This document shows, piece after piece, positions 1 through 64,000 of a stretch of 64,000 nt of DNA. The stretch is from Desulfobacteraceae bacterium (lineage in GTDB: Bacteria; Desulfobacterota; Desulfobacteria; Desulfobacterales; Desulfosalsimonadaceae). The notes under the pieces are model-generated. The model had not been told where the DNA came from. It saw only the letters and a list, made by a program, of their open reading frames with translations, and ran no database searches. The DNA is taken from NCBI GenBank assembly GCA_011389935.1, contig JAABTJ010000008.1:1-64000 (forward strand), read 5' to 3'. Numbering within the stretch: the first letter of the stretch is position 1; each line of letters opens with the position of its first letter. The translations under genes were made by a program, and so were the position numbers.

Positions 1-123
1 ACCCGGTATGCCCCTGCCTGACAATGCCTGCCAGTTCAAGTTCCAGATCGATTGCCGACCTTGATTTTATGCTCAGCAGACCCAATCGACCAGACGATCT
101 TGTCAAACCGGGGACCTGTTGCC

Positions 124-2127
124 ATGCCTGAAGCGAATAACATCGACAAATTAAACGCCGTCCTTGGTGACAAATATGAGATTGTTTCCCTGATCGCCGC
201 GGGTGGGATGGGGGAAATCTATCTCGGCATCCATCGGGTTCTGGGGAAAAAGCGCGCCATCAAGATCATTCACCAGTCGGTGGAAAAAGAAAAGGATATC
301 CGCCAGCGTTTTCTGCAGGAAGCCAAACTCGCCGCCAGCATTGATCACCCCGGAATCATCCAGATCATGGATTTTGGCAGCCATGATGAATTCGATTATC
401 TGATCATGCCCTATATCGAAGGGGCCACACTTCAGGAAGAAATGGAAAAGGGGCCCTTTGGCCCGGAAGCCGCGCTTGTACGGATGCTGGCCATGACAGA
501 CGCCCTTGCCCATGCCCACCGACAGAACATCATTCATCGGGATATCAAGCCGTCCAATTTTATGATCGATGCGGAAGGGCGGGTGATTTTGACCGATTTC
601 GGCATCTCCAAGAATCTGGGCGATCCCAACCTGACAGCAACCAATATGATCCTGGGATCGCCCAAATTCATGAGCCCGGAGCAGATTTCGGGAAAACCGG
701 TGGACAGGCGAAGCGACCTGTACTCGCTGGGATTGATATTTTACCAGATGGTTACCGGGATTTATCCGTTTCAATCGGCGGATATGGCTTCCCTGGCATA
801 CAAACAGGTTCATGAAACGCCGTTGCCCCCCTCTTCGGTGAATCCGCAAATACCGGAAACGCTGAGCAGCGTCATCACCCGGCTTCTGGAAAAAGACCCG
901 GACGCCCGATGTCCGGGGGGAGAGGCCCTTTTTACGGATTTGCAGCGTTTAAAAGAGCAGGGCTTCGCAAGCCCGCAGCCCCTTTCGGACGAGGGAAAAC
1001 CGTCTTTTGAGGAGATGGCGACCCGGGTAACCGTGCGAGACGGCCTTGGGACTCCCGGGGAGCGTGCCGGAGGACAGGCCGGGAAAAAACAAGGTGCGGC
1101 GCCGCTGGTGCAGACAAAATCGGTCTCCAGGGGAAACAGAAAACCGCTGTGGATATTGCTGGCTGTGGGTGCCAGTATGGCGGCCCTGCTGATTGTTTTT
1201 TTTGCCGTGGATCCGGTCCGGCGTCAGGTTGTGACCCTGTTTGGGGAAAAAGAAGCGCAGCCGGCGCTTCGGGACAGAGACGCCCGGGAAAAAGCTTTTT
1301 TGAAACGGTTTGCCGCACAAAACGGGCCGTTCATGCAATCGGATATTCGAAATATATGCGGCCTGGCGGTGTGCATCAAAGAAGAAGGGGGCAAAGGACC
1401 AGGCCTGGCGTCGGATCTGCGAACGCTGCTGGCGGCTATGCCGTTTGTGCGCTCCGGGGATAACGATGGATGCGATGTGCTGATCGAAATAAACGGCCCT
1501 TCGTCTGCCGGAAAATTGTCTGTTGCCAGCAATCTCTATGAATGCGGCGACGCCTGCAGCGAAGAATTCGCCATCCGCGAAGGGAAAATTCCTTCCGAGA
1601 GGATACGGTCGCTGCTGACGCGCAATTACTGCTTTCACCTCTTTGCGGCCCTAAACCTGATCCATACGAACCAGGGCGGCCCTTCCATTGATCTTGAGAT
1701 TCCCGGCAAAAGCGAAAATGCCTTTACCGTCGGCGAGCAGGTCCAGTTCTGCATGAAACCGCCTTTCAAGGCGCACAGCATGCTGCTGAATATAAATACG
1801 GACGGTATTTTTAAGCTGTTCCCCCTTGACAGGGGGCAGCGTGGGGAGCTTATCAAGGATGAAACCGGATGTACCCGGGTTGTCCAGGTTTCGCCCCCTG
1901 TCGGCAATGAACTAATCGTTGCGCTCGGTTCCGTATCCAACGGGGTTATCGATACCTACAGCCAGAAGTTTGATAGCCGTATGCCGGTTTTTTCGTGGTC
2001 TTACGAAGCCTCCGGCCAAAACAGCGCCGTGGATGTCAGCGAGGCGCTTTTCGGGCAGCTGGTCAATCAGCCCGCAGGCAGCTGGACGGCAAACAGCCGG
2101 TTTATTCGGGTGGTCGATCATGATTGA
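124..2127 (+). CDS. PknB-type serine/threonine protein kinase with C-terminal DUF4384-like domain
   Basis: Phosphorylates Ser/Thr on partner proteins. The cytoplasmic kinase domain (about residues 17-285 of 667) shows a glycine-rich loop (AAGGMGEIYLG), the ATP lysine (K47), the HRDIKPSN catalytic loop (D140), DFG (D158) and MSPEQ in place of APE. A linker leads to one membrane helix near residues 340-362. The outer part ends in a domain like DUF4384 (DGIFKLFPLD and following), often found on kinases and caspase-like peptidases near CsgG proteins. I start at ATG 124 because the homologous part begins there; an in-frame TTG at 52 would add 24 residues. First gene of a 16-kb plus-strand run that also encodes a PP2C phosphatase and an FHA protein. 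Its own start region lies at the window edge, so the promoter may be outside. Confidence 0.93.
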   Translation: MPEANNIDKLNAVLGDKYEIVSLIAAGGMGEIYLGIHRVLGKKRAIKIIHQSVEKEKDIRQRFLQEAKLAASIDHPGIIQIMDFGSHDEFDYLIMPYIEGATLQEEMEKGPFGPEAALVRMLAMTDALAHAHRQNIIHRDIKPSNFMIDAEGRVILTDFGISKNLGDPNLTATNMILGSPKFMSPEQISGKPVDRRSDLYSLGLIFYQMVTGIYPFQSADMASLAYKQVHETPLPPSSVNPQIPETLSSVITRLLEKDPDARCPGGEALFTDLQRLKEQGFASPQPLSDEGKPSFEEMATRVTVRDGLGTPGERAGGQAGKKQGAAPLVQTKSVSRGNRKPLWILLAVGASMAALLIVFFAVDPVRRQVVTLFGEKEAQPALRDRDAREKAFLKRFAAQNGPFMQSDIRNICGLAVCIKEEGGKGPGLASDLRTLLAAMPFVRSGDNDGCDVLIEINGPSSAGKLSVASNLYECGDACSEEFAIREGKIPSERIRSLLTRNYCFHLFAALNLIHTNQGGPSIDLEIPGKSENAFTVGEQVQFCMKPPFKAHSMLLNINTDGIFKLFPLDRGQRGELIKDETGCTRVVQVSPPVGNELIVALGSVSNGVIDTYSQKFDSRMPVFSWSYEASGQNSAVDVSEALFGQLVNQPAGSWTANSRFIRVVDHD

Positions 2128-2172
2128 TCGTTTACAAGCATATTCTTCTGCAAAAAAGAATCAGGAGGCGCT

Positions 2173-3258
2173 GTGAGCCGCGGACATCGTTTACGAACCG
2201 ATAGGATCCTTTTGTTCATTTTGCTGCTGGGATGCGGGCTGTTTCTTTTCCCGCCGACCCCTCTTTGTGCCGGGCAAGCGGAGGTTCTCACGAAAGTCAG
2301 GCATAAACCGATCGCGTATTTTGTGCCGGGAAACCGGATCGCCATCGATGCCAGGGTAACGGAACCCTCCGGAATTGATCTTGTTCGTTGCTATTTCAAG
2401 GGGGATATGCAGGCGGAATATGTCTTTGTGCCCATGACGGAAACCGACGAGGATAATTACAAGGCCATTTTGCCTGCGCCGGCGGAGGATGCCCTCCAGC
2501 TCCAATATCTTTTCCTGGTGGTTACCCGTAATCAGCAGGTGGTGAAAACCCAGGAATTTCGCGTAGAAAAAGCGGTGGAAGAAAAAGACCTGCCAGCCTG
2601 GCAGAAGGTCGACATGGATGAAAGGCTTGCCGTTTATACGGAGATGCCGACGCCCCCTGAAACGGTTGACGGATTTTCCGATTCGGTGACTCTCGACGCC
2701 GTCGAATCCTCGCTTCGTTTCGGAATGGTTGCCGGCATCTATTCCGCTTACGCAGCCGCTTCTGCCGGCCCGGTAACCGGTACGGCCTCATCTGCAACGA
2801 GCGCCGGGAGTATCACCGCAACCGGAACCGGCGGCACATATACGACAGTTGGCCTGGCAACGATTGCCGGTGTCGCTGCCGGAGCCGGTGCCATTGCGGC
2901 TGCAGGCGGAGACAGCGGCGGCGGAAAAGAAAGGATCAATCCCAATGCCCGCGTTTCCTGGGGGGATGAGAACCTGCCGCGGGAAGACGCTTTCCAGGCA
3001 TTTTTCAGGGGGAAGGACCTGGGCGTTGCCGATTCCGGCATCCATGAGAAAATCGGCCTGCCCGTTGGCACCCATGATCTGACCATACGGGCATTATCGA
3101 TTTCCGGGGATGTCGGTAATGTGATCATCGACTTGGGTGGGGGCGCTTATTTTTACAATGACGGCAGCACCTCCAAAAGGGCTTCCCTTGCAGAAGGGGA
3201 AAGTAATGTGTTTTCGGTTTTCGTGCCGGATATCGGCTCGGCACGAATTCGATGGTAG
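2173..3258 (+). CDS. Exported protein of unknown function with glycine/alanine-rich hydrophobic segment
   Basis: I do not recognise a named family. The GTG start is set by an AGGAGG ribosome site at 2163-2168. Residues about 11-33 form a signal peptide with likely cleavage after LCA. Residues 38-132 read like an Ig-type beta domain (GxRIxIxAxVTEPSGIDLVRCYF). Residues 185-250 are extremely rich in Gly, Ala, Ser and Thr and hydrophobic enough to enter or cross a membrane, like a glycine-zipper segment. The last 100 residues look like another beta domain. It lies 45 bases after the kinase gene and before a lipoprotein and a caspase-like peptidase, so it is probably a periplasmic or outer-membrane part of the same apparatus. 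That role is inference from position. Confidence 0.8.
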   Translation: MSRGHRLRTDRILLFILLLGCGLFLFPPTPLCAGQAEVLTKVRHKPIAYFVPGNRIAIDARVTEPSGIDLVRCYFKGDMQAEYVFVPMTETDEDNYKAILPAPAEDALQLQYLFLVVTRNQQVVKTQEFRVEKAVEEKDLPAWQKVDMDERLAVYTEMPTPPETVDGFSDSVTLDAVESSLRFGMVAGIYSAYAAASAGPVTGTASSATSAGSITATGTGGTYTTVGLATIAGVAAGAGAIAAAGGDSGGGKERINPNARVSWGDENLPREDAFQAFFRGKDLGVADSGIHEKIGLPVGTHDLTIRALSISGDVGNVIIDLGGGAYFYNDGSTSKRASLAEGESNVFSVFVPDIGSARIRW

Positions 3259-3368
3259 CGGTTGGGCGTATCCGTTTTTATGATACGAGCCGTTCCGTTA
3301 CGTGCGGGCGGCATCGAAATGCGACGGCGCCTGTGACACCAGGAACGTAAACAGGAGAGGTCGTTTCC

Positions 3369-5333
3369 GTGAAATCCTATAGAATGTTTTTTCTGTGGGC
3401 CGCTCTTCTTGCCTTTTCCATGACGGGGTGCGGCGGATCCTCCGGGGAGGATGCATCGGATACCTACGGCTCCGCTGCATTTCAGATCCAATGGCCCGAT
3501 GACACCGCATCCGGGGAAGCGTCTGTATCCGGCGACGGAGATGCGGAGATATCCCCGGATGCAGATAGACGGCTCGCCAGGGCATATCTTTTCAGTGAGT
3601 GCGAAACCAGGAATGTGGTCACTATTGCCGTGGAAGTCACCGACGACCGGGAGCGACTCCTGGCTTCAGCGGCGTTTGAATGCGAGGCAAGGGAAGGGGT
3701 TATCGAAAACATTGAAGTCGGTACGGACCGGCGCTTTGCCGTCTCCGCCCTGGATCCGGAGGGAGAGATGCTTTTTTCCGGGGAAAAAACCGGGGTTGCC
3801 ATCGAATCCGGGCACAATGAGGTGGGCGTAATTGTATTGGGGAGCGATAATGGCGTCATTATTTTCCCCCATGTGGAAATCACCGCACCGGCGGAAGGCG
3901 CTGTTTATACGTTTGGCGATGAAATCATCTTTACCGGCATGGCAACCGACGAACAGGGCGGGGAGTTGACCGGCGATGCACTGGTATGGCACTCGGACAT
4001 TGACGATTCGCTTGGAACCGGCTCGTCCCTGGTCACTGCCGATCTTTCCCCTGGCATCCATGTCATCACCCTGACGGCAACGGACAGCGACAGCAATACG
4101 GGTGAGGACAGCATTTCCATAACCATCAGCGAACCCGCCCAGGAGTCGCCGGTAGTGACGATTCTGCGGCCCATTGACAGCAGCCGCCACACAAACAATG
4201 GGAATATTTATTTTGAAGGGGCAGCCAGTGATCCCCAAGACGGCGATTTGACCGGAGAGGCGCTGGTATGGACGTCCGACAGGGACGGCGCAATCGGCGC
4301 CGGGGAAATTTTTGTCAGTATGTTGTCCGCGGGAGTCCATGAAATCACGTTGACTGCAACCGACAGCGATGGTTTGGAAGGAGAAGCCGCCGTATCCATT
4401 GCGGTGATTGTTCCCCGATTGCCGGATACCGGGCAGACAACGTTTTATACGACGACATTTGGGGAAGACGCCGACTATACGATTCGTCCGCCGTCCTACA
4501 CCAAGCTTGACGACACCGGCAGGGCGCTTCCGGACAATGCGACTGCATGGGCCATGGTACGGGACAATGTAACCGGTTTGGTGTGGGAGGTAAAAACAAC
4601 GGACGCTTCCATACACAACAACACGGATCGGTATACCTGGAACGAGGCGGATTCCGTTTTTGTGAACGCCCTGAATCAGAGCGCTTTCGGCGGATACGAC
4701 GACTGGCGGCTGCCGACGGTCATGGAGCTCTATACGATTATCCATGCGGACAATGTCGATCCCGCCGTGAATACCGGCTATTTCCCCAATGTTCCGGATC
4801 CGGATTCTGTCCGCCCCTATTACTGGTCTGCAACCCCGCGTGCGGATTCCCCTTCCGAATGGGTATGGGTTATCGATTTCGGATCCGGACGGGCCGTTGG
4901 TTATGAAGAAGAGGTGCAGCATGTGCGCGCCGTCCGGGGGGCTGAGTTTCGTACCGGGCGGTTTACGGATATCGGGAATGAAACCGTAACAGACCGGTCA
5001 ACCGGACTGATGTGGCAACGATGGGAAGATCCTGCTGCAACATGGGAGAACGCCCTTTATTCATGCGAGTCGCTTGAGTTGGCAGGCCATGCGGACTGGC
5101 GGGTGCCCAATCGCCATGAACTCCATACGATAGTCGACTATACCGCCGCTAACCCTGCCATGGATACCGATGTTTTTATAGATAATGCTGTCGGCTATTA
5201 CTGGAGCTCTACTTCTTCGCCGATAGACGGTTCGACTGCATATGCGATCAACTTTACGTCTGGGTTTACCGGTAGCCTGGTGAAATTAGATCCTCCGTCT
5301 GTTAGGGTTCGCTGCGTCCGCGGCGGGCAGTAG
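3369..5333 (+). CDS. Lipoprotein with two Ig/PKD-like repeats and two DUF1566 domains
   Basis: A 654-residue surface or periplasmic lipoprotein. The GTG start at 3369 follows an ACAGGAGAGG ribosome site. The signal peptide ends in a lipobox with C21 followed by GGSSGED. Two tandem beta repeats (about 171-258 and 264-350) share the pattern DxxGGxLTGxALVWxSD...GxHxITLTATDSD, typical of PKD/Ig-like modules. Two DUF1566 (Lcl C-terminal-like) domains follow (about 370-545 and 546-654), with their usual DNVTGLVWE / RSTGLMWQ, DWRLPT / DWRVPN and YYWSAT / YYWSST signatures. DUF1566 is common in secreted proteins of these bacteria, but its biochemical role is not known to me. No catalytic motif is visible. 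Gene order places it with the kinase and caspase-like genes. Confidence 0.9.
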   Translation: MKSYRMFFLWAALLAFSMTGCGGSSGEDASDTYGSAAFQIQWPDDTASGEASVSGDGDAEISPDADRRLARAYLFSECETRNVVTIAVEVTDDRERLLASAAFECEAREGVIENIEVGTDRRFAVSALDPEGEMLFSGEKTGVAIESGHNEVGVIVLGSDNGVIIFPHVEITAPAEGAVYTFGDEIIFTGMATDEQGGELTGDALVWHSDIDDSLGTGSSLVTADLSPGIHVITLTATDSDSNTGEDSISITISEPAQESPVVTILRPIDSSRHTNNGNIYFEGAASDPQDGDLTGEALVWTSDRDGAIGAGEIFVSMLSAGVHEITLTATDSDGLEGEAAVSIAVIVPRLPDTGQTTFYTTTFGEDADYTIRPPSYTKLDDTGRALPDNATAWAMVRDNVTGLVWEVKTTDASIHNNTDRYTWNEADSVFVNALNQSAFGGYDDWRLPTVMELYTIIHADNVDPAVNTGYFPNVPDPDSVRPYYWSATPRADSPSEWVWVIDFGSGRAVGYEEEVQHVRAVRGAEFRTGRFTDIGNETVTDRSTGLMWQRWEDPAATWENALYSCESLELAGHADWRVPNRHELHTIVDYTAANPAMDTDVFIDNAVGYYWSSTSSPIDGSTAYAINFTSGFTGSLVKLDPPSVRVRCVRGGQ

Positions 5334-5395
5334 GCCCCAAACAGCCGGCGTACGGGAAAGTGTTATATAAACCGAAAAAAACTCGGGATGGACCT

Positions 5396-7444
5396 ATGAA
5401 GACAAAAACCATTATTTTCATCATTGCCGTATGTGCGCTGTTTATGGCATGGGGCTCCGTTTGCTTTGCCGAAGAAGACGCGAAACTGATCGTTTTTATC
5501 AGCCCGGAAAATGCGGAAGCCCTTTCCGCGGCCGATGCCCGTGCATTGTTCGACAGGCGACTGATCCCCGCGGAAAACCGCCTGGCAAAAGAAATGCAGG
5601 AAAGGGGCTTCCGGGTAATGACCAGCAGCGACGTCGTCCCGAGCGGACAATTGGCCGCCTCGGAAATCGCAAAAGCCTCCCAGGGGGAGTTAAAGCAGAT
5701 CCGGAAAGCGGCCATCGCCAATTCGGCCCACTATATTTTCAGCGGTTACATGGATGTGGAGACAACCGAGGAAGATACCCTGGGGATGATTCTTCAGAAA
5801 GTGGTCGCAACGATCAGCTACAAGGTGTATGAAACAACGTCTGCCGAGGTGCTGCACATTGATTCCGGCGTTTTTACGGTTGTGGGGAAGTCTCCGAAAA
5901 CGCTTTTCGACAATGCCCTGGACCAGATGGCTGCAGAAGTGTCCCTGGCGTTGGCGGCAAAAATTCCCCCTGCCGTATCCAAAAAGCAAGCCGGGCTGAT
6001 TGCGGATCTGAAAAGAAAAATGACAACCGCCGAAGTGTCTCCAAGCCCTGCGCCTGCGAGAGGAGGCGGCATGCCGCAGATCGTCATCATCAATCCGCCA
6101 ATCGGCCGCGGGTTTGCCATTGCCCAGAAAGAGCGCGCCGTTGAAATGGAAGGCATGGTTATCGATCACAGCGGAACGGGCATCCAGTATTTCAATATCA
6201 ACAACGAGCCCGTTCATCTGCAGGCCGGCGGTGAATTCAGATACGGCATCATGCTGGATCCCGGGGATAATCAATTTGAAATGGCCGCCATGAGCAGGGA
6301 CGGCAAGATGGTGAAAAAGGAAATCACTCTGACCCTGCCGGACGATAAAAACCCTCCGGATATTATCATCACCGAGCCGATGATCGCCAGGGGATTCACC
6401 ACGATCGTTACCGATCCGCTGTCGAGCCTGATCATAAAGGGTCAGGCCAGAGACGACATCGGCGTGCAGTATGTTACGATCAACGACAACCCCATTGCAA
6501 CGGACGAAAACGGGCATTTTGAATCGGATATCCCCCTTGCCGGAGAGAAGACGTCAATCCGGGTTGTGGCCGCGGATATTTTCGGCAATGTCGCCAGAAA
6601 GGAATTCCACGTAGAGAGGGGGCAGCGCAGCCTCGTTCCACAGGCCGGCGAAGCCGGAACTCCGGCCCCTGCGCATGCACCGGTCCTGTGGGGGCTGGCC
6701 ATCGGCGTGTCCCAATACAGCAGCAGCACCCTGGATTTGAAGTATGCCGCCGCAGATGCCGCTGCCATTGCCCATTTTTTTGAAAACCAGGGGCGGGGGT
6801 TGTTTTCCGAAGTCAATTTCAAGGTGCTCACGGATCGGGAGGTTACCCGGGATGCCATTATTGAAAGCTTTGCTTCGCATCTGGGGCAGGCCGGACCGGA
6901 TGATGTCGTGTTTATTTTTGTCGCCGGCCACGGCATCAAGCACCGGCAAACCGGTTCGTATTATTTCATCCCATCCAATGCCGATCATAACAACATCGTA
7001 TCCAGAGGGCTGCGGATGTCGGATTTTGAAGAGGCCGTTAAAATTCTGTCCAAAAATGTCAACAAAGTGGTCATCGCCATGGATACCTGCCATTCCGGGG
7101 CAATGGAGGTGGGGCTCCGGTCGGGCATGTCCCCGGAAAACCTGGCTGAGACGCTTCAGGCGGCATCGGGGTTGTATGTGTTGTCGTCCTCCAAGGCCGG
7201 GGAGGTTTCCATCGAAGGGGAAGAATTTCAGCTGGATGATCCCAATTCGGGTCATGGCGTATTTACCTATGCATTGATTACCGGGATGCGGGGGGAGGCG
7301 AATTACGATAACGATGCGGTTGTCTCATTAAACGAACTTTTTCAATTTGTCTCGCGGACCGTACCCCGGCTGACCGGGGGGAGTCAGCATCCGTATCTGA
7401 AGGTCAGCGGAACGGATATGCCGCTGGTGTTGATGGGCAATTAA
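5396..7444 (+). CDS. Secreted caspase-like (peptidase C14) protein with CsgG-like N-terminal region and Ig-like repeats
   Basis: A 682-residue protein starting at ATG 5396; an upstream in-frame ATG at 5360 is less likely because the signal peptide (MKTKTIIF...VCFAE) begins at 5396. Residues about 28-200 resemble the nucleotide-binding-like fold of CsgG/FlgT/LPP20 proteins (AAIANSAHYIFSGYMDV, then SYKVYETTSAEVLH). Residues about 225-430 hold two Ig-like repeats, each opening with a P-I-(G/A)-R-G-F phrase. The C-terminal caspase domain (about 445-680) has the catalytic His512 in VAGHG and Cys565 in DTCHSG, so it should be an active cysteine peptidase. It is predicted to be periplasmic, unlike most bacterial caspase homologues I know of. 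The neighbours include a CsgG-like lipoprotein and a kinase. Confidence 0.92.
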   Translation: MKTKTIIFIIAVCALFMAWGSVCFAEEDAKLIVFISPENAEALSAADARALFDRRLIPAENRLAKEMQERGFRVMTSSDVVPSGQLAASEIAKASQGELKQIRKAAIANSAHYIFSGYMDVETTEEDTLGMILQKVVATISYKVYETTSAEVLHIDSGVFTVVGKSPKTLFDNALDQMAAEVSLALAAKIPPAVSKKQAGLIADLKRKMTTAEVSPSPAPARGGGMPQIVIINPPIGRGFAIAQKERAVEMEGMVIDHSGTGIQYFNINNEPVHLQAGGEFRYGIMLDPGDNQFEMAAMSRDGKMVKKEITLTLPDDKNPPDIIITEPMIARGFTTIVTDPLSSLIIKGQARDDIGVQYVTINDNPIATDENGHFESDIPLAGEKTSIRVVAADIFGNVARKEFHVERGQRSLVPQAGEAGTPAPAHAPVLWGLAIGVSQYSSSTLDLKYAAADAAAIAHFFENQGRGLFSEVNFKVLTDREVTRDAIIESFASHLGQAGPDDVVFIFVAGHGIKHRQTGSYYFIPSNADHNNIVSRGLRMSDFEEAVKILSKNVNKVVIAMDTCHSGAMEVGLRSGMSPENLAETLQAASGLYVLSSSKAGEVSIEGEEFQLDDPNSGHGVFTYALITGMRGEANYDNDAVVSLNELFQFVSRTVPRLTGGSQHPYLKVSGTDMPLVLMGN

Positions 7445-7488
7445 CCGGGCGGGCGGGCAGCCCGAATACAAAAAAGGGGGAATGTGGT

Positions 7489-8205
7489 GTGAAACGGCAA
7501 TTATATAAACGGTTTGCCATCGGGTTCTTGCTGCTTTTTATTCTGACATGCAGCGCCTGTTCAGGTGCAAAGGTCCAGCCGGATGAGGCCGGCGGCGCAG
7601 ATTCTTCAAAAAGCCCGCAGATCGACTGGTCACAGCTGCCGGCGCCGCCCTTGCAGAAGGAATTGATCGCGGTCGCAGGCTTTGAAAACAGGAGCACCTA
7701 TTCTGCAGACAGGCTCTGGGACACATCCTCCCAGCAGTTGGCCTCGTCCCTGTTGCGCACCGGGTATTTCCGGGTGGTGGAATGGGAGAAAATGAAGCAG
7801 CTGTTTGACTGGGATACCCTAAGCCATGCCAGCATAGTAAAGAGCCCGGAAAATCTGGAAAGAGCCCGGCGGATACTTTTGTGCGAATATTTCGTGTCCG
7901 GGGCGATTACCCATTTCAACGTCAACCAGCATTCCAGTGTGAGCGCCCTGTCAAAGAGCAAGCAGATCGATACCACCATCCGGGTGGACCTGCTGCTCCA
8001 GGATGCAAGGTCCGGTGAATATCTTTCGACCGGCAAGGGGTCGCACATGGTCCGGCAGACCTATTCCGGCGGAATGGCGGGCGGACAGACAGGCTCCTGG
8101 GATTCCCACGCAGCGGATGAGGCCCTGTCCGCTGCAATCGAGCTGGCCTTGTTTGAATTGATTGAAAATTTTGACAAAACCCGGCATGGCATAAAAAATA
8201 ACTAA
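7489..8205 (+). CDS. CsgG-like curli-assembly-type lipoprotein
   Basis: A 238-residue exported protein. GTG start after an AAAGGGGGAATG ribosome-site region. The signal peptide ends near a lipobox-like CSAC with Cys24 as the likely lipidated residue. The body follows the CsgG pattern: AVAGFENRSTYSADRLWDT, a partner-finding helix, RVVEWEKMKQ, then a beta strand with DYFVSGAIT-like spacing (CEYFVSGAITHF), repeated strands (TIRVDLLLQDARSGEYLSTGKG), and a C-terminal A-x-x-x-AIELALFELI helix. CsgG forms outer-membrane export pores for curli. Many CsgG homologues without curli genes exist and their role is open. No CsgA, CsgB, CsgE or CsgF gene is nearby. It lies between the caspase-like gene and the DUF799-type lipoprotein gene, 12 bases from the latter. 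Confidence 0.88.
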   Translation: MKRQLYKRFAIGFLLLFILTCSACSGAKVQPDEAGGADSSKSPQIDWSQLPAPPLQKELIAVAGFENRSTYSADRLWDTSSQQLASSLLRTGYFRVVEWEKMKQLFDWDTLSHASIVKSPENLERARRILLCEYFVSGAITHFNVNQHSSVSALSKSKQIDTTIRVDLLLQDARSGEYLSTGKGSHMVRQTYSGGMAGGQTGSWDSHAADEALSAAIELALFELIENFDKTRHGIKNN

Positions 8206-8217
8206 TGTAAGGCCTTT

Positions 8218-8907
8218 ATGCGGCACGCCAAACGTTACGCCATTCTTTCGTGTCTGTTTTTGCTTTTTGCCTGTACCGGTTTTTCCGCAGGGGGAGGCGC
8301 GCCGACGGATATAGAAAGCCGGGAATCCTGGTGGCTTGCCCAAGACTTTGGGGAATATGCCCCGGCGCGAATCGCGGTGTTGCCCATGGAAAACCTGTCT
8401 TTGGAGCCCGACGTCGAAAAGGCGCTGTACGGGGAAGTATACGATCGCTTGTCGGCAAAAGGGTATATCAAGATCGACGTTGAAGAGGTCCGCTCGGTCA
8501 TGGATGAGCTTGGCATCCAGACAGCGGGGCAGCTTGCAGGGATATCCCCTTCCCGGCTGGGGGAGCTGCTGCACTGCGACGGCGTTATCAAGGGGCGCGT
8601 TGACCAGTCCGGCACGGTCCATATGGGCGTTTATGACGCTCTGGTGGTTTCCATTTCTCTCCAGCTGGTGCATTCCCATACAGGCAAAATCTTGTGGACT
8701 ACGGAGCAATGGCGGGCCGCTCATCGGCAGTGGCATGCGGACCCGTTCAACCTGTTATTGAGTTTTGCCGCCCATGAAACCGCATCAAGGAAGCAGCGGG
8801 TGGCCTGGCTGGCCCAGGAGATGCTGAAAACGCTGCCGGACGGGCCGGTTCAGGTCGTAGGGGACGATCTTATGGACGGTGCCGTCTCCATCCCTGCCGC
8901 CGAATAA
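8218..8907 (+). CDS. GNA1162/DUF799-like lipoprotein
   Basis: A 229-residue lipoprotein with lipobox LFAC (Cys19). The body matches the GNA1162 (DUF799) family: ARIAVLPMENLSLEPDVEKALYGEVYDRLSAKGY, then LGELLHCDGVIKGRVDQSG and LQLVHSHTGKILWTTEQWR. This family has the same overall fold as CsgG and usually accompanies CsgG- and TPR-type lipoproteins in putative outer-membrane complexes. It follows the csgG-like gene by 12 bases, so the two are almost certainly co-transcribed and probably act together at the outer membrane. The start ATG is at the first base; no other good start is nearby. Confidence 0.85.
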   Translation: MRHAKRYAILSCLFLLFACTGFSAGGGAPTDIESRESWWLAQDFGEYAPARIAVLPMENLSLEPDVEKALYGEVYDRLSAKGYIKIDVEEVRSVMDELGIQTAGQLAGISPSRLGELLHCDGVIKGRVDQSGTVHMGVYDALVVSISLQLVHSHTGKILWTTEQWRAAHRQWHADPFNLLLSFAAHETASRKQRVAWLAQEMLKTLPDGPVQVVGDDLMDGAVSIPAAE

Positions 8908-8986
8908 TGCAGTGAGCAGGTGGATGGCGGTTACAACTGCCACGTAAATCGAGGTGGTTTTTTGCGAAGCGGGAGGGCCTATCGGC

Positions 8987-9853
8987 TTGAGCGTTCTATC
9001 TTCTGGATATGCGACAAGTGCCGGCATGGTGAGACAGGACAATGAGGACAGTCTGTGCGTTCGCCCGGATATCGGCCTTTGGGCGGTGGCCGATGGCATG
9101 GGAGGGTACAGGAGCGGCGAGACGGCCAGCCGCATTACGGTCGAGCGGTTGGCGCGAGATGTTGCCGGGAGTATGCCGCTTGCCGAATCCATATCCCGCA
9201 TTCATCACCATATCCTTACCCTTGCACAAAGCGATCCGGGGTATGAATCCATGGGCTCCACCGTGGTTGCCCTGAAGACAGATGAAAAAAAGTATGAAAT
9301 TGCCTGGGTGGGGGACAGCCGGGCCTATTTATGGGACGGCGGGGAATTGACCCGCCTTACCCGTGATCACTCTTATGTCCAGCTTCTTGTCGACAGCGGT
9401 ATCATTGGGGAAGCAGACGCATTGGATCATCCGGAGCGTCATGTCATTACACAGGCGCTGGGCGCTGAAGAGATCGAAAATGTGGATGTAGATACCATTG
9501 ACGGGATTTTTCATGAAAACGAGAAAATTCTTTTATGCAGTGACGGCTTGACCAATGAAGTTCCCGATTCCCAGATTTTGTCGATACTGAAACAGCCTCT
9601 CTCAGAACAAAGTCTGGTCGACCGTTTGATTGAGGCAGCAAATCAAAACGGCGGATCCGACAATATTTCCGCCATTCTGATTGCGGCGGACAACGCCTTT
9701 GTCCCCAAGGGTCTTGACGCGGAAACCGGCAACGCACAAGCCGCCATTTCCCGCCCGGATTCGGCGAAAGCGAATTCACCCTTCTGGATTCTGATGGTGA
9801 TTGTTTTTTTTGCGCTCTTTATATCCGTAATATTGGTATATGATATTCTGTAG
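8987..9853 (+). CDS. PP2C-family protein phosphatase with C-terminal membrane anchor
   Basis: Mn/Mg-dependent Ser/Thr phosphatase that should reverse the kinase at 124-2127. The PP2C motifs are intact: QDNEDS, VADGMGG, STVVAL, GDSRAYL, LTRDHS, DGLTNE and GGSDNIS. After the catalytic domain and a short linker there is a C-terminal hydrophobic stretch (FWILMVIVFFALFISVILVY), so the enzyme is tail-anchored to the inner membrane with its active site in the cytoplasm. Start choice: TTG 8987 has a GGGAGGG ribosome site 10 bases upstream; the in-frame GTG at 8954 would add 11 residues. This kinase plus PP2C plus FHA pattern resembles the threonine phosphorylation pathway known from type VI secretion clusters. 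Confidence 0.92.
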   Translation: MSVLSSGYATSAGMVRQDNEDSLCVRPDIGLWAVADGMGGYRSGETASRITVERLARDVAGSMPLAESISRIHHHILTLAQSDPGYESMGSTVVALKTDEKKYEIAWVGDSRAYLWDGGELTRLTRDHSYVQLLVDSGIIGEADALDHPERHVITQALGAEEIENVDVDTIDGIFHENEKILLCSDGLTNEVPDSQILSILKQPLSEQSLVDRLIEAANQNGGSDNISAILIAADNAFVPKGLDAETGNAQAAISRPDSAKANSPFWILMVIVFFALFISVILVYDIL

Positions 9854-9888
9854 ACGTACCCACTCCGGATAGATGATATTTATCCCTT

Positions 9889-11376
9889 TTGTTTTGCTTC
9901 AATGTCCAGGCAGAAAAAAAAGCGAGAATCGATTTGTCTCCGGTTATCCATGTTACCCTTCAAAAAGGCCGTGGCGGACGGAAATCCTATAAATTTATCC
10001 GTTCCTTTCACATCGGCCGTGCCGCCGGGTGCGATATTCAAATACAGGAAGAAGATGTCAGTCGCCGGCATGCAATCGTTGAATACAGCGATGGGCAATG
10101 GTGGATAACTGACCTGGAGAGCAGCAACGGCATTTGGATAAACGGCGGCAAAGTTTCCCGGGCGCCTGTGGGCGATAACACCGAAGTGGAATTCGGCCCC
10201 GGGGGGCCCGTTCTTTTTTTCCGGGTACCTGAAAAAACAGCCGGCCCCCGGCCTTCCAGCGTGTCCGTCGGTGGGGAGGGGCAAAAAAGCATTGAGCAAT
10301 ATGCCCGGCATTATTTCGGGGACGCATCGGAAAAAGGGATCGGGGAGCGAACCATGATGGTGCGCCAGGCGTTTCAGCGCGTCCACCGAAAGCAAAAACG
10401 AACGTATCTCTGGATCATCGCTGTTTCCGCCAGCATTTGCGTGTTTGCCGTCACGTATGCCGTTTATAAACATTTTCAAATGGAAAAACAAAAAAAACTG
10501 GCGGAAGAGATTTTTTATACCATGAAGTCGCTGGAGCTCGAATTCGCCGAAGTGCTGGCGCTTGCCCGGAGGACCGAAGATATTGAAACGCAGAAGACCG
10601 TGGCGCGCTTTACGGCCAAATACGACGCACTGGAAAAAAATTATGACCGGTTTGTCGATTCACTGGGGATTTACGGAAAAGGAGTCGATGAAAAGGAAAA
10701 GACGATATTGCGAGTCGCCAGAAGGTTCGGGGAGTGTGAAATCAATATGCCCGAAGCCTTTAAAAATGAAGTTTTGAATTATATCAACCGGTGGCGATCT
10801 ACCGGCAGGATGAAAAAAGCCCTTACCCGTGCGATCCGGAAAGGGTATGTTCCCGCAATTGTGGAAACGATGAACCATTATGATCTTCCCCCCCACTTTT
10901 TTTACCTGGCGCTCCAGGAGAGCAATTTTGATCTCAACGCATGCGGACCGGAAACCCGGTATGGGATTGCGAAAGGATTGTGGCAGTTCATCCCCCCCAC
11001 GGCGGAAGAGTATGGACTGAAGCTCGGTCCGCTGGCGCATATGCGAACCCCGGACGAGTTGGATGACCGCCATGATTTTGAAAAATCAACCCGGGCCGCG
11101 GCCAGGTACCTTCGGCATATCTATGACACGGATGCCAAGGCATCGGGCCTCCTTGTCATTGCCTCCTATAACTGGGGGCAGGGACGGGTCAACCGGTTGA
11201 TCCGCCAGATGCCGGACAACCCGGAGGAGAGAAATTTCTGGAAATTTTTGAAGCAGTACCGGGACAGTATTCCCAAAGAGACCTATGATTACGTTTTTTA
11301 TATTTTTTCCGCCGCAGTTATCGGCGAAAATCCGGCGCTTTTCGGGTTTGATTTTGAAAATCCGCTGGTGCTTTGA
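9889..11376 (+). CDS. FHA domain - transmembrane helix - lytic transglycosylase fusion
   Basis: A 495-residue bitopic protein. The N-terminal FHA domain (about 20-110) has HIGRAAGCDIQI, VSRRHA and SSNGIWIN, the residues that bind phosphothreonine. A membrane helix (about 172-194) follows, then a coiled helical stretch (200-260). The periplasmic soluble-lytic-transglycosylase (SLT/GH23) domain (about 320-450) has catalytic Glu344 in ALQESNF, AKGLWQFIPPTA and ASYNWGQGRVN. The design suggests a peptidoglycan-cutting enzyme whose location or partners are set by phosphothreonine marks made by the nearby kinase. That control is inference. The start is unsure: TTG 9889 lies right after the phosphatase stop, and another TTG at 9934 is possible; neither has a strong ribosome site. 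Confidence 0.9.
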   Translation: MFCFNVQAEKKARIDLSPVIHVTLQKGRGGRKSYKFIRSFHIGRAAGCDIQIQEEDVSRRHAIVEYSDGQWWITDLESSNGIWINGGKVSRAPVGDNTEVEFGPGGPVLFFRVPEKTAGPRPSSVSVGGEGQKSIEQYARHYFGDASEKGIGERTMMVRQAFQRVHRKQKRTYLWIIAVSASICVFAVTYAVYKHFQMEKQKKLAEEIFYTMKSLELEFAEVLALARRTEDIETQKTVARFTAKYDALEKNYDRFVDSLGIYGKGVDEKEKTILRVARRFGECEINMPEAFKNEVLNYINRWRSTGRMKKALTRAIRKGYVPAIVETMNHYDLPPHFFYLALQESNFDLNACGPETRYGIAKGLWQFIPPTAEEYGLKLGPLAHMRTPDELDDRHDFEKSTRAAARYLRHIYDTDAKASGLLVIASYNWGQGRVNRLIRQMPDNPEERNFWKFLKQYRDSIPKETYDYVFYIFSAAVIGENPALFGFDFENPLVL

Positions 11377-11415
11377 AAGGGCTTTTACCGAACACATCAG
11401 GGGTTATTGAAAAAA

Positions 11416-12792
11416 ATGCCGAAAATCATTTTTCTTCATTTGTGTTCGCTGCTGGTTTTTTTTGCATCGCCGGTCTGGTGCCGGGACGTATACGACCTGG
11501 AAGCGATCATTAACCGCTCGCTTGAGGCGAACTGGGGGATGGTTGACGCCCGGGACGACATTGAGAGGGCCAGGTTACGCCTTGACATCGCTGAAGCCGA
11601 ATTTGAACTCAAGATTTATCCGGGGACCAGCATCGGTTTTTCCGGCGGGGATGAGCAATCTGCGGACACGGATATCGGCCTGGGCGTCCGACTGGAAAAA
11701 AAGACGCAATTCGGTACCCAGATCGACGTGACCCCTTCTATTGAAACAATTGATGGCCAATACCGGAGCCGGGCAGGGGTTCATATCACGCAGCCGCTTC
11801 TTCGCGGTGTCGGCAGGGACTATACCCTCTCCGGCGTTTACAGCGCCCGTTTCGGCGAGAGAACTGCTCTGCGTATGCGGTATCAAAGGGAAATCGATAC
11901 CGTGGTGGGCGCTGTGCGCCATGGGTACGAGGTGGTTCGCCAGCGGGAGCTTCTGCGGCTGCGGCAGGAATCTTACCAGCGGCTCGGAGAACTGGCCGAG
12001 GCCACGGCCGTCAAACAGCCCATGGGGCTTGCGTCCTCGATGGATCTTTACCGGGTCCGCATTCAACGCAATCAGGCCGAAGAAGAACGCAACCGCAGCA
12101 GAGAAACCTATGCGGACGCCCTGGACACCTTGAAAATCTTTCTGGCCCTGCCCCTGGAGAAAGGTATCGATGTGTTTCTCCCCCTGGATTTTGACCGGAT
12201 CGATATGGATGAAGAAGAGATGATACAAACCGCCCTGGCCAGGCGTCTGGAACTGGAGCAGCTTCGGGATGCGCTGGCCGAAGCGGAGCGACTTTCTGAA
12301 AGGGCTGAAACCGACATTCTCCCTGAACTGGACATCCGGCTTTTTCTCACGCAGACAGGGGATCCGTCCACCAGCTTTCCCGGATCCGCACCGGAGCATA
12401 CCCGATGGGGGATCAGCCTGGGGTCGACCACAGATTTGAGGCGAACCTCCCAGCAGGCAATATTCGAGGACAGCCTGCTCAATGTCCGGCAGGCAGCCAG
12501 AAGACAGCGCATTGCCAGGGATGATATCACCGCCCAGGTAAAGCGGGAAATCCGTAACCTGGAACGCCTGGACAAAGCCATTATCAACCAGGAGGAGCAG
12601 ATTCACCAGGCCAGGGGGCAGCTTGAACTGGCCAGGGCCAAGTTCGAGCATGGCATGGCCGACAATTTTGATCTCATCGATGCTGAGATAGCGCTTCGCC
12701 GCGCCCAAACCCAGCTGATCTCGGCCGTTATCGACTATATTGTCGGCCAGTACCGGTTGCGTGCGGTTATCGGCACGCTGGTGGATCGGTAA
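11416..12792 (+). CDS. TolC-family outer-membrane efflux protein
   Basis: Forms a trimeric channel through outer membrane and periplasm for an ABC exporter. The protein has a signal peptide (MPKIIFLHLCSLLVFFASPVWC) and two OEP halves of about 200 residues each. Coiled-coil regions are rich in Arg, Glu and Leu (for example around RERELLRLRQESYQRLGEL and ARGQLELARAKFEHGMADNFDLIDAE), and the last conserved phrase is DAEIALRRAQTQLISAVIDYIVGQYRLRAVIG. I choose ATG 11416; TTG 11407 is three codons upstream. At about 458 residues it has normal length. It precedes the HlyD-type adaptor and, after a repeat element, the ATPase and permease, and so forms a MacAB-TolC-like set. Confidence 0.9.
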   Translation: MPKIIFLHLCSLLVFFASPVWCRDVYDLEAIINRSLEANWGMVDARDDIERARLRLDIAEAEFELKIYPGTSIGFSGGDEQSADTDIGLGVRLEKKTQFGTQIDVTPSIETIDGQYRSRAGVHITQPLLRGVGRDYTLSGVYSARFGERTALRMRYQREIDTVVGAVRHGYEVVRQRELLRLRQESYQRLGELAEATAVKQPMGLASSMDLYRVRIQRNQAEEERNRSRETYADALDTLKIFLALPLEKGIDVFLPLDFDRIDMDEEEMIQTALARRLELEQLRDALAEAERLSERAETDILPELDIRLFLTQTGDPSTSFPGSAPEHTRWGISLGSTTDLRRTSQQAIFEDSLLNVRQAARRQRIARDDITAQVKREIRNLERLDKAIINQEEQIHQARGQLELARAKFEHGMADNFDLIDAEIALRRAQTQLISAVIDYIVGQYRLRAVIGTLVDR

Positions 12793-12868
12793 GAGGAAGC
12801 GCCATCGGGGCAAAGTCGTTTCGGGAACCAAAGGCCGAAATTAAATTCAACAACGGCAATCCAGTGTT

Positions 12869-14341
12869 ATGATATTTACAACATTCAGCAAGCGCGTTTT
12901 CATAGTGGCCCTACCCGCGATTTTTTTATTTTTTGCAGGCCATCAGATTTTTTTCCCCGCTGAAAAAGACGCCGGGGGCATTTTGACCGCAGAGGCGATC
13001 AGGACCGAAATGCGTATTGAAGTCCGCGCCGTAGGGGAACTGGATGCTGCGGATGCGGTTGTCTTGAGCTCTTCGGTCCGCGGGGATCGCGGCAAAATCA
13101 TCGCGCTCGTGGAAGACGGCACACATGTTCGGGCCGGAGAAGTCCTTGTCCGACTGGATCCCACGTTCTTTGAGGAGGAGGTGTTAAAACTCCGGTCAAG
13201 GGTGATGGAGCTGGAGGCACTGGTGGATGCGCAGGAGCAATTGCTGGCGTGGGAAAAAAATCAGGTTGGACGCGAAATCCACCGTGCTGAAAGCGATCTT
13301 CATATTGCGCGGTTGGAATTGCGCCGGCTGGAAAAAGGTGAAGGGCCACGAGAACTGGCGCGCCTGGAGGCCGAGGCCAGAAAGGCAAAAGAAGATTACG
13401 AGCAGAAAAGGGGTTATCTTGATTCCCTGGAGGCGCTGGCCCAGAAAGGCTTTGCCAATCCCACGGAGCAGGCGCAGATTGAGCAGCGCATCGAAGACGC
13501 CGGGGAGACGTACCGGATGGTCGCCATGCAGCTGGAAAGCTATCGGGATCATCTTTTGCCGGTACAAATTGAAAAGGCAAAGGCCTCCATAGATGCAGCG
13601 GAAGTTGCGCTGGAGCAGATCAGAAAGGGGGGCGGCTACAAGATCGGACAGGCCCGGGCCACGCTGGCAGAGTACGAACAGGCGCTTGCTTCGGCAAATC
13701 AACATTTAAAGGCTGCATCGCAGGAACTCGCCGCGACGGTCATTACGGCGCCGGGTCCGGGCATGGTCATTCTGGCCGAACAAATCCGGGGAAATACCCG
13801 TCGCAAGCCCAGGGTCGGTGATCAGGTGTGGCAGAACCAGCCCCTTGTATACCTCCCGGATATTTCAAAAATGATCGTCAAAACACGGGTGCGGGAAGTC
13901 GATTTGCATAAAATTGATATCGGCAAACCTGTTTTTGCAAAAGTGGACGCCTATCCTGATCTTTTGCTCACGGGTCGGGTCGCATCGATTGGCGTTCTGG
14001 CGGATCAAGGACCCGAAGGGCGGCAAAGGGGGCGATATTTCAGCGTAACCATTGCGCTGGACGAATCTGACCCCAGGCTTCGTCCGGGCATGACCGCCAG
14101 AATAAACATTGTCTGCAGCGAGGTTTCAGATGCCCTGGTCGTTCCTTCTTTTGCCGTGTTTCAGGAAGGGGGGAAAACCGTTGCTTTTGTGGCCACGGAA
14201 ACCGGCTTTGAAAAGCGAGAAGTGATTACGGGCGCTCAAAATGAAGAGCTGGTTGAAATCACGGCAGGATTGAGACAGGGGGAGCCGGTTGCGCTGAGCC
14301 GGCCGGAGCATCTGCAGGTGAAAAGTACGCAATCCCTTTAG
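12869..14341 (+). CDS. HlyD/MacA-type periplasmic adaptor protein
   Basis: Membrane-fusion protein that joins the inner-membrane ABC transporter to the TolC channel. An N-terminal membrane helix (about residues 8-28) is followed by a biotinyl-lipoyl-like half motif (VLSSSVRGDRGKIIALVEDGTHVRAGEVLVRLDP), a long alpha-hairpin (about 95-265, with repeated Glu/Arg heptads), the second lipoyl half (TVITAPGPGMVILAE), a beta barrel and a C-terminal membrane-proximal domain ending RPEHLQVK. The hairpin is longer than in a typical MacA. At 490 residues it is at the upper end for the family. The downstream partner genes begin 234 bases later because repeat element A lies between. Confidence 0.9.
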   Translation: MIFTTFSKRVFIVALPAIFLFFAGHQIFFPAEKDAGGILTAEAIRTEMRIEVRAVGELDAADAVVLSSSVRGDRGKIIALVEDGTHVRAGEVLVRLDPTFFEEEVLKLRSRVMELEALVDAQEQLLAWEKNQVGREIHRAESDLHIARLELRRLEKGEGPRELARLEAEARKAKEDYEQKRGYLDSLEALAQKGFANPTEQAQIEQRIEDAGETYRMVAMQLESYRDHLLPVQIEKAKASIDAAEVALEQIRKGGGYKIGQARATLAEYEQALASANQHLKAASQELAATVITAPGPGMVILAEQIRGNTRRKPRVGDQVWQNQPLVYLPDISKMIVKTRVREVDLHKIDIGKPVFAKVDAYPDLLLTGRVASIGVLADQGPEGRQRGRYFSVTIALDESDPRLRPGMTARINIVCSEVSDALVVPSFAVFQEGGKTVAFVATETGFEKREVITGAQNEELVEITAGLRQGEPVALSRPEHLQVKSTQSL

Positions 14342-14370
14342 ATGTCACTGTAAAGGGGTAAATAAATTCT

Positions 14371-14522
14371 GACGGCTTCGTAAAAAGCCCAATATCTGCG
14401 TTGCGCACAATTTTTGAAGAATCTCACGTACGGCTAGTACGCTCAATTCTTCAAAAATTGCACACGCCTTGATCTTGAACTTTTTACTTTGCCGTCCAAA
14501 ATCGACTTTTACGAGTCCATCA
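14371..14522. repeat. Dispersed palindromic repeat, family A, copy 1
   Basis: About 150 bases nearly identical in the same orientation to 39416-39568. The core is a long inverted repeat: CAATTTTTGAAGAAT at 14408-14422 pairs with ATTCTTCAAAAATTG at 14446-14460, with GTAC on both sides of a short loop. The outer ends GACGGC (14371) and GCCGTC (14491-14496) are also inverted. It contains no gene. It lies between the adaptor gene and the ABC ATPase gene, inside what looks like one operon. Confidence 0.9.
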
Positions 14523-14575
14523 ATTCTCAATACAGTAAAAAGAAGCCTCTATAAGGCCGGAGTGCAACATTTCAG

Positions 14576-15262
14576 ATGACCGAACCCCGATTATCCCCCC
14601 TGCTTCTGGCAAAGGGATTGTGCAAAAGGTACCCGTCAGGCGACGGGTGGGTTCATCCATTACGAGGCGTGGATATCACATTGTATCCCGGTCAGTTCGT
14701 CGCCGTTATGGGGCCGTCGGGCGCCGGCAAGTCAACCTTGCTGCATATCCTGGGATTCCTGGAGCGTCCGGACATGGGGTCATACCATTTACGGGGCAGG
14801 GATGTATCGTGCCTGGAGGACAAGGCCCTTTCCCGTTTGCGGTCCTCTTGTATCGGTTTTGTGTTTCAGTCATACAATCTTATTTCCCAGTGTTCCCTTG
14901 TGGAAAATATTGCCCTGCCTTTCCTGTATCACCCGGAACCGCCCGGTAATGCTTCGGAGTTGGTGCTTTCCGTACTTGAAGAGGTAGGTTTGTCCGGGCG
15001 GAAAACCCACAAGCCGAGCCAGCTTTCCGGAGGAGAAATGCAGCGGGCGGCCATTGCAAGGGCCCTGGTTATTGATCCCCTGGTGGTCCTGGCCGATGAA
15101 CCCACGGGAAACCTGGATACAGAAAATGCCAGGAAAATTGCACAAATTTTTCAAAAAATGCACAAAAAAGGCACCTCGCTTGTTGTGGTTACCCACGACG
15201 ACGAAATCGCCCGTGCTGCTGACCGCGTTTTTTACATGAACGAGGGCCGGTTACGTGAATAG
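14576..15262 (+). CDS. MacB/LolD-type ABC transporter ATP-binding protein
   Basis: Powers an exporter with the permease encoded at 15255. A 228-residue ATPase with Walker [10 protein letters not shown] (46-54), Q-loop in GFVFQSYNL, signature [15 protein letters not shown], Walker [11 protein letters not shown] and the switch His in VVVTHDDE. The short length and GNLD phrase place it in the LolD/MacB/FtsE group, whose permeases use mechanical motion rather than a transmembrane substrate path. The start ATG 14576 is the first in frame after repeat A. The gene overlaps the permease gene by 8 bases, which indicates translational coupling. Confidence 0.92.
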
Positions 15263-16508
15263 TATCAACACTTTCTGGTCCAGGGGCCCCCATATTCTGG
15301 GCCAGGCATGGAAGGCCTTGTCCATGCACCGGCTCAGGAGCCTTCTGGGCACGCTGGGCATCGTATTTGCGGTTGCGGCAGTGGTAATCATGCTGGCCAT
15401 TGCAGAAGGCGCAAAAAAGAAAACCCTGGAACAAATCGGCGGCCTTGGCAGTGACAGTATCCTTGTCCGCAATTCCCGGACGGGGAATGAAGATGCGTCG
15501 GTCGCTCCTTTTTATAACATACCGGACTTGCTTGGAAACAGAGATGTTGACGCCATAAAACAGCTCCCGGGCGTTTTGCAGATCAGTGTTGTCAGGGAGG
15601 GCAACGTTTTTTTTGACGAACTGGGAGAATCCAACGTCATCCATACACTGGCTGTCCGATACGATTACTTTGCTGCCCGGGGATTGAGGCTGGCTCGGGG
15701 CCGATTCATTTCAGATATTGATGCTCAAAACGCCCATCAGGTTTGCGTGCTGGGTGCGGAACTGTCCAAACATCTTCGGGATGCAGGATCGGACGGTACC
15801 GTCCATGTGGCGGGTTCCCCTTACCGTGTGGTGGGTGTGTTGCGTCCCAGGGGTGATAGGGGGAGCAATCCGCTGCCCGTGGCCCTTCGAGATTTTGACA
15901 ATGCCGCATTTGTTCCCTTGTCGGAAATGAACGGAACGAATGCCGTTGCCGGTGGGGATGAATATTTTTCCGAAATGATAATAAAAATATCGGATACCCG
16001 TTTCATCGGCCCGATCTCAAAGGCCGTTCACCATGCCCTTTTGTGGAACCGCGACGGTGCTGAAAATTTTGAGATGATTGTTCCCAACGAACTGCTTTCC
16101 CAGGCCAGGCAGGCCCGGGGTTTGTTCAATGTCATTTTGGGAAGCATTGCCGGGACACTTCTTCTGGTCGGCGGTGTTGGCATTATGAATATCATGCTGG
16201 CCAATGTTTCTGAAAGAACCCGGGAAATAGGAATACGAAGGGCTGTTGGTGCCAGCAGGGGGCACATTGTCGCTCATTTTTTGGGAGAATCCATACTTTT
16301 GACCGTTTTGGGAGGGATTCTGGGAATAGGGATTGGTGTATTTGCCGCTCTGGGCGTAAATTTTTTCCTGCAATGGCGGGTATCGATCAGTCTTTGGTCT
16401 TTGTTTTCGGCCCTTTTCATGTCCATAGGCGTTGGCGTTGTTTCCGGTATATATCCGGCAATGAAGGCCGCCGACATGGATCCAGTTGATGCCCTGCGAC
16501 AAATCTGA
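15255..16508 (+). CDS. MacB-like ABC transporter permease
   Basis: Inner-membrane permease (417 residues) of the FtsX/MacB type. A first membrane helix (about 33-53) is followed by a periplasmic MacB_PCD domain (about 55-270) and three more helices near residues 290-315, 335-370 and 380-405. The conserved NIMLANVSERTREIGIRRAVGAS segment follows the second helix, and the C-terminus reads YPAMKAADMDPVDALRQI, both classic for MacB. GTG start overlapping the ATPase gene. With the TolC and HlyD-type genes upstream this is a complete tripartite exporter. Its substrate is not readable from sequence; export of a lipoprotein or peptide used by the upstream envelope cluster is possible but unproven. 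Confidence 0.92.
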   Translation: MNSINTFWSRGPHILGQAWKALSMHRLRSLLGTLGIVFAVAAVVIMLAIAEGAKKKTLEQIGGLGSDSILVRNSRTGNEDASVAPFYNIPDLLGNRDVDAIKQLPGVLQISVVREGNVFFDELGESNVIHTLAVRYDYFAARGLRLARGRFISDIDAQNAHQVCVLGAELSKHLRDAGSDGTVHVAGSPYRVVGVLRPRGDRGSNPLPVALRDFDNAAFVPLSEMNGTNAVAGGDEYFSEMIIKISDTRFIGPISKAVHHALLWNRDGAENFEMIVPNELLSQARQARGLFNVILGSIAGTLLLVGGVGIMNIMLANVSERTREIGIRRAVGASRGHIVAHFLGESILLTVLGGILGIGIGVFAALGVNFFLQWRVSISLWSLFSALFMSIGVGVVSGIYPAMKAADMDPVDALRQI

Positions 16509-16520
16509 ATAAATATCTAT

Positions 16521-16558
16521 TACAAGCCATCAAAAAAATCTTTTTTTGATGGCTTGTA
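16521..16558. terminator. Perfect 18-bp hairpin, likely bidirectional terminator
   Basis: TACAAGCCATC followed by seven A pairs with seven T followed by GATGGCTTGTA around a 2-base loop. It lies 12 bases after the permease stop and ends the long plus-strand run. The A and T tracts inside the stem allow termination in either direction. Confidence 0.75.
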
Positions 16559-16818
16559 GAATGCATAATTTCATGGGCGTCCCTCTTTTTTTTCATTGTT
16601 TTTCTCTGTGACCTCTGTGTCTCTTCTGTGCCCTCTGTGATAAAAACCAGCCTCCCCCCATTTTCTACCCCACTTGATCTTTTTTTGTAAAATGGCTTTT
16701 ACATAGCTGCTGCCAGCCAGGACCCTGAAAAGAAAACCCTTCCACAGCCGCCGTGGGCTTTTTGGGAAAAGATTTTTCACCCGAACGGAAAAGCCAGCGT
16801 CGTCGCATGCAATTGCTG
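16559..16818. other. Gap with CTCTGTG-type short repeats, no gene seen
   Basis: About 260 bases without a credible gene. Around 16605-16640 the unit CTCTGTG or a variant recurs four times (CTCTGTGACCTCTGTGTC, then TTCTGTGCCCTCTGTGA). The same word repeat occurs between genes of many bacteria and gives spurious minus-strand reading frames containing HRGHRDTEVTE. I see it as repetitive non-coding DNA. Confidence 0.6.
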
Positions 16819-16847
16819 TTGACATAAAAGACCCCGACTGATATTAC
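16819..16847 (+). promoter_or_regulatory. Sigma70-type promoter for the LOG-family gene
   Basis: A perfect -35 box TTGACA (16819-16824), a 17-base spacer and a -10-like TATTAC (16842-16847). It would start RNA near 16854, about 90 bases before the ATG at 16946. Confidence 0.5.
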
Positions 16848-16945
16848 TTTCCCGTTGCCTTGCAATACAACCCTCTGAAATCATGATTGATAGATTTTGC
16901 ATGATTTTGTATTTTTTTGAATCAACCAACACCGGGGACAGGACA

Positions 16946-17608
16946 ATGCCCATGGAAAAACAGTACGTGGTCGAAGATATCCGTTTGAGTGAATCATGGC
17001 GATTGTTCAAAATAATGGGCGAGTTTGTGGAGGGGGTGGAAAAGCTTCATGATCTGGGCCCCGCTGTAAGCATTTTCGGTTCGGCCCGGATTACGGAGGA
17101 GAGTCCGTATTATGTATCGGCCCTTGAACTCGCCCGGAAGCTTGCTGACAACGGGTTCGCGGTGATTACCGGAGGGGGCGGCGGCATCATGGAGGCCGCC
17201 AATCGGGGTGCTGCCGGGAAAAACGGCAAGTCGGTCGGGTTGAATATTATTCTGCCGCGGGAGCAGGAGCCCAATCCATATACCGACCTGTTGATCGAGT
17301 TTGATTATTTTTTTGTCCGCAAGGTGATGTTTATCAAGTACGCCAGCGCCTATGTGATCATGCCGGGGGGCTTCGGCACCCTTGACGAACTGTTCGAGGC
17401 GGTCACGCTCATTCAAACGGACCGGATAAAACCGCTTCCCGTTATTCTCTTCGGCAGCAGCTACTGGTCGGGGCTGCTGGATTGGATCCGGGAGCAGCTG
17501 CTTGAAAACAAGATGATTTCCCTCCGGGATCTGGATATTATACATCTGACCGACGATCCGGAAGAAATCGTGTCCATCGTCAAGCATGCCATCGGCCTGA
17601 AACCATAA
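16946..17608 (+). CDS. LOG/TIGR00730-family Rossmann-fold protein
   Basis: Members of this family release free base from nucleoside 5'-monophosphates (cytokinin-type phosphoribohydrolases in plants and some bacteria; nucleotide 5'-monophosphate nucleosidases elsewhere). The 220-residue protein has the dinucleotide-type loop GGGGGIMEAANRGA (76-89) and the signature PGGFGTLDELFE (140-151); the Glu and Arg residues of the catalytic site are present. I choose ATG 16946, preceded by GGGGACAGGAC; ATG 16883 would add 21 residues that do not look conserved. Cytoplasmic. The methyltransferase gene follows after about 55 bases. The actual nucleotide substrate cannot be told from sequence. Confidence 0.85.
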   Translation: MPMEKQYVVEDIRLSESWRLFKIMGEFVEGVEKLHDLGPAVSIFGSARITEESPYYVSALELARKLADNGFAVITGGGGGIMEAANRGAAGKNGKSVGLNIILPREQEPNPYTDLLIEFDYFFVRKVMFIKYASAYVIMPGGFGTLDELFEAVTLIQTDRIKPLPVILFGSSYWSGLLDWIREQLLENKMISLRDLDIIHLTDDPEEIVSIVKHAIGLKP

Positions 17609-17664
17609 GGCGGCTGCAGACCGGGAAGGTCCGGTGGCTGAATTCGGTTGAATAATCATTGCAT

Positions 17665-18783
17665 ATGCCGGGGCGTTCTACCCGGCCGGAGCAAGCCCGC
17701 GTGAAGACCGCTCACTGCAAATACCTGTACAGCGCTGACGACATGCCGCAACTCGAAGATCGCAGCGTCGACCTGGTCGTGACCTCGCCGCCGTATCCTA
17801 TGATCGAAATGTGGGATGAATGCTTTGCCCGGCAGGATGGCCGGATTGCCCGCGCCCTTGGCAGGTGTGACGGATGGAAGGCCTTTTCTCTCATGCACGG
17901 GGTGCTGGACGGCGTCTGGGACGAAATGGGGCGCGTATTGAAACCGGGGGGGTTCGTCTGCATCAATATCGGGGATGCGGTCCGGAAAATGGGGGATGAC
18001 TTCGGGTTGTTTACCAATCATGCCCGTATTGTCAGTGCCATGGTCAAAAGGGGGATGACGCCGCTTCCCTGCATCCTGTGGCGCAAGCAGACCAACGCCC
18101 CCAACAAGTTCATGGGCTCCGGCATGCTTCCGGCAGGCGCCTACGTTACCCTGGAGCATGAATATATCCTGATTTTCCGGAAAGGGGGCAAGCGCACGTT
18201 CGAAACGGCCGGCCAGCGACGGGTGCGGCGGGAAAGCGCTATCTTCTGGGAAGAGCGGAATCACTGGTATTCCGATATCTGGTACGACCTGAAAGGCGCA
18301 CGACAGCGGCTTGCGGACGGCAGCGTGCGAAAGCGCAGCGGGGCATTCCCCTTTGAGGTGCCATACCGGCTCATCAACATGTATTCCGTGACCGGAGACA
18401 GGGTGCTCGATCCGTTCTCGGGCATCGGGACCACGATGTTTGCCGCCATGACAAGCGGGCGAAGCAGCGTAACCTTCGAGATCGAAGCGGCGTTCGAACC
18501 GGTCCTCCCGGCGGAAGCGGGCAGAACAGAAGACATCAAAAGTTTTTCAAACCGGTGGATGCAATCGCGGATCGACCGCCACTGCTTGTTTGTCGAAGAA
18601 CGCGCCCGGGCCGGCAGGCCGATCCGATACATCAACCGCAATTACGGATTTCCGGTGGTCACCCGGCAGGAAACCGATCTTTTTTTGCGCCCCCTTGCGG
18701 AGGTCCGGACAAACGGCAACGGCCATATTACAATAGAATATGCCGATTTGCCTTTTCGGCAAACCCCAAACCCTTTTAAATAG
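17665..18783 (+). CDS. Orphan site-specific DNA methyltransferase (beta class, N4-cytosine-like)
   Basis: Transfers a methyl group from S-adenosylmethionine to a base in DNA. The catalytic motif IV is TSPPY (40-44), the form usual for N4-cytosine enzymes, and it comes before the cofactor motif I DPFSGIGTT (249-257), so the order is that of the beta class (PF01555). The target-recognition region would be residues about 110-215. The last 115 residues extend past the usual methylase core. No restriction endonuclease or specificity subunit gene lies nearby, so it is an orphan. Start ATG 17665; a TTG two codons upstream is also possible. Length 372 residues. Confidence 0.85.
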   Translation: MPGRSTRPEQARVKTAHCKYLYSADDMPQLEDRSVDLVVTSPPYPMIEMWDECFARQDGRIARALGRCDGWKAFSLMHGVLDGVWDEMGRVLKPGGFVCINIGDAVRKMGDDFGLFTNHARIVSAMVKRGMTPLPCILWRKQTNAPNKFMGSGMLPAGAYVTLEHEYILIFRKGGKRTFETAGQRRVRRESAIFWEERNHWYSDIWYDLKGARQRLADGSVRKRSGAFPFEVPYRLINMYSVTGDRVLDPFSGIGTTMFAAMTSGRSSVTFEIEAAFEPVLPAEAGRTEDIKSFSNRWMQSRIDRHCLFVEERARAGRPIRYINRNYGFPVVTRQETDLFLRPLAEVRTNGNGHITIEYADLPFRQTPNPFK

Positions 18784-18797
18784 ATGATCCATACGCC

Positions 18798-20129
18798 ATG
18801 AATGTCATCTTTTTTGTCATTGTCGCAGTTGCCTTTCTTTTTTCCGCTTTTCATCAGCTGACGGGCGATTTTGGCGCGGAAGGAGCGACGCCCGTTGATC
18901 AGTTGTCCCGGGCGATCGTGGATTCGGCCGGTGGCGCTGTTGAGCTGGCTATCGGGCTTATCGGTGTGATGACCCTGTTTCTGGGCTTGATGAAAATCGC
19001 GGAAGCCGGCGGCCTGCTCCGGGTGCTGTCGCGGTTGATCCGCCCCCTGATGGTAAGGCTCTTCCCCGATGTGCCGCCGGATCACCCGGCAATGGGTGCC
19101 ATGATCCTGAATATGTCCGCAAATGCGCTTGGTCTGGGAAATGCAGCGACCCCTTTCGGCATACGAGCCATGCAGGAGCTCGACCGGCTCAATTCCGAAA
19201 AAGGGACCGCCACGAACGCCATGGCCCTGTTTCTTGCCATCAACACGTCGAGCATCACCCTGCTGCCGACCGGGGTAATTGCGCTCCGGGCTGCGGCCGG
19301 GTCCGCCGATCCGGCCGGCATACTGCCGACCACGCTGTTTGCCACCATGGGCTCCACCATTATCGGTATTGCGGCGGCTAAGGTGTACCAGCGTTTTTCC
19401 GCTGCGCCTCCTTTACCCGTAAAACCAACTGCAGGGAGCGACGGCCGGGATACCGATGGTTTCGCCGGGCAAACGGGGATCGGCGGCAATGATGAGGAAA
19501 ACCGGGAGCTCTGCGACGATGCCGGTATCGGGTATCCGCCATGGGTCAGTATGACGGCCATTGTTGCCCTGGTGTTGATGATCCCTCTGATGATCATCTA
19601 CGGGGACATCGTCGCCCCCTGGATCATCCCGTCCCTGGTGGTGGGGTTTCTTGCTTTCGGCCTGGTCAAAAAAATCCGGATATACGAGGTTTTCGTGGAA
19701 GGGGCAAAAGAGGGGTTCCAGGTGGCCATACGCATCATCCCCTACCTGGTGGCGATACTGGTGGCGGTCGGGATGTTCCGGGCAAGCGGCGCCCTGGAGG
19801 CCATGGTGGGCGCCCTGGGTCGATGGACCACCCTGATCGGGCTGCCTGCGGAAGCGTTGCCCATGGCCCTTCTGCGCCCGCTATCGGGGTCGGGCGCATA
19901 CGGTATACTGGCTTCGATCATCAACGATCCGCTGATCGGTCCGGACAGTTATACCGGGTACCTGGTCAGCACCCTGCAGGGATCCACGGAAACCACTTTT
20001 TACGTGCTGGCCGTCTACTTCGGTGCGGTGTCGGTCCGCAGGGTCCGGCATACCCTTGCCGCAGCCCTGACAGCAGACGTTGCCGGGGTCATGTTCGCGG
20101 TCATTGCGTGCACACTGTTTTTGAGATAG
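18798..20129 (+). CDS. Fused SpmA-SpmB (nucleoside recognition/Gate domain) membrane protein
   Basis: A 443-residue membrane protein whose first half matches spore maturation protein A (NMSANALGLGNAATPFGI, then LPTGVIALR) and whose second half matches SpmB (RIIPYLVAILVAVGMFRASGA and STETTFYVLAVYFGAV). Each half contains a Gate/nucleoside-recognition domain with several membrane helices. A hydrophilic linker of about 40 residues (near 205-245, rich in Gly and Asp) joins them. In spore formers the two are separate and act in spore dehydration. Fused forms occur in Gram-negative bacteria that do not sporulate, where their transport role is unknown. It lies 14 bases after the methyltransferase gene. 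Confidence 0.9.
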   Translation: MNVIFFVIVAVAFLFSAFHQLTGDFGAEGATPVDQLSRAIVDSAGGAVELAIGLIGVMTLFLGLMKIAEAGGLLRVLSRLIRPLMVRLFPDVPPDHPAMGAMILNMSANALGLGNAATPFGIRAMQELDRLNSEKGTATNAMALFLAINTSSITLLPTGVIALRAAAGSADPAGILPTTLFATMGSTIIGIAAAKVYQRFSAAPPLPVKPTAGSDGRDTDGFAGQTGIGGNDEENRELCDDAGIGYPPWVSMTAIVALVLMIPLMIIYGDIVAPWIIPSLVVGFLAFGLVKKIRIYEVFVEGAKEGFQVAIRIIPYLVAILVAVGMFRASGALEAMVGALGRWTTLIGLPAEALPMALLRPLSGSGAYGILASIINDPLIGPDSYTGYLVSTLQGSTETTFYVLAVYFGAVSVRRVRHTLAAALTADVAGVMFAVIACTLFLR

Positions 20130-20190
20130 TTTCTGGCGTGGGTAACCCGGCCGATGCCAATCAGGTCGGAAGCAAAGGAGAAGAAAACCA

Positions 20191-21255
20191 ATGGCGCAAC
20201 CGGAAAAAATTTCAAAAAAATATGGGATGTCACCTGGCTCGCTGGTGTATACCGGGGAAAAAAGCGGTTCGGAACCGGTGGTCATAACGCTTATCGACTA
20301 CAATGCGGATACACTTGTGGAAAAATCCGGTATATCGCTTGCGGATTGCCAGGCCTATATCAACCGCGACTCGGTGAGCTGGATTGATATTTCCGGCGTG
20401 CACAACCTGGAAATTATCGGACAGCTTGGGAGAATGTTTGCCCTTCACCCGCTTTTGCTTGAAGATGTGTTAAATACCGAAGGGCGGCCCAAAATAGACG
20501 ATTATGACGATTACCTTTTCATGGTCCTCAAGATGATCGATTACCAGCCGGATGTTCAGGTGATCGATCATGAGCATGTCTGTCTGATTATGCGCAAGGG
20601 GCTGGTCATATCCCTTCAGGAGCACGAGGGGGATGTTTTCGGGCCGGTACGGGAACGCATCCGCAAGGGCAAAGGGCGCATCCGCAAGTCCGGCGCGGAT
20701 TACCTGGCGTACGCGCTTATGGATATCATCGTGGATCATTACTTCCGGGTGCTCGAGGATCTCGGGGGAAGAATCGAGGAGTTCCAGGATGCGGTGCTTT
20801 CCGACCCGGAACCGTCCATCCTGGAGGCGGTTCACGGAATGAAACGGCAGGTGATCTACATCCGGAAATCGGTATGGCCTGTCCGGGAGATCGCCGCCGC
20901 CCTTTTGCGGAGTGAATCCGACCTGATTACCAAAGAGACGCAGCTTTACCTGAGAGACGTTTACGATCATACGATTCAGGTAGTAGAAACCGTTGAAATG
21001 TTTAGAGAAATGCTGGCAAGTGTTCTGGATATATACCTTTCCAGCGTCAACAACCGGATGAGCGAAGTAATGAAAGTGCTCACCGTCATCGCCACGATAT
21101 TTATTCCCTTGACGTTTCTTGCCGGCGTATATGGCATGAATTTCGAGCATATGCCGGAGCTCCAGTGGCGGTTGGCATACCCGGCGGTATGGGCGGTTTT
21201 CATCGTTGCGGCGCTGGGCATGACCGCCTGGTTCAAGTATAGAAAATGGCTATAA
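20191..21255 (+). CDS. corA: CorA-family magnesium/cobalt transporter
   Basis: A homopentameric channel that imports Mg2+ (also Co2+ or Ni2+). The 354-residue protein has the large soluble alpha/beta domain, the long stalk helix (about residues 205-290), and two C-terminal membrane helices with the selectivity motif YGMNFEHMPE between them (GMN at 315-317). It ends in the expected basic tail KYRKWL. The start ATG follows an AAAGGAGAAG ribosome site. It is 61 bases after the SpmAB gene. I see no Mg-sensing riboswitch in the short leader. Confidence 0.94.
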   Translation: MAQPEKISKKYGMSPGSLVYTGEKSGSEPVVITLIDYNADTLVEKSGISLADCQAYINRDSVSWIDISGVHNLEIIGQLGRMFALHPLLLEDVLNTEGRPKIDDYDDYLFMVLKMIDYQPDVQVIDHEHVCLIMRKGLVISLQEHEGDVFGPVRERIRKGKGRIRKSGADYLAYALMDIIVDHYFRVLEDLGGRIEEFQDAVLSDPEPSILEAVHGMKRQVIYIRKSVWPVREIAAALLRSESDLITKETQLYLRDVYDHTIQVVETVEMFREMLASVLDIYLSSVNNRMSEVMKVLTVIATIFIPLTFLAGVYGMNFEHMPELQWRLAYPAVWAVFIVAALGMTAWFKYRKWL

Positions 21256-21456
21256 AAATCAGGTTGTTCGCCTTCCCGACGACGACCATCTACCTGGCCC
21301 AGGATGACAGAACGCCCCTGAATATTACTGTTTCGGAGAGTGGCCGGGAAGCGTCTCCGGAGAAAAGACCGGGTGTTGATCCGTAAGCAGGCCTATGCTA
21401 CTTTTTGCCAATGTTTCGATTGTTACCGGAAATGGAAAAGAGCACGGAGGTTTTCG

Positions 21457-21660
21457 ATGGAATGCATTAAGGAAAAGAACCTGGAAAAATGCAATTGTAC
21501 CTATGAACCATGCGACAGAAAGGGGCGCTGCTGTGATTGCCTTGCGTACCACCTCAAGAGCCGACAGCTGCCGGCATGCGTATTTCCTGCCGATGCGGAA
21601 GCCACCTATGACCGGTCCTTCAGGCATTTCGCCCGTCTTGTTCAGAACGGACGCGTTTGA
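21457..21660 (+). CDS. Small cysteine-rich protein (DUF6485-like)
   Basis: A 67-residue soluble protein with nine cysteines in a tight pattern: MECIKEKNLEKCNC, EPCDRKGRCCDC and LPACVF. I associate this arrangement with DUF6485, a small family of anaerobic bacteria that probably binds a metal or an iron-sulfur centre; its function is unknown to me. The start at 21457 is set by GGAGG at 21446-21450; a longer in-frame reading from 21340 lacks a ribosome site and conservation. Monocistronic between corA and repeat element B. Confidence 0.75.
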   Translation: MECIKEKNLEKCNCTYEPCDRKGRCCDCLAYHLKSRQLPACVFPADAEATYDRSFRHFARLVQNGRV

Positions 21661-21716
21661 AATTCGACAATCGCGGATGTATGTTTACACTATAAAAAAG
21701 GGCTTGTTAAATGTAT

Positions 21717-21862
21717 TAGAACCCATCTCAACATTCAGATCTCAGTTCAAGATCGCGGCGGCGTCTTGTTTCAAACCGCAGACAACCTCGCGTATTTCGA
21801 GGATTTGAAATAAGACGCCAACAAAGATATTGGGCCGAAAGATAATTTTGAGATCGGTTCTA
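21717..21862. repeat. MITE-like palindromic repeat, family B, copy 1
   Basis: A 146-base element with inverted ends: TAGAACCCATCTCAA at the left and TTGAGATCGGTTCTA at the right. An inner inverted pair GGCGTCTT/AAGACGCC frames a central stem. Its reverse complement matches 43489-43635 closely (same ends, the GATCGCGGCGGCGTCTT and AAGATATTGGGCCGAAAG segments). TA at both tips could be the duplicated target, as left by Tc1/mariner or IS630-type transposition. No coding content. Confidence 0.85.
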
Positions 21863-21909
21863 CAAAGATTCGACCGTATCCTGCCGGTTCAGGGAAAGTC
21901 AGGTGTACC

Positions 21910-23703
21910 ATGCCACAATACAAAAATATCCTGCTGGTATACCCGGAAGTGCCGGGAAATACCTACTGGAGCTACCGATACGCCTTGAAATTCATCAACA
22001 AGAAAAGCGCTATGCCCCCGCTGGGGCTCATCTCCATTGCCGCGCTTTTTCCAGAAGGGTATGATCTGAAGCTGGTGGATCTCAATGTGCGCTGCCTTGA
22101 AGATGATGATATCCTCTGGGCGGACGCGGTGTTCATCTCCGCCATGATCGTTCAGAAAGAATCCATGGAAGCGGTTGTTCAACGATGCCGTTCCTTTGGC
22201 AGGACCGTCGTCGCGGGTGGTCCTTACGTGACCAACAGCCATGAGGAAATCCGCGGGGTTGATCATCTCCTGCTGGGGGAGGTGGACCACACGTTTTCCG
22301 ATTTTCTGCAGGAGATGGAAAACGGTACGGCAGAAAGCATATATGCCATGCCTGCGCACCCCGACATTTCCCGCCTCCCCGTTCCCCGGTTCGACCTGCT
22401 GGAGATGGACGCCTACGGCTCAATGGCCGTCCAGTATTCGCGGGGATGCCCCTTTCACTGTGAATTTTGCGACATCTGGACCGTGTACGGAAATACCCCC
22501 CGCCTGAAGACGGCAGAGACCCTGGTGGCGGAAATCGATGCGCTGTACCGGCTGGGATGGGAAGGGGCTGTGTTTATGGTCGATGATAATTTCATTGGCA
22601 ACAAGCGTCGGGTGAAGCATGAACTGCTTCCCGCCCTCAAGGCCTGGCAGGAAAAGCACGGGTATCCTTTTCATTTTTTCACCGAGGCGAGCATCAACCT
22701 GGCCGATGATGAAACGCTCCTTTCGGGTATGCGGGAAGCCGGGTTCAACGAGGTCTTTATCGGCATTGAAACGCCCAGCAGGGAAGGGCTTGCGGAGACG
22801 GGGAAAAGCCAGAACCTGAAAACCGATATGGAGAAATCGGTAAGAAAGATACAGCGGCATGGCATAGAGGTCCTGGCCGGCTTTATCATCGGTTTTGACA
22901 GCGACCCGCCGGACATATTCGACAGGCAGATCGATTTTATCCAGAAAAACGCCATCCCCAAGGCCATGATCGGCCTGCTGACCGCGCTTCCGGGGACCCG
23001 CCTTTTTCAGCGGCTCGAACGGGAAGGCCGCCTGCTTTCTTCCCCTGCGGGGAACAACACCCACGCTTTGAACACCAATTTTGTCACCACGATGGACCCG
23101 CAGGTCATCCGGCAGGGGTATAAAAAGCTGCTGGGTTACCTCTACGACCGTCGGATGAAAAATTATTTCGCCCGGTGCGCCAGCCTTCTGGATACCATCG
23201 AATTCCGGAATTTTTACCAGAGAAAAATCCGTTTTGCTGAGGTTAAGGTTTTTTTCAAGTCTATTATCCGCCAGCCGTTCACGCCCTACGGGTTCCAGTA
23301 TATCAAATTTATCATCCGCAATCTCTTCAAAAACCGGGACTTGTTCGCCGAGGTGGTGACCCTTTCCGTGTGCGGCCATCACTTTCATAAGATCACCCGG
23401 CTGGCGTTGAAGAAAGATAAAATAGAATCTTTGCTCGAGGAGAAAAACCGGTATTTTTCAGAACTTGTTACCCAATACTCCGCCGCCTTGAAGATCAATT
23501 CCGAAAAGCGGCTCAAGTATGTGAACCGGCTCTGGAAAAAGCGCATCCGGCTTCTGCGGCAGATGCACGCGAAGATTAACCGGTTGAACAAGGACTTCCG
23601 GACGGATCTCAACCGGCGATACCTCGAGATATCCATCCATATGCGGGATCAGATGATCCGGTTCGAAACCATTGCTTTGATGAAAGACACTCCGCAGGAG
23701 TAA
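21910..23703 (+). CDS. B12-binding-domain radical SAM protein with DUF4070-like C-terminus
   Basis: A cobalamin-dependent radical SAM enzyme of 597 residues. An N-terminal B12-binding Rossmann domain (about 1-145; IYPEVPG-like start, PPLGLISIAALFP, GGPYVTNSHEE) is followed by the radical SAM barrel with the 4Fe-4S motif CPFHCEFC (C180, C184, C187), the GxIxGxE-type phrase EVFIGIETPSREGL and a C-terminal region like DUF4070 (about 390-500) that ends in basic coiled helices. Such enzymes methylate or rearrange unactivated carbons in lipids, cofactors or natural products. The substrate cannot be deduced. The gene stands between repeat B and a MaoC gene. Confidence 0.9.
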   Translation: MPQYKNILLVYPEVPGNTYWSYRYALKFINKKSAMPPLGLISIAALFPEGYDLKLVDLNVRCLEDDDILWADAVFISAMIVQKESMEAVVQRCRSFGRTVVAGGPYVTNSHEEIRGVDHLLLGEVDHTFSDFLQEMENGTAESIYAMPAHPDISRLPVPRFDLLEMDAYGSMAVQYSRGCPFHCEFCDIWTVYGNTPRLKTAETLVAEIDALYRLGWEGAVFMVDDNFIGNKRRVKHELLPALKAWQEKHGYPFHFFTEASINLADDETLLSGMREAGFNEVFIGIETPSREGLAETGKSQNLKTDMEKSVRKIQRHGIEVLAGFIIGFDSDPPDIFDRQIDFIQKNAIPKAMIGLLTALPGTRLFQRLEREGRLLSSPAGNNTHALNTNFVTTMDPQVIRQGYKKLLGYLYDRRMKNYFARCASLLDTIEFRNFYQRKIRFAEVKVFFKSIIRQPFTPYGFQYIKFIIRNLFKNRDLFAEVVTLSVCGHHFHKITRLALKKDKIESLLEEKNRYFSELVTQYSAALKINSEKRLKYVNRLWKKRIRLLRQMHAKINRLNKDFRTDLNRRYLEISIHMRDQMIRFETIALMKDTPQE

Positions 23704-23770
23704 TGCCCGTTGAAGGATGTGCAAGAGGCACCTCTCCCCCCTTTTATCCATTCAGAAAGGACGAACAGAA

Positions 23771-24238
23771 ATGGCTCGTATACTGCCATTGCGCGACATT
23801 GAAAAGCTCGTTGGGAGCGAAGCAGGCAAAAGCGCCTGGTTCCTGATCGATCAGGAGCGGGTCAACCGTTTTGCCGACTGCACCGAAGATCATCAGTGGA
23901 TCCACGTAGATGAGAAAAAGGCGGCAAACGGACCTTTTGGCGGAACCATCGCCCACGGGTTTTTAACATTGTCCCTGATTCCCTACTTCACAAGCGAGGT
24001 GGGGGTCGTTCCCGAGGGGGTCGCCATGACCATTAATTACGGGTTGAACAGGGTTCGCCTGTTGAACCCGGTGCCGGTTGGGACCCGGATACGTGATGTC
24101 ATGGTGATCAGCGATGTCGTGAAAAAAGGGGAGGGGCGCGTACTGGTCACTACCACCCATACCCTTGAGATCGAGGGGCAGGAAAAACCGGCCTGCGTAG
24201 CAGAAGCCCTGATGATGTTCATGCTGGAGCAGGCGTAA
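23771..24238 (+). CDS. MaoC-family (R)-hydratase/dehydratase
   Basis: Hot-dog-fold enzyme of 155 residues that should hydrate enoyl-CoA or a similar thioester. The catalytic Asp/His phrase of the family is seen as FADCTEDHQWIHVDEKKA, with GGTIAHGFLTLSLIPYF and NYGLNRVRLLNPVPVGTRIR following. The start ATG 23771 has an AAAGGA site upstream; the longer reading from 23717 has no such signal. It follows the radical SAM gene by 67 bases and converges with the SLC13 permease gene. A role in fatty-acid or polyhydroxyalkanoate metabolism is likely but not fixed. Confidence 0.9.
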   Translation: MARILPLRDIEKLVGSEAGKSAWFLIDQERVNRFADCTEDHQWIHVDEKKAANGPFGGTIAHGFLTLSLIPYFTSEVGVVPEGVAMTINYGLNRVRLLNPVPVGTRIRDVMVISDVVKKGEGRVLVTTTHTLEIEGQEKPACVAEALMMFMLEQA

Positions 24239-24268
24239 GGCGTCGCGGCGGCCGTGTCGGAATTTGAA

Positions 24269-26638
24269 TCAGGGCGCCAAGGGCCAGAAAAATGGTATTG
24301 CCAGCATAAGAACGGCAAGAATCAGGAGGGTCAGGGGGAGCCCCGTTTTCATGTAATCCTTGAATCCATAACCGCCGGGGCCCATGACCATGAGCTTTGT
24401 CGGGTGGGACAGGGGGGTGATGAAACTGGCGGAGGCGGCCATTGATGTCGCCATCATCAGGCTGTGGGGGGATATTCCCATGGTTGCGGCGGTATTCAGG
24501 GCAACCGGTGCCATGAGCACCACCACCGCAGGGATGGGAATGACGCAGGTTGCAGTCATGGTAAGGAGGATGAGGCCCAGCAGTATTGCCCCCGGCCCGA
24601 ACGATCCGGCCAGTGAGACGGCCCCTTGTGCGACCATCATGGCTGCGCCGGTCTGTTCCATGGCGGCTCCCAGCGGGAGAAGGCCCGCTATGAGAAAGAC
24701 CGCCTTCCATTCGATATGCCGGTAGGCTTCCTCCATACTCAGGCATCCGGTAGCAATCATCATGCCCGCACCGGCTACCGCCGCAATATAAATGGGCACC
24801 CACCCCATTACAACACAAAACAGGATTGCCGCCATAATCGATATGGAAATCGGCATTTTTTCGGTTCGGGGCTTTTCCTGGGCAAGGCGGCTTAAAACAA
24901 TAAAATTCGGCTCGCTTCCGAGCAGCTGCAGTTTTTTGACCGGACCAAAAAGCAGTATCGCATCGCCAAACGCAAGTTTCATGTCCTTGAGATTGGAGCG
25001 GTATGCGCTCCCCCGCCGCCACAGGGCCAGCGCAATCAGGCCGTATTTCTCCCGGAAGTTGAGCTGCCGGAGCGTTTTCCCCTCAATGGTAGCACCCGGG
25101 GCGAGAATCGCTTCAACAAAACCGATGTCGCTGGAAAGGAGCGACATCATGTCGGAGTGGCCCGTTTTTTCGTAAACCTGAAGGTTTTTTATCCCCGTAA
25201 GCAGCCGGAGAAAAGACAGGTCCATCGCCGTTATGATCCGGTCCCCGCCCGCCAGGACGTCCGAATGACCGGGCAACAGAATGGTTTTCCCTTCCCGTAT
25301 GATTCCCAGGATGCGGCTTTCCAAAAAAGCTTCGCCCACAAGACTTTCCGATATGGTTTTGCCGGCCAGGTCTGAATGCTCGGGCACTTCGATAAGCATC
25401 AGTTCATCATAAATTTCATAGGTGTCTGCCGCTTCGGCAGGATCGAGATACCTCAAACCGGTTATCTCCCGGCTGGCTTCCATCTTCCCGAGCTGTTCTT
25501 TTTTGCCGGCCAGAAGAAGGAACTCGCCGCCGGACAGGACCATGCTGCGGAGATTGGTTCGATGCACCCGGCCATTTATGCGTATTGCCAGCACCTTCGC
25601 ATTGCTGGCGGCGTCAAACTGCATTGCTTCCAGGGTGCTTCCCGCAAGGTGGGAGCCCTCTGCCACGATTGCCTCGCAAAAGCGGATATCGGCCAGGTAA
25701 GAATCCTCCAGGCCGTATCCTGTTTTTTCAAAATTCATTTTCAGCAGGCGCTTCAGGCCCTCCATGTTTTCCGTGCGACCTTCGACGGTTAACAAATCCC
25801 CGGGCTGCAGCGTTTCTTCCGGGCCGGGAGGCATAATGCTCTTGCCATGCCGCGTGATGCATATGACGTTCCATCCAAGGATCGATCCCAGGCGGATCGC
25901 GGCAAGGGTTTTCCCCGAAAGGACAGATGGGGATGGCACGCGTACATGAAAGAGCCGCTTTTCAATGCCGTAGGTGCTTTGCCAGTCTGCGCTTTTGTTC
26001 GATTGTGGATGCTGGGCGGCGATATTTCGTTCGGGCAGCAGGTGCCGTCCGGCAAGCGCCATGAAAAGGATGCCGGTCAGCATCATGATCAGGCCGACCG
26101 GCGTGAAGTCGAAAAAGGAAAATGGTTCAAGGCCGTTTTCTCTGAGCGCTTCCGTGACAAGAAGATTGGACGGCTTTCCGATCAGGGTGGTCGTGCTCCC
26201 CAAAAGCGAGCCGTAGGCAAGGGGGATTAACAGCCTGGAGGGGGCTATGCCGGTATTCCGGGCGATATCCATGACAACCGGCAGCATTAGCGCTACCACG
26301 GCAATGTTGTTTACGATCGCCGAGAGGAGGCCGGCAGTGGCCATGATCACCACGATCATGGCAATTTCATGGGATCCCGCAATTCTGTGAACAAGTCTTC
26401 CGATAACGCTTGCGACGCCGGTGTGCGCCAGACCCCCCGAAAGGATAAACACCGACCATATGGTGACTACCGCAGGGTTGCTGAAACCGGAAAGCGCTTC
26501 CAGCGGGGGGAGCAGACCGGTAAGCGCGACGGCGCCCAGGACCAGGAGTCCGGTAACCTCCATGGGAATCCACCCCGTTATCAAAAACGCCGTGGATACG
26601 ATAAGAATTAAAAAAACCAGTAGAATGTCAGGGCTCAT
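24269..26638 (-). CDS. SLC13 (DASS)-family permease with four tandem RCK_C domains
   Basis: Inner-membrane sodium/anion symporter, 789 residues, probably for sulfate, dicarboxylates or similar anions. The N-terminal membrane half (about 1-200; GFSNPAVVTIWSVFILSGGL, IVNNIAVVALMLPV) and C-terminal half (about 595-789; TCVIPIPAVVVLMAPV, SFITPLSHPTKLMVMGPGGY) are split by a soluble insert with four RCK_C/TrkA-C repeats (about 228-298, 316-386, 408-478, 505-572). Each contains the sequence (S/A)GKTL or AGSTL followed by a beta-rich stretch. RCK_C domains bind ligands that gate transport. Most relatives have two, so four is unusual. I start at ATG 26638 (MSPDILLVF); the open frame runs 42 codons further upstream. 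Confidence 0.9.
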   Translation of the reverse strand: MSPDILLVFLILIVSTAFLITGWIPMEVTGLLVLGAVALTGLLPPLEALSGFSNPAVVTIWSVFILSGGLAHTGVASVIGRLVHRIAGSHEIAMIVVIMATAGLLSAIVNNIAVVALMLPVVMDIARNTGIAPSRLLIPLAYGSLLGSTTTLIGKPSNLLVTEALRENGLEPFSFFDFTPVGLIMMLTGILFMALAGRHLLPERNIAAQHPQSNKSADWQSTYGIEKRLFHVRVPSPSVLSGKTLAAIRLGSILGWNVICITRHGKSIMPPGPEETLQPGDLLTVEGRTENMEGLKRLLKMNFEKTGYGLEDSYLADIRFCEAIVAEGSHLAGSTLEAMQFDAASNAKVLAIRINGRVHRTNLRSMVLSGGEFLLLAGKKEQLGKMEASREITGLRYLDPAEAADTYEIYDELMLIEVPEHSDLAGKTISESLVGEAFLESRILGIIREGKTILLPGHSDVLAGGDRIITAMDLSFLRLLTGIKNLQVYEKTGHSDMMSLLSSDIGFVEAILAPGATIEGKTLRQLNFREKYGLIALALWRRGSAYRSNLKDMKLAFGDAILLFGPVKKLQLLGSEPNFIVLSRLAQEKPRTEKMPISISIMAAILFCVVMGWVPIYIAAVAGAGMMIATGCLSMEEAYRHIEWKAVFLIAGLLPLGAAMEQTGAAMMVAQGAVSLAGSFGPGAILLGLILLTMTATCVIPIPAVVVLMAPVALNTAATMGISPHSLMMATSMAASASFITPLSHPTKLMVMGPGGYGFKDYMKTGLPLTLLILAVLMLAIPFFWPLAP

Positions 26639-26867
26639 GTCAAAAACAATAAAATTCCGGCTTGCTTCGAGCTGCGTGGTTTTGTGTCGCCGACCCCGTA
26701 TTGAGGCCGCAGCGGGGTTTGTGCCTGTTTGATAAACTATATCCGTAAAAAACATATCATGCAAAATAATTGCACGATCCCTGTCAAGCTGCTACGTTGA
26801 TTCGCAGGGCTCTTGCGGCCGCCGGAGAATGTTGGCATGCGAATCGAAAAAAGAATGGGGGTGCCTG

Positions 26868-27614
26868 ATGGACGAAACGGTAAAGAAGCTCGATGATTTG
26901 GAAAATAAGGATCTGGCCCGATTCGTTGTGGATATGTGCCACCGGATCGTAATGCACCACGCGTTCTGGTTCAAGGAGGTCGAGCACCAGATGGGATTTG
27001 ACCGGGCGCTGTCCATACTGGATTCCGCCTACCGGAAAAGCTACGGCATACAGATGAACCGTCTTGGCAAAACATTGGGGTTTGAAATGGTCGAGGACGT
27101 ACCCAAGCCCCTGCTGGATATGCCCCGGGAAAAACTCATGGGCCTGATCGAAACGTTGGGCGTCAACTGGCTGGCCAATGACGGCGTATGGTTCCAGGCG
27201 GTGGAGTTTTCAACCGGCATGGACGACGCCAAGCGATGCAACGATACCTGCTGGACCCGGTTTGCGCCGTTCGAGGCGTGGAGCATCAAAAAGTTTCTGG
27301 AGCTGCCGGAAAACCCGGGGCTGGAGGGGCTGAAAAAGGCGTTGATGTTCCGGATGTACTCGCGGATCAACGTCCAGACCATTGTGGAGGAATCCGAAAA
27401 AACGATCCGCTTTCAGATGAACGAATGCCGGGTGCAGTCCTCGCGAAAGCGAAAGGGACTTCCGGACTATCCGTGCAAATCCGCCGGCATGGTGGAGTAT
27501 ACAACATTCGCGCGGGGCGTGGACAAGCGGATCCACACCGAGTGCATCGGATGTCCGCCGGATGCGCATCCGGAGGAATGGTTCTGCGCATGGCGGTTTA
27601 CCCTGGAGGGTTGA
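26868..27614 (+). CDS. DUF6125-like protein
   Basis: A 248-residue soluble protein that I match to a DUF6125-like family of anaerobic bacteria. The seen features are a helical N-terminal half (DLARFVVDMCHRIVMHHAFWFKEVEHQMG), the conserved VNWLANDGVWFQAVEF and RCNDTCWTRFAPFEAWSIKKFL, and a cysteine-containing C-terminus (NECRVQSSRKRKGLPDYPCKS, TECIGCPPDAHPEEWFCAWRF). The histidines and cysteines suggest a metal site, but no function is known to me. Start ATG 26868 after GGGGG; an ATG 13 codons upstream is weaker. It diverges from the SLC13 gene and converges with the nickel-transport-like gene. Confidence 0.75.
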   Translation: MDETVKKLDDLENKDLARFVVDMCHRIVMHHAFWFKEVEHQMGFDRALSILDSAYRKSYGIQMNRLGKTLGFEMVEDVPKPLLDMPREKLMGLIETLGVNWLANDGVWFQAVEFSTGMDDAKRCNDTCWTRFAPFEAWSIKKFLELPENPGLEGLKKALMFRMYSRINVQTIVEESEKTIRFQMNECRVQSSRKRKGLPDYPCKSAGMVEYTTFARGVDKRIHTECIGCPPDAHPEEWFCAWRFTLEG

Positions 27615-27640
27615 GCAAGAAGCGGAGCGCTGCCTGTCTC

Positions 27641-28135
27641 CTATGTTTTTTTGGCCTTGAGCATGTAAAATCCCCAAAAAAGGTTTCCAATAAGGCTGAT
27701 GCCCAGCAGGATCCCCCACAGGCGCGGCACGCCGTTATGTTCGTGATCATGCCCAAGGGGTTCGGAGCGGTCCGCAACCCCTTCCCATCGCGCATCATCA
27801 TCTTCCCCGCCGGCAATCTCGACGGAGACGCTTTCCAGATGGCCGGTGCCGTCGTCGGCCTGGATGCGCCATTTGCCCGGGGCATCCGGATAAAAAACGA
27901 AGCGCCCGTTTCTGTCCGTCCGCCCGTTCTGGTATTCTATCTCTTCATCTTCCGGCGAAAACACGAGCACTTCCGCGTAGCGCATGGGCCGGCTGTCCGA
28001 GTAAAGAAATGCAACGGCGATTGCAGCGCCCGGATCCAGTATGCGGTAGTTCGTGCCGTGCGCTGCGGCCGGGTGCGGTGCAAGTGAGAACAAAACGGTC
28101 CACGTGAAAAAAATTGTCCATACCCTATGCGTCAT
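27641..28135 (-). CDS. Periplasmic nickel-transport-like protein (DUF4198/NikL-like)
   Basis: A 164-residue exported protein. The signal peptide ends AAAHG, and the mature protein starts at the histidine, a frequent first ligand in metal-binding periplasmic proteins. A beta domain like the carboxypeptidase regulatory fold follows (YAEVLVFSPEDEEIEYQNGRTDRNGRFVFYPDAPGKWRIQADDGTGH), then a His-rich segment (GHDHEHNG) and one C-terminal membrane helix. This layout matches the extra component of energy-coupling nickel transporters (CbiL/NikL type). No cbiMQO-type gene is nearby, so the partner is missing or elsewhere. It lies 36 bases after the acyl-CoA dehydrogenase-like gene on the minus strand. 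Confidence 0.75.
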   Translation of the reverse strand: MTHRVWTIFFTWTVLFSLAPHPAAAHGTNYRILDPGAAIAVAFLYSDSRPMRYAEVLVFSPEDEEIEYQNGRTDRNGRFVFYPDAPGKWRIQADDGTGHLESVSVEIAGGEDDDARWEGVADRSEPLGHDHEHNGVPRLWGILLGISLIGNLFWGFYMLKAKKT

Positions 28136-28171
28136 CGGTTATCCTTGAATGTCAGAAAAGCGGTGAAAATG

Positions 28172-29140
28172 TTAATATCGTACCGGTTCCTCATAAAACT
28201 TCCATGCCGCCTGCAAGCGCAGCGCCCTGGCTTTATCCGCGATGTTCATGAGCGCTTTGTCCCTGTCCCAGGCCTCTTTTGCTTTTCTTCCGGCTTCTTC
28301 CCAGCAAGGGTCGAGGCGTGCAGACAGGTCCCTGATTCGTTTTAGCGCGTCATGGATGACAATATGGACTTCCGGTGAATCAGGGGAGCAGCATGCAAGG
28401 TTTCTGACTGATGCAATACACCCCAGAATATTTTCCAGGAGCTCCCGCCCCCAATCATATTTGCAGGCGCTTTTGAACAGATATCCCAGTATGGCGGCGG
28501 ATACATGCAGGTCCTCGACGGTTCGAAACGGTTTGATATATGCTGTATAGCCGTCCCCCGGAAGCAGGTCCGCTTCAAAAACGGCAACATCGGTAAAGAT
28601 GAGCTCTCCGTGGCTGATTTCCGGGACCAGGTTGAGGCCCTTCACAGGCACGATTCGGATACCCGGGGTTTTTGCGTCGATCTGGACCACCCGGATACGG
28701 TTTCTGCCGTCGTCAGTGGTCCCTTCCGAGGCTGCTACCAGGAACAGGCCGGCTTCCCCGGCGCAGGTGACATACTTTTTTCTGCCGTTTACGGTAAAGG
28801 CTTTTCCCCGCTTTGAATTGATTTCCACAGGTGCCAGCCGCGTTTTGATTGCGCGGGGGTGTGCCCCCTGTTCCTCTGTGATGCAAAAGCAGGCGGGCGT
28901 ATTGACGGGCAGCGCCGGGACAAGGCGCTGCAGGGCGGCGCAATATCCGGCGGCAAAGGCATACGCCATGCAGTCAGCGACAGCTCCGCCGGCGATCGCC
29001 CGGTCCACGGGAGGTTCCCACGATCCGGATTCTTTGGAAAAAGCCTGCCAAAAGTCCTCAAATGCAGAATACGTCTCCGGCGCAGCGGATCGGCCGGATG
29101 AGAGCAGCCAGTCAATAATTCGCAGATTGTCTTTTTCCAT
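28172..29140 (-). CDS. Divergent acyl-CoA dehydrogenase-like protein
   Basis: A 322-residue protein with the middle beta domain of acyl-CoA dehydrogenases: ITEEQGAHPRAIKTRL in place of the usual TEP-x-GSD motif, NGRKKYVTCAGEAGLFLVAA, and GELIFTDVAVFEADLLPG for the FTDVxVP phrase. It is some 60 residues shorter than the family norm. The reduced C-terminal helical domain lacks the usual EGT/G catalytic neighbourhood, and the flavin-binding S/T pattern is weak. It may have lost oxidase activity or act on an unusual substrate. ATG start at 29140. The gene is separated from rarA by the hairpin element C. Confidence 0.7.
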   Translation of the reverse strand: MEKDNLRIIDWLLSSGRSAAPETYSAFEDFWQAFSKESGSWEPPVDRAIAGGAVADCMAYAFAAGYCAALQRLVPALPVNTPACFCITEEQGAHPRAIKTRLAPVEINSKRGKAFTVNGRKKYVTCAGEAGLFLVAASEGTTDDGRNRIRVVQIDAKTPGIRIVPVKGLNLVPEISHGELIFTDVAVFEADLLPGDGYTAYIKPFRTVEDLHVSAAILGYLFKSACKYDWGRELLENILGCIASVRNLACCSPDSPEVHIVIHDALKRIRDLSARLDPCWEEAGRKAKEAWDRDKALMNIADKARALRLQAAWKFYEEPVRY

Positions 29141-29480
29141 TATATTCCGTCTCCGCTAATTGGAATTTTTCCCGAGCCACCGTATAACAGGCATTGTCCA
29201 TTCGACCCCGATCAATCCGTTTTTGGAGCGAGCGATAAATAAATGGACCAATGCCATTTGGCAGGGGGATGCGGCCCGAAAGCAGCATCGGGAGGACTTG
29301 GTGATATCTCTTGGCGAAGATGCGCCCGGCGGCCTGCATTATCTGAGCCCGCAGGGCGAGTTTGCAGGCCGCGGCGTATCGAGTCATAGAGATATCCCAA
29401 GGACGCACGGCTGCCGAGGGCTGCACCCCCCCTGCCAAATGGCATTGAACCGATTGTCCTGTCTTCTTCTTCTTTTTCTT
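29141..29480. other. 340-base gap holding hairpin element C
   Basis: No gene is seen between the acyl-CoA dehydrogenase-like gene and rarA. The reading frames on both strands here owe their openness to the repeat. Apart from the long inverted repeat described separately at 29249-29447, a second inverted pair (GGCATTGTCCATT at 29190-29202 with AATGGACCAATGCC at 29242-29255) shares one arm with it. Confidence 0.6.
29249..29447. repeat. 199-base long imperfect inverted repeat (element C)
   Basis: The outer arms CAATGCCATTTGGCAGGGGG (29249-29268) and the matching inverted copy ending at 29447 pair perfectly. The next pairs are GATATCTCT (29303-29311) with AGAGATATC (29388-29396), and GCGGCCTGCA (29329-29338) with TGCAGGCCGC (29363-29372) around the loop. 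The whole can fold as one hairpin on either strand. It begins 33 bases after the rarA stop on the minus strand. It could be a mobile palindrome or a structured RNA; sequence alone does not decide. Confidence 0.8.
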
Positions 29481-30842
29481 CTATTCTTCCCGGTTGCTGC
29501 TGTTTTTGCCTTTCTTTTTTTTCAGGCTTTCCCAGTATGCCATCCGCTGGCGGATGATCTTTTCGTATCCCCGTTCGGTGGGCGAATAAAACGCCTGCCC
29601 TTTCAGCTTTTCGGGCAGGTAGTCCTGGGGAATGTAGGCATCTTCATAATCGTGGGCGTATTTGTACCCCTTCCCGTAGTCGAGATCCTTCATCAGCCGG
29701 GTCGGGGCGTTTCGAATATGCATGGGGACGGGGAGCGTGCCGGTTTGCCGCACGAGAGCTCTGGCCCTGTTGTAGGCCGCGTAAACGCTGTTGCTCTTGG
29801 GTGCGGTAGCCAGGTATATGGCCGCCTGGGCAAGGTTCAGGTCTCCTTCCGGGGAGCCGATGACCCGGTATGCGGCCATGGCGTCCATGGCCACGGTAAT
29901 GGCCCGCGGGTCGGCATTCCCGATGTCTTCCGAGGCGAACCGGACCATTCTGCGGGCAATATAAAGGGGGTCCTCCCCGGCTTCCATCATGCGCACAAAC
30001 CAGTAAATGGCCCCGTCCGGGTCGCTCCCCCGAAGGCTTTTGTGAAACGCGGATATGAGATTGTAGTGCTCCTCGCCGCTTTTGTCGTACAGGAGCGCCT
30101 TTTTCTGGATCGCCTTTTTCACGTGGGTGCTGGCAATGGTTTTTTCGTCGCTTTCTTTTTCCTCGGCGGCGAGCATAGCCGCAACTTCAAGGGAGTTCAG
30201 GGCGGATCTGGCATCCCCGTCGCTGGTACCGATAATATGGGCAAGGGCTTCCTCCTCGATGGCCAGTTCCATTTTTCCCAATCCCCGCTCCCGATCGGCC
30301 AGTGCCCGCTTCAGGATGACGGCAAGGTGTTCTTCGGACAGCGGGTTCAGCGTAATCACCCGGCACCGGGACAGCAGCGCGGGGATCACCTCGAAAGAGG
30401 GGTTTTCGGTCGTGGCGCCGATGAGGGTAATCAATCCGCTTTCCACGTGGTGCAGAAAGGCGTCCTGCTGGGACTTGCTGAAGCGGTGGATCTCATCGAC
30501 AAAAAGGATGGTCCGTTTGCGGTGAATTGTTTTTTGTTCTTTTGCGATTTCAATGACCTGCCGGATATCCTTTACACCGGAGAGCACCGCGGAAAAAGAG
30601 ACGAAATGGCAGCGGGTTCGGGACGCCAAAATGCGGGCCAGGGTGGTTTTGCCGCTGCCCGGCGGCCCCCACAGGATCATTGAAAAGATCCGGTCGTTCA
30701 CAATGGCGTTGGCGATGAGGGAGCCGTCCCCGGCGGCGTTTTCCTGGCCGATAAATTCCCCTATGTCTGTGGGGCGCATTCGATCCGCAAGGGGTTTGCT
30801 ACTGCCGGAATCTTTGTCCGCCTGATATTCGAAAAGGTCCAA
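29481..30842 (-). CDS. rarA: Replication-associated recombination protein A (AAA ATPase)
   Basis: RarA/MgsA, a clamp-loader-like ATPase acting at stalled replication forks. The 453-residue protein has Walker [10 protein letters not shown], Walker [10 protein letters not shown], sensor phrases [12 protein letters not shown] and LSRCRVITL, and the C-terminal tetramerisation domain ([32 protein letters not shown]) of this family. The reading starts with TTG at 30842 preceded by AAGGTGAG, only 4 bases after the der stop, which fits translational coupling. Last gene of the minus-strand fau-der-rarA cluster; element C follows. Confidence 0.95.
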
Positions 30843-30846
30843 CGAC

Positions 30847-32244
30847 TCACCTTTTTCCTTTTTTCCCCTGCCTTTTTTCCTGTTTTTTGCCCGGTTTTGT
30901 AAGGTGCTTTTTCTTTCGGCGCGGATGGGTGGCCTCCCCCCCGCGTTTTCGCAAAAAAAGACGGATGGGGACCTTGTCGAGACCCAATGATTCGCGTATC
31001 CGGTTGACCAGGTACCGCTGGTAAGAAAAGTGAACCCCTTCCGGATAGTTTACAAAGCAGACAAACGTCGGGGGTTTTGTTGCGATCTGGGTGGCGTAGA
31101 AAAATTTCAGTCGGCGGCCGCGAAACATGGACGGTTCCGTTTGTTCGGTGGCGTTCTGGATAATGCGGTTCAGCGGACCGGTTGCACTTTGATGGGAGAA
31201 TTGCGTATATACGGTTTCGATGGCCTCAAAGATTTTAGGCACACGCCTGCCGGTCAGCGCTGAAATGGTCAAAAACGGGGCGTAGCTCATGTAGCTTGCC
31301 TGGTATTGTAGGTCTTCCTTGTATTTTTTGAAGGTATGGTCCCCTTTTTCGACCAGGTCCCATTTGTTGAGCAGGAAAATGCAGGCACGCCCTTTTTCGT
31401 ATGCATATCCCGCGATCTTGATGTCCTGCTCCACGATGCCGTCTGCGGCATCGATCAGTATCAGCGCGACATCGCAGCGGGCAATGGCGTCCATGGCCTT
31501 GACCACGGCATATTTTTCAAGTTTTTCATGGACCTTCGCCTTTCTGCGAATGCCTGCCGTATCGATCAGCAGGTATTTCTGCCCGTTGACTTCAACCCGG
31601 GTGTCAATGGCATCCCGCGTCGTGCCGGGCACCTCGGAGACGATTACCCGTTCTTCTCCCAGGATCCGGTTAACCAGGGAGGACTTGCCCACATTCGGGC
31701 GTCCGATGATGGCCAGCCGTATCGCCTCCCCGTTTTCTTCCGGCGCGCTTTGGGGAAGGGCCCCCACCACTTTTTCCAAGAGTTCGTATATGCCGTGGCC
31801 GTGTTCGGCGGAAACGGGAAACACCTCCTCGATTCCGAAGGAATAAAAGTCGGCCAGGCTGTCTTCCCGTTTGATGTGGTCCATTTTGTTGACGGCGAAA
31901 AAAACGGGCTTGGTGGTGGTTCGAAGCAGATCCACGATATCGTGGTCGTGGGGGGAGATCCCCTGTGCGCCGTCAAACAGGGCAATAATGGCATCGGCGT
32001 CTGTAATGGCATACCGGACCTGGTCGTGTGTTTTTTGCACAAATTGGTCTGAATCGGAAAAGTAGAATCCCCCGGTATCGATAACCGTGAAATCCACGTT
32101 GTTGAAGGACGCGGACCCGTAATGGCGGTCCCGGGTGACGCCGGCTACGCTGTCCACGAGCGCATCCCGGGTGCGGGTCAGGCGGTTGAAAAGGGTCGAT
32201 TTTCCGGCGTTTGGCCGGCCGACAATGGCGACGACTGGTTTCAT
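30847..32244 (-). CDS. der: Ribosome-assembly GTPase Der (EngA)
   Basis: Double-domain GTPase that matures the 50S ribosomal subunit. It carries two G domains: GRPNAGKST with DTGGF near the start and GRPNVGKSS with DTAGI near residue 180, plus NKMD and NKWD specificity motifs, and a C-terminal KH-like domain. The 465 residues end in a basic tail rich in Lys (KKHLTKPGKKQEKRQGKKGKR in part), usual for the family. ATG at 32244 lies 9 bases after the fau stop. Confidence 0.97.
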   Translation of the reverse strand: MKPVVAIVGRPNAGKSTLFNRLTRTRDALVDSVAGVTRDRHYGSASFNNVDFTVIDTGGFYFSDSDQFVQKTHDQVRYAITDADAIIALFDGAQGISPHDHDIVDLLRTTTKPVFFAVNKMDHIKREDSLADFYSFGIEEVFPVSAEHGHGIYELLEKVVGALPQSAPEENGEAIRLAIIGRPNVGKSSLVNRILGEERVIVSEVPGTTRDAIDTRVEVNGQKYLLIDTAGIRRKAKVHEKLEKYAVVKAMDAIARCDVALILIDAADGIVEQDIKIAGYAYEKGRACIFLLNKWDLVEKGDHTFKKYKEDLQYQASYMSYAPFLTISALTGRRVPKIFEAIETVYTQFSHQSATGPLNRIIQNATEQTEPSMFRGRRLKFFYATQIATKPPTFVCFVNYPEGVHFSYQRYLVNRIRESLGLDKVPIRLFLRKRGGEATHPRRKKKHLTKPGKKQEKRQGKKGKR

Positions 32245-32253
32245 GGGTGATTG

Positions 32254-32829
32254 TCAGATTTTGTAGATGATTCGTTGATCGGTAATGATGATATCAACGA
32301 ACTTGTCGTGGGATTCCATCGGGACCTGGGAAACGATCTGTTCGGACAGGGCAAGGGCGACTTTCCGGGCCGTATTGGGCAATTTTGGGATCATGCGGTC
32401 ATAGTGACCCCGTCCGGTTCCTGTTCTCCCCCCTTTTTCGTCAAAGGCAATGCCGGGAATGACGGCAATATCGATTTCATGGAAATGAATCGGTTTGCAT
32501 CTGGCCGGGTCGGGTGAAAAATTGTCCCCTAAAAGGTCTTTTTCAAGAAGGGTGACTTTCCACAACGTTATGTGCCGGTCCCGGTCAAAGGACGGGAGGA
32601 CAATGTTTTTGGGCATCCTTAGGCATTGATTGATTATGCGGCGGATATCTACCGGATAGTCGGGGCGCAGGTAAAAAAGTGCCGTCTCGGATTCCATGAA
32701 ATTGGCAAACTCGATCAACTGCCTGCCAATCCGATCGGTTTTGTCCTGGATGTCAGATCCGGGCAGGCCTGCGAGCTTTTCCTTTATTTCGTTTCTCAAA
32801 TTCTGTTTTTTCACTTTACCATCTTCCAT
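32254..32829 (-). CDS. 5-formyltetrahydrofolate cyclo-ligase
   Basis: Converts 5-formyl-THF to 5,10-methenyl-THF with ATP, recycling a folate storage form. The 191-residue protein has LFYLRPDYPVD, the substrate region PDPARCKPIHFHEIDIAVIPGIAFDEKGGRTGTGRGHYDR (the GRGHYDR phrase is diagnostic) and a C-terminal VPMESHDKFVDIIITD. I start at ATG 32829, with GGAG six bases upstream; an open frame reaches 32889 without signal. First gene of the minus-strand cluster with der and rarA, and divergent from serS. Confidence 0.93.
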   Translation of the reverse strand: MEDGKVKKQNLRNEIKEKLAGLPGSDIQDKTDRIGRQLIEFANFMESETALFYLRPDYPVDIRRIINQCLRMPKNIVLPSFDRDRHITLWKVTLLEKDLLGDNFSPDPARCKPIHFHEIDIAVIPGIAFDEKGGRTGTGRGHYDRMIPKLPNTARKVALALSEQIVSQVPMESHDKFVDIIITDQRIIYKI

Positions 32830-32982
32830 AGGATTCTCCGTATCTGAACATAACGACGGCATCATAACCCAAAATCGCGCAATTTTCAATAATCATTGAC
32901 GAATTATCCTGATCGTGCTAATCCACACTCGTTTAAACGCAACTGCCCCCTTTTTTTACAGAATAACCAATATAGGTATTAT

Positions 32983-34266
32983 ATGCTGGAAATCAAGTAC
33001 ATACGGCAAAATATATCGCAGGTTCGCGATGCCATGAATCGCCGGGGCGACGCTGCCAATATCGATACGTTTGAAGAGATAGACAATGAATATAGGAAAA
33101 TACTAAATGAAATAGAACAGTTGCGGCACAGGCGCAACGTGGTTTCCGATGAAATCGCAACAATGAAAGCCAACAAAGAAAACGCCGATCCGCTCATTTC
33201 AGAAATGCGCGAGGTGGCTTCCAGGATCAAGGCACTTGAAGCTGGGCTTTCGGGTTACGAGGAAAAAATACAGGAAATCCTGTTCAGCCTTCCCAACATT
33301 CCCCACGAAAGCGTCCCCTTCGGGAAGGACGAAAACGACAATCCCGTGGTGCGAAGCGTTGGCACCCCTGTCTCTTTCGACTTTGAAGTGCTCCCCCACT
33401 GGACGATCGGTGAAAATCTCGGAATCCTGGATTTTGAGCGGGCGGCCAAAATCACCGGCGCACGGTTCCCCCTGTATTTCGGCGCCGGCGCCCGGCTGGA
33501 AAGGGCGCTGATCAGCTTCATGATCGACCTCCATGTGAACATCCACGGGTATACCGAGACGCTTCCACCGTTTATTGTCAACAGCCGGTCCATGACCTTT
33601 ACGGGGCAGCTTCCGAAATTCGCGGAAGATCTTTTCAAGCTGGAAGGGCGCGACTATTACCTGATCCCCACGGCGGAAGTCCCGGTAACCAATATCCATC
33701 AGCAGGAAATCCTAGACGAATCCCTTCTGCCGATTTATTATGTCGCGTACACGCCGTGCTTCCGTTCGGAGGCGGGTTCATACGGCAAGGATACGCGCGG
33801 CCTGATCCGTCAGCACCAGTTCAACAAGGTTGAACTCGTCAAATTCACCATCCCCGAAGCCTCCTACCAGGAGCTCGAAAGCCTGCTGAAAAACGCGGAA
33901 GCCGTTTTAAAACTCCTTGAACTGCCTTACCGGACGGTGTTATTGTGTACGGGCGACATGGGATTCGCTTCTGCAAAAACCTACGATATCGAGGTATGGA
34001 TGCCGGCCCAGAACCGGTACAGGGAAATCTCGTCGTGCAGCAATTTTGAATCCTTCCAGGCAAGACGGGGGGGCATCCGGTTTAAGCGGAAAGGGGAAAA
34101 GGGTACCCAGCTCGTCCATACCCTGAACGGCTCGGGCCTTGCCGTCGGTCGCACGGTTGCGGCCATCCTCGAAAACGGCCAGCAGGCCGACGGCAGCGTG
34201 GTCATCCCCGAGGCCCTGCGGCCGTATATGGGCGGGCTGCAGAAAATCGAAAAATTGAAAGCATAA
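32983..34266 (+). CDS. serS: Seryl-tRNA synthetase
   Basis: Charges tRNA-Ser (and tRNA-Sec). The 427-residue class II enzyme has the N-terminal antiparallel coiled coil (about 30-105), motif 2 [28 protein letters not shown], and motif 3 [17 protein letters not shown]. The true start is ATG 32983 ([10 protein letters not shown]), which matches the family; the open frame runs 29 codons upstream to 32896. The ribosome site is weak (TAGG). Followed 30 bases later by threonine synthase, so the two may be co-transcribed. Confidence 0.97.
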
Positions 34267-34296
34267 CGAAACCTCTACACCCCGGATAATAATCGC

Positions 34297-35799
34297 GTGA
34301 GACCTGAAGATTTTCCACATGACATCCAGCCGCACCTGGTGCCGGAACCCCAGGGGCGTCTGATATATCGCTGCCTGGGATGCGGCGGTGAATTCGGAAT
34401 TGAAAAGCTGCTGTATATATGCCCGGATTGCCGGTCTGTCCTTTTGCTATACGATTCGGCGTTTGATCGCTTGAAAGAGACGCCGGGCAAGGTGTGGCGC
34501 AGGATATTCGATTACCGGAGGATGCTCAACATGCCGGCACTCAACGGCATATACCGGTACCATGAGCTTATTGGCCCGGTCATGCCCATCGATTCCATCG
34601 TGTGGCTGGGGGAGGGGCATACCCCGGTTGTAGAGGCGAGCGCCTATCTTCAGGAACGTGCCGGCGCACGGTTTTTTTTCAAAAACGACGGCCAGAATCC
34701 AAGCGCCTCCTTCAAGGACAGGGGTATGGCCAGTGCCCTGAGCTATATCAATTACCTTTTGAAATACGGCGACGTGGACGAAATCCTTGCCGTATGTGCA
34801 TCCACAGGGGATACTTCGGCCGCCGCAGCGCTTTACGCGTCTTACCTCTATCCCCGCGTCAAATCCGCCGTGCTTCTGCCGCATAAGCGGGTAACGCCGC
34901 AGCAGCTCTCCCAGCCGCTCGGGAGCGGCGCCATGGTCTTTGAGATCCCGGGCGTTTTTGACGACTGCATGAAAGTGGTGGAGCAGCTTTCGGAAAATTA
35001 TAATGTGGCGCTGTTGAATTCCAAGAATGCCTGGCGAATTTTAGGCCAGGAATCGTATTCCTATGAGGTGGCGCAGTTTTTCGAGTATGACATGAAAAAC
35101 CGCGTAATCATTGTACCGGTGGGGAACGCCGGAAACATCACCGCCCTGATGAGCGGGTTTCTCAAATTTCTGGATATCGGCGTTATCGAAGACCTTCCGA
35201 TTATTATCGGGGTCCAGTCCGTTCATGCCAACCCCGTGTATCAGTATTACCTGGAAGAAGATCCTGAAAGACGCCATTTTGAGGCAGTCCACGTTAGCCC
35301 CAGCGTTGCCCAGGCAGCCATGATCGGCAATCCTGTGTCCATGCCCCGGGTGATCCGCCTTGCAGATCAGTATAACCGGATGGCAGGGGACAGAAAGGTT
35401 TTTGTGGTGGAGGTCAGCGAGCAGGAAATAATGGACTGGCATCTCATCGCAAACCGGCACGGCCATGTGTCGTGCACCCACGGGGGGGAATGCCTGGCCG
35501 GGATGGTGACGGCCGTGAAGCAGGGCCTCATTGATTCGAGCCACAGCGTGGTCCTGGATTCAACGGCCCACGCCCTGAAATTTTCCAATTTCCAGGAAAT
35601 GTATTTTGAGAACCGGTTTCCGGAAGAATATGGGGTTGTCCCGAAATCCGAGTTGATTAACGCCCCGATGCTGGTTCGGCCGGAAGATCTTGATGAAGTC
35701 CCCGAATCAGGGAAGCCGCTTGCCGGAAAATCGCTGGATCGATTCATCAATCGAGTTTCCGAAGAGATCGCCCATCGACTTGAGCTGAAAAAGGTGTAG
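34297..35799 (+). CDS. thrC: Threonine synthase with N-terminal zinc-ribbon
   Basis: PLP enzyme making threonine from O-phosphohomoserine. The 500-residue protein opens with a zinc-ribbon-like CLGCGG...CPDC segment (about 24-47). The PLP lysine is Lys140 in NPSASFKDRG, followed by CASTGDTSAAAALYAS and the glycine loop VGNAGNITALMSG. This long form with a zinc ribbon is common in anaerobic bacteria. GTG start at 34297. It is 4 bases before the LysM protein gene start, so at least two genes are linked. Confidence 0.93.
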   Translation: MRPEDFPHDIQPHLVPEPQGRLIYRCLGCGGEFGIEKLLYICPDCRSVLLLYDSAFDRLKETPGKVWRRIFDYRRMLNMPALNGIYRYHELIGPVMPIDSIVWLGEGHTPVVEASAYLQERAGARFFFKNDGQNPSASFKDRGMASALSYINYLLKYGDVDEILAVCASTGDTSAAAALYASYLYPRVKSAVLLPHKRVTPQQLSQPLGSGAMVFEIPGVFDDCMKVVEQLSENYNVALLNSKNAWRILGQESYSYEVAQFFEYDMKNRVIIVPVGNAGNITALMSGFLKFLDIGVIEDLPIIIGVQSVHANPVYQYYLEEDPERRHFEAVHVSPSVAQAAMIGNPVSMPRVIRLADQYNRMAGDRKVFVVEVSEQEIMDWHLIANRHGHVSCTHGGECLAGMVTAVKQGLIDSSHSVVLDSTAHALKFSNFQEMYFENRFPEEYGVVPKSELINAPMLVRPEDLDEVPESGKPLAGKSLDRFINRVSEEIAHRLELKKV

Positions 35800-35805
35800 C
35801 TTTTG

Positions 35806-37686
35806 ATGAAACGGAGTCGTTGTCTGGTCAGTCGGTTCCGTATCGGTACGGCAGCCCTTTTGGTATTGCTGCTGTTTTTGGGGACGGACGCCGCTGCGAC
35901 CTTTTTCGAGAAGCATTACGCGGTAAAACCGGTTCGCGGAAAAGATGTGTTGTGCGATCCCTACGTGGTCCAAAAGGACGACTGGGTTTTGCGGCTTTTC
36001 CGGCAGCGGGGGGAGATTGCCCGTGAAGATTTCCCCCTGTTTTTGGAAATATTTGAAATCCTGAATCCTGCCGTGGAGAATATCAATAAGATTTATCCCG
36101 GCCAGAAAATCCTTATTCCATTGCGGATTCTTCCCGCAGGGACCTTTGAAGGCCAGGAATCGGGAAGCGTAACCCTGCCCGTCATCACCATTACCCGTCT
36201 CCCGGAAATCGCGGAAGCCTATTCCATCCCCCACAAGGTCCGCTACGGCGAGTGGGTATCAAAGCTGGTTGCCCGGTCTTTCGGCGAAGTCGGATCCGAA
36301 TCGTATGAAAGGGGGATGGCGCTGTTTGCGCATTTCAATCCGGAAATTGAAAATATCGATTTGATCGTGGCGGGGCAGACCGTCCGCCTGCCGGATCCCG
36401 AAATCATTCAATCGCCCGTATATGCGGAATTGTTTGAAGAAGAGGAGAACCCCCCCCCGGATATGCCGGATTCCCCCCGACAAGCGTCCGAGGAGGAGCC
36501 GGCGGAGCCGGTGGAAGAGGCGGAGCCGGGAAAAGAAGCTGTGGAAACCCCGTCAACGCGCCCCTCACTGACGCTGCCCCTGGTGGACAGGATACGCGGG
36601 TTTTCCGATACGTCCATATTCAGCAAGGCGGCTGCCATGCTGGACGGGGATGTGGTTAACAGCGGGGAGTATTATTTTCCCCGTGACGGCCAATCCGATT
36701 TGCGCCTGGCGCTTTCGGAAACGCCGTTGATGGTTTTCGATGACGGGACGACCCTGCTTTTCACCAAAAGGGAATGGCTTCCGGATGAAAACCGGAAGGT
36801 GATCGAACGCTACCGGCCGGACATCAACATCGTTTTTTTCGAGGCGGACATGCGTCTTGGAATGCTTGTCTCCACGATTGTTCCCGTAATCGACTCCGGG
36901 GGAGGGTATGAACGGCACCTGGATGTAAACCGCGGCGGTATTTCCATCGCCATCCGGGGGCAATATATTTACGACCCTCCTGCAATGCCGTGGAAAATCT
37001 GCCTGAGCATCCTTGAGAAACCGGAAATGCGCGTTCCCGCGCCGGTTCGTGATTTTCTCGGCGATATGGGCGTCGTTGTCCGGGACTGGGTCGAGGGGGA
37101 GAACCTTTCCGGCTGGGCAAAAACCGTGGATACATCCGGGTACCGGATTCCGGAAAGAGGCCGCATCCCGGCCAATCCACCGGAACAGTTTGTCGAAGGT
37201 CTTTTCCGGGCGCTCGGATACCGTTACCAGCCGGATGTGAAGGTGTCTTTTCCGTATGCGGGTTTTCAGGTTTCCGCACATGCCGATTTGCTGTCTGTGA
37301 ATGGCGGCGGGGATATATTGATTGATTACGGGGATCTTGGCGGGGATGCCATCACATCCATAGAAAAAACCGGCTTGCAGGTTCTCCAGTTACAGCGGTC
37401 GCGCCATCCCGGCGACATGCTTTCCCAGTTGGCCGAACAGCGGCTGCTGGATTACGATGCAGATCCCATTTTCTGGACTTCCGCCAGGCCCCGGCTGTAC
37501 AATCCGTCGATTCAGATCCCCGGGTACCTGGTATCTTCCCGGAAGGAAGTAGTCCGCCCGCAAGGGATGGATGCCGATCCGTATCGCCTTCTGGTGTCTT
37601 TGGTTCCCCTTCCGGATCCGTTGGCCGCTTTTCTTGGCCAATCCGGCATCAGGGCGGTGGAAGCAGACGGTCTGGTCCGTCACTGA
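35806..37686 (+). CDS. LysM-type envelope protein
   Basis: A 626-residue exported protein. An N-terminal membrane helix or signal (about 14-32) is followed by two LysM-like segments (near 40-110: YVVQKDDWVLRLFRQRG, NINKIYPGQKILIPLRI; near 150-205: HKVRYGEWVSKLVARSFG, NIDLIVAGQTVRLP), which bind glycan such as peptidoglycan. An acidic Pro/Glu linker (about 210-245) precedes a large C-terminal part of no family I can name. ATG 35806 is preferred over TTG 35803; both are 4-7 bases after the thrC stop. A wall-tethered role is likely; the C-terminal function is unknown. Confidence 0.75.
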   Translation: MKRSRCLVSRFRIGTAALLVLLLFLGTDAAATFFEKHYAVKPVRGKDVLCDPYVVQKDDWVLRLFRQRGEIAREDFPLFLEIFEILNPAVENINKIYPGQKILIPLRILPAGTFEGQESGSVTLPVITITRLPEIAEAYSIPHKVRYGEWVSKLVARSFGEVGSESYERGMALFAHFNPEIENIDLIVAGQTVRLPDPEIIQSPVYAELFEEEENPPPDMPDSPRQASEEEPAEPVEEAEPGKEAVETPSTRPSLTLPLVDRIRGFSDTSIFSKAAAMLDGDVVNSGEYYFPRDGQSDLRLALSETPLMVFDDGTTLLFTKREWLPDENRKVIERYRPDINIVFFEADMRLGMLVSTIVPVIDSGGGYERHLDVNRGGISIAIRGQYIYDPPAMPWKICLSILEKPEMRVPAPVRDFLGDMGVVVRDWVEGENLSGWAKTVDTSGYRIPERGRIPANPPEQFVEGLFRALGYRYQPDVKVSFPYAGFQVSAHADLLSVNGGGDILIDYGDLGGDAITSIEKTGLQVLQLQRSRHPGDMLSQLAEQRLLDYDADPIFWTSARPRLYNPSIQIPGYLVSSRKEVVRPQGMDADPYRLLVSLVPLPDPLAAFLGQSGIRAVEADGLVRH

Positions 37687-37696
37687 CGGTCCGTAG

Positions 37697-37746
37697 GCGG
37701 CGTAGAAATTTGCAATACCGTTAACGGAAGCGCCGCAGTTTTTTTA
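37697..37746 (+). terminator. Rho-independent terminator
   Basis: GCGGCG (37697-37702) pairs with CGCCGC (37731-37736), with a nested CCGTTAACGG stem, and is followed by a run of seven T. It lies just after the LysM gene and before the TPR lipoprotein gene. Confidence 0.6.
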
Positions 37747-37778
37747 ATGTTTATTTGAAATAACAGGGGCAGAAACCC

Positions 37779-38549
37779 ATGAAGCGGTCTTTCGTTTTTT
37801 TCATATGCATAATGATGTCGGGTTTGGTTTTGTTTCCGGCCTGCAGCCAGAAAGCATCGATACAGAACAGGCAGCAGGCGGAGGCGATCCGGGAGCTGGG
37901 AGAGGCGTATATGGCCGAGGGGAATTACACCATGGCGCTGCGGGAGCTGCTCCGGGCGCAAAAAATCAATCCCAGGGACCCCTATCTGCAAAACAGCCTC
38001 GGACTGGCTTATATGGCAAGGGGGAGGCATCCCTCTGCGGTAGAGCATTTTCAACGGGCGGTCGAACTCAACCCGAATTACTCTCCGGCCAGAAACAATC
38101 TGGGATCGGCCTATGTCGCGCTTGGGGAGTGGGACAAGGCCATAGAATGTTTCGAGGAGGTAAAAGACGATCTTTTATACGCCACGCCCTATTACCCCTT
38201 AAGCAACCTGGGGTATGTCTATTACCGCAAAGGGGAATATGAAACGGCCAGGCGTTACTACAATCAGGCGCTTGAAATGGAGCGCAACTTTCCAAGGGCG
38301 CTTCATGGAGTGGGCCTGGTCGAACTTGCCACGGGAAACACGAAGGAGGCCATCCGCCGATTGGAAAAAGCCATCGAGATCGTGCCGTCCGCGGCGGAAA
38401 TACACCTGGACCTGGGGCGGGCGTACGAACAAAACCATGAATACAGCAAGGCGCTGAATACGTATGAAAAAGCCGCCGCCATGGCAGGAGATTCCCGCCT
38501 GGGAGACGAGGCGGAAGAAGCGATCAATGCGCTTCGCAGCAAATGGTAG
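37779..38549 (+). CDS. TPR-repeat lipoprotein (PilF/PilW-like)
   Basis: A 256-residue lipoprotein with lipobox ending at Cys22 (LFPAC). From residue 34 it is a run of about six tetratricopeptide repeats (for example AYMAEGNYTMALRELLRAQKINPRDP, AYMARGRHPSAVEHFQRAVELNPNY, GYVYYRKGEYETARRYYNQALEMERN). PilF-type lipoproteins of this form help assemble pilus secretins in the outer membrane, but no pilus gene is nearby, so the partner is unclear. It converges with the minus-strand unknown gene, 1 base apart. Confidence 0.85.
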   Translation: MKRSFVFFICIMMSGLVLFPACSQKASIQNRQQAEAIRELGEAYMAEGNYTMALRELLRAQKINPRDPYLQNSLGLAYMARGRHPSAVEHFQRAVELNPNYSPARNNLGSAYVALGEWDKAIECFEEVKDDLLYATPYYPLSNLGYVYYRKGEYETARRYYNQALEMERNFPRALHGVGLVELATGNTKEAIRRLEKAIEIVPSAAEIHLDLGRAYEQNHEYSKALNTYEKAAAMAGDSRLGDEAEEAINALRSKW

Positions 38550-38550
38550 C

Positions 38551-39390
38551 TCAGGAAAAAATATTCATGGAAATCCGGTCGATGCGGTCTATCCGGCCGC
38601 GGATGTCGCCTACGTTGACCGCGGCAATATTGGTCCCCCTCATTATCAGTGCTTCCACGGGCTGCGTCTTTAAATTTGCTTCGTTTTTCCGGGCCTGCCG
38701 GATCATTTCCATGTATTTCCGCCTTGTTTCCATCATTGCGGCATAGAGGTCTTTGTCTGCGCCCATGTGTTCAAGGATTCCGCAGAACTCCATGAAGAGC
38801 GCCATGAAGTCCGGCGTGTCTTCATCCATGCACGCCAGAAAAGCGCATATGGATGAAACCCTGTTTTCTTGAAAGGCGAACCTTGCATTTCGAAGTTTTA
38901 CCTTCAGGGCAGCGATCGTTTCCGGGGACCGGATATTGTCGTGTATTGCCCGGATAATGCGGCGATCGATACGGCGCTCCGCCTTGATGCGATGGATGAA
39001 ACGGCGAAGGGCCGGATCGGGGACGAGGAGACGGCAGGGTGCAGGAATCGACGGAAAATAAAGGGATGCTGTAATGTTCCGTGCCGCAAGCATATCTGCC
39101 GCGGCGTTTTTTTCCTCTTCGTTTTCAATGCGAATTTCTTCAAGCACCGGTTCCAGGACCGCCTGCTGGGATTCATCCGGATAAAAAACCATCTCACATA
39201 TGCTTTCCGCCTCACAGTCAAAAGGGGGTGAAAGCGCCTGTGAAAGCGCTTCCGGATCGGAGATGTCGTATGTGGAGGCAAGATAATGGACCACGCTGTC
39301 CGATAGATATACGCCTTTTTTGAACAGGTCCTCAACGGCATCCGTCAAAGCCGAAATTCGTTGGTCCGTATTGCGGCCGCCGGATCTCAT
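38551..39390 (-). CDS. Conserved-looking hypothetical protein
   Basis: I do not recognise this 279-residue protein. It is soluble, mostly helical, and its centre has an acidic stretch (EEIRIENEEEKNAAADML). Cysteines are few. The start at 39390 (MRSGGRNT) has AAGGGG upstream; an ATG seven codons earlier at 39411 lies against repeat copy A2 and lacks a ribosome site. The stop is 1 base from the TPR lipoprotein stop. Codon use is like the neighbours. Confidence 0.6.
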   Translation of the reverse strand: MRSGGRNTDQRISALTDAVEDLFKKGVYLSDSVVHYLASTYDISDPEALSQALSPPFDCEAESICEMVFYPDESQQAVLEPVLEEIRIENEEEKNAAADMLAARNITASLYFPSIPAPCRLLVPDPALRRFIHRIKAERRIDRRIIRAIHDNIRSPETIAALKVKLRNARFAFQENRVSSICAFLACMDEDTPDFMALFMEFCGILEHMGADKDLYAAMMETRRKYMEMIRQARKNEANLKTQPVEALIMRGTNIAAVNVGDIRGRIDRIDRISMNIFS

Positions 39391-39415
39391 TTTGGTTTTT
39401 CCCCTTTCCATGTTT

Positions 39416-39568
39416 GACGACTTCGCAAAAAGTCCAATATCTGCGTTGCGTACAATCTTTGAAGAATCTCACGTACGGCGAAGTACGCTCAATTCTTCAA
39501 AAATTGCACGCGCCTTGATCTTGAACTTTTTTCAAAGCCGTCTGATCGCGACTTTTGCGAATTCATCA
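39416..39568. repeat. Dispersed palindromic repeat, family A, copy 2
   Basis: Matches 14371-14522 in the same orientation at roughly nine of ten bases, including the CTCACGTACGGC centre and the arms GAAGAAT and ATTCTTCAAAAATTG. It occupies the gap between two minus-strand genes (hypothetical 38551-39390 and DUF523 gene 39640-40590), touching the upstream region of the first. Confidence 0.9.
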
Positions 39569-39639
39569 TGTTTCCCTTTGTTTCTGATCGCCGGTTATCC
39601 GGCCGCCGTGCCGTGGCGCCCGCATTCTCTGGTCCTGCT

Positions 39640-40590
39640 TCATGTATAGGTCCTGAGCTTGAGCTCAACCGGGTGCGGGTTCAGGTAAGTCTGGGCTGCC
39701 AGATATTCCTGGGCGTATTTTCGGACATAGTGGTTGACCAGCGTCATTGGTACAATCAGCGGCACATGCCCCTTTCGGAACCGGTCGAAAATTTCCAGCA
39801 GCTCCTGTTTTTCATCGGAAGAAAGCTGTTTTTTGAAATATCCCATGATGTGCTGCAGTACATTGATATGCTTGGCCGTCGTTGCCTTCAGGCGCAATGC
39901 GTCGATGAGCTGGTCCTCGTATTGGCGGTACAGGGCCTCTGTGCCAAGCGCTTTTCCCGCAGCCACAAGTTTTCCCATGGCCCCGGCATGCTTCTGGCTG
40001 TGCGACATGATCAGCAGCTTGTTTTTCGAGTGAAAGGCAACCACGCTGCCGATCCCCGGCTTTTTGGCGACCGCATCCCGCCACCGCTTCAGGGTAAAGA
40101 TCTGTTCAATGAAATTTTCCCGGAGTTTCGGGTCGTGGAGCCGCCCCTCCTCCTCCACCGGTACCAGGGGAAAATGCCCGGTAAACATCCGGGCGAAAAT
40201 CCCCACCCCTTTTTTTTCGGGCATCCCCTTGTCGTTGTAGACCTTGACCCGCATCAAGCCGCTGCTTGGGGAATCTTTTTTGAAGATAAAGCCGCAGAGG
40301 TCTTCCTTTTCCAGCGCCGCGATTCTTGTTTTCGCCCAATTTGCCATTTGGTCCGTGTGGTCTGCGGCCGTTTTCGTGGTCATCAGGCGCGGATTTTCAG
40401 GGTCCCCCACAAGCCGCATGGTTTCCCGGGGAATGCCGAAACCGGCCTCCACTTCCGGGCATACCGGGACATAGTCCACGTATTGCCCCAGGGTGTCCCG
40501 GAGGAAGTGATCGAGCTTGTGCCCCCCGTTGTACCGGACATTTTCACCCAGCAGGCAGGCGCTGATACCGATTCGGATTTTGTCTTCCAT
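39640..40590 (-). CDS. DUF523-DUF1722 (YbgA) protein
   Basis: A 316-residue soluble protein with a DUF523 domain first (about 1-145; IGISACLLGENVRYNGGHK, CPEVEAGFGIPRETMRLVG, KEDLCGFIFKKDSPSSGLMRVKVY) and a DUF1722/YbgA domain after (about 185-305; KLLIMSHSQKHAGAMGKLVA, HINVLQHIMGYFKKQLSSDEKQELLEI). The DUF523 part carries conserved cysteines (ACLLG, CPE, LCGF) that suggest metal or sulfur chemistry. In some bacteria the fusion lies near photolyase genes; none is here. Start ATG with AAGGAAAA upstream. Function unknown. Confidence 0.85.
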   Translation of the reverse strand: MEDKIRIGISACLLGENVRYNGGHKLDHFLRDTLGQYVDYVPVCPEVEAGFGIPRETMRLVGDPENPRLMTTKTAADHTDQMANWAKTRIAALEKEDLCGFIFKKDSPSSGLMRVKVYNDKGMPEKKGVGIFARMFTGHFPLVPVEEEGRLHDPKLRENFIEQIFTLKRWRDAVAKKPGIGSVVAFHSKNKLLIMSHSQKHAGAMGKLVAAGKALGTEALYRQYEDQLIDALRLKATTAKHINVLQHIMGYFKKQLSSDEKQELLEIFDRFRKGHVPLIVPMTLVNHYVRKYAQEYLAAQTYLNPHPVELKLRTYT

Positions 40591-40648
40591 GGCAATTTTC
40601 CTTATTTATGGGTGGATTTCCACATCATAGTATACCATACTCGTAAAT

Positions 40649-41092
40649 ATGGTCATAAAAGAATCCATTGTCATTGACGCGCCGGTAAAAACCGTATGGC
40701 AGGTTTTCACGGAGGTCGAAAACTGGTCGGAGTGGAATACGGTCTGCCGGGAATGCCGGCTGGAAGACGGGGATGCCATGGAAGAGGGGGCATGCCTGTC
40801 TTTTGAACTGACCCCATTGCTGCTACCGCTCCGGATTTCCCCCGTTATCGAGACCTATGAAGAGGGAAAAGAGATCACATGGTCCGGGTCCAAGTGGGGC
40901 ATCCATGCCCGGCATACTTTCGCTTTCTCGCCGGTGGACGGCGGCACCCGCCTTGAAAGCCGGGAGGTTTTTTCAGGGGCCCTCCTCTGGGCCGCCCGGC
41001 TGACCGGAATGCCCGGGCGGCTGCACGGGCTGACACGCCGCCTGCTGTCTGCAATCAAGGCGGAAGCCGAAGCGAGAAGCGGCGCTTCATAA
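40649..41092 (+). CDS. SRPBCC/START-like domain protein
   Basis: A 147-residue protein of the polyketide cyclase/SRPBCC fold: IDAPVKTVWQVFTEVENWSEWN at the N-terminus, a beta-sheet middle with ITWSGSKWGIHARHTFAFSP, and a C-terminal helix that would close a hydrophobic pocket. These bind or transfer lipids, sterols or aromatic molecules. Start ATG 40649 is in the gap to the DUF523 gene, with no strong ribosome site. The exact ligand is not known. Confidence 0.75.
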   Translation: MVIKESIVIDAPVKTVWQVFTEVENWSEWNTVCRECRLEDGDAMEEGACLSFELTPLLLPLRISPVIETYEEGKEITWSGSKWGIHARHTFAFSPVDGGTRLESREVFSGALLWAARLTGMPGRLHGLTRRLLSAIKAEAEARSGAS

Positions 41093-41118
41093 TACATTCC
41101 GTGCGCCGGCCCTTTTTG

Positions 41119-42525
41119 TCAATTCAGCGTGCGCTCCGCCCTGGCCATTTCGACAGCGGGCACGTCAAGTCCTTCGATGCCGAGCGCATCCGCCGCTTCC
41201 TGGCTCATGGAGCGGTACAGGAGGCGGACGGTGACCCGGTGCTTGCCATTGCCGGCAACCGGAATGTCAAATGTCTGTTCATCGTAGCTCTTTGGCGGAA
41301 TTCTGCGGTCATAGGCAATTTCTTCCGCAATCCAGCTCTTGGGCGTCAGGTTCCCCTGTGCGTCTTTAAACACCGTTTGATAGACAACGGCTTCGGGATC
41401 GATGCGGTTGTCTTCCAGTACGTGTCCGGAGGTGAACACCACCTCTCCGGTGTCGCTGGTCGCGGTGACTTCCAGCCACATCTGGCGTATATAGGTGACC
41501 CCTGTCGGGATTTTATGGCCGGCGCCCACATTTTTTATCCGCACAAGAAGCGCGACGCCGCCGGCAGCGGGGGTGGTTTCGGTTTCAAGCGCAGCGGCCG
41601 CTTCAAGCATCTCCCGCGCAAGTGCTGCCTGCTGCTCATTGTCATCCCTCTCGTGAAACAAAACGCTTCCTCCGGGGAAAAAGTGGGTGGCCACATGATC
41701 CCTTTCTTCTCCCATGACGCTCGATTTTCCGGGATTCTTCTTCACCCCCGGACCGGGCGTCATGTGGCAGTCCTGGCAGCGGATTCCCTCCCTTGCGTAT
41801 GGTCCTTTTTTCCAATCGTTATAGGTGTCGATGACGACCGCACCGGAAGACGGATGGGTCACATTGTGACAGGCGCCGCAAAATGCCGGATCCGTGTGGA
41901 TCGCTGAGTATTGCACCTCGTGGTAGGGGGATCGGCCGTCCCCCCGGGGGCCCCGCTTGACCCGGCCGGGATCGGAAATGTTTTTGACATTGACCGGTTC
42001 AACGATCTCTTTTACCGTATGGCAGTAGTCGCATGACACGCCTTTCGTCGATGTTTCGTCAAAGCGGCTGCCGTCGGGAGGGGGGAGCAGCCCGGTGCGC
42101 CGGGCGATCGGGGCGTGGCATTCTCCGCAGAACACGTCCGTTGCCCCGCCTGTTTCCCGGCTGGCTTTCAGGTAATCCGGCTGGTAGAAGGGATCCTCCC
42201 ATGCAAAACGGTGTTTGCTTTTGTTCCAGGCTTCATAAATCTCCCGGTGGCAGCCGGCGCACCGGTTCGGATTTTCAAACGCCCCGGGTTCAAACGTGTT
42301 GATTTCTTCGATTTCCCGGTTGGACAAATCGGTACTATCCGCTTCCACCGAGTTCCCGCCGCTTTTCGCCTGTTCCTGCCCGGCGGAATAGGCCGCGCTG
42401 CGGTCGTAATCCGGGGAAGCAATAAAAAACGCGAATAGCCATGCGATAACGACCGGAAGAATGATCCTTCGAAAAAGCGGTTGTTTTTTTGTCATAGGGG
42501 GGATGTTCTCCGGTTTGTTTTTCAT
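41119..42525 (-). CDS. Membrane-anchored pentaheme c-type cytochrome
   Basis: Periplasmic electron-transfer protein, 468 residues. One N-terminal membrane helix (about 20-37) anchors it, then five CxxCH heme sites at 89-93, 133-137, 165-169, 216-220 and 250-254. A C-terminal beta-rich domain without hemes (about 290-468) follows. The heme spacing and the NRCAGCHREIYEAWNKSKH opening resemble cytochrome c554-type and tetraheme nitrite- or sulfur-associated families, but the domain after the hemes is different. It is alone on the minus strand. ATG 42525 follows GGGAG. In anaerobes such proteins pass electrons to periplasmic or extracellular reductases; the partner is not apparent. Confidence 0.88.
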   Translation of the reverse strand: MKNKPENIPPMTKKQPLFRRIILPVVIAWLFAFFIASPDYDRSAAYSAGQEQAKSGGNSVEADSTDLSNREIEEINTFEPGAFENPNRCAGCHREIYEAWNKSKHRFAWEDPFYQPDYLKASRETGGATDVFCGECHAPIARRTGLLPPPDGSRFDETSTKGVSCDYCHTVKEIVEPVNVKNISDPGRVKRGPRGDGRSPYHEVQYSAIHTDPAFCGACHNVTHPSSGAVVIDTYNDWKKGPYAREGIRCQDCHMTPGPGVKKNPGKSSVMGEERDHVATHFFPGGSVLFHERDDNEQQAALAREMLEAAAALETETTPAAGGVALLVRIKNVGAGHKIPTGVTYIRQMWLEVTATSDTGEVVFTSGHVLEDNRIDPEAVVYQTVFKDAQGNLTPKSWIAEEIAYDRRIPPKSYDEQTFDIPVAGNGKHRVTVRLLYRSMSQEAADALGIEGLDVPAVEMARAERTLN

Positions 42526-42595
42526 GTGCGGGCTCCCTTTCTTGTAATAGCGGTAATTACGGTCCGTTTCTATGGAATTATATCATATACCGTGG

Positions 42596-42624
42596 TTGAA
42601 AATGAAGGGAAAAGGCCTTACAAT
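42596..42624 (+). promoter_or_regulatory. Sigma70-type promoter of rubredoxin gene
   Basis: TTGAAA (42596-42601), a 17-base spacer and TACAAT (42619-42624). It is about 54 bases before the rubredoxin start and may serve the rubredoxin and rubrerythrin-like genes together. Confidence 0.6.
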
Positions 42625-42677
42625 AATTCTGTGCGCCCGATACCCGGTTGAAAAAATGAAAATAAAGGAGATAGGTG

Positions 42678-42872
42678 ATGCCGAAACCCGACGAAATGTT
42701 TCAGTGTCAGACAGTCAATTGCGGCTATTTCTACAATCCCGAGAAAGGGGACCGAAAGGGGAAGGTGGAAAAAGGCGTCGGTTTCGATCAGTTGCCCGAA
42801 GAGTGGAAATGTCCGGTCTGCGGGGCCAGCAAAAAAGCATTCAGGCCCCTGGGGGGGGAAACATCCGGATGA
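42678..42872 (+). CDS. CX4C rubredoxin
   Basis: One-electron carrier with a single iron bound by four cysteines. The 64-residue protein has C10 and C15 (CQTVNC, four residues between the pair rather than the usual two) and C45/C48 in KCPVCGASKKAF. The aromatic residues around the site (CGYFYNPEKGD, FDQLPEEW) are typical. The CX4C form is known in sulfate reducers (Rd2 of Desulfovibrio). ATG 42678 lies right after AAAGGAGATAGG. The neighbouring diiron protein gene suggests a rubredoxin-rubrerythrin pair for peroxide removal. Confidence 0.9.
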   Translation: MPKPDEMFQCQTVNCGYFYNPEKGDRKGKVEKGVGFDQLPEEWKCPVCGASKKAFRPLGGETSG

Positions 42873-43023
42873 TGGCCCCACATGCCGGTTCACGACCGAT
42901 ATCGCGGATGGAGTATGGACAACACGGGAAAATGAATGTAGCTTGTTGTACTGTGGACACAGCCGGCAGCCAGGTTCTCTGAACCTCTGGATAGCCAGAA
43001 CCCGAAAAGAACAGGAGCCAACC

Positions 43024-43491
43024 ATGGGATTTACGGATTTAACGGAAATTATCGACTTTGCCATTGAAAAGGAACAGGAAGCGGCGGATTTTTATGCCGC
43101 GGCTGCAAGGCATGAGAAAATGGCCGGATCCCGGGAAATGTTAGAAGAATTTGCCGCCGAGGAGATGAAGCATAAAAAGATGCTCCAGGATCTGAAACAG
43201 GGAAGCGTAGACGAAGCCGTAAAGGGGTATCCGCTCAAGTGGATCACCGATATCAAGCGCAGTGACTACCTCACGGACATTGAATATCACCCGGGCATGA
43301 ATTACAGGGAAATACTGCATCTGGCGATGAAGCGCGAGGAAAAGGCCCTGGCTTTTTACAACGATGTTCTGGCCAACACCGAAGCGGAAAAGGGCAGAAA
43401 AGTCCTCAAGATCCTTTGCCAGGAAGAAGCCAGGCATAAACTGGCGCTGGAATCCCTCTATGACGACTTCATGGCAGAAATGGGAGACTAG
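43024..43491 (+). CDS. Rubrerythrin/ferritin-like diiron protein
   Basis: A 155-residue four-helix-bundle protein with two EExxH iron-binding repeats: EEMKHKKML and EEARHKLAL, plus Glu in EKEQEAADFYAAAARH and KREEKALAFYND. It has no rubredoxin-type C-terminal cysteines, so it needs a partner such as the rubredoxin encoded 150 bases upstream. It could reduce peroxide or store iron. The start ATG 43024 follows AGGAG. Its stop codon TAG (43489-43491) is the first three bases of repeat element B copy 2. Confidence 0.88.
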   Translation: MGFTDLTEIIDFAIEKEQEAADFYAAAARHEKMAGSREMLEEFAAEEMKHKKMLQDLKQGSVDEAVKGYPLKWITDIKRSDYLTDIEYHPGMNYREILHLAMKREEKALAFYNDVLANTEAEKGRKVLKILCQEEARHKLALESLYDDFMAEMGD

Positions 43492-43635
43492 AACCTACCT
43501 CAAAATTGTCTTTCGGCCCAATATCTTTGTAGGCGTCTTTTTTCAAATCCTTGAAATACTTGCGTATGTATATGGTTTGAAACAAGACGCCGCCGCGATC
43601 TTGCAACCGAAATCCGAATGTTGAGATGGGTTCTA
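43489..43635. repeat. MITE-like palindromic repeat, family B, copy 2
   Basis: A 147-base element in the opposite orientation to 21717-21862. Left end TAGAACCTACCTCAA, right end TTGAGATGGGTTCTA. It fills the gap between the convergent rubrerythrin-like (+) and baeRF (-) genes and supplies the stop of the former. TA is at both tips, as in copy 1. Confidence 0.85.
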
Positions 43636-43642
43636 CTCCCTG

Positions 43643-44824
43643 TTATTGCATGGAAAACCGCAGCAGCGCACCGGCGTGGTATTTCTGAAATTCCTCGTGC
43701 GCCGTGAATATGTGCATAATCTCCGAATTGTGAAGAATCGCTTCTCCTGCCATTCCATCGAGCAGGTCCCCGACTTCCGTCATCGACGCTCCGCAAAGGG
43801 GACAGTTTTCCTCCATGGAAGACAGTACATGGTCATCGTGGCAGATATACCCTTTGGTTTTGTAGCCGTTTTCAATGACCAGGGTGTGCACCTGCCCTTT
43901 TCGCAACGCCCGGATGACCGGGTCGATGCCCAGTACAGCCATGTTGCCGGAGATGCTTTTTTCAAAGAGGGCGTCGATGATCCTGCGCTCATTTTCCCGC
44001 TCATATTGCGATGCGGCTTCCATAGCCGCCTTTTTCAGCTCGCTGTCCGGCAGCGTCGGATTGGCGTTGAATTCCCCGGCCAGCCTTTCTTTAAGATAGC
44101 TGTGCAGATGTCCTTTTAACCAGGGGCGATTTTTGTCGTCCGGGGTGCCGATGAGAAAACGGGTAAAATTTTTTTTTCTGAAATAATCAAAAGTTTTGTC
44201 TGCCGCGTATTTCAGGTGTTTGTGAATCTGATCCTTGATATGGCTTTCAATCCGCTTGTCTCCAAGGCCGCCATAGACCTTGCCGGCCGCCTGTCCGCCC
44301 GTTTCCGCCATGGACGCGTTGACCCGGACGCGATCCGGAACGTCGCTTTCCATGAAAACATCCGGCTGCTCCTCGAAGTCTCCCAGGTAGAGGGAAAAGA
44401 GCCTTGCATGCCGGGAATCCGCAATCAGAACAAGATACCTTTTGAATTCATCCATCAGCGCGGTCAGGGGACGGATGTAGGGTTTCGGCTCGACAACCAT
44501 CTGTCCGGGCAGGGAAACCGGCAGATGGTATTCCTGCCAGAGACCGGAAGAATCGGCAAATATTACCACCAGGCGCGTATTCTTCAGCCCCTTGAGATGG
44601 TTTCGCGCGTATTTATCGATCTGGCTGAAAAGCCGTTCAAGGTCATCGACGGCGCCCGGATCCATTTTTTCCCTGCATTCGTTTCGCGCGCTGTGAATCA
44701 TGGAATGAAGCTGCATTGTATCGTCATATGGCGGGGTTACGTTTATGTAAAGACTGATCATCGGGCTGCCCGTTGTTGACTTGTATTTTGCCAGTTCTTG
44801 AAGCTGTTCATTGTAGATCAACAT
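43643..44824 (-). CDS. baeRF10/eRF1-like (Vms1-related) protein with C-terminal zinc ribbon
   Basis: A 393-residue protein that I assign to the bacterial archaeo-eukaryotic release factor-like (baeRF) families: SLYINVTPPYDDTMQ at the N-terminus, LVLIADSRHARLFSLYLGDFEE in the centre, and a C-terminal zinc-binding pair (ICHDDHVL and NCPLCGASM). Such proteins resemble the peptide-release domain of eRF1 and of Vms1, which acts in ribosome rescue, but bacterial roles are unknown. ATG 44824 has AAGGAGG upstream; the open frame begins 16 codons earlier. It is followed at its 3' end by repeat element B. Confidence 0.75.
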   Translation of the reverse strand: MLIYNEQLQELAKYKSTTGSPMISLYINVTPPYDDTMQLHSMIHSARNECREKMDPGAVDDLERLFSQIDKYARNHLKGLKNTRLVVIFADSSGLWQEYHLPVSLPGQMVVEPKPYIRPLTALMDEFKRYLVLIADSRHARLFSLYLGDFEEQPDVFMESDVPDRVRVNASMAETGGQAAGKVYGGLGDKRIESHIKDQIHKHLKYAADKTFDYFRKKNFTRFLIGTPDDKNRPWLKGHLHSYLKERLAGEFNANPTLPDSELKKAAMEAASQYERENERRIIDALFEKSISGNMAVLGIDPVIRALRKGQVHTLVIENGYKTKGYICHDDHVLSSMEENCPLCGASMTEVGDLLDGMAGEAILHNSEIMHIFTAHEEFQKYHAGALLRFSMQ

Positions 44825-45253
44825 ATGCTGTCCTCCTTGAGAAAACAGAAAACAAATACCATTCGCAGCCATTGGTGCGAATCCAACCGAAACGGACGCC
44901 GGCTGCTTGCCGGATGATTACAATTCTTTGCATTAATCAATAGACATAATGATCACGATGATCTCGTTGGGGCACCCATTCTGTGGGAATATTTATCGTG
45001 TGCATACAAGAATGCGAAAATTGGTAACATGCTTGTTTTATATAAAATTAAGGGGAGATCCGGGGCGTGTCAAGCGGGTCGGGGCGCGATGGTCCGCGCA
45101 CCTGGAAAACTGCGGAAAAGCCGGGTATAGATTTTCGCGTCCCCGGAGCCATCGGCGGTTGCAAAAAGCTCGCTTCTTGTGTAACAGGGGGTGAGAAAAG
45201 TGTTGGTGATACCTTCAGGCAGTAGAACCCTTTTTTCCCACGGTAGAGGGAGG
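44825..45253. other. 429-base gap, no gene seen
   Basis: Between the minus-strand baeRF gene and the plus-strand DMT gene. It contains a short GC hairpin CCGGCTGCTTGCCGG at 44899-44913 and an A/T-rich stretch near 45036-45052. No tRNA, riboswitch or conserved promoter pair could be assigned. Small reading frames here show no family likeness. Confidence 0.5.
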
Positions 45254-46153
45254 ATGGACAGCTTGACGCTTGCGAGACAACAGAAAGCTTACCTGTACGC
45301 CGCGTTGACGGTGTTTCTGTGGTCGACGGTGGCGTCAGCATTCAAGCTTTCCCTGCGGTATACGGACCCGCTGCAATTGCTCCTGTGGGCGGATATTGCA
45401 TCGATCGCCTGTCTTGGCATAATCCTCTTTTTTTCCGGGAATTTTCGTCTTTTGCAAAAGTACACCGGAAGAGACGTGGCCGCCGCAGCCGGGCTCGGCA
45501 TCCTGAATCCCTTTTTATACTATATCATCCTGTTTTCCGCCTATGATCTCCTTCCGGCCCAGGTGGCGCAGCCGTTGAATTATACATGGGCCATCACCCT
45601 CACCCTGCTATCCATCCCCCTTCTCAAGCAAAAAATCGGAATCCGGGATGCAGCGGCGATCCTGATAAGCTATTTCGGGGTGGTCCTTATTGCCACCTAT
45701 GGCAGGCCCTTTTCGTTGGAATTTTCGAGTATTCCCGGCGTGGTCCTGGCCCTGGGCAGCACCGTGATCTGGTCCTTGTACTGGATTTTCAACACCCGGG
45801 ACAGGCATGATCCGGTTGCCGGACTGTTTTTGAACTTCGTGTTTGCGCTGCCGCCGATACTTGTTGCCTGTTTTGTGTTTTCAAGCCCATGGCCCATACC
45901 CCTGTACGGGCTGGCGGGGGCTTTCTACGTGGGGGTTTTTGAGATGGGCATCGCCTTTGTTTTGTGGCTGAAGGCCATGAAACTCACAGTGTCCGCGGCA
46001 AAAATAAGCACCCTGATCTTTTTTTCCCCGTTTCTGTCTCTGGTTTTTATATCCTTTCTGGTAGGGGAAGATATCCGCGTCTCCACCATTATCGGCCTGC
46101 TGTTCATTGTTGCGGGGAATGCCCTTCAAAAAACCGGCGGCAATTTAGGTTGA
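45254..46153 (+). CDS. DMT-superfamily (EamA-type) transporter
   Basis: A 299-residue inner-membrane protein with ten predicted helices in two EamA halves. The first reads AALTVFLWSTVASAFKLSLRYTDPLQLLLWAD and the second begins near residue 150 (SIPGVVLALGSTVIWSLYWIF), with the usual P-L/F-x-x-L ends. EamA proteins export metabolites such as amino acids or nucleosides. ATG 45254 follows AGAGGGAGG; a GTG at 45191 would add 21 residues with no ribosome site. It precedes livK by about 115 bases. Confidence 0.85.
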   Translation: MDSLTLARQQKAYLYAALTVFLWSTVASAFKLSLRYTDPLQLLLWADIASIACLGIILFFSGNFRLLQKYTGRDVAAAAGLGILNPFLYYIILFSAYDLLPAQVAQPLNYTWAITLTLLSIPLLKQKIGIRDAAAILISYFGVVLIATYGRPFSLEFSSIPGVVLALGSTVIWSLYWIFNTRDRHDPVAGLFLNFVFALPPILVACFVFSSPWPIPLYGLAGAFYVGVFEMGIAFVLWLKAMKLTVSAAKISTLIFFSPFLSLVFISFLVGEDIRVSTIIGLLFIVAGNALQKTGGNLG

Positions 46154-46178
46154 CGAGAGCGCTTCGTTTCGATATTAG
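46150..46178 (+). promoter_or_regulatory. Candidate sigma70-type promoter for livKHMGF
   Basis: TTGACG (46150-46155), a 17-base spacer and TATTAG (46173-46178). The -35 box overlaps the stop of the DMT transporter gene. It is a moderate match only, about 90 bases before the livK start. Confidence 0.35.
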
Positions 46179-46267
46179 AATTTATTGCGTCGAATTGATC
46201 GGAAAACAGGCCCATGACAATGATGTGCCGATGTTTTCGCCCCTTTTTAAAAATCAAGGAGAATAAT

Positions 46268-47389
46268 ATGAAAAAAATCGTGTTGATGCTCATTGCCGCC
46301 ACTTTTCTGTTTGCCGGCCCCGCTGTTTCTGCAGAGACGATTAAAATCGGCCTGATGTGCCCGCTTACCGGCTCCTGGGCGAGCGAAGGCAAGGACATGC
46401 GGCAGATCGTGGAACTTCTGGCCGGTCAGGTAAATGAACAGGGCGGGCTGCTCGGGAAGGAAGTCGAAATCGTGGTGGCCGATGATGGCGGCGATCCCAG
46501 AACAGCGGCCCTGGCTGCGCAAAGGCTTGCTTCGAGAGGCATTGTCGGCGTGATAGGAACCTATGGCTCTTCGGTTACGGAGGCGTCCCAGAACATTTAT
46601 GCAGCCACGAATACCCTTCAGATCGCAAATGGTTCCACGTCGGTGCGCCTGACGGAAAAAGGTCTGCCGTATTTCTTCCGCACCTGCCCCCGCGACGACG
46701 AGCAGGGGCGAGTGGCGGTCAAGAGCATGCTGGAAAAGGGATATAAAAGGATTGCCATTCTTCATGATTCAACCACCTATGCAAAGGGACTTGCAGAAGA
46801 GGCGAGAGGGCTGCTGGCCGATGAAGCCGCAGAGATTGTTTTCTTTGATGCCCTGACGCCCGGAGAGCAGGATTATACGACCATACTGACCCAGATCCGG
46901 CGGGACAACCCGGACGTGGTGTTCTTTACCGGGTATTACCCGGAAGCCGGTATGCTCCTGCGTCAGAAGATGGAAATGGGGCTGGATGTACCGTTTATCG
47001 GCGGTGATGCCAACAACAACCCCGACCTGGTCAAGATCGCCGGTACCCGCGCTGCAGAAGGTTTCCGGTTCCTCTCCCCGCCGGTGCCGCAGGATCTGCC
47101 TTCTCCTGTAGCGCAGGATTTTCTGGCGGCTTACATTGAAAAATACGGCCAGGCACCGGGATCTATCTGGGCGGTCCTGGCGGGCGACGGCTTTCGGGTT
47201 CTCGCAAAGGCGATCGAGGAAACAAACAGCACTGAAACCGAAGCTATTGCCGACTACCTTAAGAACGAATTGCAGGCATTTCCCGGACTGACCGGAATGA
47301 TCGATTTCGACCAGAAGGGGGATCGCATCGGCGATGTATACAGGGTTTACGAGGTGGACGCGGACGGAAATTTCATCCTGCAGAAGTAG
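46268..47389 (+). CDS. livK: Branched-chain amino acid ABC transporter, periplasmic binding protein
   Basis: Captures leucine, isoleucine or valine (or a related amino acid or amide) in the periplasm and passes it to LivHM. The 373-residue protein has a clear signal peptide (MKKIVLMLIAATFLFAGPAVSA) and the type I peripla-BP fold: IKIGLMCPLTGSWASEGKDM, then VVADDGGDPRTAALAAQRL, GTYGSSVTEASQNIYA and YAKGLAEEARGLL. ATG 46268 is set by AAGGAG. It is first in livK-livH-livM-livG-livF on the plus strand. The ligand cannot be told from sequence, and urea/amide-type variants exist. Confidence 0.92.
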   Translation: MKKIVLMLIAATFLFAGPAVSAETIKIGLMCPLTGSWASEGKDMRQIVELLAGQVNEQGGLLGKEVEIVVADDGGDPRTAALAAQRLASRGIVGVIGTYGSSVTEASQNIYAATNTLQIANGSTSVRLTEKGLPYFFRTCPRDDEQGRVAVKSMLEKGYKRIAILHDSTTYAKGLAEEARGLLADEAAEIVFFDALTPGEQDYTTILTQIRRDNPDVVFFTGYYPEAGMLLRQKMEMGLDVPFIGGDANNNPDLVKIAGTRAAEGFRFLSPPVPQDLPSPVAQDFLAAYIEKYGQAPGSIWAVLAGDGFRVLAKAIEETNSTETEAIADYLKNELQAFPGLTGMIDFDQKGDRIGDVYRVYEVDADGNFILQK

Positions 47390-47512
47390 CGCTGAAAAAT
47401 CAACCGCGGTGCCCATGTAAAGCGGGACGAAATCGTTACAAGATGACGCCGGCAGCCGTCTCCCGGACGCATTTGCCGGCGTCATCAACCTTACCCGGAA
47501 AAGACAATACCT

Positions 47513-48418
47513 ATGGAGCAATTTTTCACGCAACTCACCAACGGGCTTGCCGTGGGGGGAATTTATGCGCTTATTGCCCTTGGATACACCATGGTATACG
47601 GGGTGCTCAAGCTCATTAATTTCGCCCATGGAGACCTGTTCACCATCGGCGCCTACCTGGGGCTGACGCTGCTTGCATCCCTGGGGTTGACCGGCAACGT
47701 GGGTACGGCGGGCGGTATTTTCTTCCTTGTACTGATGGTCATGGGGTTGGTGGGGGTTATTGGCATTCTTTTGGACCGGGCGGCCTACAAGCCGCTGCGC
47801 ACCTCCCCGAGACTTTCAGCAGTGGTTTCCGCCCTGGGGGCGTCGATCGTTTTTTCCAACACCATTATGCTCGTTTACGGCCCCAGTCCGAGGGTCTATC
47901 CCCAGGGGCTTTTACCGACTCACGTGTTTTACGTGTTCGGGCTGCCTGTACCCATCATGCGCATTATCATTCTTGCCACCTCCCTTGTCCTGATGATCGG
48001 CCTTTACCTGTTCATCCAGAAGACAAGAACGGGGACGGCCATCAGGGCCGCGGCAATAGACCAGGGCGCCGCCCGGCTCATGGGCATCAACGTGGACCGG
48101 GTCATCATGCTGGTTTTTTTCATCGGCCCCGCCCTGGGGGGTGCCGCCGGGGTGATGGTCGGCCTTCATTACGGCCAGATCAATTTCACCATGGGGTGGA
48201 TATACGGGCTCAAAGCCTTTACCGCCGCCATCCTGGGCGGCATCGGCAACATTCCGGGCGCTATGGTCGGCGGATTGCTGCTGGGCGTGATCGAGTCCAT
48301 GGGTGCGGCGTATATCTCCAATGCATGGAAGGACGCCATCGCTTTTTTCGTGCTGATATTGATCCTGATCATTCGCCCCACCGGCCTGCTCGGGGAACGC
48401 GTGGCGGAAAAGATATGA
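47513..48418 (+). CDS. livH: Branched-chain amino acid ABC transporter permease LivH
   Basis: Inner-membrane permease (301 residues) with about eight helices. It has the family phrases GGIYALIALGYTMVYGVLKLINFAHGD, GASIVFSNTIMLVYG and GLKAFTAAILGGIGNIPGAMVGGLLLGV. It pairs with LivM to form the channel. The gene is 123 bases after livK. Its stop TGA overlaps the livM ATG by 4 bases. Confidence 0.95.
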   Translation: MEQFFTQLTNGLAVGGIYALIALGYTMVYGVLKLINFAHGDLFTIGAYLGLTLLASLGLTGNVGTAGGIFFLVLMVMGLVGVIGILLDRAAYKPLRTSPRLSAVVSALGASIVFSNTIMLVYGPSPRVYPQGLLPTHVFYVFGLPVPIMRIIILATSLVLMIGLYLFIQKTRTGTAIRAAAIDQGAARLMGINVDRVIMLVFFIGPALGGAAGVMVGLHYGQINFTMGWIYGLKAFTAAILGGIGNIPGAMVGGLLLGVIESMGAAYISNAWKDAIAFFVLILILIIRPTGLLGERVAEKI

Positions 48419-49395
48419 GTGTATCCGGAAACAACATACGAATCGGGCTGTATGCGGCCGTTGCTGTCTGCTGGGTTGCGGCGCCGTTTTTTTTGGACAA
48501 CTACCAGACGGATGTGCTCAACAATATCGCTATTTACGCCCTGCTGGGCCTTTCCCTGAACATCATATTGGGCTACGGCGGGATGTTTCACATGGGGCAC
48601 GCGGCATTTTTCGCCATCGGCGCGTACACGACCGCCATTATGAATACGTCCTGGGGCATTCCCGTGCTCTGGCTGCTGCCGCTGTCCGGGATCACCGCCG
48701 GCGTGTTCGCCCTGGTGGTGGCCCGCCCCATCATTCACCTCCGCGGCGATTACCTGCTCATCGTGACGATCGGCATGGTGGAGATCGTGAGAATCGCCCT
48801 GGTAAACAATATTTTCGGGATCACAGGGGGGCCCAACGGCATTTTCGGCATTGCCAGTCCGCAGGTTTTCGGATACCCGATCAACGGCATCGTCCATCCG
48901 GCGCATTATTTTTATTTGCTCACGGTTTTTATCGCCTTCACCATCGCCGTGTTTTACCTCCTGGAGCATTCCCGGTACGGTCGCGCGCTCAAATATTTGT
49001 GTTCCGACAGTGTTGCCGCCGAAGGAAGCGGTATCGATACATCCGGGTACAAGCTGTCGGCGTTCGTCATAGGGGCCTTCTGGGCGGGCATGGTCGGCAA
49101 CCTGTATGCGGGTAAAATTACGTTTATCTCCCCGGAATCGTTTTCCTTCTGGGAGTCGGTGGTGATGTTCATGATCGTGATTCTCGGCGGCGCCGGCAGT
49201 ATCCCCGGCGTTTTGCTGGGGGCCATTCTGATTATCGGCCTGCCCGAGTTCTTCCAGGAGCTCCAGCAGTACCGGCTGCTCATTTTTGGCATCGCCCTTG
49301 TGGCAATGATGATATTCCGGCCGCAGGGGGTTCTGCCGCCGAAACCGCACACCTATCCCGTGGACAAAATCGACGAGAAAGAGGTGGCCCTGTGA
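48415..49395 (+). CDS. livM: Branched-chain amino acid ABC transporter permease LivM
   Basis: Second membrane subunit, 326 residues. It shows NNIAIYALLGLSLNIILGYGGMFHMGHAAFFAIGAYTTAI, then LRGDYLLIVTIGMVEIVRI and VVMFMIVILGGAGSIPGVLLGA, typical for LivM. The true start is ATG 48415, which overlaps livH by ATGA; the open frame reaches 48196 inside livH. The stop overlaps the livG GTG. Confidence 0.95.
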   Translation: MSVSGNNIRIGLYAAVAVCWVAAPFFLDNYQTDVLNNIAIYALLGLSLNIILGYGGMFHMGHAAFFAIGAYTTAIMNTSWGIPVLWLLPLSGITAGVFALVVARPIIHLRGDYLLIVTIGMVEIVRIALVNNIFGITGGPNGIFGIASPQVFGYPINGIVHPAHYFYLLTVFIAFTIAVFYLLEHSRYGRALKYLCSDSVAAEGSGIDTSGYKLSAFVIGAFWAGMVGNLYAGKITFISPESFSFWESVVMFMIVILGGAGSIPGVLLGAILIIGLPEFFQELQQYRLLIFGIALVAMMIFRPQGVLPPKPHTYPVDKIDEKEVAL

Positions 49396-50162
49396 GCCTG
49401 CTGCGCGTTGAAAATGTGGTGAAATTTTTCGGGGGGCTCATGGCCGTTGGCAACGTGTCCTTTGACGTGCCCGAAGGCTGCGTTTACGGGCTGATCGGTC
49501 CCAACGGCGCGGGGAAAACGACGGTGTTCAACCTGATCACGGGCAACTATAAGCTCAACAAGGGGAACATCGTTTTTAAGGGGGAAAACATTACCGGTAT
49601 GTTGACCCCCCGTGTCGTTGCCCTGGGTATTGCCCGAACCTTCCAGAATATCCGTCTTTTTTCAAACATGTCCGTATTGGAAAACGTCCTGGCCGGATAT
49701 CACTGCCGGATGAAGTCCGGGGCCCTTGCCGCCATGCTTCGGCTCCCGAAACAGCGTGCCGAAGAGCGCCGCGCCATCGGAAAAGCCATTGCGGAGCTGC
49801 GGTTTGTGGGGCTTGAGGCGGAGGCTGAAAACCTGGCAAGAAACCTTTCCTACGGGAACCAGCGGCTTCTGGAAATCGCCCGGGCATTGGCGTCCGATCC
49901 CGCGCTGATTATCCTGGACGAGCCGGCCGGCGGGATGAACGAATATGAGACAACGGCGCTGGTCGATCTGATCGAGCGCATTCGGGCCCGCGGCATCACC
50001 GTGATGCTGATTGAGCATGACATGAGCCTGGTCATGCGGGCATGCGAGTATATTGTCGTGCTGGAGCACGGCAAGAAAATCGCCGAAGGATCGCCGGAGG
50101 TCATAAAAGCGGATCCGAAAGTGATCGAAGCGTACCTGGGCAGTGACGATGATGAAATATAA
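49392..50162 (+). CDS. livG: Branched-chain amino acid ABC transporter ATPase LivG
   Basis: ATPase of 256 residues with Walker A GPNGAGKTT, the LivG-type insert (ALGIARTFQNIRLFSNMSVLENVLAGYH), signature LSYGNQRLLEIARAL, Walker B LIILDEPAGG and switch IEHDMSLVM. GTG start overlapping livM by 4 bases. Confidence 0.95.
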   Translation: MSLLRVENVVKFFGGLMAVGNVSFDVPEGCVYGLIGPNGAGKTTVFNLITGNYKLNKGNIVFKGENITGMLTPRVVALGIARTFQNIRLFSNMSVLENVLAGYHCRMKSGALAAMLRLPKQRAEERRAIGKAIAELRFVGLEAEAENLARNLSYGNQRLLEIARALASDPALIILDEPAGGMNEYETTALVDLIERIRARGITVMLIEHDMSLVMRACEYIVVLEHGKKIAEGSPEVIKADPKVIEAYLGSDDDEI

Positions 50163-50177
50163 GAGTTTGATTTTACA

Positions 50178-50894
50178 ATGATTCTTGACGTTCGTAACCT
50201 GCAGGTCAAATATGGAAATGTCAAGGTGCTGCACGGCATCAATCTTGCCGTCAAGCCCGGAGAGATCGTTTGCGTATTGGGCGCGAACGGTGCGGGCAAA
50301 TCTACTACCCTGAACACGATCTGCGGACTGGTGCGGCCGTCGTCGGGGGAGATCCTCTTTGACGGAAAACCCATCCAGCGGCTTACCGCTTTTAAGATCG
50401 TGGAACAAAAGATTACCCAGGCACCGGAAGGGCGCCGGGTTTTCGGAACGCTTACCGTCCAGGAAAATCTTGATCTCGGTGCGTTTACGTCGAAAAACCG
50501 CGACCGTGTGCAAAAAAGCCTGAAATGGATTTTTGAGCTGTTTCCGCGCCTTGCCGAAAGGCGCAGCCAGCTTGCCGGAACACTTTCCGGCGGGGAACAG
50601 CAGATGCTCGCCATCGGCCGGGCTTTGATGTCCAATCCCCGCCTTTTGCTCCTTGATGAACCCAGCCTGGGGCTTGCCCCGGTTCTGGCGAGGCAGATTT
50701 TTAAAACCATTCGGGAAATCAACGAATCCGGTGTTACGGTGATCCTGGTGGAACAAAACGCCCGTATTGCATTGAAGCTGGCCCACCGCGGCTACGTGAT
50801 GGAACTCGGAAAAATCGTGATGGAAGATACCGCGTCCGCCCTGCTGGAAAACCCGGATGTGGTGCAGGCATATCTCGGGGGAGCCGGCGCATAA
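50178..50894 (+). CDS. livF: Branched-chain amino acid ABC transporter ATPase LivF
   Basis: ATPase of 238 residues, paired with LivG. Walker A GANGAGKST, the LivF phrase APEGRRVFGTLTVQENLDLGAF, signature LSGGEQQMLAIGRAL, Walker B LLLLDEPSLGLAP and VILVEQNARIAL. It is 15 bases after livG and ends the operon; an inverted-repeat-rich gap follows. Confidence 0.95.
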   Translation: MILDVRNLQVKYGNVKVLHGINLAVKPGEIVCVLGANGAGKSTTLNTICGLVRPSSGEILFDGKPIQRLTAFKIVEQKITQAPEGRRVFGTLTVQENLDLGAFTSKNRDRVQKSLKWIFELFPRLAERRSQLAGTLSGGEQQMLAIGRALMSNPRLLLLDEPSLGLAPVLARQIFKTIREINESGVTVILVEQNARIALKLAHRGYVMELGKIVMEDTASALLENPDVVQAYLGGAGA

Positions 50895-50928
50895 GTTGCT
50901 GCTGACGGTCGCAGCCGGTTACCGGGAG

Positions 50929-51085
50929 GTCTCGGGGGTCGTATCGGAATCGGGGCGGTTGTTTCGGTGTACCCCGGAAGCAAGCCCCTCCCCCTGCTGT
51001 AATCCGCCGTCTTCTCAATTGCCATTATCCGGAAGACGGCATCCAACCTCTTACATCTCGATTTGACCCCGATACCGACCCCTCA
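50929..51085. other. Nested inverted repeats after livF
   Basis: GGGGGTCGTATCGG near 50934-50947 is inverted to the CCGATACCGACCCC segment near 51069-51082. A tighter hairpin sits inside: GCCGTCTTC (51006-51014) with GAAGACGGC (51032-51040). It could act as the livF end signal or as a regulator target before the histidine kinase gene. There is no T run, so a simple terminator is not clear. Confidence 0.4.
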
Positions 51086-51135
51086 CAGGTTATGGACCAA
51101 ACAGTAACCCCAGAGAAGAACCGCCTGAAAATGTC

Positions 51136-52590
51136 ATGCGCCGAAAAAAGCTCGAAGAATCATTAAAGGAAAGCGAGGCGAAGCTTCGCAAGCTTTTTAT
51201 GAACGCCCCCGTCGGTATATTCCGTGCCACTTCCAAAGGGGAATTGCTTGACGTGAATCCGGAAATGGCAAGAATTGCCGGTTTCGACAGCTACGACCAG
51301 GTTCCGTCTACCATTCACGATGTATCATTGAGAATGTATGTCGATCCCGGCAGCACGGATGCATTTTTACAGCAACTCCGGGACACCGGATATGTTGAAA
51401 ATTTTGAGTGCGAAGCCTTTCGCTGGGACGGAGAGCACATCTGGCTGTCCATGAGCGCCCGCATAAGCCGGCACCTGTCCGACGATGATTTCGAGATAGA
51501 AGGCTTTGCCGTGGAAATCACGCCGCGAAAAGAATTTGAAGGCCTTCTGGAGGAATACCGCCTGGCGGTGGAAGGCTCGGAAGAGTTGATGGCGGTTGTT
51601 GACAAAGCGTACATATATCGGATGGTCAATACGGCCTACCTGAAGCGCTACGGCAAAAACAGGGAAGAGGTGATCGGAAAAAGCGTGGGAGACCTTGTTG
51701 GGATGCATTATTTTCAGTTTATCGTCAAGCCCTATATGGACCGCTGTTTTGCCGGTGAAAATGTCGTATACGAAAGAAAGGCGTTTTACCCCACAATTGG
51801 ATCGCGGCGCCTTGAAGTGCATTATCACCCGTTGTGGTCCGGATCCCGCGTTGAAAAAATCGTTGCAATTCTGCGGGACATAACGGATTATAAAAAGGCG
51901 GAAAACGAACTTCGCCAGTCCCAGCATCAATTGCGCCAGCTTGCGGCATACCTCCAGAATGTCAGGGAGCAGGAGCGGACGGAAATCGCCAGGACCGTTC
52001 ACGATGAGTTGGGCCAGGCGCTCACCGGGTTGAAGATCGACCTGGGACTGCATGAAAAACAACTGGCGCGCTGCCTGCCGGATCATGCGCCGCTGTTTGA
52101 GGCGGCAAAGTCCATGACCGGACTGGTGGACTATCTGATAAAATTCACGAGGGAACTCGTTTCCGAGTTGCGTCCTTCCATACTCGACGATCTCGGCCTG
52201 GACGCGGCCGTGGAATGGTATATTGAAAAATACAGGTCAAGAACCGGGCTGTCGGTGAGTTACAGCAGCGGTGCGGGCCTTGAAATGCTGGACGGTGAAA
52301 TCGCCACGGCCCTGTACCGCATCGTCGTAGAGTCCCTTACCAACGTAACCCGCCATGCCCGTGCCACGGCCGTCATGGTTGATCTTATCATTGCCGATCA
52401 AATACTGCGATTGACAATCAGAGATGACGGCGTAGGCATCACCCGGGACCGTGTGAACCGCACACGATCCTTCGGTATCGTGGGAATGCGGGAAAGGGCG
52501 CTTGCGTTTGGCGGAACCATCGAATTTGACGGAAGGCCCGGAAAAGGCACGACCGTTCGGGTGCAAATCCCGCTTGCCGGAAAAACCTGA
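51136..52590 (+). CDS. PAS-domain sensor histidine kinase of the NarX/DegS type
   Basis: Soluble two-component kinase (484 residues) with no membrane helix. There are two PAS-type domains (about 8-130 and 135-255; EESEAKLRKLFMNAPVGIF-like opening, then EYRLAVEGSEELMAVV). A HisKA_3 dimerisation domain holds the phosphorylated His289 in ARTVHDELGQALTG, and a HATPase domain has LYRIVVESLTNVTRHA and DDGVGI followed by FGIVGMRERA. It should sense a cytosolic signal through a PAS ligand. The start at ATG 51136 is uncertain; no ribosome site is clear. The NarL-type regulator gene follows 127 bases later. Confidence 0.88.
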   Translation: MRRKKLEESLKESEAKLRKLFMNAPVGIFRATSKGELLDVNPEMARIAGFDSYDQVPSTIHDVSLRMYVDPGSTDAFLQQLRDTGYVENFECEAFRWDGEHIWLSMSARISRHLSDDDFEIEGFAVEITPRKEFEGLLEEYRLAVEGSEELMAVVDKAYIYRMVNTAYLKRYGKNREEVIGKSVGDLVGMHYFQFIVKPYMDRCFAGENVVYERKAFYPTIGSRRLEVHYHPLWSGSRVEKIVAILRDITDYKKAENELRQSQHQLRQLAAYLQNVREQERTEIARTVHDELGQALTGLKIDLGLHEKQLARCLPDHAPLFEAAKSMTGLVDYLIKFTRELVSELRPSILDDLGLDAAVEWYIEKYRSRTGLSVSYSSGAGLEMLDGEIATALYRIVVESLTNVTRHARATAVMVDLIIADQILRLTIRDDGVGITRDRVNRTRSFGIVGMRERALAFGGTIEFDGRPGKGTTVRVQIPLAGKT

Positions 52591-52717
52591 TAACCGCGGC
52601 GTGCCTGCTGAAAGCGGCAATGGGCCACCGCAATGCATCGACCGGCCACGGGGTTGACAGGATGGACAAAATCCTGCAGCCTGCAAACGAAAACCTGCAA
52701 CTTACGACCAACGACGT

Positions 52718-53356
52718 ATGATCCGGATTCTTGTCGCAGACGATCATTTTATTGTCCGGGCCGGGCTTCAGAAAATCATCGCCGATATTGCGGACATGGA
52801 ATTTGTGGATGAAGCCGTAAACGGATACCAGGCCGTTGAAAAGGCGTCACAAAAGGATGTGGACGTGGTTCTGCTGGATATATCCATGCCCGGTCCGGAC
52901 TGGCTGGATGTGCTCAAAACGATAAAGCAGAAAAATCCCAGGCTGCCGGTGCTTATCCTCAGCATTCATCCAGAGAAACAGTATGCCGTAAGGGCGATCA
53001 AGTCGGGCGCTTCGGGGTATCTCACGAAGGACAAGGCCCATGACGAGCTGATCACCGCCATTCGCAAGGCTGCTGCCGGCGGCAGGTATATCAGCACGGG
53101 GCTGGCGGAGCAGTTGGCCGATCTGGTTGAATTCAAAAAAGATGTGCTCCCCCATGAGGTGCTTTCCGACCGGGAATTTACGGTGATGGTGATGCTTGCC
53201 AAAGGGGAATCGGTTTCCGCCATTGCCAGGCATTTGTTCGTAAGTCCCAAAACCATCAGCACATATCGCGCAAGAATCCTTTCTAAAATGATGCTGCAGG
53301 GCAACGCCGATCTCATTCATTACGCCATAAAACACGGCCTCGTCGAAAGCGGATAA
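52718..53356 (+). CDS. NarL/FixJ-type response regulator
   Basis: A 212-residue transcription factor. The receiver domain has phospho-acceptor Asp54 (DVVLLDISMPGPDW), with LILSIHPEKQYAVRAIKSGASGYLTKD. The LuxR-type HTH is at about 148-210 (LSDREFTVMVMLAKGESVSAIARHLFVSPKTISTYRARI). It is the likely partner of the histidine kinase just upstream. Targets are unknown. A perfect palindrome lies just after it. Confidence 0.92.
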   Translation: MIRILVADDHFIVRAGLQKIIADIADMEFVDEAVNGYQAVEKASQKDVDVVLLDISMPGPDWLDVLKTIKQKNPRLPVLILSIHPEKQYAVRAIKSGASGYLTKDKAHDELITAIRKAAAGGRYISTGLAEQLADLVEFKKDVLPHEVLSDREFTVMVMLAKGESVSAIARHLFVSPKTISTYRARILSKMMLQGNADLIHYAIKHGLVESG

Positions 53357-53369
53357 GGCATGGTTTTCC

Positions 53370-53387
53370 TGTAGGCAAATGCCTACA
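53370..53387. promoter_or_regulatory. Palindrome TGTAGGCA-AA-TGCCTACA
   Basis: Two perfect 8-base inverted arms with a 2-base centre, followed by a run of A. It stands in the 136-base gap between the NarL-type regulator gene and the single receiver gene. It fits the size of a dimeric regulator site. As a plus-strand terminator it lacks the T run. Confidence 0.4.
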
Positions 53388-53492
53388 AAAAAACAAGCCG
53401 AATCCTACGCAATTTTTCCCGTTTCCCCTATATTTTTCCGCCGCCGCCAGTGATACGCAGTTTTCAATAGATCCCACTTCGCACGCAACAGG

Positions 53493-53900
53493 ATGGTTGT
53501 TTTGAGAGTATTAATTGCTGATGATTCAAGCATCATGCGCCACCGCCTCATGCAGAGGATTGATGAACTGCAGTGCGTGGACGGGCTGTTTGAAGCGCAT
53601 GATTTCGACCAGACCATAAAAGGGCTTTCCGATATCCGGCCGCATGTGCTTGTCCTCGATATCCGGATGCCCGGCGGAAGCGGTATTGACGTGTTAAAAG
53701 CCATGAAAATCGATACCCGGCCGCAGGTGGTCATTGTTTTCACCAATTACGCCTATCCGCAGTATTATGAGAAGTGCATCACTTTGGGCGCGGATTATTT
53801 CTTTGACAAATCCGCCGATATTGAAAAACTTGTTGCGGTTATCCGGGCCTGCGATTTTTCTCATGAAAATGCAGGGTGTTCAGAAAATATGAATCAATGA
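53493..53900 (+). CDS. Single-domain CheY-like response regulator
   Basis: A 135-residue receiver protein without an output domain. Acidic DD near the start (IADDSSIMRHRL), phospho-acceptor Asp56 (VLVLDIRMPGGSG), then VIVFTNYAYPQYYEKCITLGADYFFDKSADIEKLV. The Lys in FDKS is the conserved one. ATG start. It likely relays a signal by protein contact. It is followed by the PocR-domain gene and lies in the same block as the kinase-regulator pair. Confidence 0.88.
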   Translation: MVVLRVLIADDSSIMRHRLMQRIDELQCVDGLFEAHDFDQTIKGLSDIRPHVLVLDIRMPGGSGIDVLKAMKIDTRPQVVIVFTNYAYPQYYEKCITLGADYFFDKSADIEKLVAVIRACDFSHENAGCSENMNQ

Positions 53901-53912
53901 GTTGAGGCAATT

Positions 53913-54473
53913 ATGGAACACCACATTACGGATCTGTTGAACCTGGAAAAACTCCAGGAAATCACCGAGGCCTTTCATGCGGTAACCGGACTTTCTTCTT
54001 CGGTAGTGGATAAAGAAGGAAGGATTCTTGCCGGGTCCGGATGGCAGGAAATTTGCAGCCGGTTCCATCGGGCGAACGAAAAAACCGCCAGAAATTGCCT
54101 GAAAAGCAGTGAGGCAATCAAGGAACGCCTCAAGGAGGATTGCCCCCACATTGTGTGCAAGTGCCCCAATGGATTGTATGATGCGGCGGCTCCGGTGATC
54201 GTGGAGGGCCAGCACATTGCCAGTCTGTTTACCGGTCAGTTTCTCATGGTTCGCCCCGATATTTCCGATATCGAGCAATTCAGCAGCCGGGCGCGCTTTG
54301 CCGGTTTCAATGAAACCGACTATCTCAATGCCCTTGAAAAAGTCCCCACCATAACCCCTGCACAGCTCAATGATATCCTTGATTTTCTGAAAAATTATGC
54401 GGATATGCTTTCATATATGGGCACGCCCCTGGAAAAGCGGGGGGAAAGCGTCATGACAGAAGATTCAAATTGA
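53913..54473 (+). CDS. PocR ligand-binding domain protein
   Basis: A 186-residue soluble sensor module matching the PocR family: LLNLEKLQEITEAFHAVTGLSSSVVDKEG, CSRFHRANEKTARNCLKSSEAI, and the diagnostic CPHIVCKCPNGLYDAAAPVIVEGQHIASLFTGQFLM. PocR-type domains bind small hydrocarbon-derived ligands and usually sit on kinases or regulators. Here the domain is a stand-alone protein directly after a single receiver, with ATG 53913 12 bases after its stop. Its 3' end overlaps the end of the minus-strand acyltransferase-hydrolase gene by 9 bases. Confidence 0.85.
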   Translation: MEHHITDLLNLEKLQEITEAFHAVTGLSSSVVDKEGRILAGSGWQEICSRFHRANEKTARNCLKSSEAIKERLKEDCPHIVCKCPNGLYDAAAPVIVEGQHIASLFTGQFLMVRPDISDIEQFSSRARFAGFNETDYLNALEKVPTITPAQLNDILDFLKNYADMLSYMGTPLEKRGESVMTEDSN

Positions 54474-56726
54474 TCCCGGCAGCCGTTTTTCCCCGTGGCA
54501 ATTTTTTTTCGCATCGCAGTTGACGCCGGTATCGATTTTTTCCACAAACTGCGCCACAGCCTTCCATATTCTTTCCGACCCTTTGCCGTTGATGATGCCG
54601 TGGCGGGGGGTATTGACCAGCAGGTATTCCTTGTCTTCGGAGGCGAGGTGCATGAATATTTTCATGGCACCTTCGTAGTGGACCACCGGGTCGGCGAAGG
54701 ACTGGATGATCAATGCCGGTATGCTGATTTTTTCGAGTCTGGGTGCCAGCGCGCTCATGAGGCGCTCCATTTCCAGAACGGTGGACAGGGGATTGCGGCG
54801 ATAGTTGATGTGGGGGTTCTCCGGATTGTTGTTGACAAAGAGTTTCCCGGCCTGCGGCAGGTTCATTTTTTTCATCATTTGGTTCCAGAAATGGATCGCA
54901 GGGATGAACCGGGCGGAGAAATCCTGGAGTTTCATCGGGGCGGAAATGGCGAAAACCCCGCTGATATCGTCCACACGGGTGCAAAGATCCAGTGCGAGCC
55001 CGGCGCCGAAGGAAAATCCGCCCGCCACGATATGCCTGCACAGGTTCGACAGGATTCCATACCCTTCGGCCACGGCGTCGACCCATTCCGTATGCCCGCG
55101 TATGGCAAGATCCTCCGGAGCGGTGCCGTGTCCTTTGAGTCTCGGGGCAAACACGCGGTATCCCTTTGCGGCAAGGTGCTCGCCCAAAGCCCGAATCTCT
55201 AAAGGCGCCGCCATATAGCCGTGCACCAGCAATATGCCCGTATCGCTGCAAAGCCCGGTGTTTTTGTCCGCAAAAGACGTCTTCTCCGGCAGGAGGAAAG
55301 GCGCACCCACGTGCTTTGGCTTGGATTCACCGGGCAGGGCATGCTCGAAGTAATCTTTTTCAAAATCGAAGCGGGTTTTGTCAAGCAGGTGACGGCGTAT
55401 CATGAAACGGATGCGCAGCGGGTGCTGCCGGGCGATGGTTTTGAGTCTTTCCTGCAGATCGTGCAAGGGTTCGATTTCGTTGGCCGCCACTGCGATGGGG
55501 TTTTCGATGCGGATTTGATGAAAATCCAGGGCTTCCTTGAAATCAAGTGCCTTGACCAGCACGCCGTCTTTGTCTGTAAGTACCCCCTTTTCCTTTGCCA
55601 GTACGATGAAATTACTGATTCTGCCCTTGGGATCGTCCGTGAGCAGATTGATCTGATTTTGCGAAAAGGAATCGTGGCGGTATATACCCATTTTATGGTA
55701 ATCAAGGGTCGCAGCAGCCAGGTATACACGTCTTTTGAGGTCCTTTATATCGATCGTCATGTGGGGAGAATATTTTAAGAGCGTTGCCAGGATATGGTCG
55801 TGGTTGACGGTGGTCATCCGGTAAATTGCGGACATATACCGCCCCATGATCCGAAGGGCGGTCTTGCGCAGCATGGGGCGGGATGGTATCGGGTCGTCGA
55901 AGTTGATGGGATGGTGGGATGACATGTCCGAATACACGGTTTTGCTTCTGATGTATCCCCCCACGCGGATGGGTTCGCCGAAACGGATATCCACGTCCAC
56001 GCCCGAAAGCATCATGTTCCCCTCCATCATGATCTCTTCGGCAATACGCTCGGGTATTTCGCCCAGTAACAGTTCGGCTATGCGGTTGATGGCGTTTTCC
56101 CTGCCGCGCATGGGGTTGTAAGTGATATTGACCGGAACAATGAAGGTTTCGGTGTTCATTATCGGATCCATGCTTTCGATTTCAAACAGGCGCATAAGAC
56201 GTGCTGCTTCATCCGGGTTCTCATCGCGCATCCGGCGCAGTCGGCCGCGGTAGAATTCCGTCCGCAGCCCGATGGATGCCGCGCCGGTGTGCGGGGGATG
56301 GATACCCCCTTCCGACAGGATCATGAAGCGGGCGTCTTTTTTCCCCGTTGCGTCATAGATTTTCTTGTTTTTGACCATTCGCCCTTCCGGAAAGATGATC
56401 CACGCCGCTTCCCCGGTAAGCAGGGTTTTTACGATCAACGTGTCCCGGTCCGGATTTTTGCTGGAAAGCGCGCCGAGTTTTTCCAAAATCCGACCGAACC
56501 CTCCCTGGAACAGCGAGTAATCGGCAAGGCTCCATATGGTTTTGCCGGTCATACGGTTCAGAAAATAGGGGAGGAAAATGGTTTCAATGCGCGTGAAATG
56601 GTTGATGGCGAAGATGAGGGCGCCCCCGGGGATGTTTTTTTCCCCGTGGATTCGAAAATTCGCTTTTGCAAGGCTCGAGATTGCGCCGACGGCGTATCCG
56701 GCGGTGCGGTAGGCGTATCGGTTCAT
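54465..56726 (-). CDS. PlsC-type acyltransferase fused to an alpha/beta hydrolase
   Basis: A 753-residue protein with an N-terminal glycerolipid acyltransferase domain (about 20-260; motif INHFTRIE, in which His43 is the catalytic base and Glu48 replaces the common Asp, then FPEGRM) and a C-terminal serine hydrolase domain (about 490-745; LLVHGY, nucleophile Ser572 in GGFSFGAG, acid in SFADPVV and His in PRHGIING). The middle (about 270-480) is helical and not recognised. Such a fusion could move acyl chains between lipid and another acceptor or remodel lipids at the membrane. It is soluble or peripheral; no clear signal peptide. Confidence 0.85.
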   Translation of the reverse strand: MNRYAYRTAGYAVGAISSLAKANFRIHGEKNIPGGALIFAINHFTRIETIFLPYFLNRMTGKTIWSLADYSLFQGGFGRILEKLGALSSKNPDRDTLIVKTLLTGEAAWIIFPEGRMVKNKKIYDATGKKDARFMILSEGGIHPPHTGAASIGLRTEFYRGRLRRMRDENPDEAARLMRLFEIESMDPIMNTETFIVPVNITYNPMRGRENAINRIAELLLGEIPERIAEEIMMEGNMMLSGVDVDIRFGEPIRVGGYIRSKTVYSDMSSHHPINFDDPIPSRPMLRKTALRIMGRYMSAIYRMTTVNHDHILATLLKYSPHMTIDIKDLKRRVYLAAATLDYHKMGIYRHDSFSQNQINLLTDDPKGRISNFIVLAKEKGVLTDKDGVLVKALDFKEALDFHQIRIENPIAVAANEIEPLHDLQERLKTIARQHPLRIRFMIRRHLLDKTRFDFEKDYFEHALPGESKPKHVGAPFLLPEKTSFADKNTGLCSDTGILLVHGYMAAPLEIRALGEHLAAKGYRVFAPRLKGHGTAPEDLAIRGHTEWVDAVAEGYGILSNLCRHIVAGGFSFGAGLALDLCTRVDDISGVFAISAPMKLQDFSARFIPAIHFWNQMMKKMNLPQAGKLFVNNNPENPHINYRRNPLSTVLEMERLMSALAPRLEKISIPALIIQSFADPVVHYEGAMKIFMHLASEDKEYLLVNTPRHGIINGKGSERIWKAVAQFVEKIDTGVNCDAKKNCHGEKRLPGSI

Positions 56727-56755
56727 CAGGGGGCTCCTTTGGAGGGGTCAGGGGG

Positions 56756-57577
56756 CTAAAGCTTCCGCTTCCACCCCGTTTCCGTGCGGCAGTATTCGGC
56801 GTTTCCCGCATCATCGTAGTCCGTGCCCGTCCATTGTTTTGTGATGATGGCCACTCTGTTCATATACAGCTGGATCCGGCTGTACCCGTTGGGGGCCTTT
56901 TTGCGCAGCCGGGTGCTTGTGGCGGTCGATCCCTGTATGCAGATCATGCCCCGCCGGATATGTTGATGAAACGATGAGATCTCGCCGGTGTAAGGGAGAT
57001 GCAGGTGCCCTCCGAGCAGCAGGTCGACCCCGGATTTTTCAAATGCTTCAAGCGCCGGCCGGGCGTTTCTTACCAGGTATGTGCGCGGATGCTGCGGCGG
57101 CGGAAGAAACGGATGATGGGTGAAGACGATCTTGATGATGCTGTTTTCGGCTTTTTTGAAAAACGCGGTCGCCCGCTGGATCTGTGCGGCGGAAATGCTT
57201 CCTTCCTTCCAGGTGTAATGCGGCACCCAGGATCTTGCGGTATTGATTCCCATGACGGCCATTACATCGTCTCTATAGGTGGGATCAAGTTTCTCGTCGA
57301 TATATGTTTGAAACCGCCGGTAGGGGTGCCTGAAGCGCTCCCAGAGGTTGAAATAGGGGAGGTCATGGTTGCCGGGAACCACCATGTACGGTACGGGCAG
57401 GCGGTTCAGAAAGGCCCGGGCCTGATGCCATTCTTGCGGTCTTGATCGCATCGTCAGATCGCCGCTGACAATGCACATATCCGGCCGTGTTAGACGGATT
57501 TTTTCTTCAAGCCGGTCTGCGGCGCCGGGGGTAATTTTTCCGAAATGAAGGTCGGTTATGTGGATCAGGGTTCTCAT
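56756..57577 (-). CDS. Calcineurin-like metallophosphoesterase
   Basis: A 273-residue two-metal phosphoesterase. The full set of metal ligands is present: HITDLHFGK, VSGDLTMRS, VVPGNHDLPYF, FTHHPFLPP and LLGGHLHLPY. It belongs to the class III/cNMP phosphodiesterase-like group by its motif spacing. Cytoplasmic. It sits between the acyltransferase-hydrolase and the ABC-2 permease genes, 9 bases from the latter, on the minus strand. Substrate unknown. Confidence 0.9.
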   Translation of the reverse strand: MRTLIHITDLHFGKITPGAADRLEEKIRLTRPDMCIVSGDLTMRSRPQEWHQARAFLNRLPVPYMVVPGNHDLPYFNLWERFRHPYRRFQTYIDEKLDPTYRDDVMAVMGINTARSWVPHYTWKEGSISAAQIQRATAFFKKAENSIIKIVFTHHPFLPPPQHPRTYLVRNARPALEAFEKSGVDLLLGGHLHLPYTGEISSFHQHIRRGMICIQGSTATSTRLRKKAPNGYSRIQLYMNRVAIITKQWTGTDYDDAGNAEYCRTETGWKRKL

Positions 57578-57586
57578 GGTTGCGGT

Positions 57587-58768
57587 TCAATGCCATTTAA
57601 AAATTTTCAGCCCGGCGGCAAAAAACACGGCACCGGTCAGGAAAAGCAGCATGGCTGCCGGTGCGGTTTCCGCAAGACCGGCCCCCTCGGTAAAGATAGC
57701 CCGGATACCGTCCACCAGGAGCGCCAGCGGCAGCTTCCCGATGACAGGGATACTCCATTCGGGAAAATTGTGATATGAAAAAAATACCCCGGAAAGAAGC
57801 GTCATGGGCATCACCACCGCATTGATCATGCCGTTCCCGACCTCCGTGTTGGCCGTGCGGGACGAAACGAATACGGCAATGCCGCAGAAGGCAATGTTCC
57901 CGGCAATAAACACCAGGGCAAGCGCCCCCGTGCTTCCCTGAACGGCAACATCAAAAATCAGCCAGGCGAAAAAAACCAGAAGGGCTGATTCAACGATGTT
58001 GATGAATATCCGGACGAGCATCAGCGCGGCCAGAAAGTGCGATTTCACCATGGGAGTGGCCACCATCCGGCGCAGCAGCTTCTTGGACCGTTTATCGATC
58101 ATACCGTAACTGATGCCCCACATGCAAGACATCATCACGGTCATGGAGACCAGTCCCGGAATCAGAAAATCGATATACCGGGTGCCGGGCATTTCCAGGG
58201 GGGAAACCCTGGCGTCCGCATCGGGCATGGTTGCGTCCGTTTTGACTTCTTTGCCCGCAGGCGGCGCATCGACGTCGACCAGCGGGGAAAGCGAATGCCA
58301 GGCAAGACGGGCATCCGGGTTCAGCGGGTCGAAATGATACACCACGCCCGCCCCCGTCATTTCCATGATCATATGGATCCGCCCCTGTTTCAGTTTCAGA
58401 ATCGATTCGTCCCATGAGCCGGTTTCGAAAAGGTACGCGGTATCGCCCAGCGTATCGTCGTGGACCGTCAGTGTGAAGGATGTTTCATCCCGTATGCTGA
58501 GCGTATGGTGCGGGTCGTGTACGGACCTTGTAAAAAGCGCCTCAATGTCTGGGGCTGCTGGCGACGGGCTGTCGAAGGCGTCGCTGCGGACAAAGCCGAT
58601 GTGGTGAATCGTTTCCGCACTGCGGGTGAACGCCATGCCAAGTCCGATGGAAAGCAGAATCGGAAAGATGATTCCCCAGAAAAGGACGGCCGGCTGCCTC
58701 GTGACTTCTTTCAGGTGGGCGAGGGTCAGGTGAAGAAACTGTTGCATATGAAAGCGCTTATTCATCAA
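57587..58768 (-). CDS. ABC-2-type exporter permease
   Basis: A 393-residue inner-membrane protein. One N-terminal helix (about 27-47) is followed by a large outside domain (about 50-200) with strongly negative character, then five or six helices (about 210-392) with GISYGMIDKRSKKLLRRMVATPMVKSHFL and LSGVFFSYHNFPEW, as in ABC-2 exporters. The start ATG 58768 overlaps the end of the ATPase gene (stop 58758), so translation is coupled. Substrate not readable; drug, lipid or polysaccharide exporters share this form. Confidence 0.88.
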   Translation of the reverse strand: MMNKRFHMQQFLHLTLAHLKEVTRQPAVLFWGIIFPILLSIGLGMAFTRSAETIHHIGFVRSDAFDSPSPAAPDIEALFTRSVHDPHHTLSIRDETSFTLTVHDDTLGDTAYLFETGSWDESILKLKQGRIHMIMEMTGAGVVYHFDPLNPDARLAWHSLSPLVDVDAPPAGKEVKTDATMPDADARVSPLEMPGTRYIDFLIPGLVSMTVMMSCMWGISYGMIDKRSKKLLRRMVATPMVKSHFLAALMLVRIFINIVESALLVFFAWLIFDVAVQGSTGALALVFIAGNIAFCGIAVFVSSRTANTEVGNGMINAVVMPMTLLSGVFFSYHNFPEWSIPVIGKLPLALLVDGIRAIFTEGAGLAETAPAAMLLFLTGAVFFAAGLKIFKWH

Positions 58769-59687
58769 GCCGCCTTCCCGTCAGTGCGGTAAACAGGTCG
58801 TCAAGGGTCTTCCGTCGGCATTCCATGTTTTTGATCCGGAAGCCGCGGGTGTTGAGAAAATCCAGAAATTGCGGAAGCTGCCCTTCGATGTTGGACAAGA
58901 GGATGGTCCCTTTTCCGTTTTTTTCATCCCAGTAAACGGGAAACGGGCATTTTTTGTCAAAATCGCCACAAGGCGGGTGGGGCGTTTCAAAGGAAAAGGC
59001 AATGATCTTTTCCGCGGCGTCTTCCGAAAGCAGCTGGTCCATGGTCCCTTCCCGGAGTACGAGGCCCTTGTCGATGATCATGATATTGTCGCACAACTGC
59101 TCCGCCTCTTCCATATAATGGGTGGTGAGCACCAGTGACGTATTGGAGCGGTGTTTCAAGTCCAGGAGAATGGACCATATGTCGCGCCGTGCATTCGGGT
59201 CGAGCCCGGTGGTGGGTTCGTCCAGCAGGAGGACTTTCGGCCGGTTGATCAGCGCAAGGGCGAGGGCCAGGCGCTGGCGCTGCCCTCCCGAAAGATTCAT
59301 GGTGTAGGCCCCGGTTTTTCCCTGCAGGTTGACGGTTTCCAGGATTTCGGAGACCCGGTCTTTCCCCAGATCGTAAAAGCTGGCGAACAAACGCAGGGTT
59401 TCCCATACGGTGAGCCGGTCGATAAACCGGGTTTCCTGGAGACTGAGGCCGATGGCGTGGTGAAGGGTCTTCTCGTTGCCTTTCCATTCAAGCCCCAGGA
59501 TGCGGATCTCCCCGCTGTCGGGCCGCTGGATGCCCTCGATCATTTCGACAAGGGTGGTTTTCCCCGCCCCGTTGGGTCCCAAAATCGCCGTGAACTGTCC
59601 TTCAAAAACAGTCAGGTCGATGCCGTTGACCGCACGGACCGATTGAAACGCCTTGTGCACGCTTTTTAATTGTATAACCGGTTTCAT
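58758..59687 (-). CDS. ABC-2-type exporter ATP-binding protein
   Basis: ATPase of 309 residues with Walker A GPNGAGKTT, Q-loop, signature MNLSGGQRQRLALALALI, Walker B VLLLDEPTTGLDPNARRD and switch His in LTTHYMEEAEQL. The C-terminal extension of about 90 residues (DCRRKTLDDLFTALTGR-type ending) is common in this group. I start at ATG 59687 (MKPVIQLK); an open frame runs on to 59816. It drives the permease encoded just after it. Confidence 0.9.
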   Translation of the reverse strand: MKPVIQLKSVHKAFQSVRAVNGIDLTVFEGQFTAILGPNGAGKTTLVEMIEGIQRPDSGEIRILGLEWKGNEKTLHHAIGLSLQETRFIDRLTVWETLRLFASFYDLGKDRVSEILETVNLQGKTGAYTMNLSGGQRQRLALALALINRPKVLLLDEPTTGLDPNARRDIWSILLDLKHRSNTSLVLTTHYMEEAEQLCDNIMIIDKGLVLREGTMDQLLSEDAAEKIIAFSFETPHPPCGDFDKKCPFPVYWDEKNGKGTILLSNIEGQLPQFLDFLNTRGFRIKNMECRRKTLDDLFTALTGRRLDE

Positions 59688-59947
59688 AAAAATAAAAATG
59701 AACAGGAAATATTGTGTCGGTCGATGCCAAATCGATACAAATACCACAAGCGCCTCGGTTTTCCCATAGTTTTGTGAGGAGAAGGGCAAAATCCTTTTTA
59801 AGAGGCGTCCGTGCACTCATGCTTGAATTCATCCGTCATTGTTCGTATACTGCGCATGCGGGTTGTTTTTACGGCTGCCGCCAAAAGGATCTGATGTTTG
59901 AGCGTCTGGCTGTCACTTGAAAGCGCAATCGGAAGAGGAATGCATTT
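59688..59947. promoter_or_regulatory. Divergent intergenic region between ABC exporter and UbiB-like gene
   Basis: 260 bases separate the minus-strand ATPase start from the plus-strand UbiB-like start, so promoters for both must lie here. I could not assign a -10/-35 pair with confidence. The ribosome site GGAAGAGG precedes the plus-strand start. Confidence 0.4.
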
Positions 59948-61291
59948 ATGACCGGGAGAAAACTCAACAGGTCCGCGACATCGCGTTTGTTCAAACTTGG
60001 CGGACTTGCCGGCCGTGTAGGACTGTCCATGGCGGGAAACACCTTGTCCCGAATGTTTCGGGACAAGGAGGACGCAGACGCCACTTATGGGCAGACGCTG
60101 ATGAAAAACGCCGTCATGGTCAAGGAAGCGTTCGGGCAGATGAAGGGCGTTCCCATGAAAATCGGCCAGATGTTGAGCCTTCATGAAAATCTCATGCCCG
60201 CGGAAGTTGCCCGGGTCTTCCAGTCTCTCCAGAAAAATGCACCATCGGTGCCCTTTAGTGAGATCCTGGAGATGATCAAGGAAGAGCTCGGGGACAAATT
60301 CGATCTCATTGCGCACATCGATGAATCGGCAATGGCCGCGGCTTCCATCGGGCAGGTGCATCGCGCGGAATTGACGGACGGACGGGAAATCGTCCTGAAA
60401 GTCCAGTACCCGGGAATTGACGAGGTCATCCGCGGGGATTTGAAAAACTTCAAGGGCATTATCAAAACGGTCTTTTCCCTTTTTACCCGCATGGATCTCG
60501 AGGAAATGTGGCAGGAGATGAAAGACCGCCTCCTGGAAGAGCTCGACTACCTCAAGGAAGCTGAAAACATGCGGCGCGTAAAAGACAATTACAGAAACGA
60601 TGACGCCGTTATTGTGCCCGGGGTCATCGCCGAACTGACCTCTGAACACGTGCTGGCCATGGAAATGGTCATGGGGATTTTCCCCGACGAGGCAACCGGG
60701 GGAGGATATTCCCCGGAGTTGAAAAATTGCTGGGGAAAGGCCATGGCCAGCCTTGTGCTGAAAGGCCTTTTTGAACACCGGTTTTTGCACGCGGACCCGA
60801 ATCTTTCCAATTTCGCCTTCCGGGAGGACGGGGCCATTGTTGTATATGATTTTGGCTGCATGAAGGAGATCACGGAAGAGCTGTCCCGGAAATACGCACT
60901 GGTGGTCAAGGCGGTGATTGAAAACGACTATCCGTCGATTCCCGATATACTCAAGTCCATGGGCGTATACAAGGCAAACGGAGAGCCCGTCCCCTGGGAA
61001 ATGATCAAGGACTACGCGGACGAGATCCAGAAAATCATCCATCCGGAGGACACCTACACCTTCGGCATAGACAGCAATATCTACAAACGGCTGCAGGTGT
61101 TGGGGCAGAAGCATCTGGATCAGTTCATGGTGATGGTTTTCCCCAAAGACATTATTTTTATCGACCGGACCTTCAACGGCCATTTCGGTAATCTCAACCG
61201 CTTGCGTGCAGAGGCCGACTGGCGAGGCCTCGTTGTTGAACACATAGAGGCGGCGATTCCGGATATCCGGATTGAATCGTGGGAAACATAG
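59948..61291 (+). CDS. UbiB/ABC1-type atypical kinase
   Basis: A 447-residue protein of the ABC1/ADCK/UbiB family: the KxGQ motif KIGQMLS (71-77), the A-rich loop AAASIGQVH (130-138), Lys151 in VLKVQYPGID, the helical ELDYLKEAEN, then HADPNLSNF and DFGCM. The family binds ATP and helps synthesis or distribution of isoprenoid quinones and other lipids. No C-terminal membrane helices as in Escherichia coli UbiB are seen, so this is the soluble form. ATG 59948 with GGAAGAGG upstream. It diverges from the ABC exporter genes. Confidence 0.88.
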   Translation: MTGRKLNRSATSRLFKLGGLAGRVGLSMAGNTLSRMFRDKEDADATYGQTLMKNAVMVKEAFGQMKGVPMKIGQMLSLHENLMPAEVARVFQSLQKNAPSVPFSEILEMIKEELGDKFDLIAHIDESAMAAASIGQVHRAELTDGREIVLKVQYPGIDEVIRGDLKNFKGIIKTVFSLFTRMDLEEMWQEMKDRLLEELDYLKEAENMRRVKDNYRNDDAVIVPGVIAELTSEHVLAMEMVMGIFPDEATGGGYSPELKNCWGKAMASLVLKGLFEHRFLHADPNLSNFAFREDGAIVVYDFGCMKEITEELSRKYALVVKAVIENDYPSIPDILKSMGVYKANGEPVPWEMIKDYADEIQKIIHPEDTYTFGIDSNIYKRLQVLGQKHLDQFMVMVFPKDIIFIDRTFNGHFGNLNRLRAEADWRGLVVEHIEAAIPDIRIESWET

Positions 61292-61671
61292 AGCCGGCGC
61301 GCCGGTCTTCGAGCCATGCCCACCATGAACACGCCTGCCGGGGAGGCAGCGTCATCCGTTCCGGTGTCCTTCCTTCTGCAACAGATGCGTCCGGCGCTGC
61401 CGTTGTGGCGCCATAAGGAGAAAGCAGAGATCTCCTTGAAGCCGATGATGCGCTTTGCCTTTGCATACAGCGCCAGGCAGCAATTACGGCTTTACATGCA
61501 AATTGAATCTTGGTATGCATTTTCAGAAAAAAAGTTTATGTGCCTTGCTTTCCGTTTTATGGTATGAAAAATGATCTGACGGAAGACGGGCCGTTTCCCC
61601 GGGGCGGGGTTCAACCTTCTTTTCTGAAAAATCCGGGCGCAATTATAAACCGCAAAAAAGTGGAGCGAATC
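61292..61671. other. 380-base gap with possible promoter, no gene seen
   Basis: It starts with a perfect palindrome CCGGCGCGCCGG (61294-61305). A possible promoter TTTACA, 17-base spacer, TATGCA lies around 61492-61520 and could serve the cytidylate-kinase-like gene. Reading frames here have no family likeness. Confidence 0.4.
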
Positions 61672-62322
61672 ATGGCTATTATAACGATCTCCAGGCAGTT
61701 CGGATCGGGCGGCCGGACCTTGGGAGAGAAAGTCGCTGAAAAACTGGGGTACGAATTCCTGGATGACGCCATTATACAGGAATTGTCCAGGCGGGTCGAG
61801 GCGGACAGGGAAACCATCGCCGATATGAAGAAGAATGGCAGCGGCTTTATCTCCCGGATCGTTTCCACCATGACCGGGCGAAGCTATATGGAACGGCTTG
61901 CCGGTAACAAATCCGGCTATGTTGAAGAAGTTATATACGTGGATAAGCTCGATGAAGTGATCAACGAGCTTGCCGCCCATGATAATGTCGTTCTGCTGGG
62001 CCGCTGCAGCCATTTTGTTCTGGCCGGACATCCCGAAGCAATTCATTTTTTACTGGTGGCGGACAAGGCGCAGCGCGTCGAATTTATGCAGCGTCGCTAC
62101 AATTTATCCGAAAGCCAGGCCTACCAGGAAGTGTTGGCCGGAGAAAAGCGCAGGGCGCATGTATATACGAAAATGGGCTGCAGCGACTATGATGATCCGC
62201 ACAACTATCATATGGTGCTCAACATGAGCCGACTTTCCATGGAAGATGCCGTCGATCAGATGGTCTTGCTTGCCGAGCGGAAGCAGCATGAGCCCATCAT
62301 CCCGTCGCCGAAGCGCAAATAA
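61672..62322 (+). CDS. Cytidylate-kinase-like (AAA_26) nucleotide kinase
   Basis: A 216-residue P-loop protein of the cytidylate kinase-like family. The N-terminal loop is ITISRQFGSGGRTLGEKVAEKLGYEFLDDAIIQ, the pattern of Cytidylate_kin2 proteins rather than classical Cmk. VVLLGRCSHFVLAGH and a C-terminal HVYTKMGCSDYDDPHNYHMVLNMSRLS phrase are also typical. The phosphate acceptor may not be CMP. ATG 61672 is the start that matches the family; the open frame reaches 61510. Cytoplasmic. Confidence 0.85.
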   Translation: MAIITISRQFGSGGRTLGEKVAEKLGYEFLDDAIIQELSRRVEADRETIADMKKNGSGFISRIVSTMTGRSYMERLAGNKSGYVEEVIYVDKLDEVINELAAHDNVVLLGRCSHFVLAGHPEAIHFLLVADKAQRVEFMQRRYNLSESQAYQEVLAGEKRRAHVYTKMGCSDYDDPHNYHMVLNMSRLSMEDAVDQMVLLAERKQHEPIIPSPKRK

Positions 62323-62372
62323 GCAGATAAACCGCCGCCGTTTCAGGGCGACGCCAATGGCTTGCCGGAAAA

Positions 62373-62605
62373 GTTTCATATTGAAACGCAATCCCTTTTT
62401 CGCTGTGTGCGCGGCGGTTTTTAACGTCCCCTGTCTGAATATCTATCTCCCAGGTTTCAAAATGAAACGCCTCCTTGTGACATGTTTATGCGCCAAGTTT
62501 TTTCAATATAACCAATCGATATTATAATATATTATTTTTATCCCACGGGGCATCCGTTTCCCGGAGAAGCCCTTCACGCCCTTCCATTTCGTTGCAAATT
62601 GAAAC
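62373..62605. promoter_or_regulatory. Three GTTTCA-N3-TGAAAC activator-type sites
   Basis: GTTTCATATTGAAAC at 62373-62387 and GTTTCAAAATGAAAC at 62454-62468 are perfect inverted repeats with 3-base centres. GTTGCAAATTGAAAC at 62591-62605 has one mismatch. They lie about 300, 220 and 80 bases before the candidate sigma54 promoter, as expected for enhancer sites of a sigma54 activator. Confidence 0.55.
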
Positions 62606-62671
62606 TGCCCTCATGCTCCGGCCAAACCATTCTAATTATAAATATTTGTTATAATAGTAAATATAAATTCT

Positions 62672-62687
62672 GGAACGGTTTTTGTAT
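62672..62687 (+). promoter_or_regulatory. rpoN-dependent: Candidate sigma54 (-24/-12) promoter
   Basis: TGGAACG, 4 bases, TTGTA. Compared with TGGCACG-N4-TTGCW it differs at two positions, and the invariant GG and the TG of TTG are kept at the right spacing. It is about 85 bases before the start of the universal-stress-like gene at 62771. Confidence 0.55.
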
Positions 62688-62770
62688 AAAGTCCGTTTCG
62701 GGCCGAATCGCCGTTTTGGGGATAGGGTTCGAATGGTTTCAACGGAAGCAATAGATTACAGGAGTGCATC

Positions 62771-63217
62771 GTGGCAGGCTTTTTGGTACCCATAAGGGTA
62801 TTTACACCCCATTCATTGGCAGCGGTACGGTTTGCCGTTGAGTTCGGGAAGAGAAATAAGGGCATGCTGTATTTTTTGTTTGTGGACGACCCGGACGATG
62901 CACCGGTTTTTCGGGAGAAAGGGACCGGTTGGGAAGAAGCTCCGGAAAGCAATACTTTTCGGCAGGAAATCGAGGCGCTCATTGATGCAGGGGGATCACT
63001 GGACGGGGTGCAGATGGAAACCCATTACCGGAGCGGCGATTTCATGGAGGTGGTCCGGCAGTTTGTTCAGGACCATTATATTACGGAGATCGTTGTCTCG
63101 CTCCCGGATGAAGACGAAGATACATTTGAGCAAACCCGAAAAGATATTTTGCTTTTGCTCAAAATGACCCATTGCCGTATATTAACCGTTAAACAAAAAA
63201 ACAAGGGATTACGCTGA
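62771..63217 (+). CDS. Universal-stress-protein-like protein
   Basis: A 148-residue cytosolic protein of the USP/HUP fold. The N-terminus reads FLVPIRVFTPHSLAAVRFAVEFGKR; the C-terminal strand-helix reads ITEIVVSLPDEDEDTFEQTRKDILLLLKMTHCRILTV. The usual G-x2-G-x9-G(S/T) ATP-binding motif is not visible, so it may not bind ATP. The GTG start at 62771 follows AGGAG. The SLC13 permease gene begins 1 base after its stop, so the two are surely one operon, where a USP-like protein may tune the transporter. Confidence 0.7.
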   Translation: MAGFLVPIRVFTPHSLAAVRFAVEFGKRNKGMLYFLFVDDPDDAPVFREKGTGWEEAPESNTFRQEIEALIDAGGSLDGVQMETHYRSGDFMEVVRQFVQDHYITEIVVSLPDEDEDTFEQTRKDILLLLKMTHCRILTVKQKNKGLR

Positions 63218-63218
63218 A

Positions 63219-64000
63219 ATGGAACAGATTGTGCTCGACAGAGAGATCCTGATGGTGCTGGCGATTATCGGATTGGCCATTTTCCTGTTTGTTGTGGAAT
63301 GGATCCGGGTGGACATGGTGGCGATCATGATGACCGTGCTGCTGCCGATACTGAACCTGGTCACGCCCAAGGAAGCGTTCTCGGGGTTCAGCAGCAACGC
63401 GGTAATCTCGATTATCGCCGTTATCGTCATCGGCGCCGGCCTGGACAAGACCGGTATAATCAACCGCCTGGTACAGCCGGTTGTCCGGATTGCAGGCAAC
63501 AGCGCATCCAGGGTGGTCATAGCCCTGGGAACGACAGTGGCCGTGATTTCCAGCTTCATGCAAAACATCGGCGCCGCTGCATTGTTTCTCCCGGCTATTC
63601 GACGGGTCAGCAAAAACATGAACCTCCCGTTGTCCCAGATGCTAATGCCCATCGGGTTTTGTGCCATCCTGGGCGGCACCCTGACCCTCGTGGGGTGTTC
63701 CCCCCTGATTCTCTTAAATGACCTGATTGCCCAATTTGACCTTGAGCCGTTCCGTCTTTTCGATGTCACACCGATCGGTGCGGCCCTGCTTGTCGCCGGC
63801 ATCGCTTCATTTATACTCCTGGGGCGATTCGTGCTCCCCAAGGGTGGGGAAGAGACCGAAACGGAGCGGGATAACGGGTCGACTATGGCCTATGAAAATC
63901 TGGGGGAGGTCTTTGAACTCTATGCCCCCCCTGATTTTGGCAAGTTTCGCGACCCGCTGACGGTCAAGAATTTGCGGGACAAGCACCAGATCAATGCCGT
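63219..64000 (+). CDS. SLC13-family permease, 5' part (runs off the window)
   Basis: Open reading frame from ATG 63219 with no stop up to base 64000, so 260 codons of a longer gene are seen. The protein starts MEQIVLDREILMVLAIIGLAIFLFVVEW, then GFSSNAVISIIAVIVIGAGLDKTGIINRLV, MQNIGAAALFLPAIRRVSKNMN, GFCAILGGTLTLVGCSPLILLNDL. These match the first half of SLC13/DASS anion permeases, with the conserved QN and GG(T)-x-T-x-x-G(C/T)(S/A)P sites. The visible end (after about residue 215) enters a hydrophilic part, likely an RCK_C insert. It follows the USP-like gene by 1 base. Confidence 0.88.
   Translation, partial: MEQIVLDREILMVLAIIGLAIFLFVVEWIRVDMVAIMMTVLLPILNLVTPKEAFSGFSSNAVISIIAVIVIGAGLDKTGIINRLVQPVVRIAGNSASRVVIALGTTVAVISSFMQNIGAAALFLPAIRRVSKNMNLPLSQMLMPIGFCAILGGTLTLVGCSPLILLNDLIAQFDLEPFRLFDVTPIGAALLVAGIASFILLGRFVLPKGGEETETERDNGSTMAYENLGEVFELYAPPDFGKFRDPLTVKNLRDKHQINA

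Follow-up and report, generated by a model that had tools for sequence, protein, structure and literature searches.

The window analysed here is a 64,000-nucleotide stretch of a Desulfobacteraceae genome, whose draft assembly totals 2.84 Mb in 58 contigs and is 94% complete. The first base of the window is also the terminal base of contig C57, and the window therefore gives no evidence that upstream genes are absent. Eight genes between positions 124 and 11376 lie on the plus strand as open frames with intergenic gaps of 12-110 bp. They encode, in order, a PpkA-like membrane Ser/Thr kinase (124..2127; Pfam Pkinase, 5e-50), an exported 361-aa protein of no known family and with no Pfam match (2173..3258), a lipoprotein (lipobox MTGC) that carries two Lcl_C (DUF1566) domains besides Ig/PKD-like repeats (3369..5333; Lcl_C, 2e-58), an exported caspase-fold (C14) peptidase (5360..7444; Peptidase_C14, 2e-19), a CsgG-like putative outer-membrane lipoprotein (7489..8205; CsgG, 6e-12), a GNA1162/DUF799-like putative lipoprotein (8218..8907; GNA1162-like (DUF799), 2e-12), a PppA-like PP2C phosphatase with a C-terminal membrane anchor at residues 277-295 (8954..9853; PP2C_2, 2e-12) and a protein that combines an FHA domain, a transmembrane helix, a helical stalk and an MltD-like SLT lytic transglycosylase, hereafter FHA-SLT (9889..11376; FHA, 5e-18; SLT, 5e-17). 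Reading frames and Pfam matches confirmed this single run and its domains as an earlier note, made from the sequence alone, had listed them, and active-site motifs are intact in the kinase, PP2C, caspase and transglycosylase.

The earlier note had ended the run at 11376; its genes are real and intact, but genes in the same direction continue up to 16508. These encode a TolC-like outer-membrane efflux protein (11407..12792, plus strand; Pfam OEP, same neighbourhood in relatives), an HlyD/MacA-like membrane fusion protein (12869..14341, plus strand; assigned by Pfam, with its nearest kin in a comparable cassette of genome G008), a LolD/MacB-type ABC ATPase (14576..15262, plus strand; NCBIfam, best match LolD but below cut-off) and a MacB-type permease (15255..16508, plus strand; best match MacB, with PDB MacB matches of E down to 3e-42). 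The TolC, membrane fusion protein, ATPase and MacB permease genes of a MacAB-TolC exporter thus occur together. Promoter and terminator scans of the locus returned no more sites than shuffled sequences, so operon structure is read here from gene spacing. Conservation of the gene set across other genomes was well above chance; nearly all genomes compared were fragmented MAGs, and the relatives named below are mostly Desulfobacterales MAGs.

The FHA domain of FHA-SLT spans residues 41-103 and is followed by a single hydrophobic helix (174-192) and a helical stalk; the SLT domain (PF01464) starts at about residue 333. The predicted topology places the FHA domain in the cytoplasm and the transglycosylase in the periplasm, with one membrane helix between them. 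The FHA motifs GR, SRRH and SSNG are intact and the catalytic Glu344 is present; across an 18-row alignment of FHA-SLT proteins the FHA residues and Glu344 are invariant. The best NCBIfam match of the SLT part is MltD, below cut-off. The AF2 model reached a pLDDT of 82.5, and in a Foldseek search its FHA part matched solved FHA structures; the first 50 matches listed were essentially all FHA domains, and the SLT part was assessed by sequence. Because the TagH family model TIGR03354 scored 37 against a cut-off of 120, the protein is regarded as carrying an FHA domain without belonging to the TagH/Fha family; at its C-terminus stands the SLT domain instead. FHA-SLT carriers occur in several phyla. 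The open-licence literature yielded no paper uniting an FHA domain, a transglycosylase and type VI secretion (T6SS) in one protein, none linking a caspase with CsgG/GNA1162, and, as the earlier note had surmised, no described system with this exact gene set. The new element of the locus is this joining of a phosphothreonine reader to an enzyme that cuts the wall, of which we found no description.

The kinase carries a transmembrane segment at residues 344-362 and intact HRD and DFG motifs. Its kinase domain is predicted to be cytoplasmic and its C-terminus periplasmic and DUF4384-like. The latter assignment, proposed in the earlier note, holds by alignment, since the C-terminus aligns with the DUF4384 region of other kinases, but the DUF4384 profile itself gives no score in the window kinase and scores in 3 of the 10 kinases aligned. 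Phylogenetically the window kinase clusters with the T6SS-linked kinases of two genomes of the same family, G006 and G008 (support 99/100), and the window and G020 kinases group with the T6SS-linked kinases apart from those that accompany the exported genes elsewhere (99/100). The phosphatase retains its DG motifs, and the gene set thus holds the transmembrane Ser/Thr kinase with periplasmic domain and the PP2C phosphatase of a PpkA-PppA-Fha pathway.

A complete T6SS is encoded on contig C1 of the host assembly (TssA, B, C, E, F, G, J, K, L and M, Hcp, ClpV, VgrG and TagF), together with DUF2169, in a cluster that extends to the end of that contig. In the part of C1 that was read, genes for FHA, kinase or PP2C proteins were not found, and a search of the whole assembly for FHA domains returned only two genes, FHA-SLT and a double-FHA gene that lies beside a histidine kinase on C17. 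The end of C57 showed no overlap with other contigs, C1 included; adjacency of C57 and C1, which would place the window locus beside the T6SS, is plausible. The lack of type VI genes in the window had been taken as a sign of separateness, a reading that is not supported, given the position of base 1 at a contig end and the T6SS in the same genome.

In G006 and G008 a T6SS cluster ends with orthologues of the kinase and FHA-SLT genes, in G006 with the PP2C too; between these genes and the core lie divergent 258- and 255-aa genes, a VipA-VipB fusion, an FHA gene and DUF2169/pentapeptide genes that are VgrG-linked. The same 258/255/VipA-VipB fusion/FHA genes stand directly upstream of a window-like kinase in G020, where the genes downstream of that kinase are those for the 361-aa protein, DUF1566, caspase, CsgG, GNA1162, TolC, HlyD, ABC and MacB. 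FHA-SLT lies inside a T6SS cluster in G418, G453 and G474, and with a kinase, a VipA-VipB fusion, FHA and PP2C in G366. VgrG or TssC was found near FHA-SLT in Desulfosarcina cetonica, in Thiosymbion and in three genomes of Ignavibacteria type. For genome counts the sheath gene VipB served as the T6SS marker. In the phylum sample, where 46/395 genomes have VipB, it was present in all six FHA-SLT carriers versus 40/389 others (Fisher 1.8e-6); the host genome and G006 were rows of the search model, and G366, G418, G453 and G474 were not. Among 98 relatives the figures were 6/8 carriers versus 25/90 others (p 0.012), and across phyla 14 of 19 carriers had VipB; these counts and p values take no account of relatedness among the genomes.

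Because FHA-SLT, kinase and PP2C adjoin T6SS genes in relatives, the locus is best read as a T6SS pathway of the PpkA/PppA/Fha type, which agrees with the threonine phosphorylation pathway named in the earlier note. It is probably the control arm of the host's own T6SS, with the role of Fha filled at least partly by the transmembrane FHA-lytic transglycosylase.

The five exported genes between kinase and phosphatase (361-aa, DUF1566, caspase, CsgG, GNA1162) have a different distribution. As had been anticipated, they belong to a conserved envelope cassette that recurs as a block in relatives: caspase-CsgG-GNA1162 genes are found in G008 (on a second contig, C23), G024, G030 (a partial contig), G034 and G035, usually with 361-aa genes and the TolC-HlyD-ABC-MacB set, and with a different kinase upstream wherever the contig extends that far. 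The 361-aa protein is kept in 14/98 relatives, often as two tandem copies (its single-sequence AF2 model, with a pLDDT of 31.6, was unusable), and GNA1162 has strong matches in 13/98. The efflux genes adjoin CsgG/GNA1162 genes in relatives too and form two lineages in the tree, the window HlyD and MacB grouping with G008 and the G020 and G014 copies with others. The cassette also occurs in genomes lacking both FHA-SLT and T6SS. Among the 98 relatives VipB was present in 5/13 GNA1162 carriers versus 26/85 others (p 0.39), and a GNA1162/caspase cassette as part of the T6SS was rejected for this lack of association. The gene set is therefore made up of two modules, a T6SS-type phosphorylation trio and an envelope cassette; as the window and G020 kinases group with the T6SS-linked ones, the window is read as a T6SS phosphorylation operon (kinase...PP2C-FHA-SLT) with the cassette placed between.

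This two-module structure admits the possibility that an operon for T6SS phospho-regulation was joined by chance, in this lineage, to a MacAB-TolC/CsgG/caspase export cassette that is unrelated to it and shares no function with it. We give such a merger slightly less than an even chance; it competes only with the cassette part of the preferred explanation and is compatible with the T6SS part. It draws on the cassettes that stand alone with another kinase (G008 C23, G024, G034 and G035), on the cassette in a partial contig of G030, on the lack of association between cassette and T6SS, and on G008, which has both modules on separate contigs. Against it, the cassette adjoins PP2C-FHA-SLT in the window, G003 and G014 with differing efflux gene order, it adjoins a T6SS-type kinase in G020, it has its own kinase elsewhere, and exported caspase-fold proteins recur beside FHA-SLT in three other genomes.

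Several results count against the T6SS reading itself: the lack of a contig overlap that would join the locus to the T6SS in this genome, the low TagH score, the five of 19 carriers without a VipB match, the missing cassette-T6SS association, and G014, a 96%-complete assembly with the cassette and PP2C-FHA-SLT, without VipB and with Tad-like CpaF (T2SSE)/FHA-TPR genes upstream of the 361-aa gene. The G014 composite points to a possible role with other envelope machines, and FHA-SLT with its kinase and phosphatase might serve trans-envelope machines generally, mostly T6SS and in some cases a Tad-like pilus, as a wall-opening unit under phosphorylation control. The PilB-like T2SSE/FHA-TPR genes that precede the cassette kinases of G024 and G034 fit such a role. 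We consider it unlikely, given VipB in every FHA-SLT carrier of the phylum sample and given that, in the loci read, Tad-like genes were not seen adjoining FHA-SLT itself. The earlier view of a self-contained, phosphorylation-triggered envelope machine independent of T6SS is in keeping with a cassette that is conserved as a block and predicted to span from inner to outer membrane, but it is now improbable, as relatives show the kinase and FHA-SLT linked to T6SS and the host has a complete T6SS. That view was to fail if related genomes showed the genes scattered or a complete type VI cluster lay just upstream of base 1, and this is largely the case: the set does split into two modules elsewhere and the genome does contain a complete T6SS, though without an overlap between C57 and C1. 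The pathway type, the cassette and the lack of a previous description thus stand, and independence from type VI is not supported.

Under the preferred reading of a T6SS control arm, the most likely role of FHA-SLT, judged from its topology and linkage, would be phosphorylation-guided wall opening for T6SS assembly. We infer the following order of events. The exported cassette, perhaps with the MacB-type ABC unit as a part of it, would sense or condition the envelope and set kinase activity through the periplasmic domain of the kinase. The kinase would then phosphorylate a protein of the T6SS membrane complex on a threonine. There the cytoplasmic FHA domain of FHA-SLT could dock, guiding or gating the periplasmic SLT domain at the place where the TssJLM complex needs an opening in the wall. 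Reset of the phosphorylation state would fall to the membrane-anchored PP2C.

Passage of the T6SS through the wall is known for few species and by separate enzymes, MltE and TagX. More tentatively, and with doubt outweighing confidence, FHA-SLT may represent a class of T6SS accessory protein, widespread and not yet described, that links phosphothreonine reading on the cytoplasmic side to peptidoglycan cutting in the periplasm by way of one membrane helix. A phosphorylation switch would then decide the site of wall opening and, in Desulfobacterales, would be fed by the caspase cassette. If true, what Fha does after phosphorylation and the confinement of wall cutting to assembly sites would be joined in one testable protein.

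The T6SS pathways known so far rely on envelope proteins to activate PpkA, which phosphorylates Fha or TssL, and on PppA to reset the system (PMC10482370, PMC10433429); TagQRST, which comprises an outer-membrane lipoprotein, a periplasmic protein and an ABC transporter, acts on PpkA (PMC10482370, PMC6657622). The window locus resembles the PpkA-PppA-Fha1/TagQRST pathway of the P. aeruginosa H1-T6SS in its membrane kinase with periplasmic domain, PP2C and FHA reader, in its outer-membrane lipoprotein and ABC transporter genes lying together, and in the T6SS of the same genome. It differs in the fusion of FHA to a lytic transglycosylase, the presence of a caspase, the T6SS core on another contig, and, compared with TagQRST, in its CsgG/GNA1162-like lipoproteins and a MacB-type permease with HlyD and TolC partners; the ABC unit is not assigned to TagST here. 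In Acidovorax citrulli the kinase is activated and positioned by TssW, an outer-membrane protein whose gene lies between those of ppkA and fha (PMC12607579); the window likewise has envelope protein genes between kinase and FHA genes, but five exported genes separate kinase and phosphatase. T6SS assembly in EAEC requires MltE to cut the wall, and for Acinetobacter a proposal assigns this task to TagX (PMC10433429). Both tie peptidoglycan cutting to T6SS as FHA-SLT may do, but MltE is a housekeeping transglycosylase recruited to the membrane complex and TagX an endopeptidase, both separate enzymes, whereas the window transglycosylase is covalently joined to a phospho-reader. The efflux genes follow MacAB-TolC in that genes for TolC, an HlyD-type protein, a LolD/MacB-type ATPase and a MacB permease form a consecutive series, but ATPase and permease are encoded separately and the set is coupled to genes for a caspase, CsgG and GNA1162.

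The window caspase has intact GHG and DTC motifs (His524/Cys577), and a PDB sequence search with it returned no match. The His-Cys dyad is kept in all seven aligned copies (window, G020, G014, G008, G024, G034, G006), and one caspase-fold protein lies within the T6SS locus of G006 and of G008. Exported caspase-fold proteins also lie close to FHA-SLT in three other genomes, at distances of 5, 267 and 0 bp (loci L041/L056, L053 and L054). Two of these three are fused to an FGE-sulfatase domain; P. aeruginosa TagR has an FGE-type domain. The catalytic Cys is replaced by Ser in all three. The caspase-fold protein is a recurring neighbour of FHA-SLT, intact in the cassette and with the Cys to Ser change in these other loci.

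A single protein of about 520-540 aa, in which VipA-like and VipB N-terminal regions are fused, occurs repeatedly at T6SS-linked loci of Desulfobacterota, where it adjoins FHA and kinase genes (L033:17123-18691; L039_19, L039:14819-16417; L073_1, L073:3-1394; L128_6, L128:5529-7109; L numbers denote loci read from the window's own genome and the compared ones). Its similarity to the sheath proteins is weak. Genes encoding VgrG, PAAR, an OmpA-containing ~1100-aa protein, DcrB, FHA-SLT (the FHA-lytic transglycosylase protein), PP2C and a PEGA kinase stand in a row in Ignavibacteria-type genomes (L061:1248-9922; also L062 and L059), apparently forming a T6SS module.

At three loci, FHA-SLT is followed immediately 3' by exported caspase-fold proteins (L041:3355-5283, L053:2186-4078 and L054:11485-12867), in which the catalytic Cys is replaced by Ser; two of the three are fused to an FGE-sulfatase domain.

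The 361-aa protein of the cassette (window 2173-3258) belongs to a family, also present at L040, L043 and L044, in which the N-terminal half is conserved and the C-terminus varies; two tandem divergent copies often adjoin the GNA1162 gene. In T6SS-negative relatives, the cassette adjoins genes for a Tad-like or PilB-like ATPase and FHA-TPR (L037:1738-4981; also L044, L045 and L075).

An FHA search of the whole assembly of the window's own genome found, besides FHA-SLT, only a double-FHA gene on contig C17; it lies beside the gene for a hybrid histidine kinase (L108:9316-12272). In compared genome G006, a guanylate cyclase-FHA fusion lies between PP2C and FHA-SLT (L038:11103-11996).
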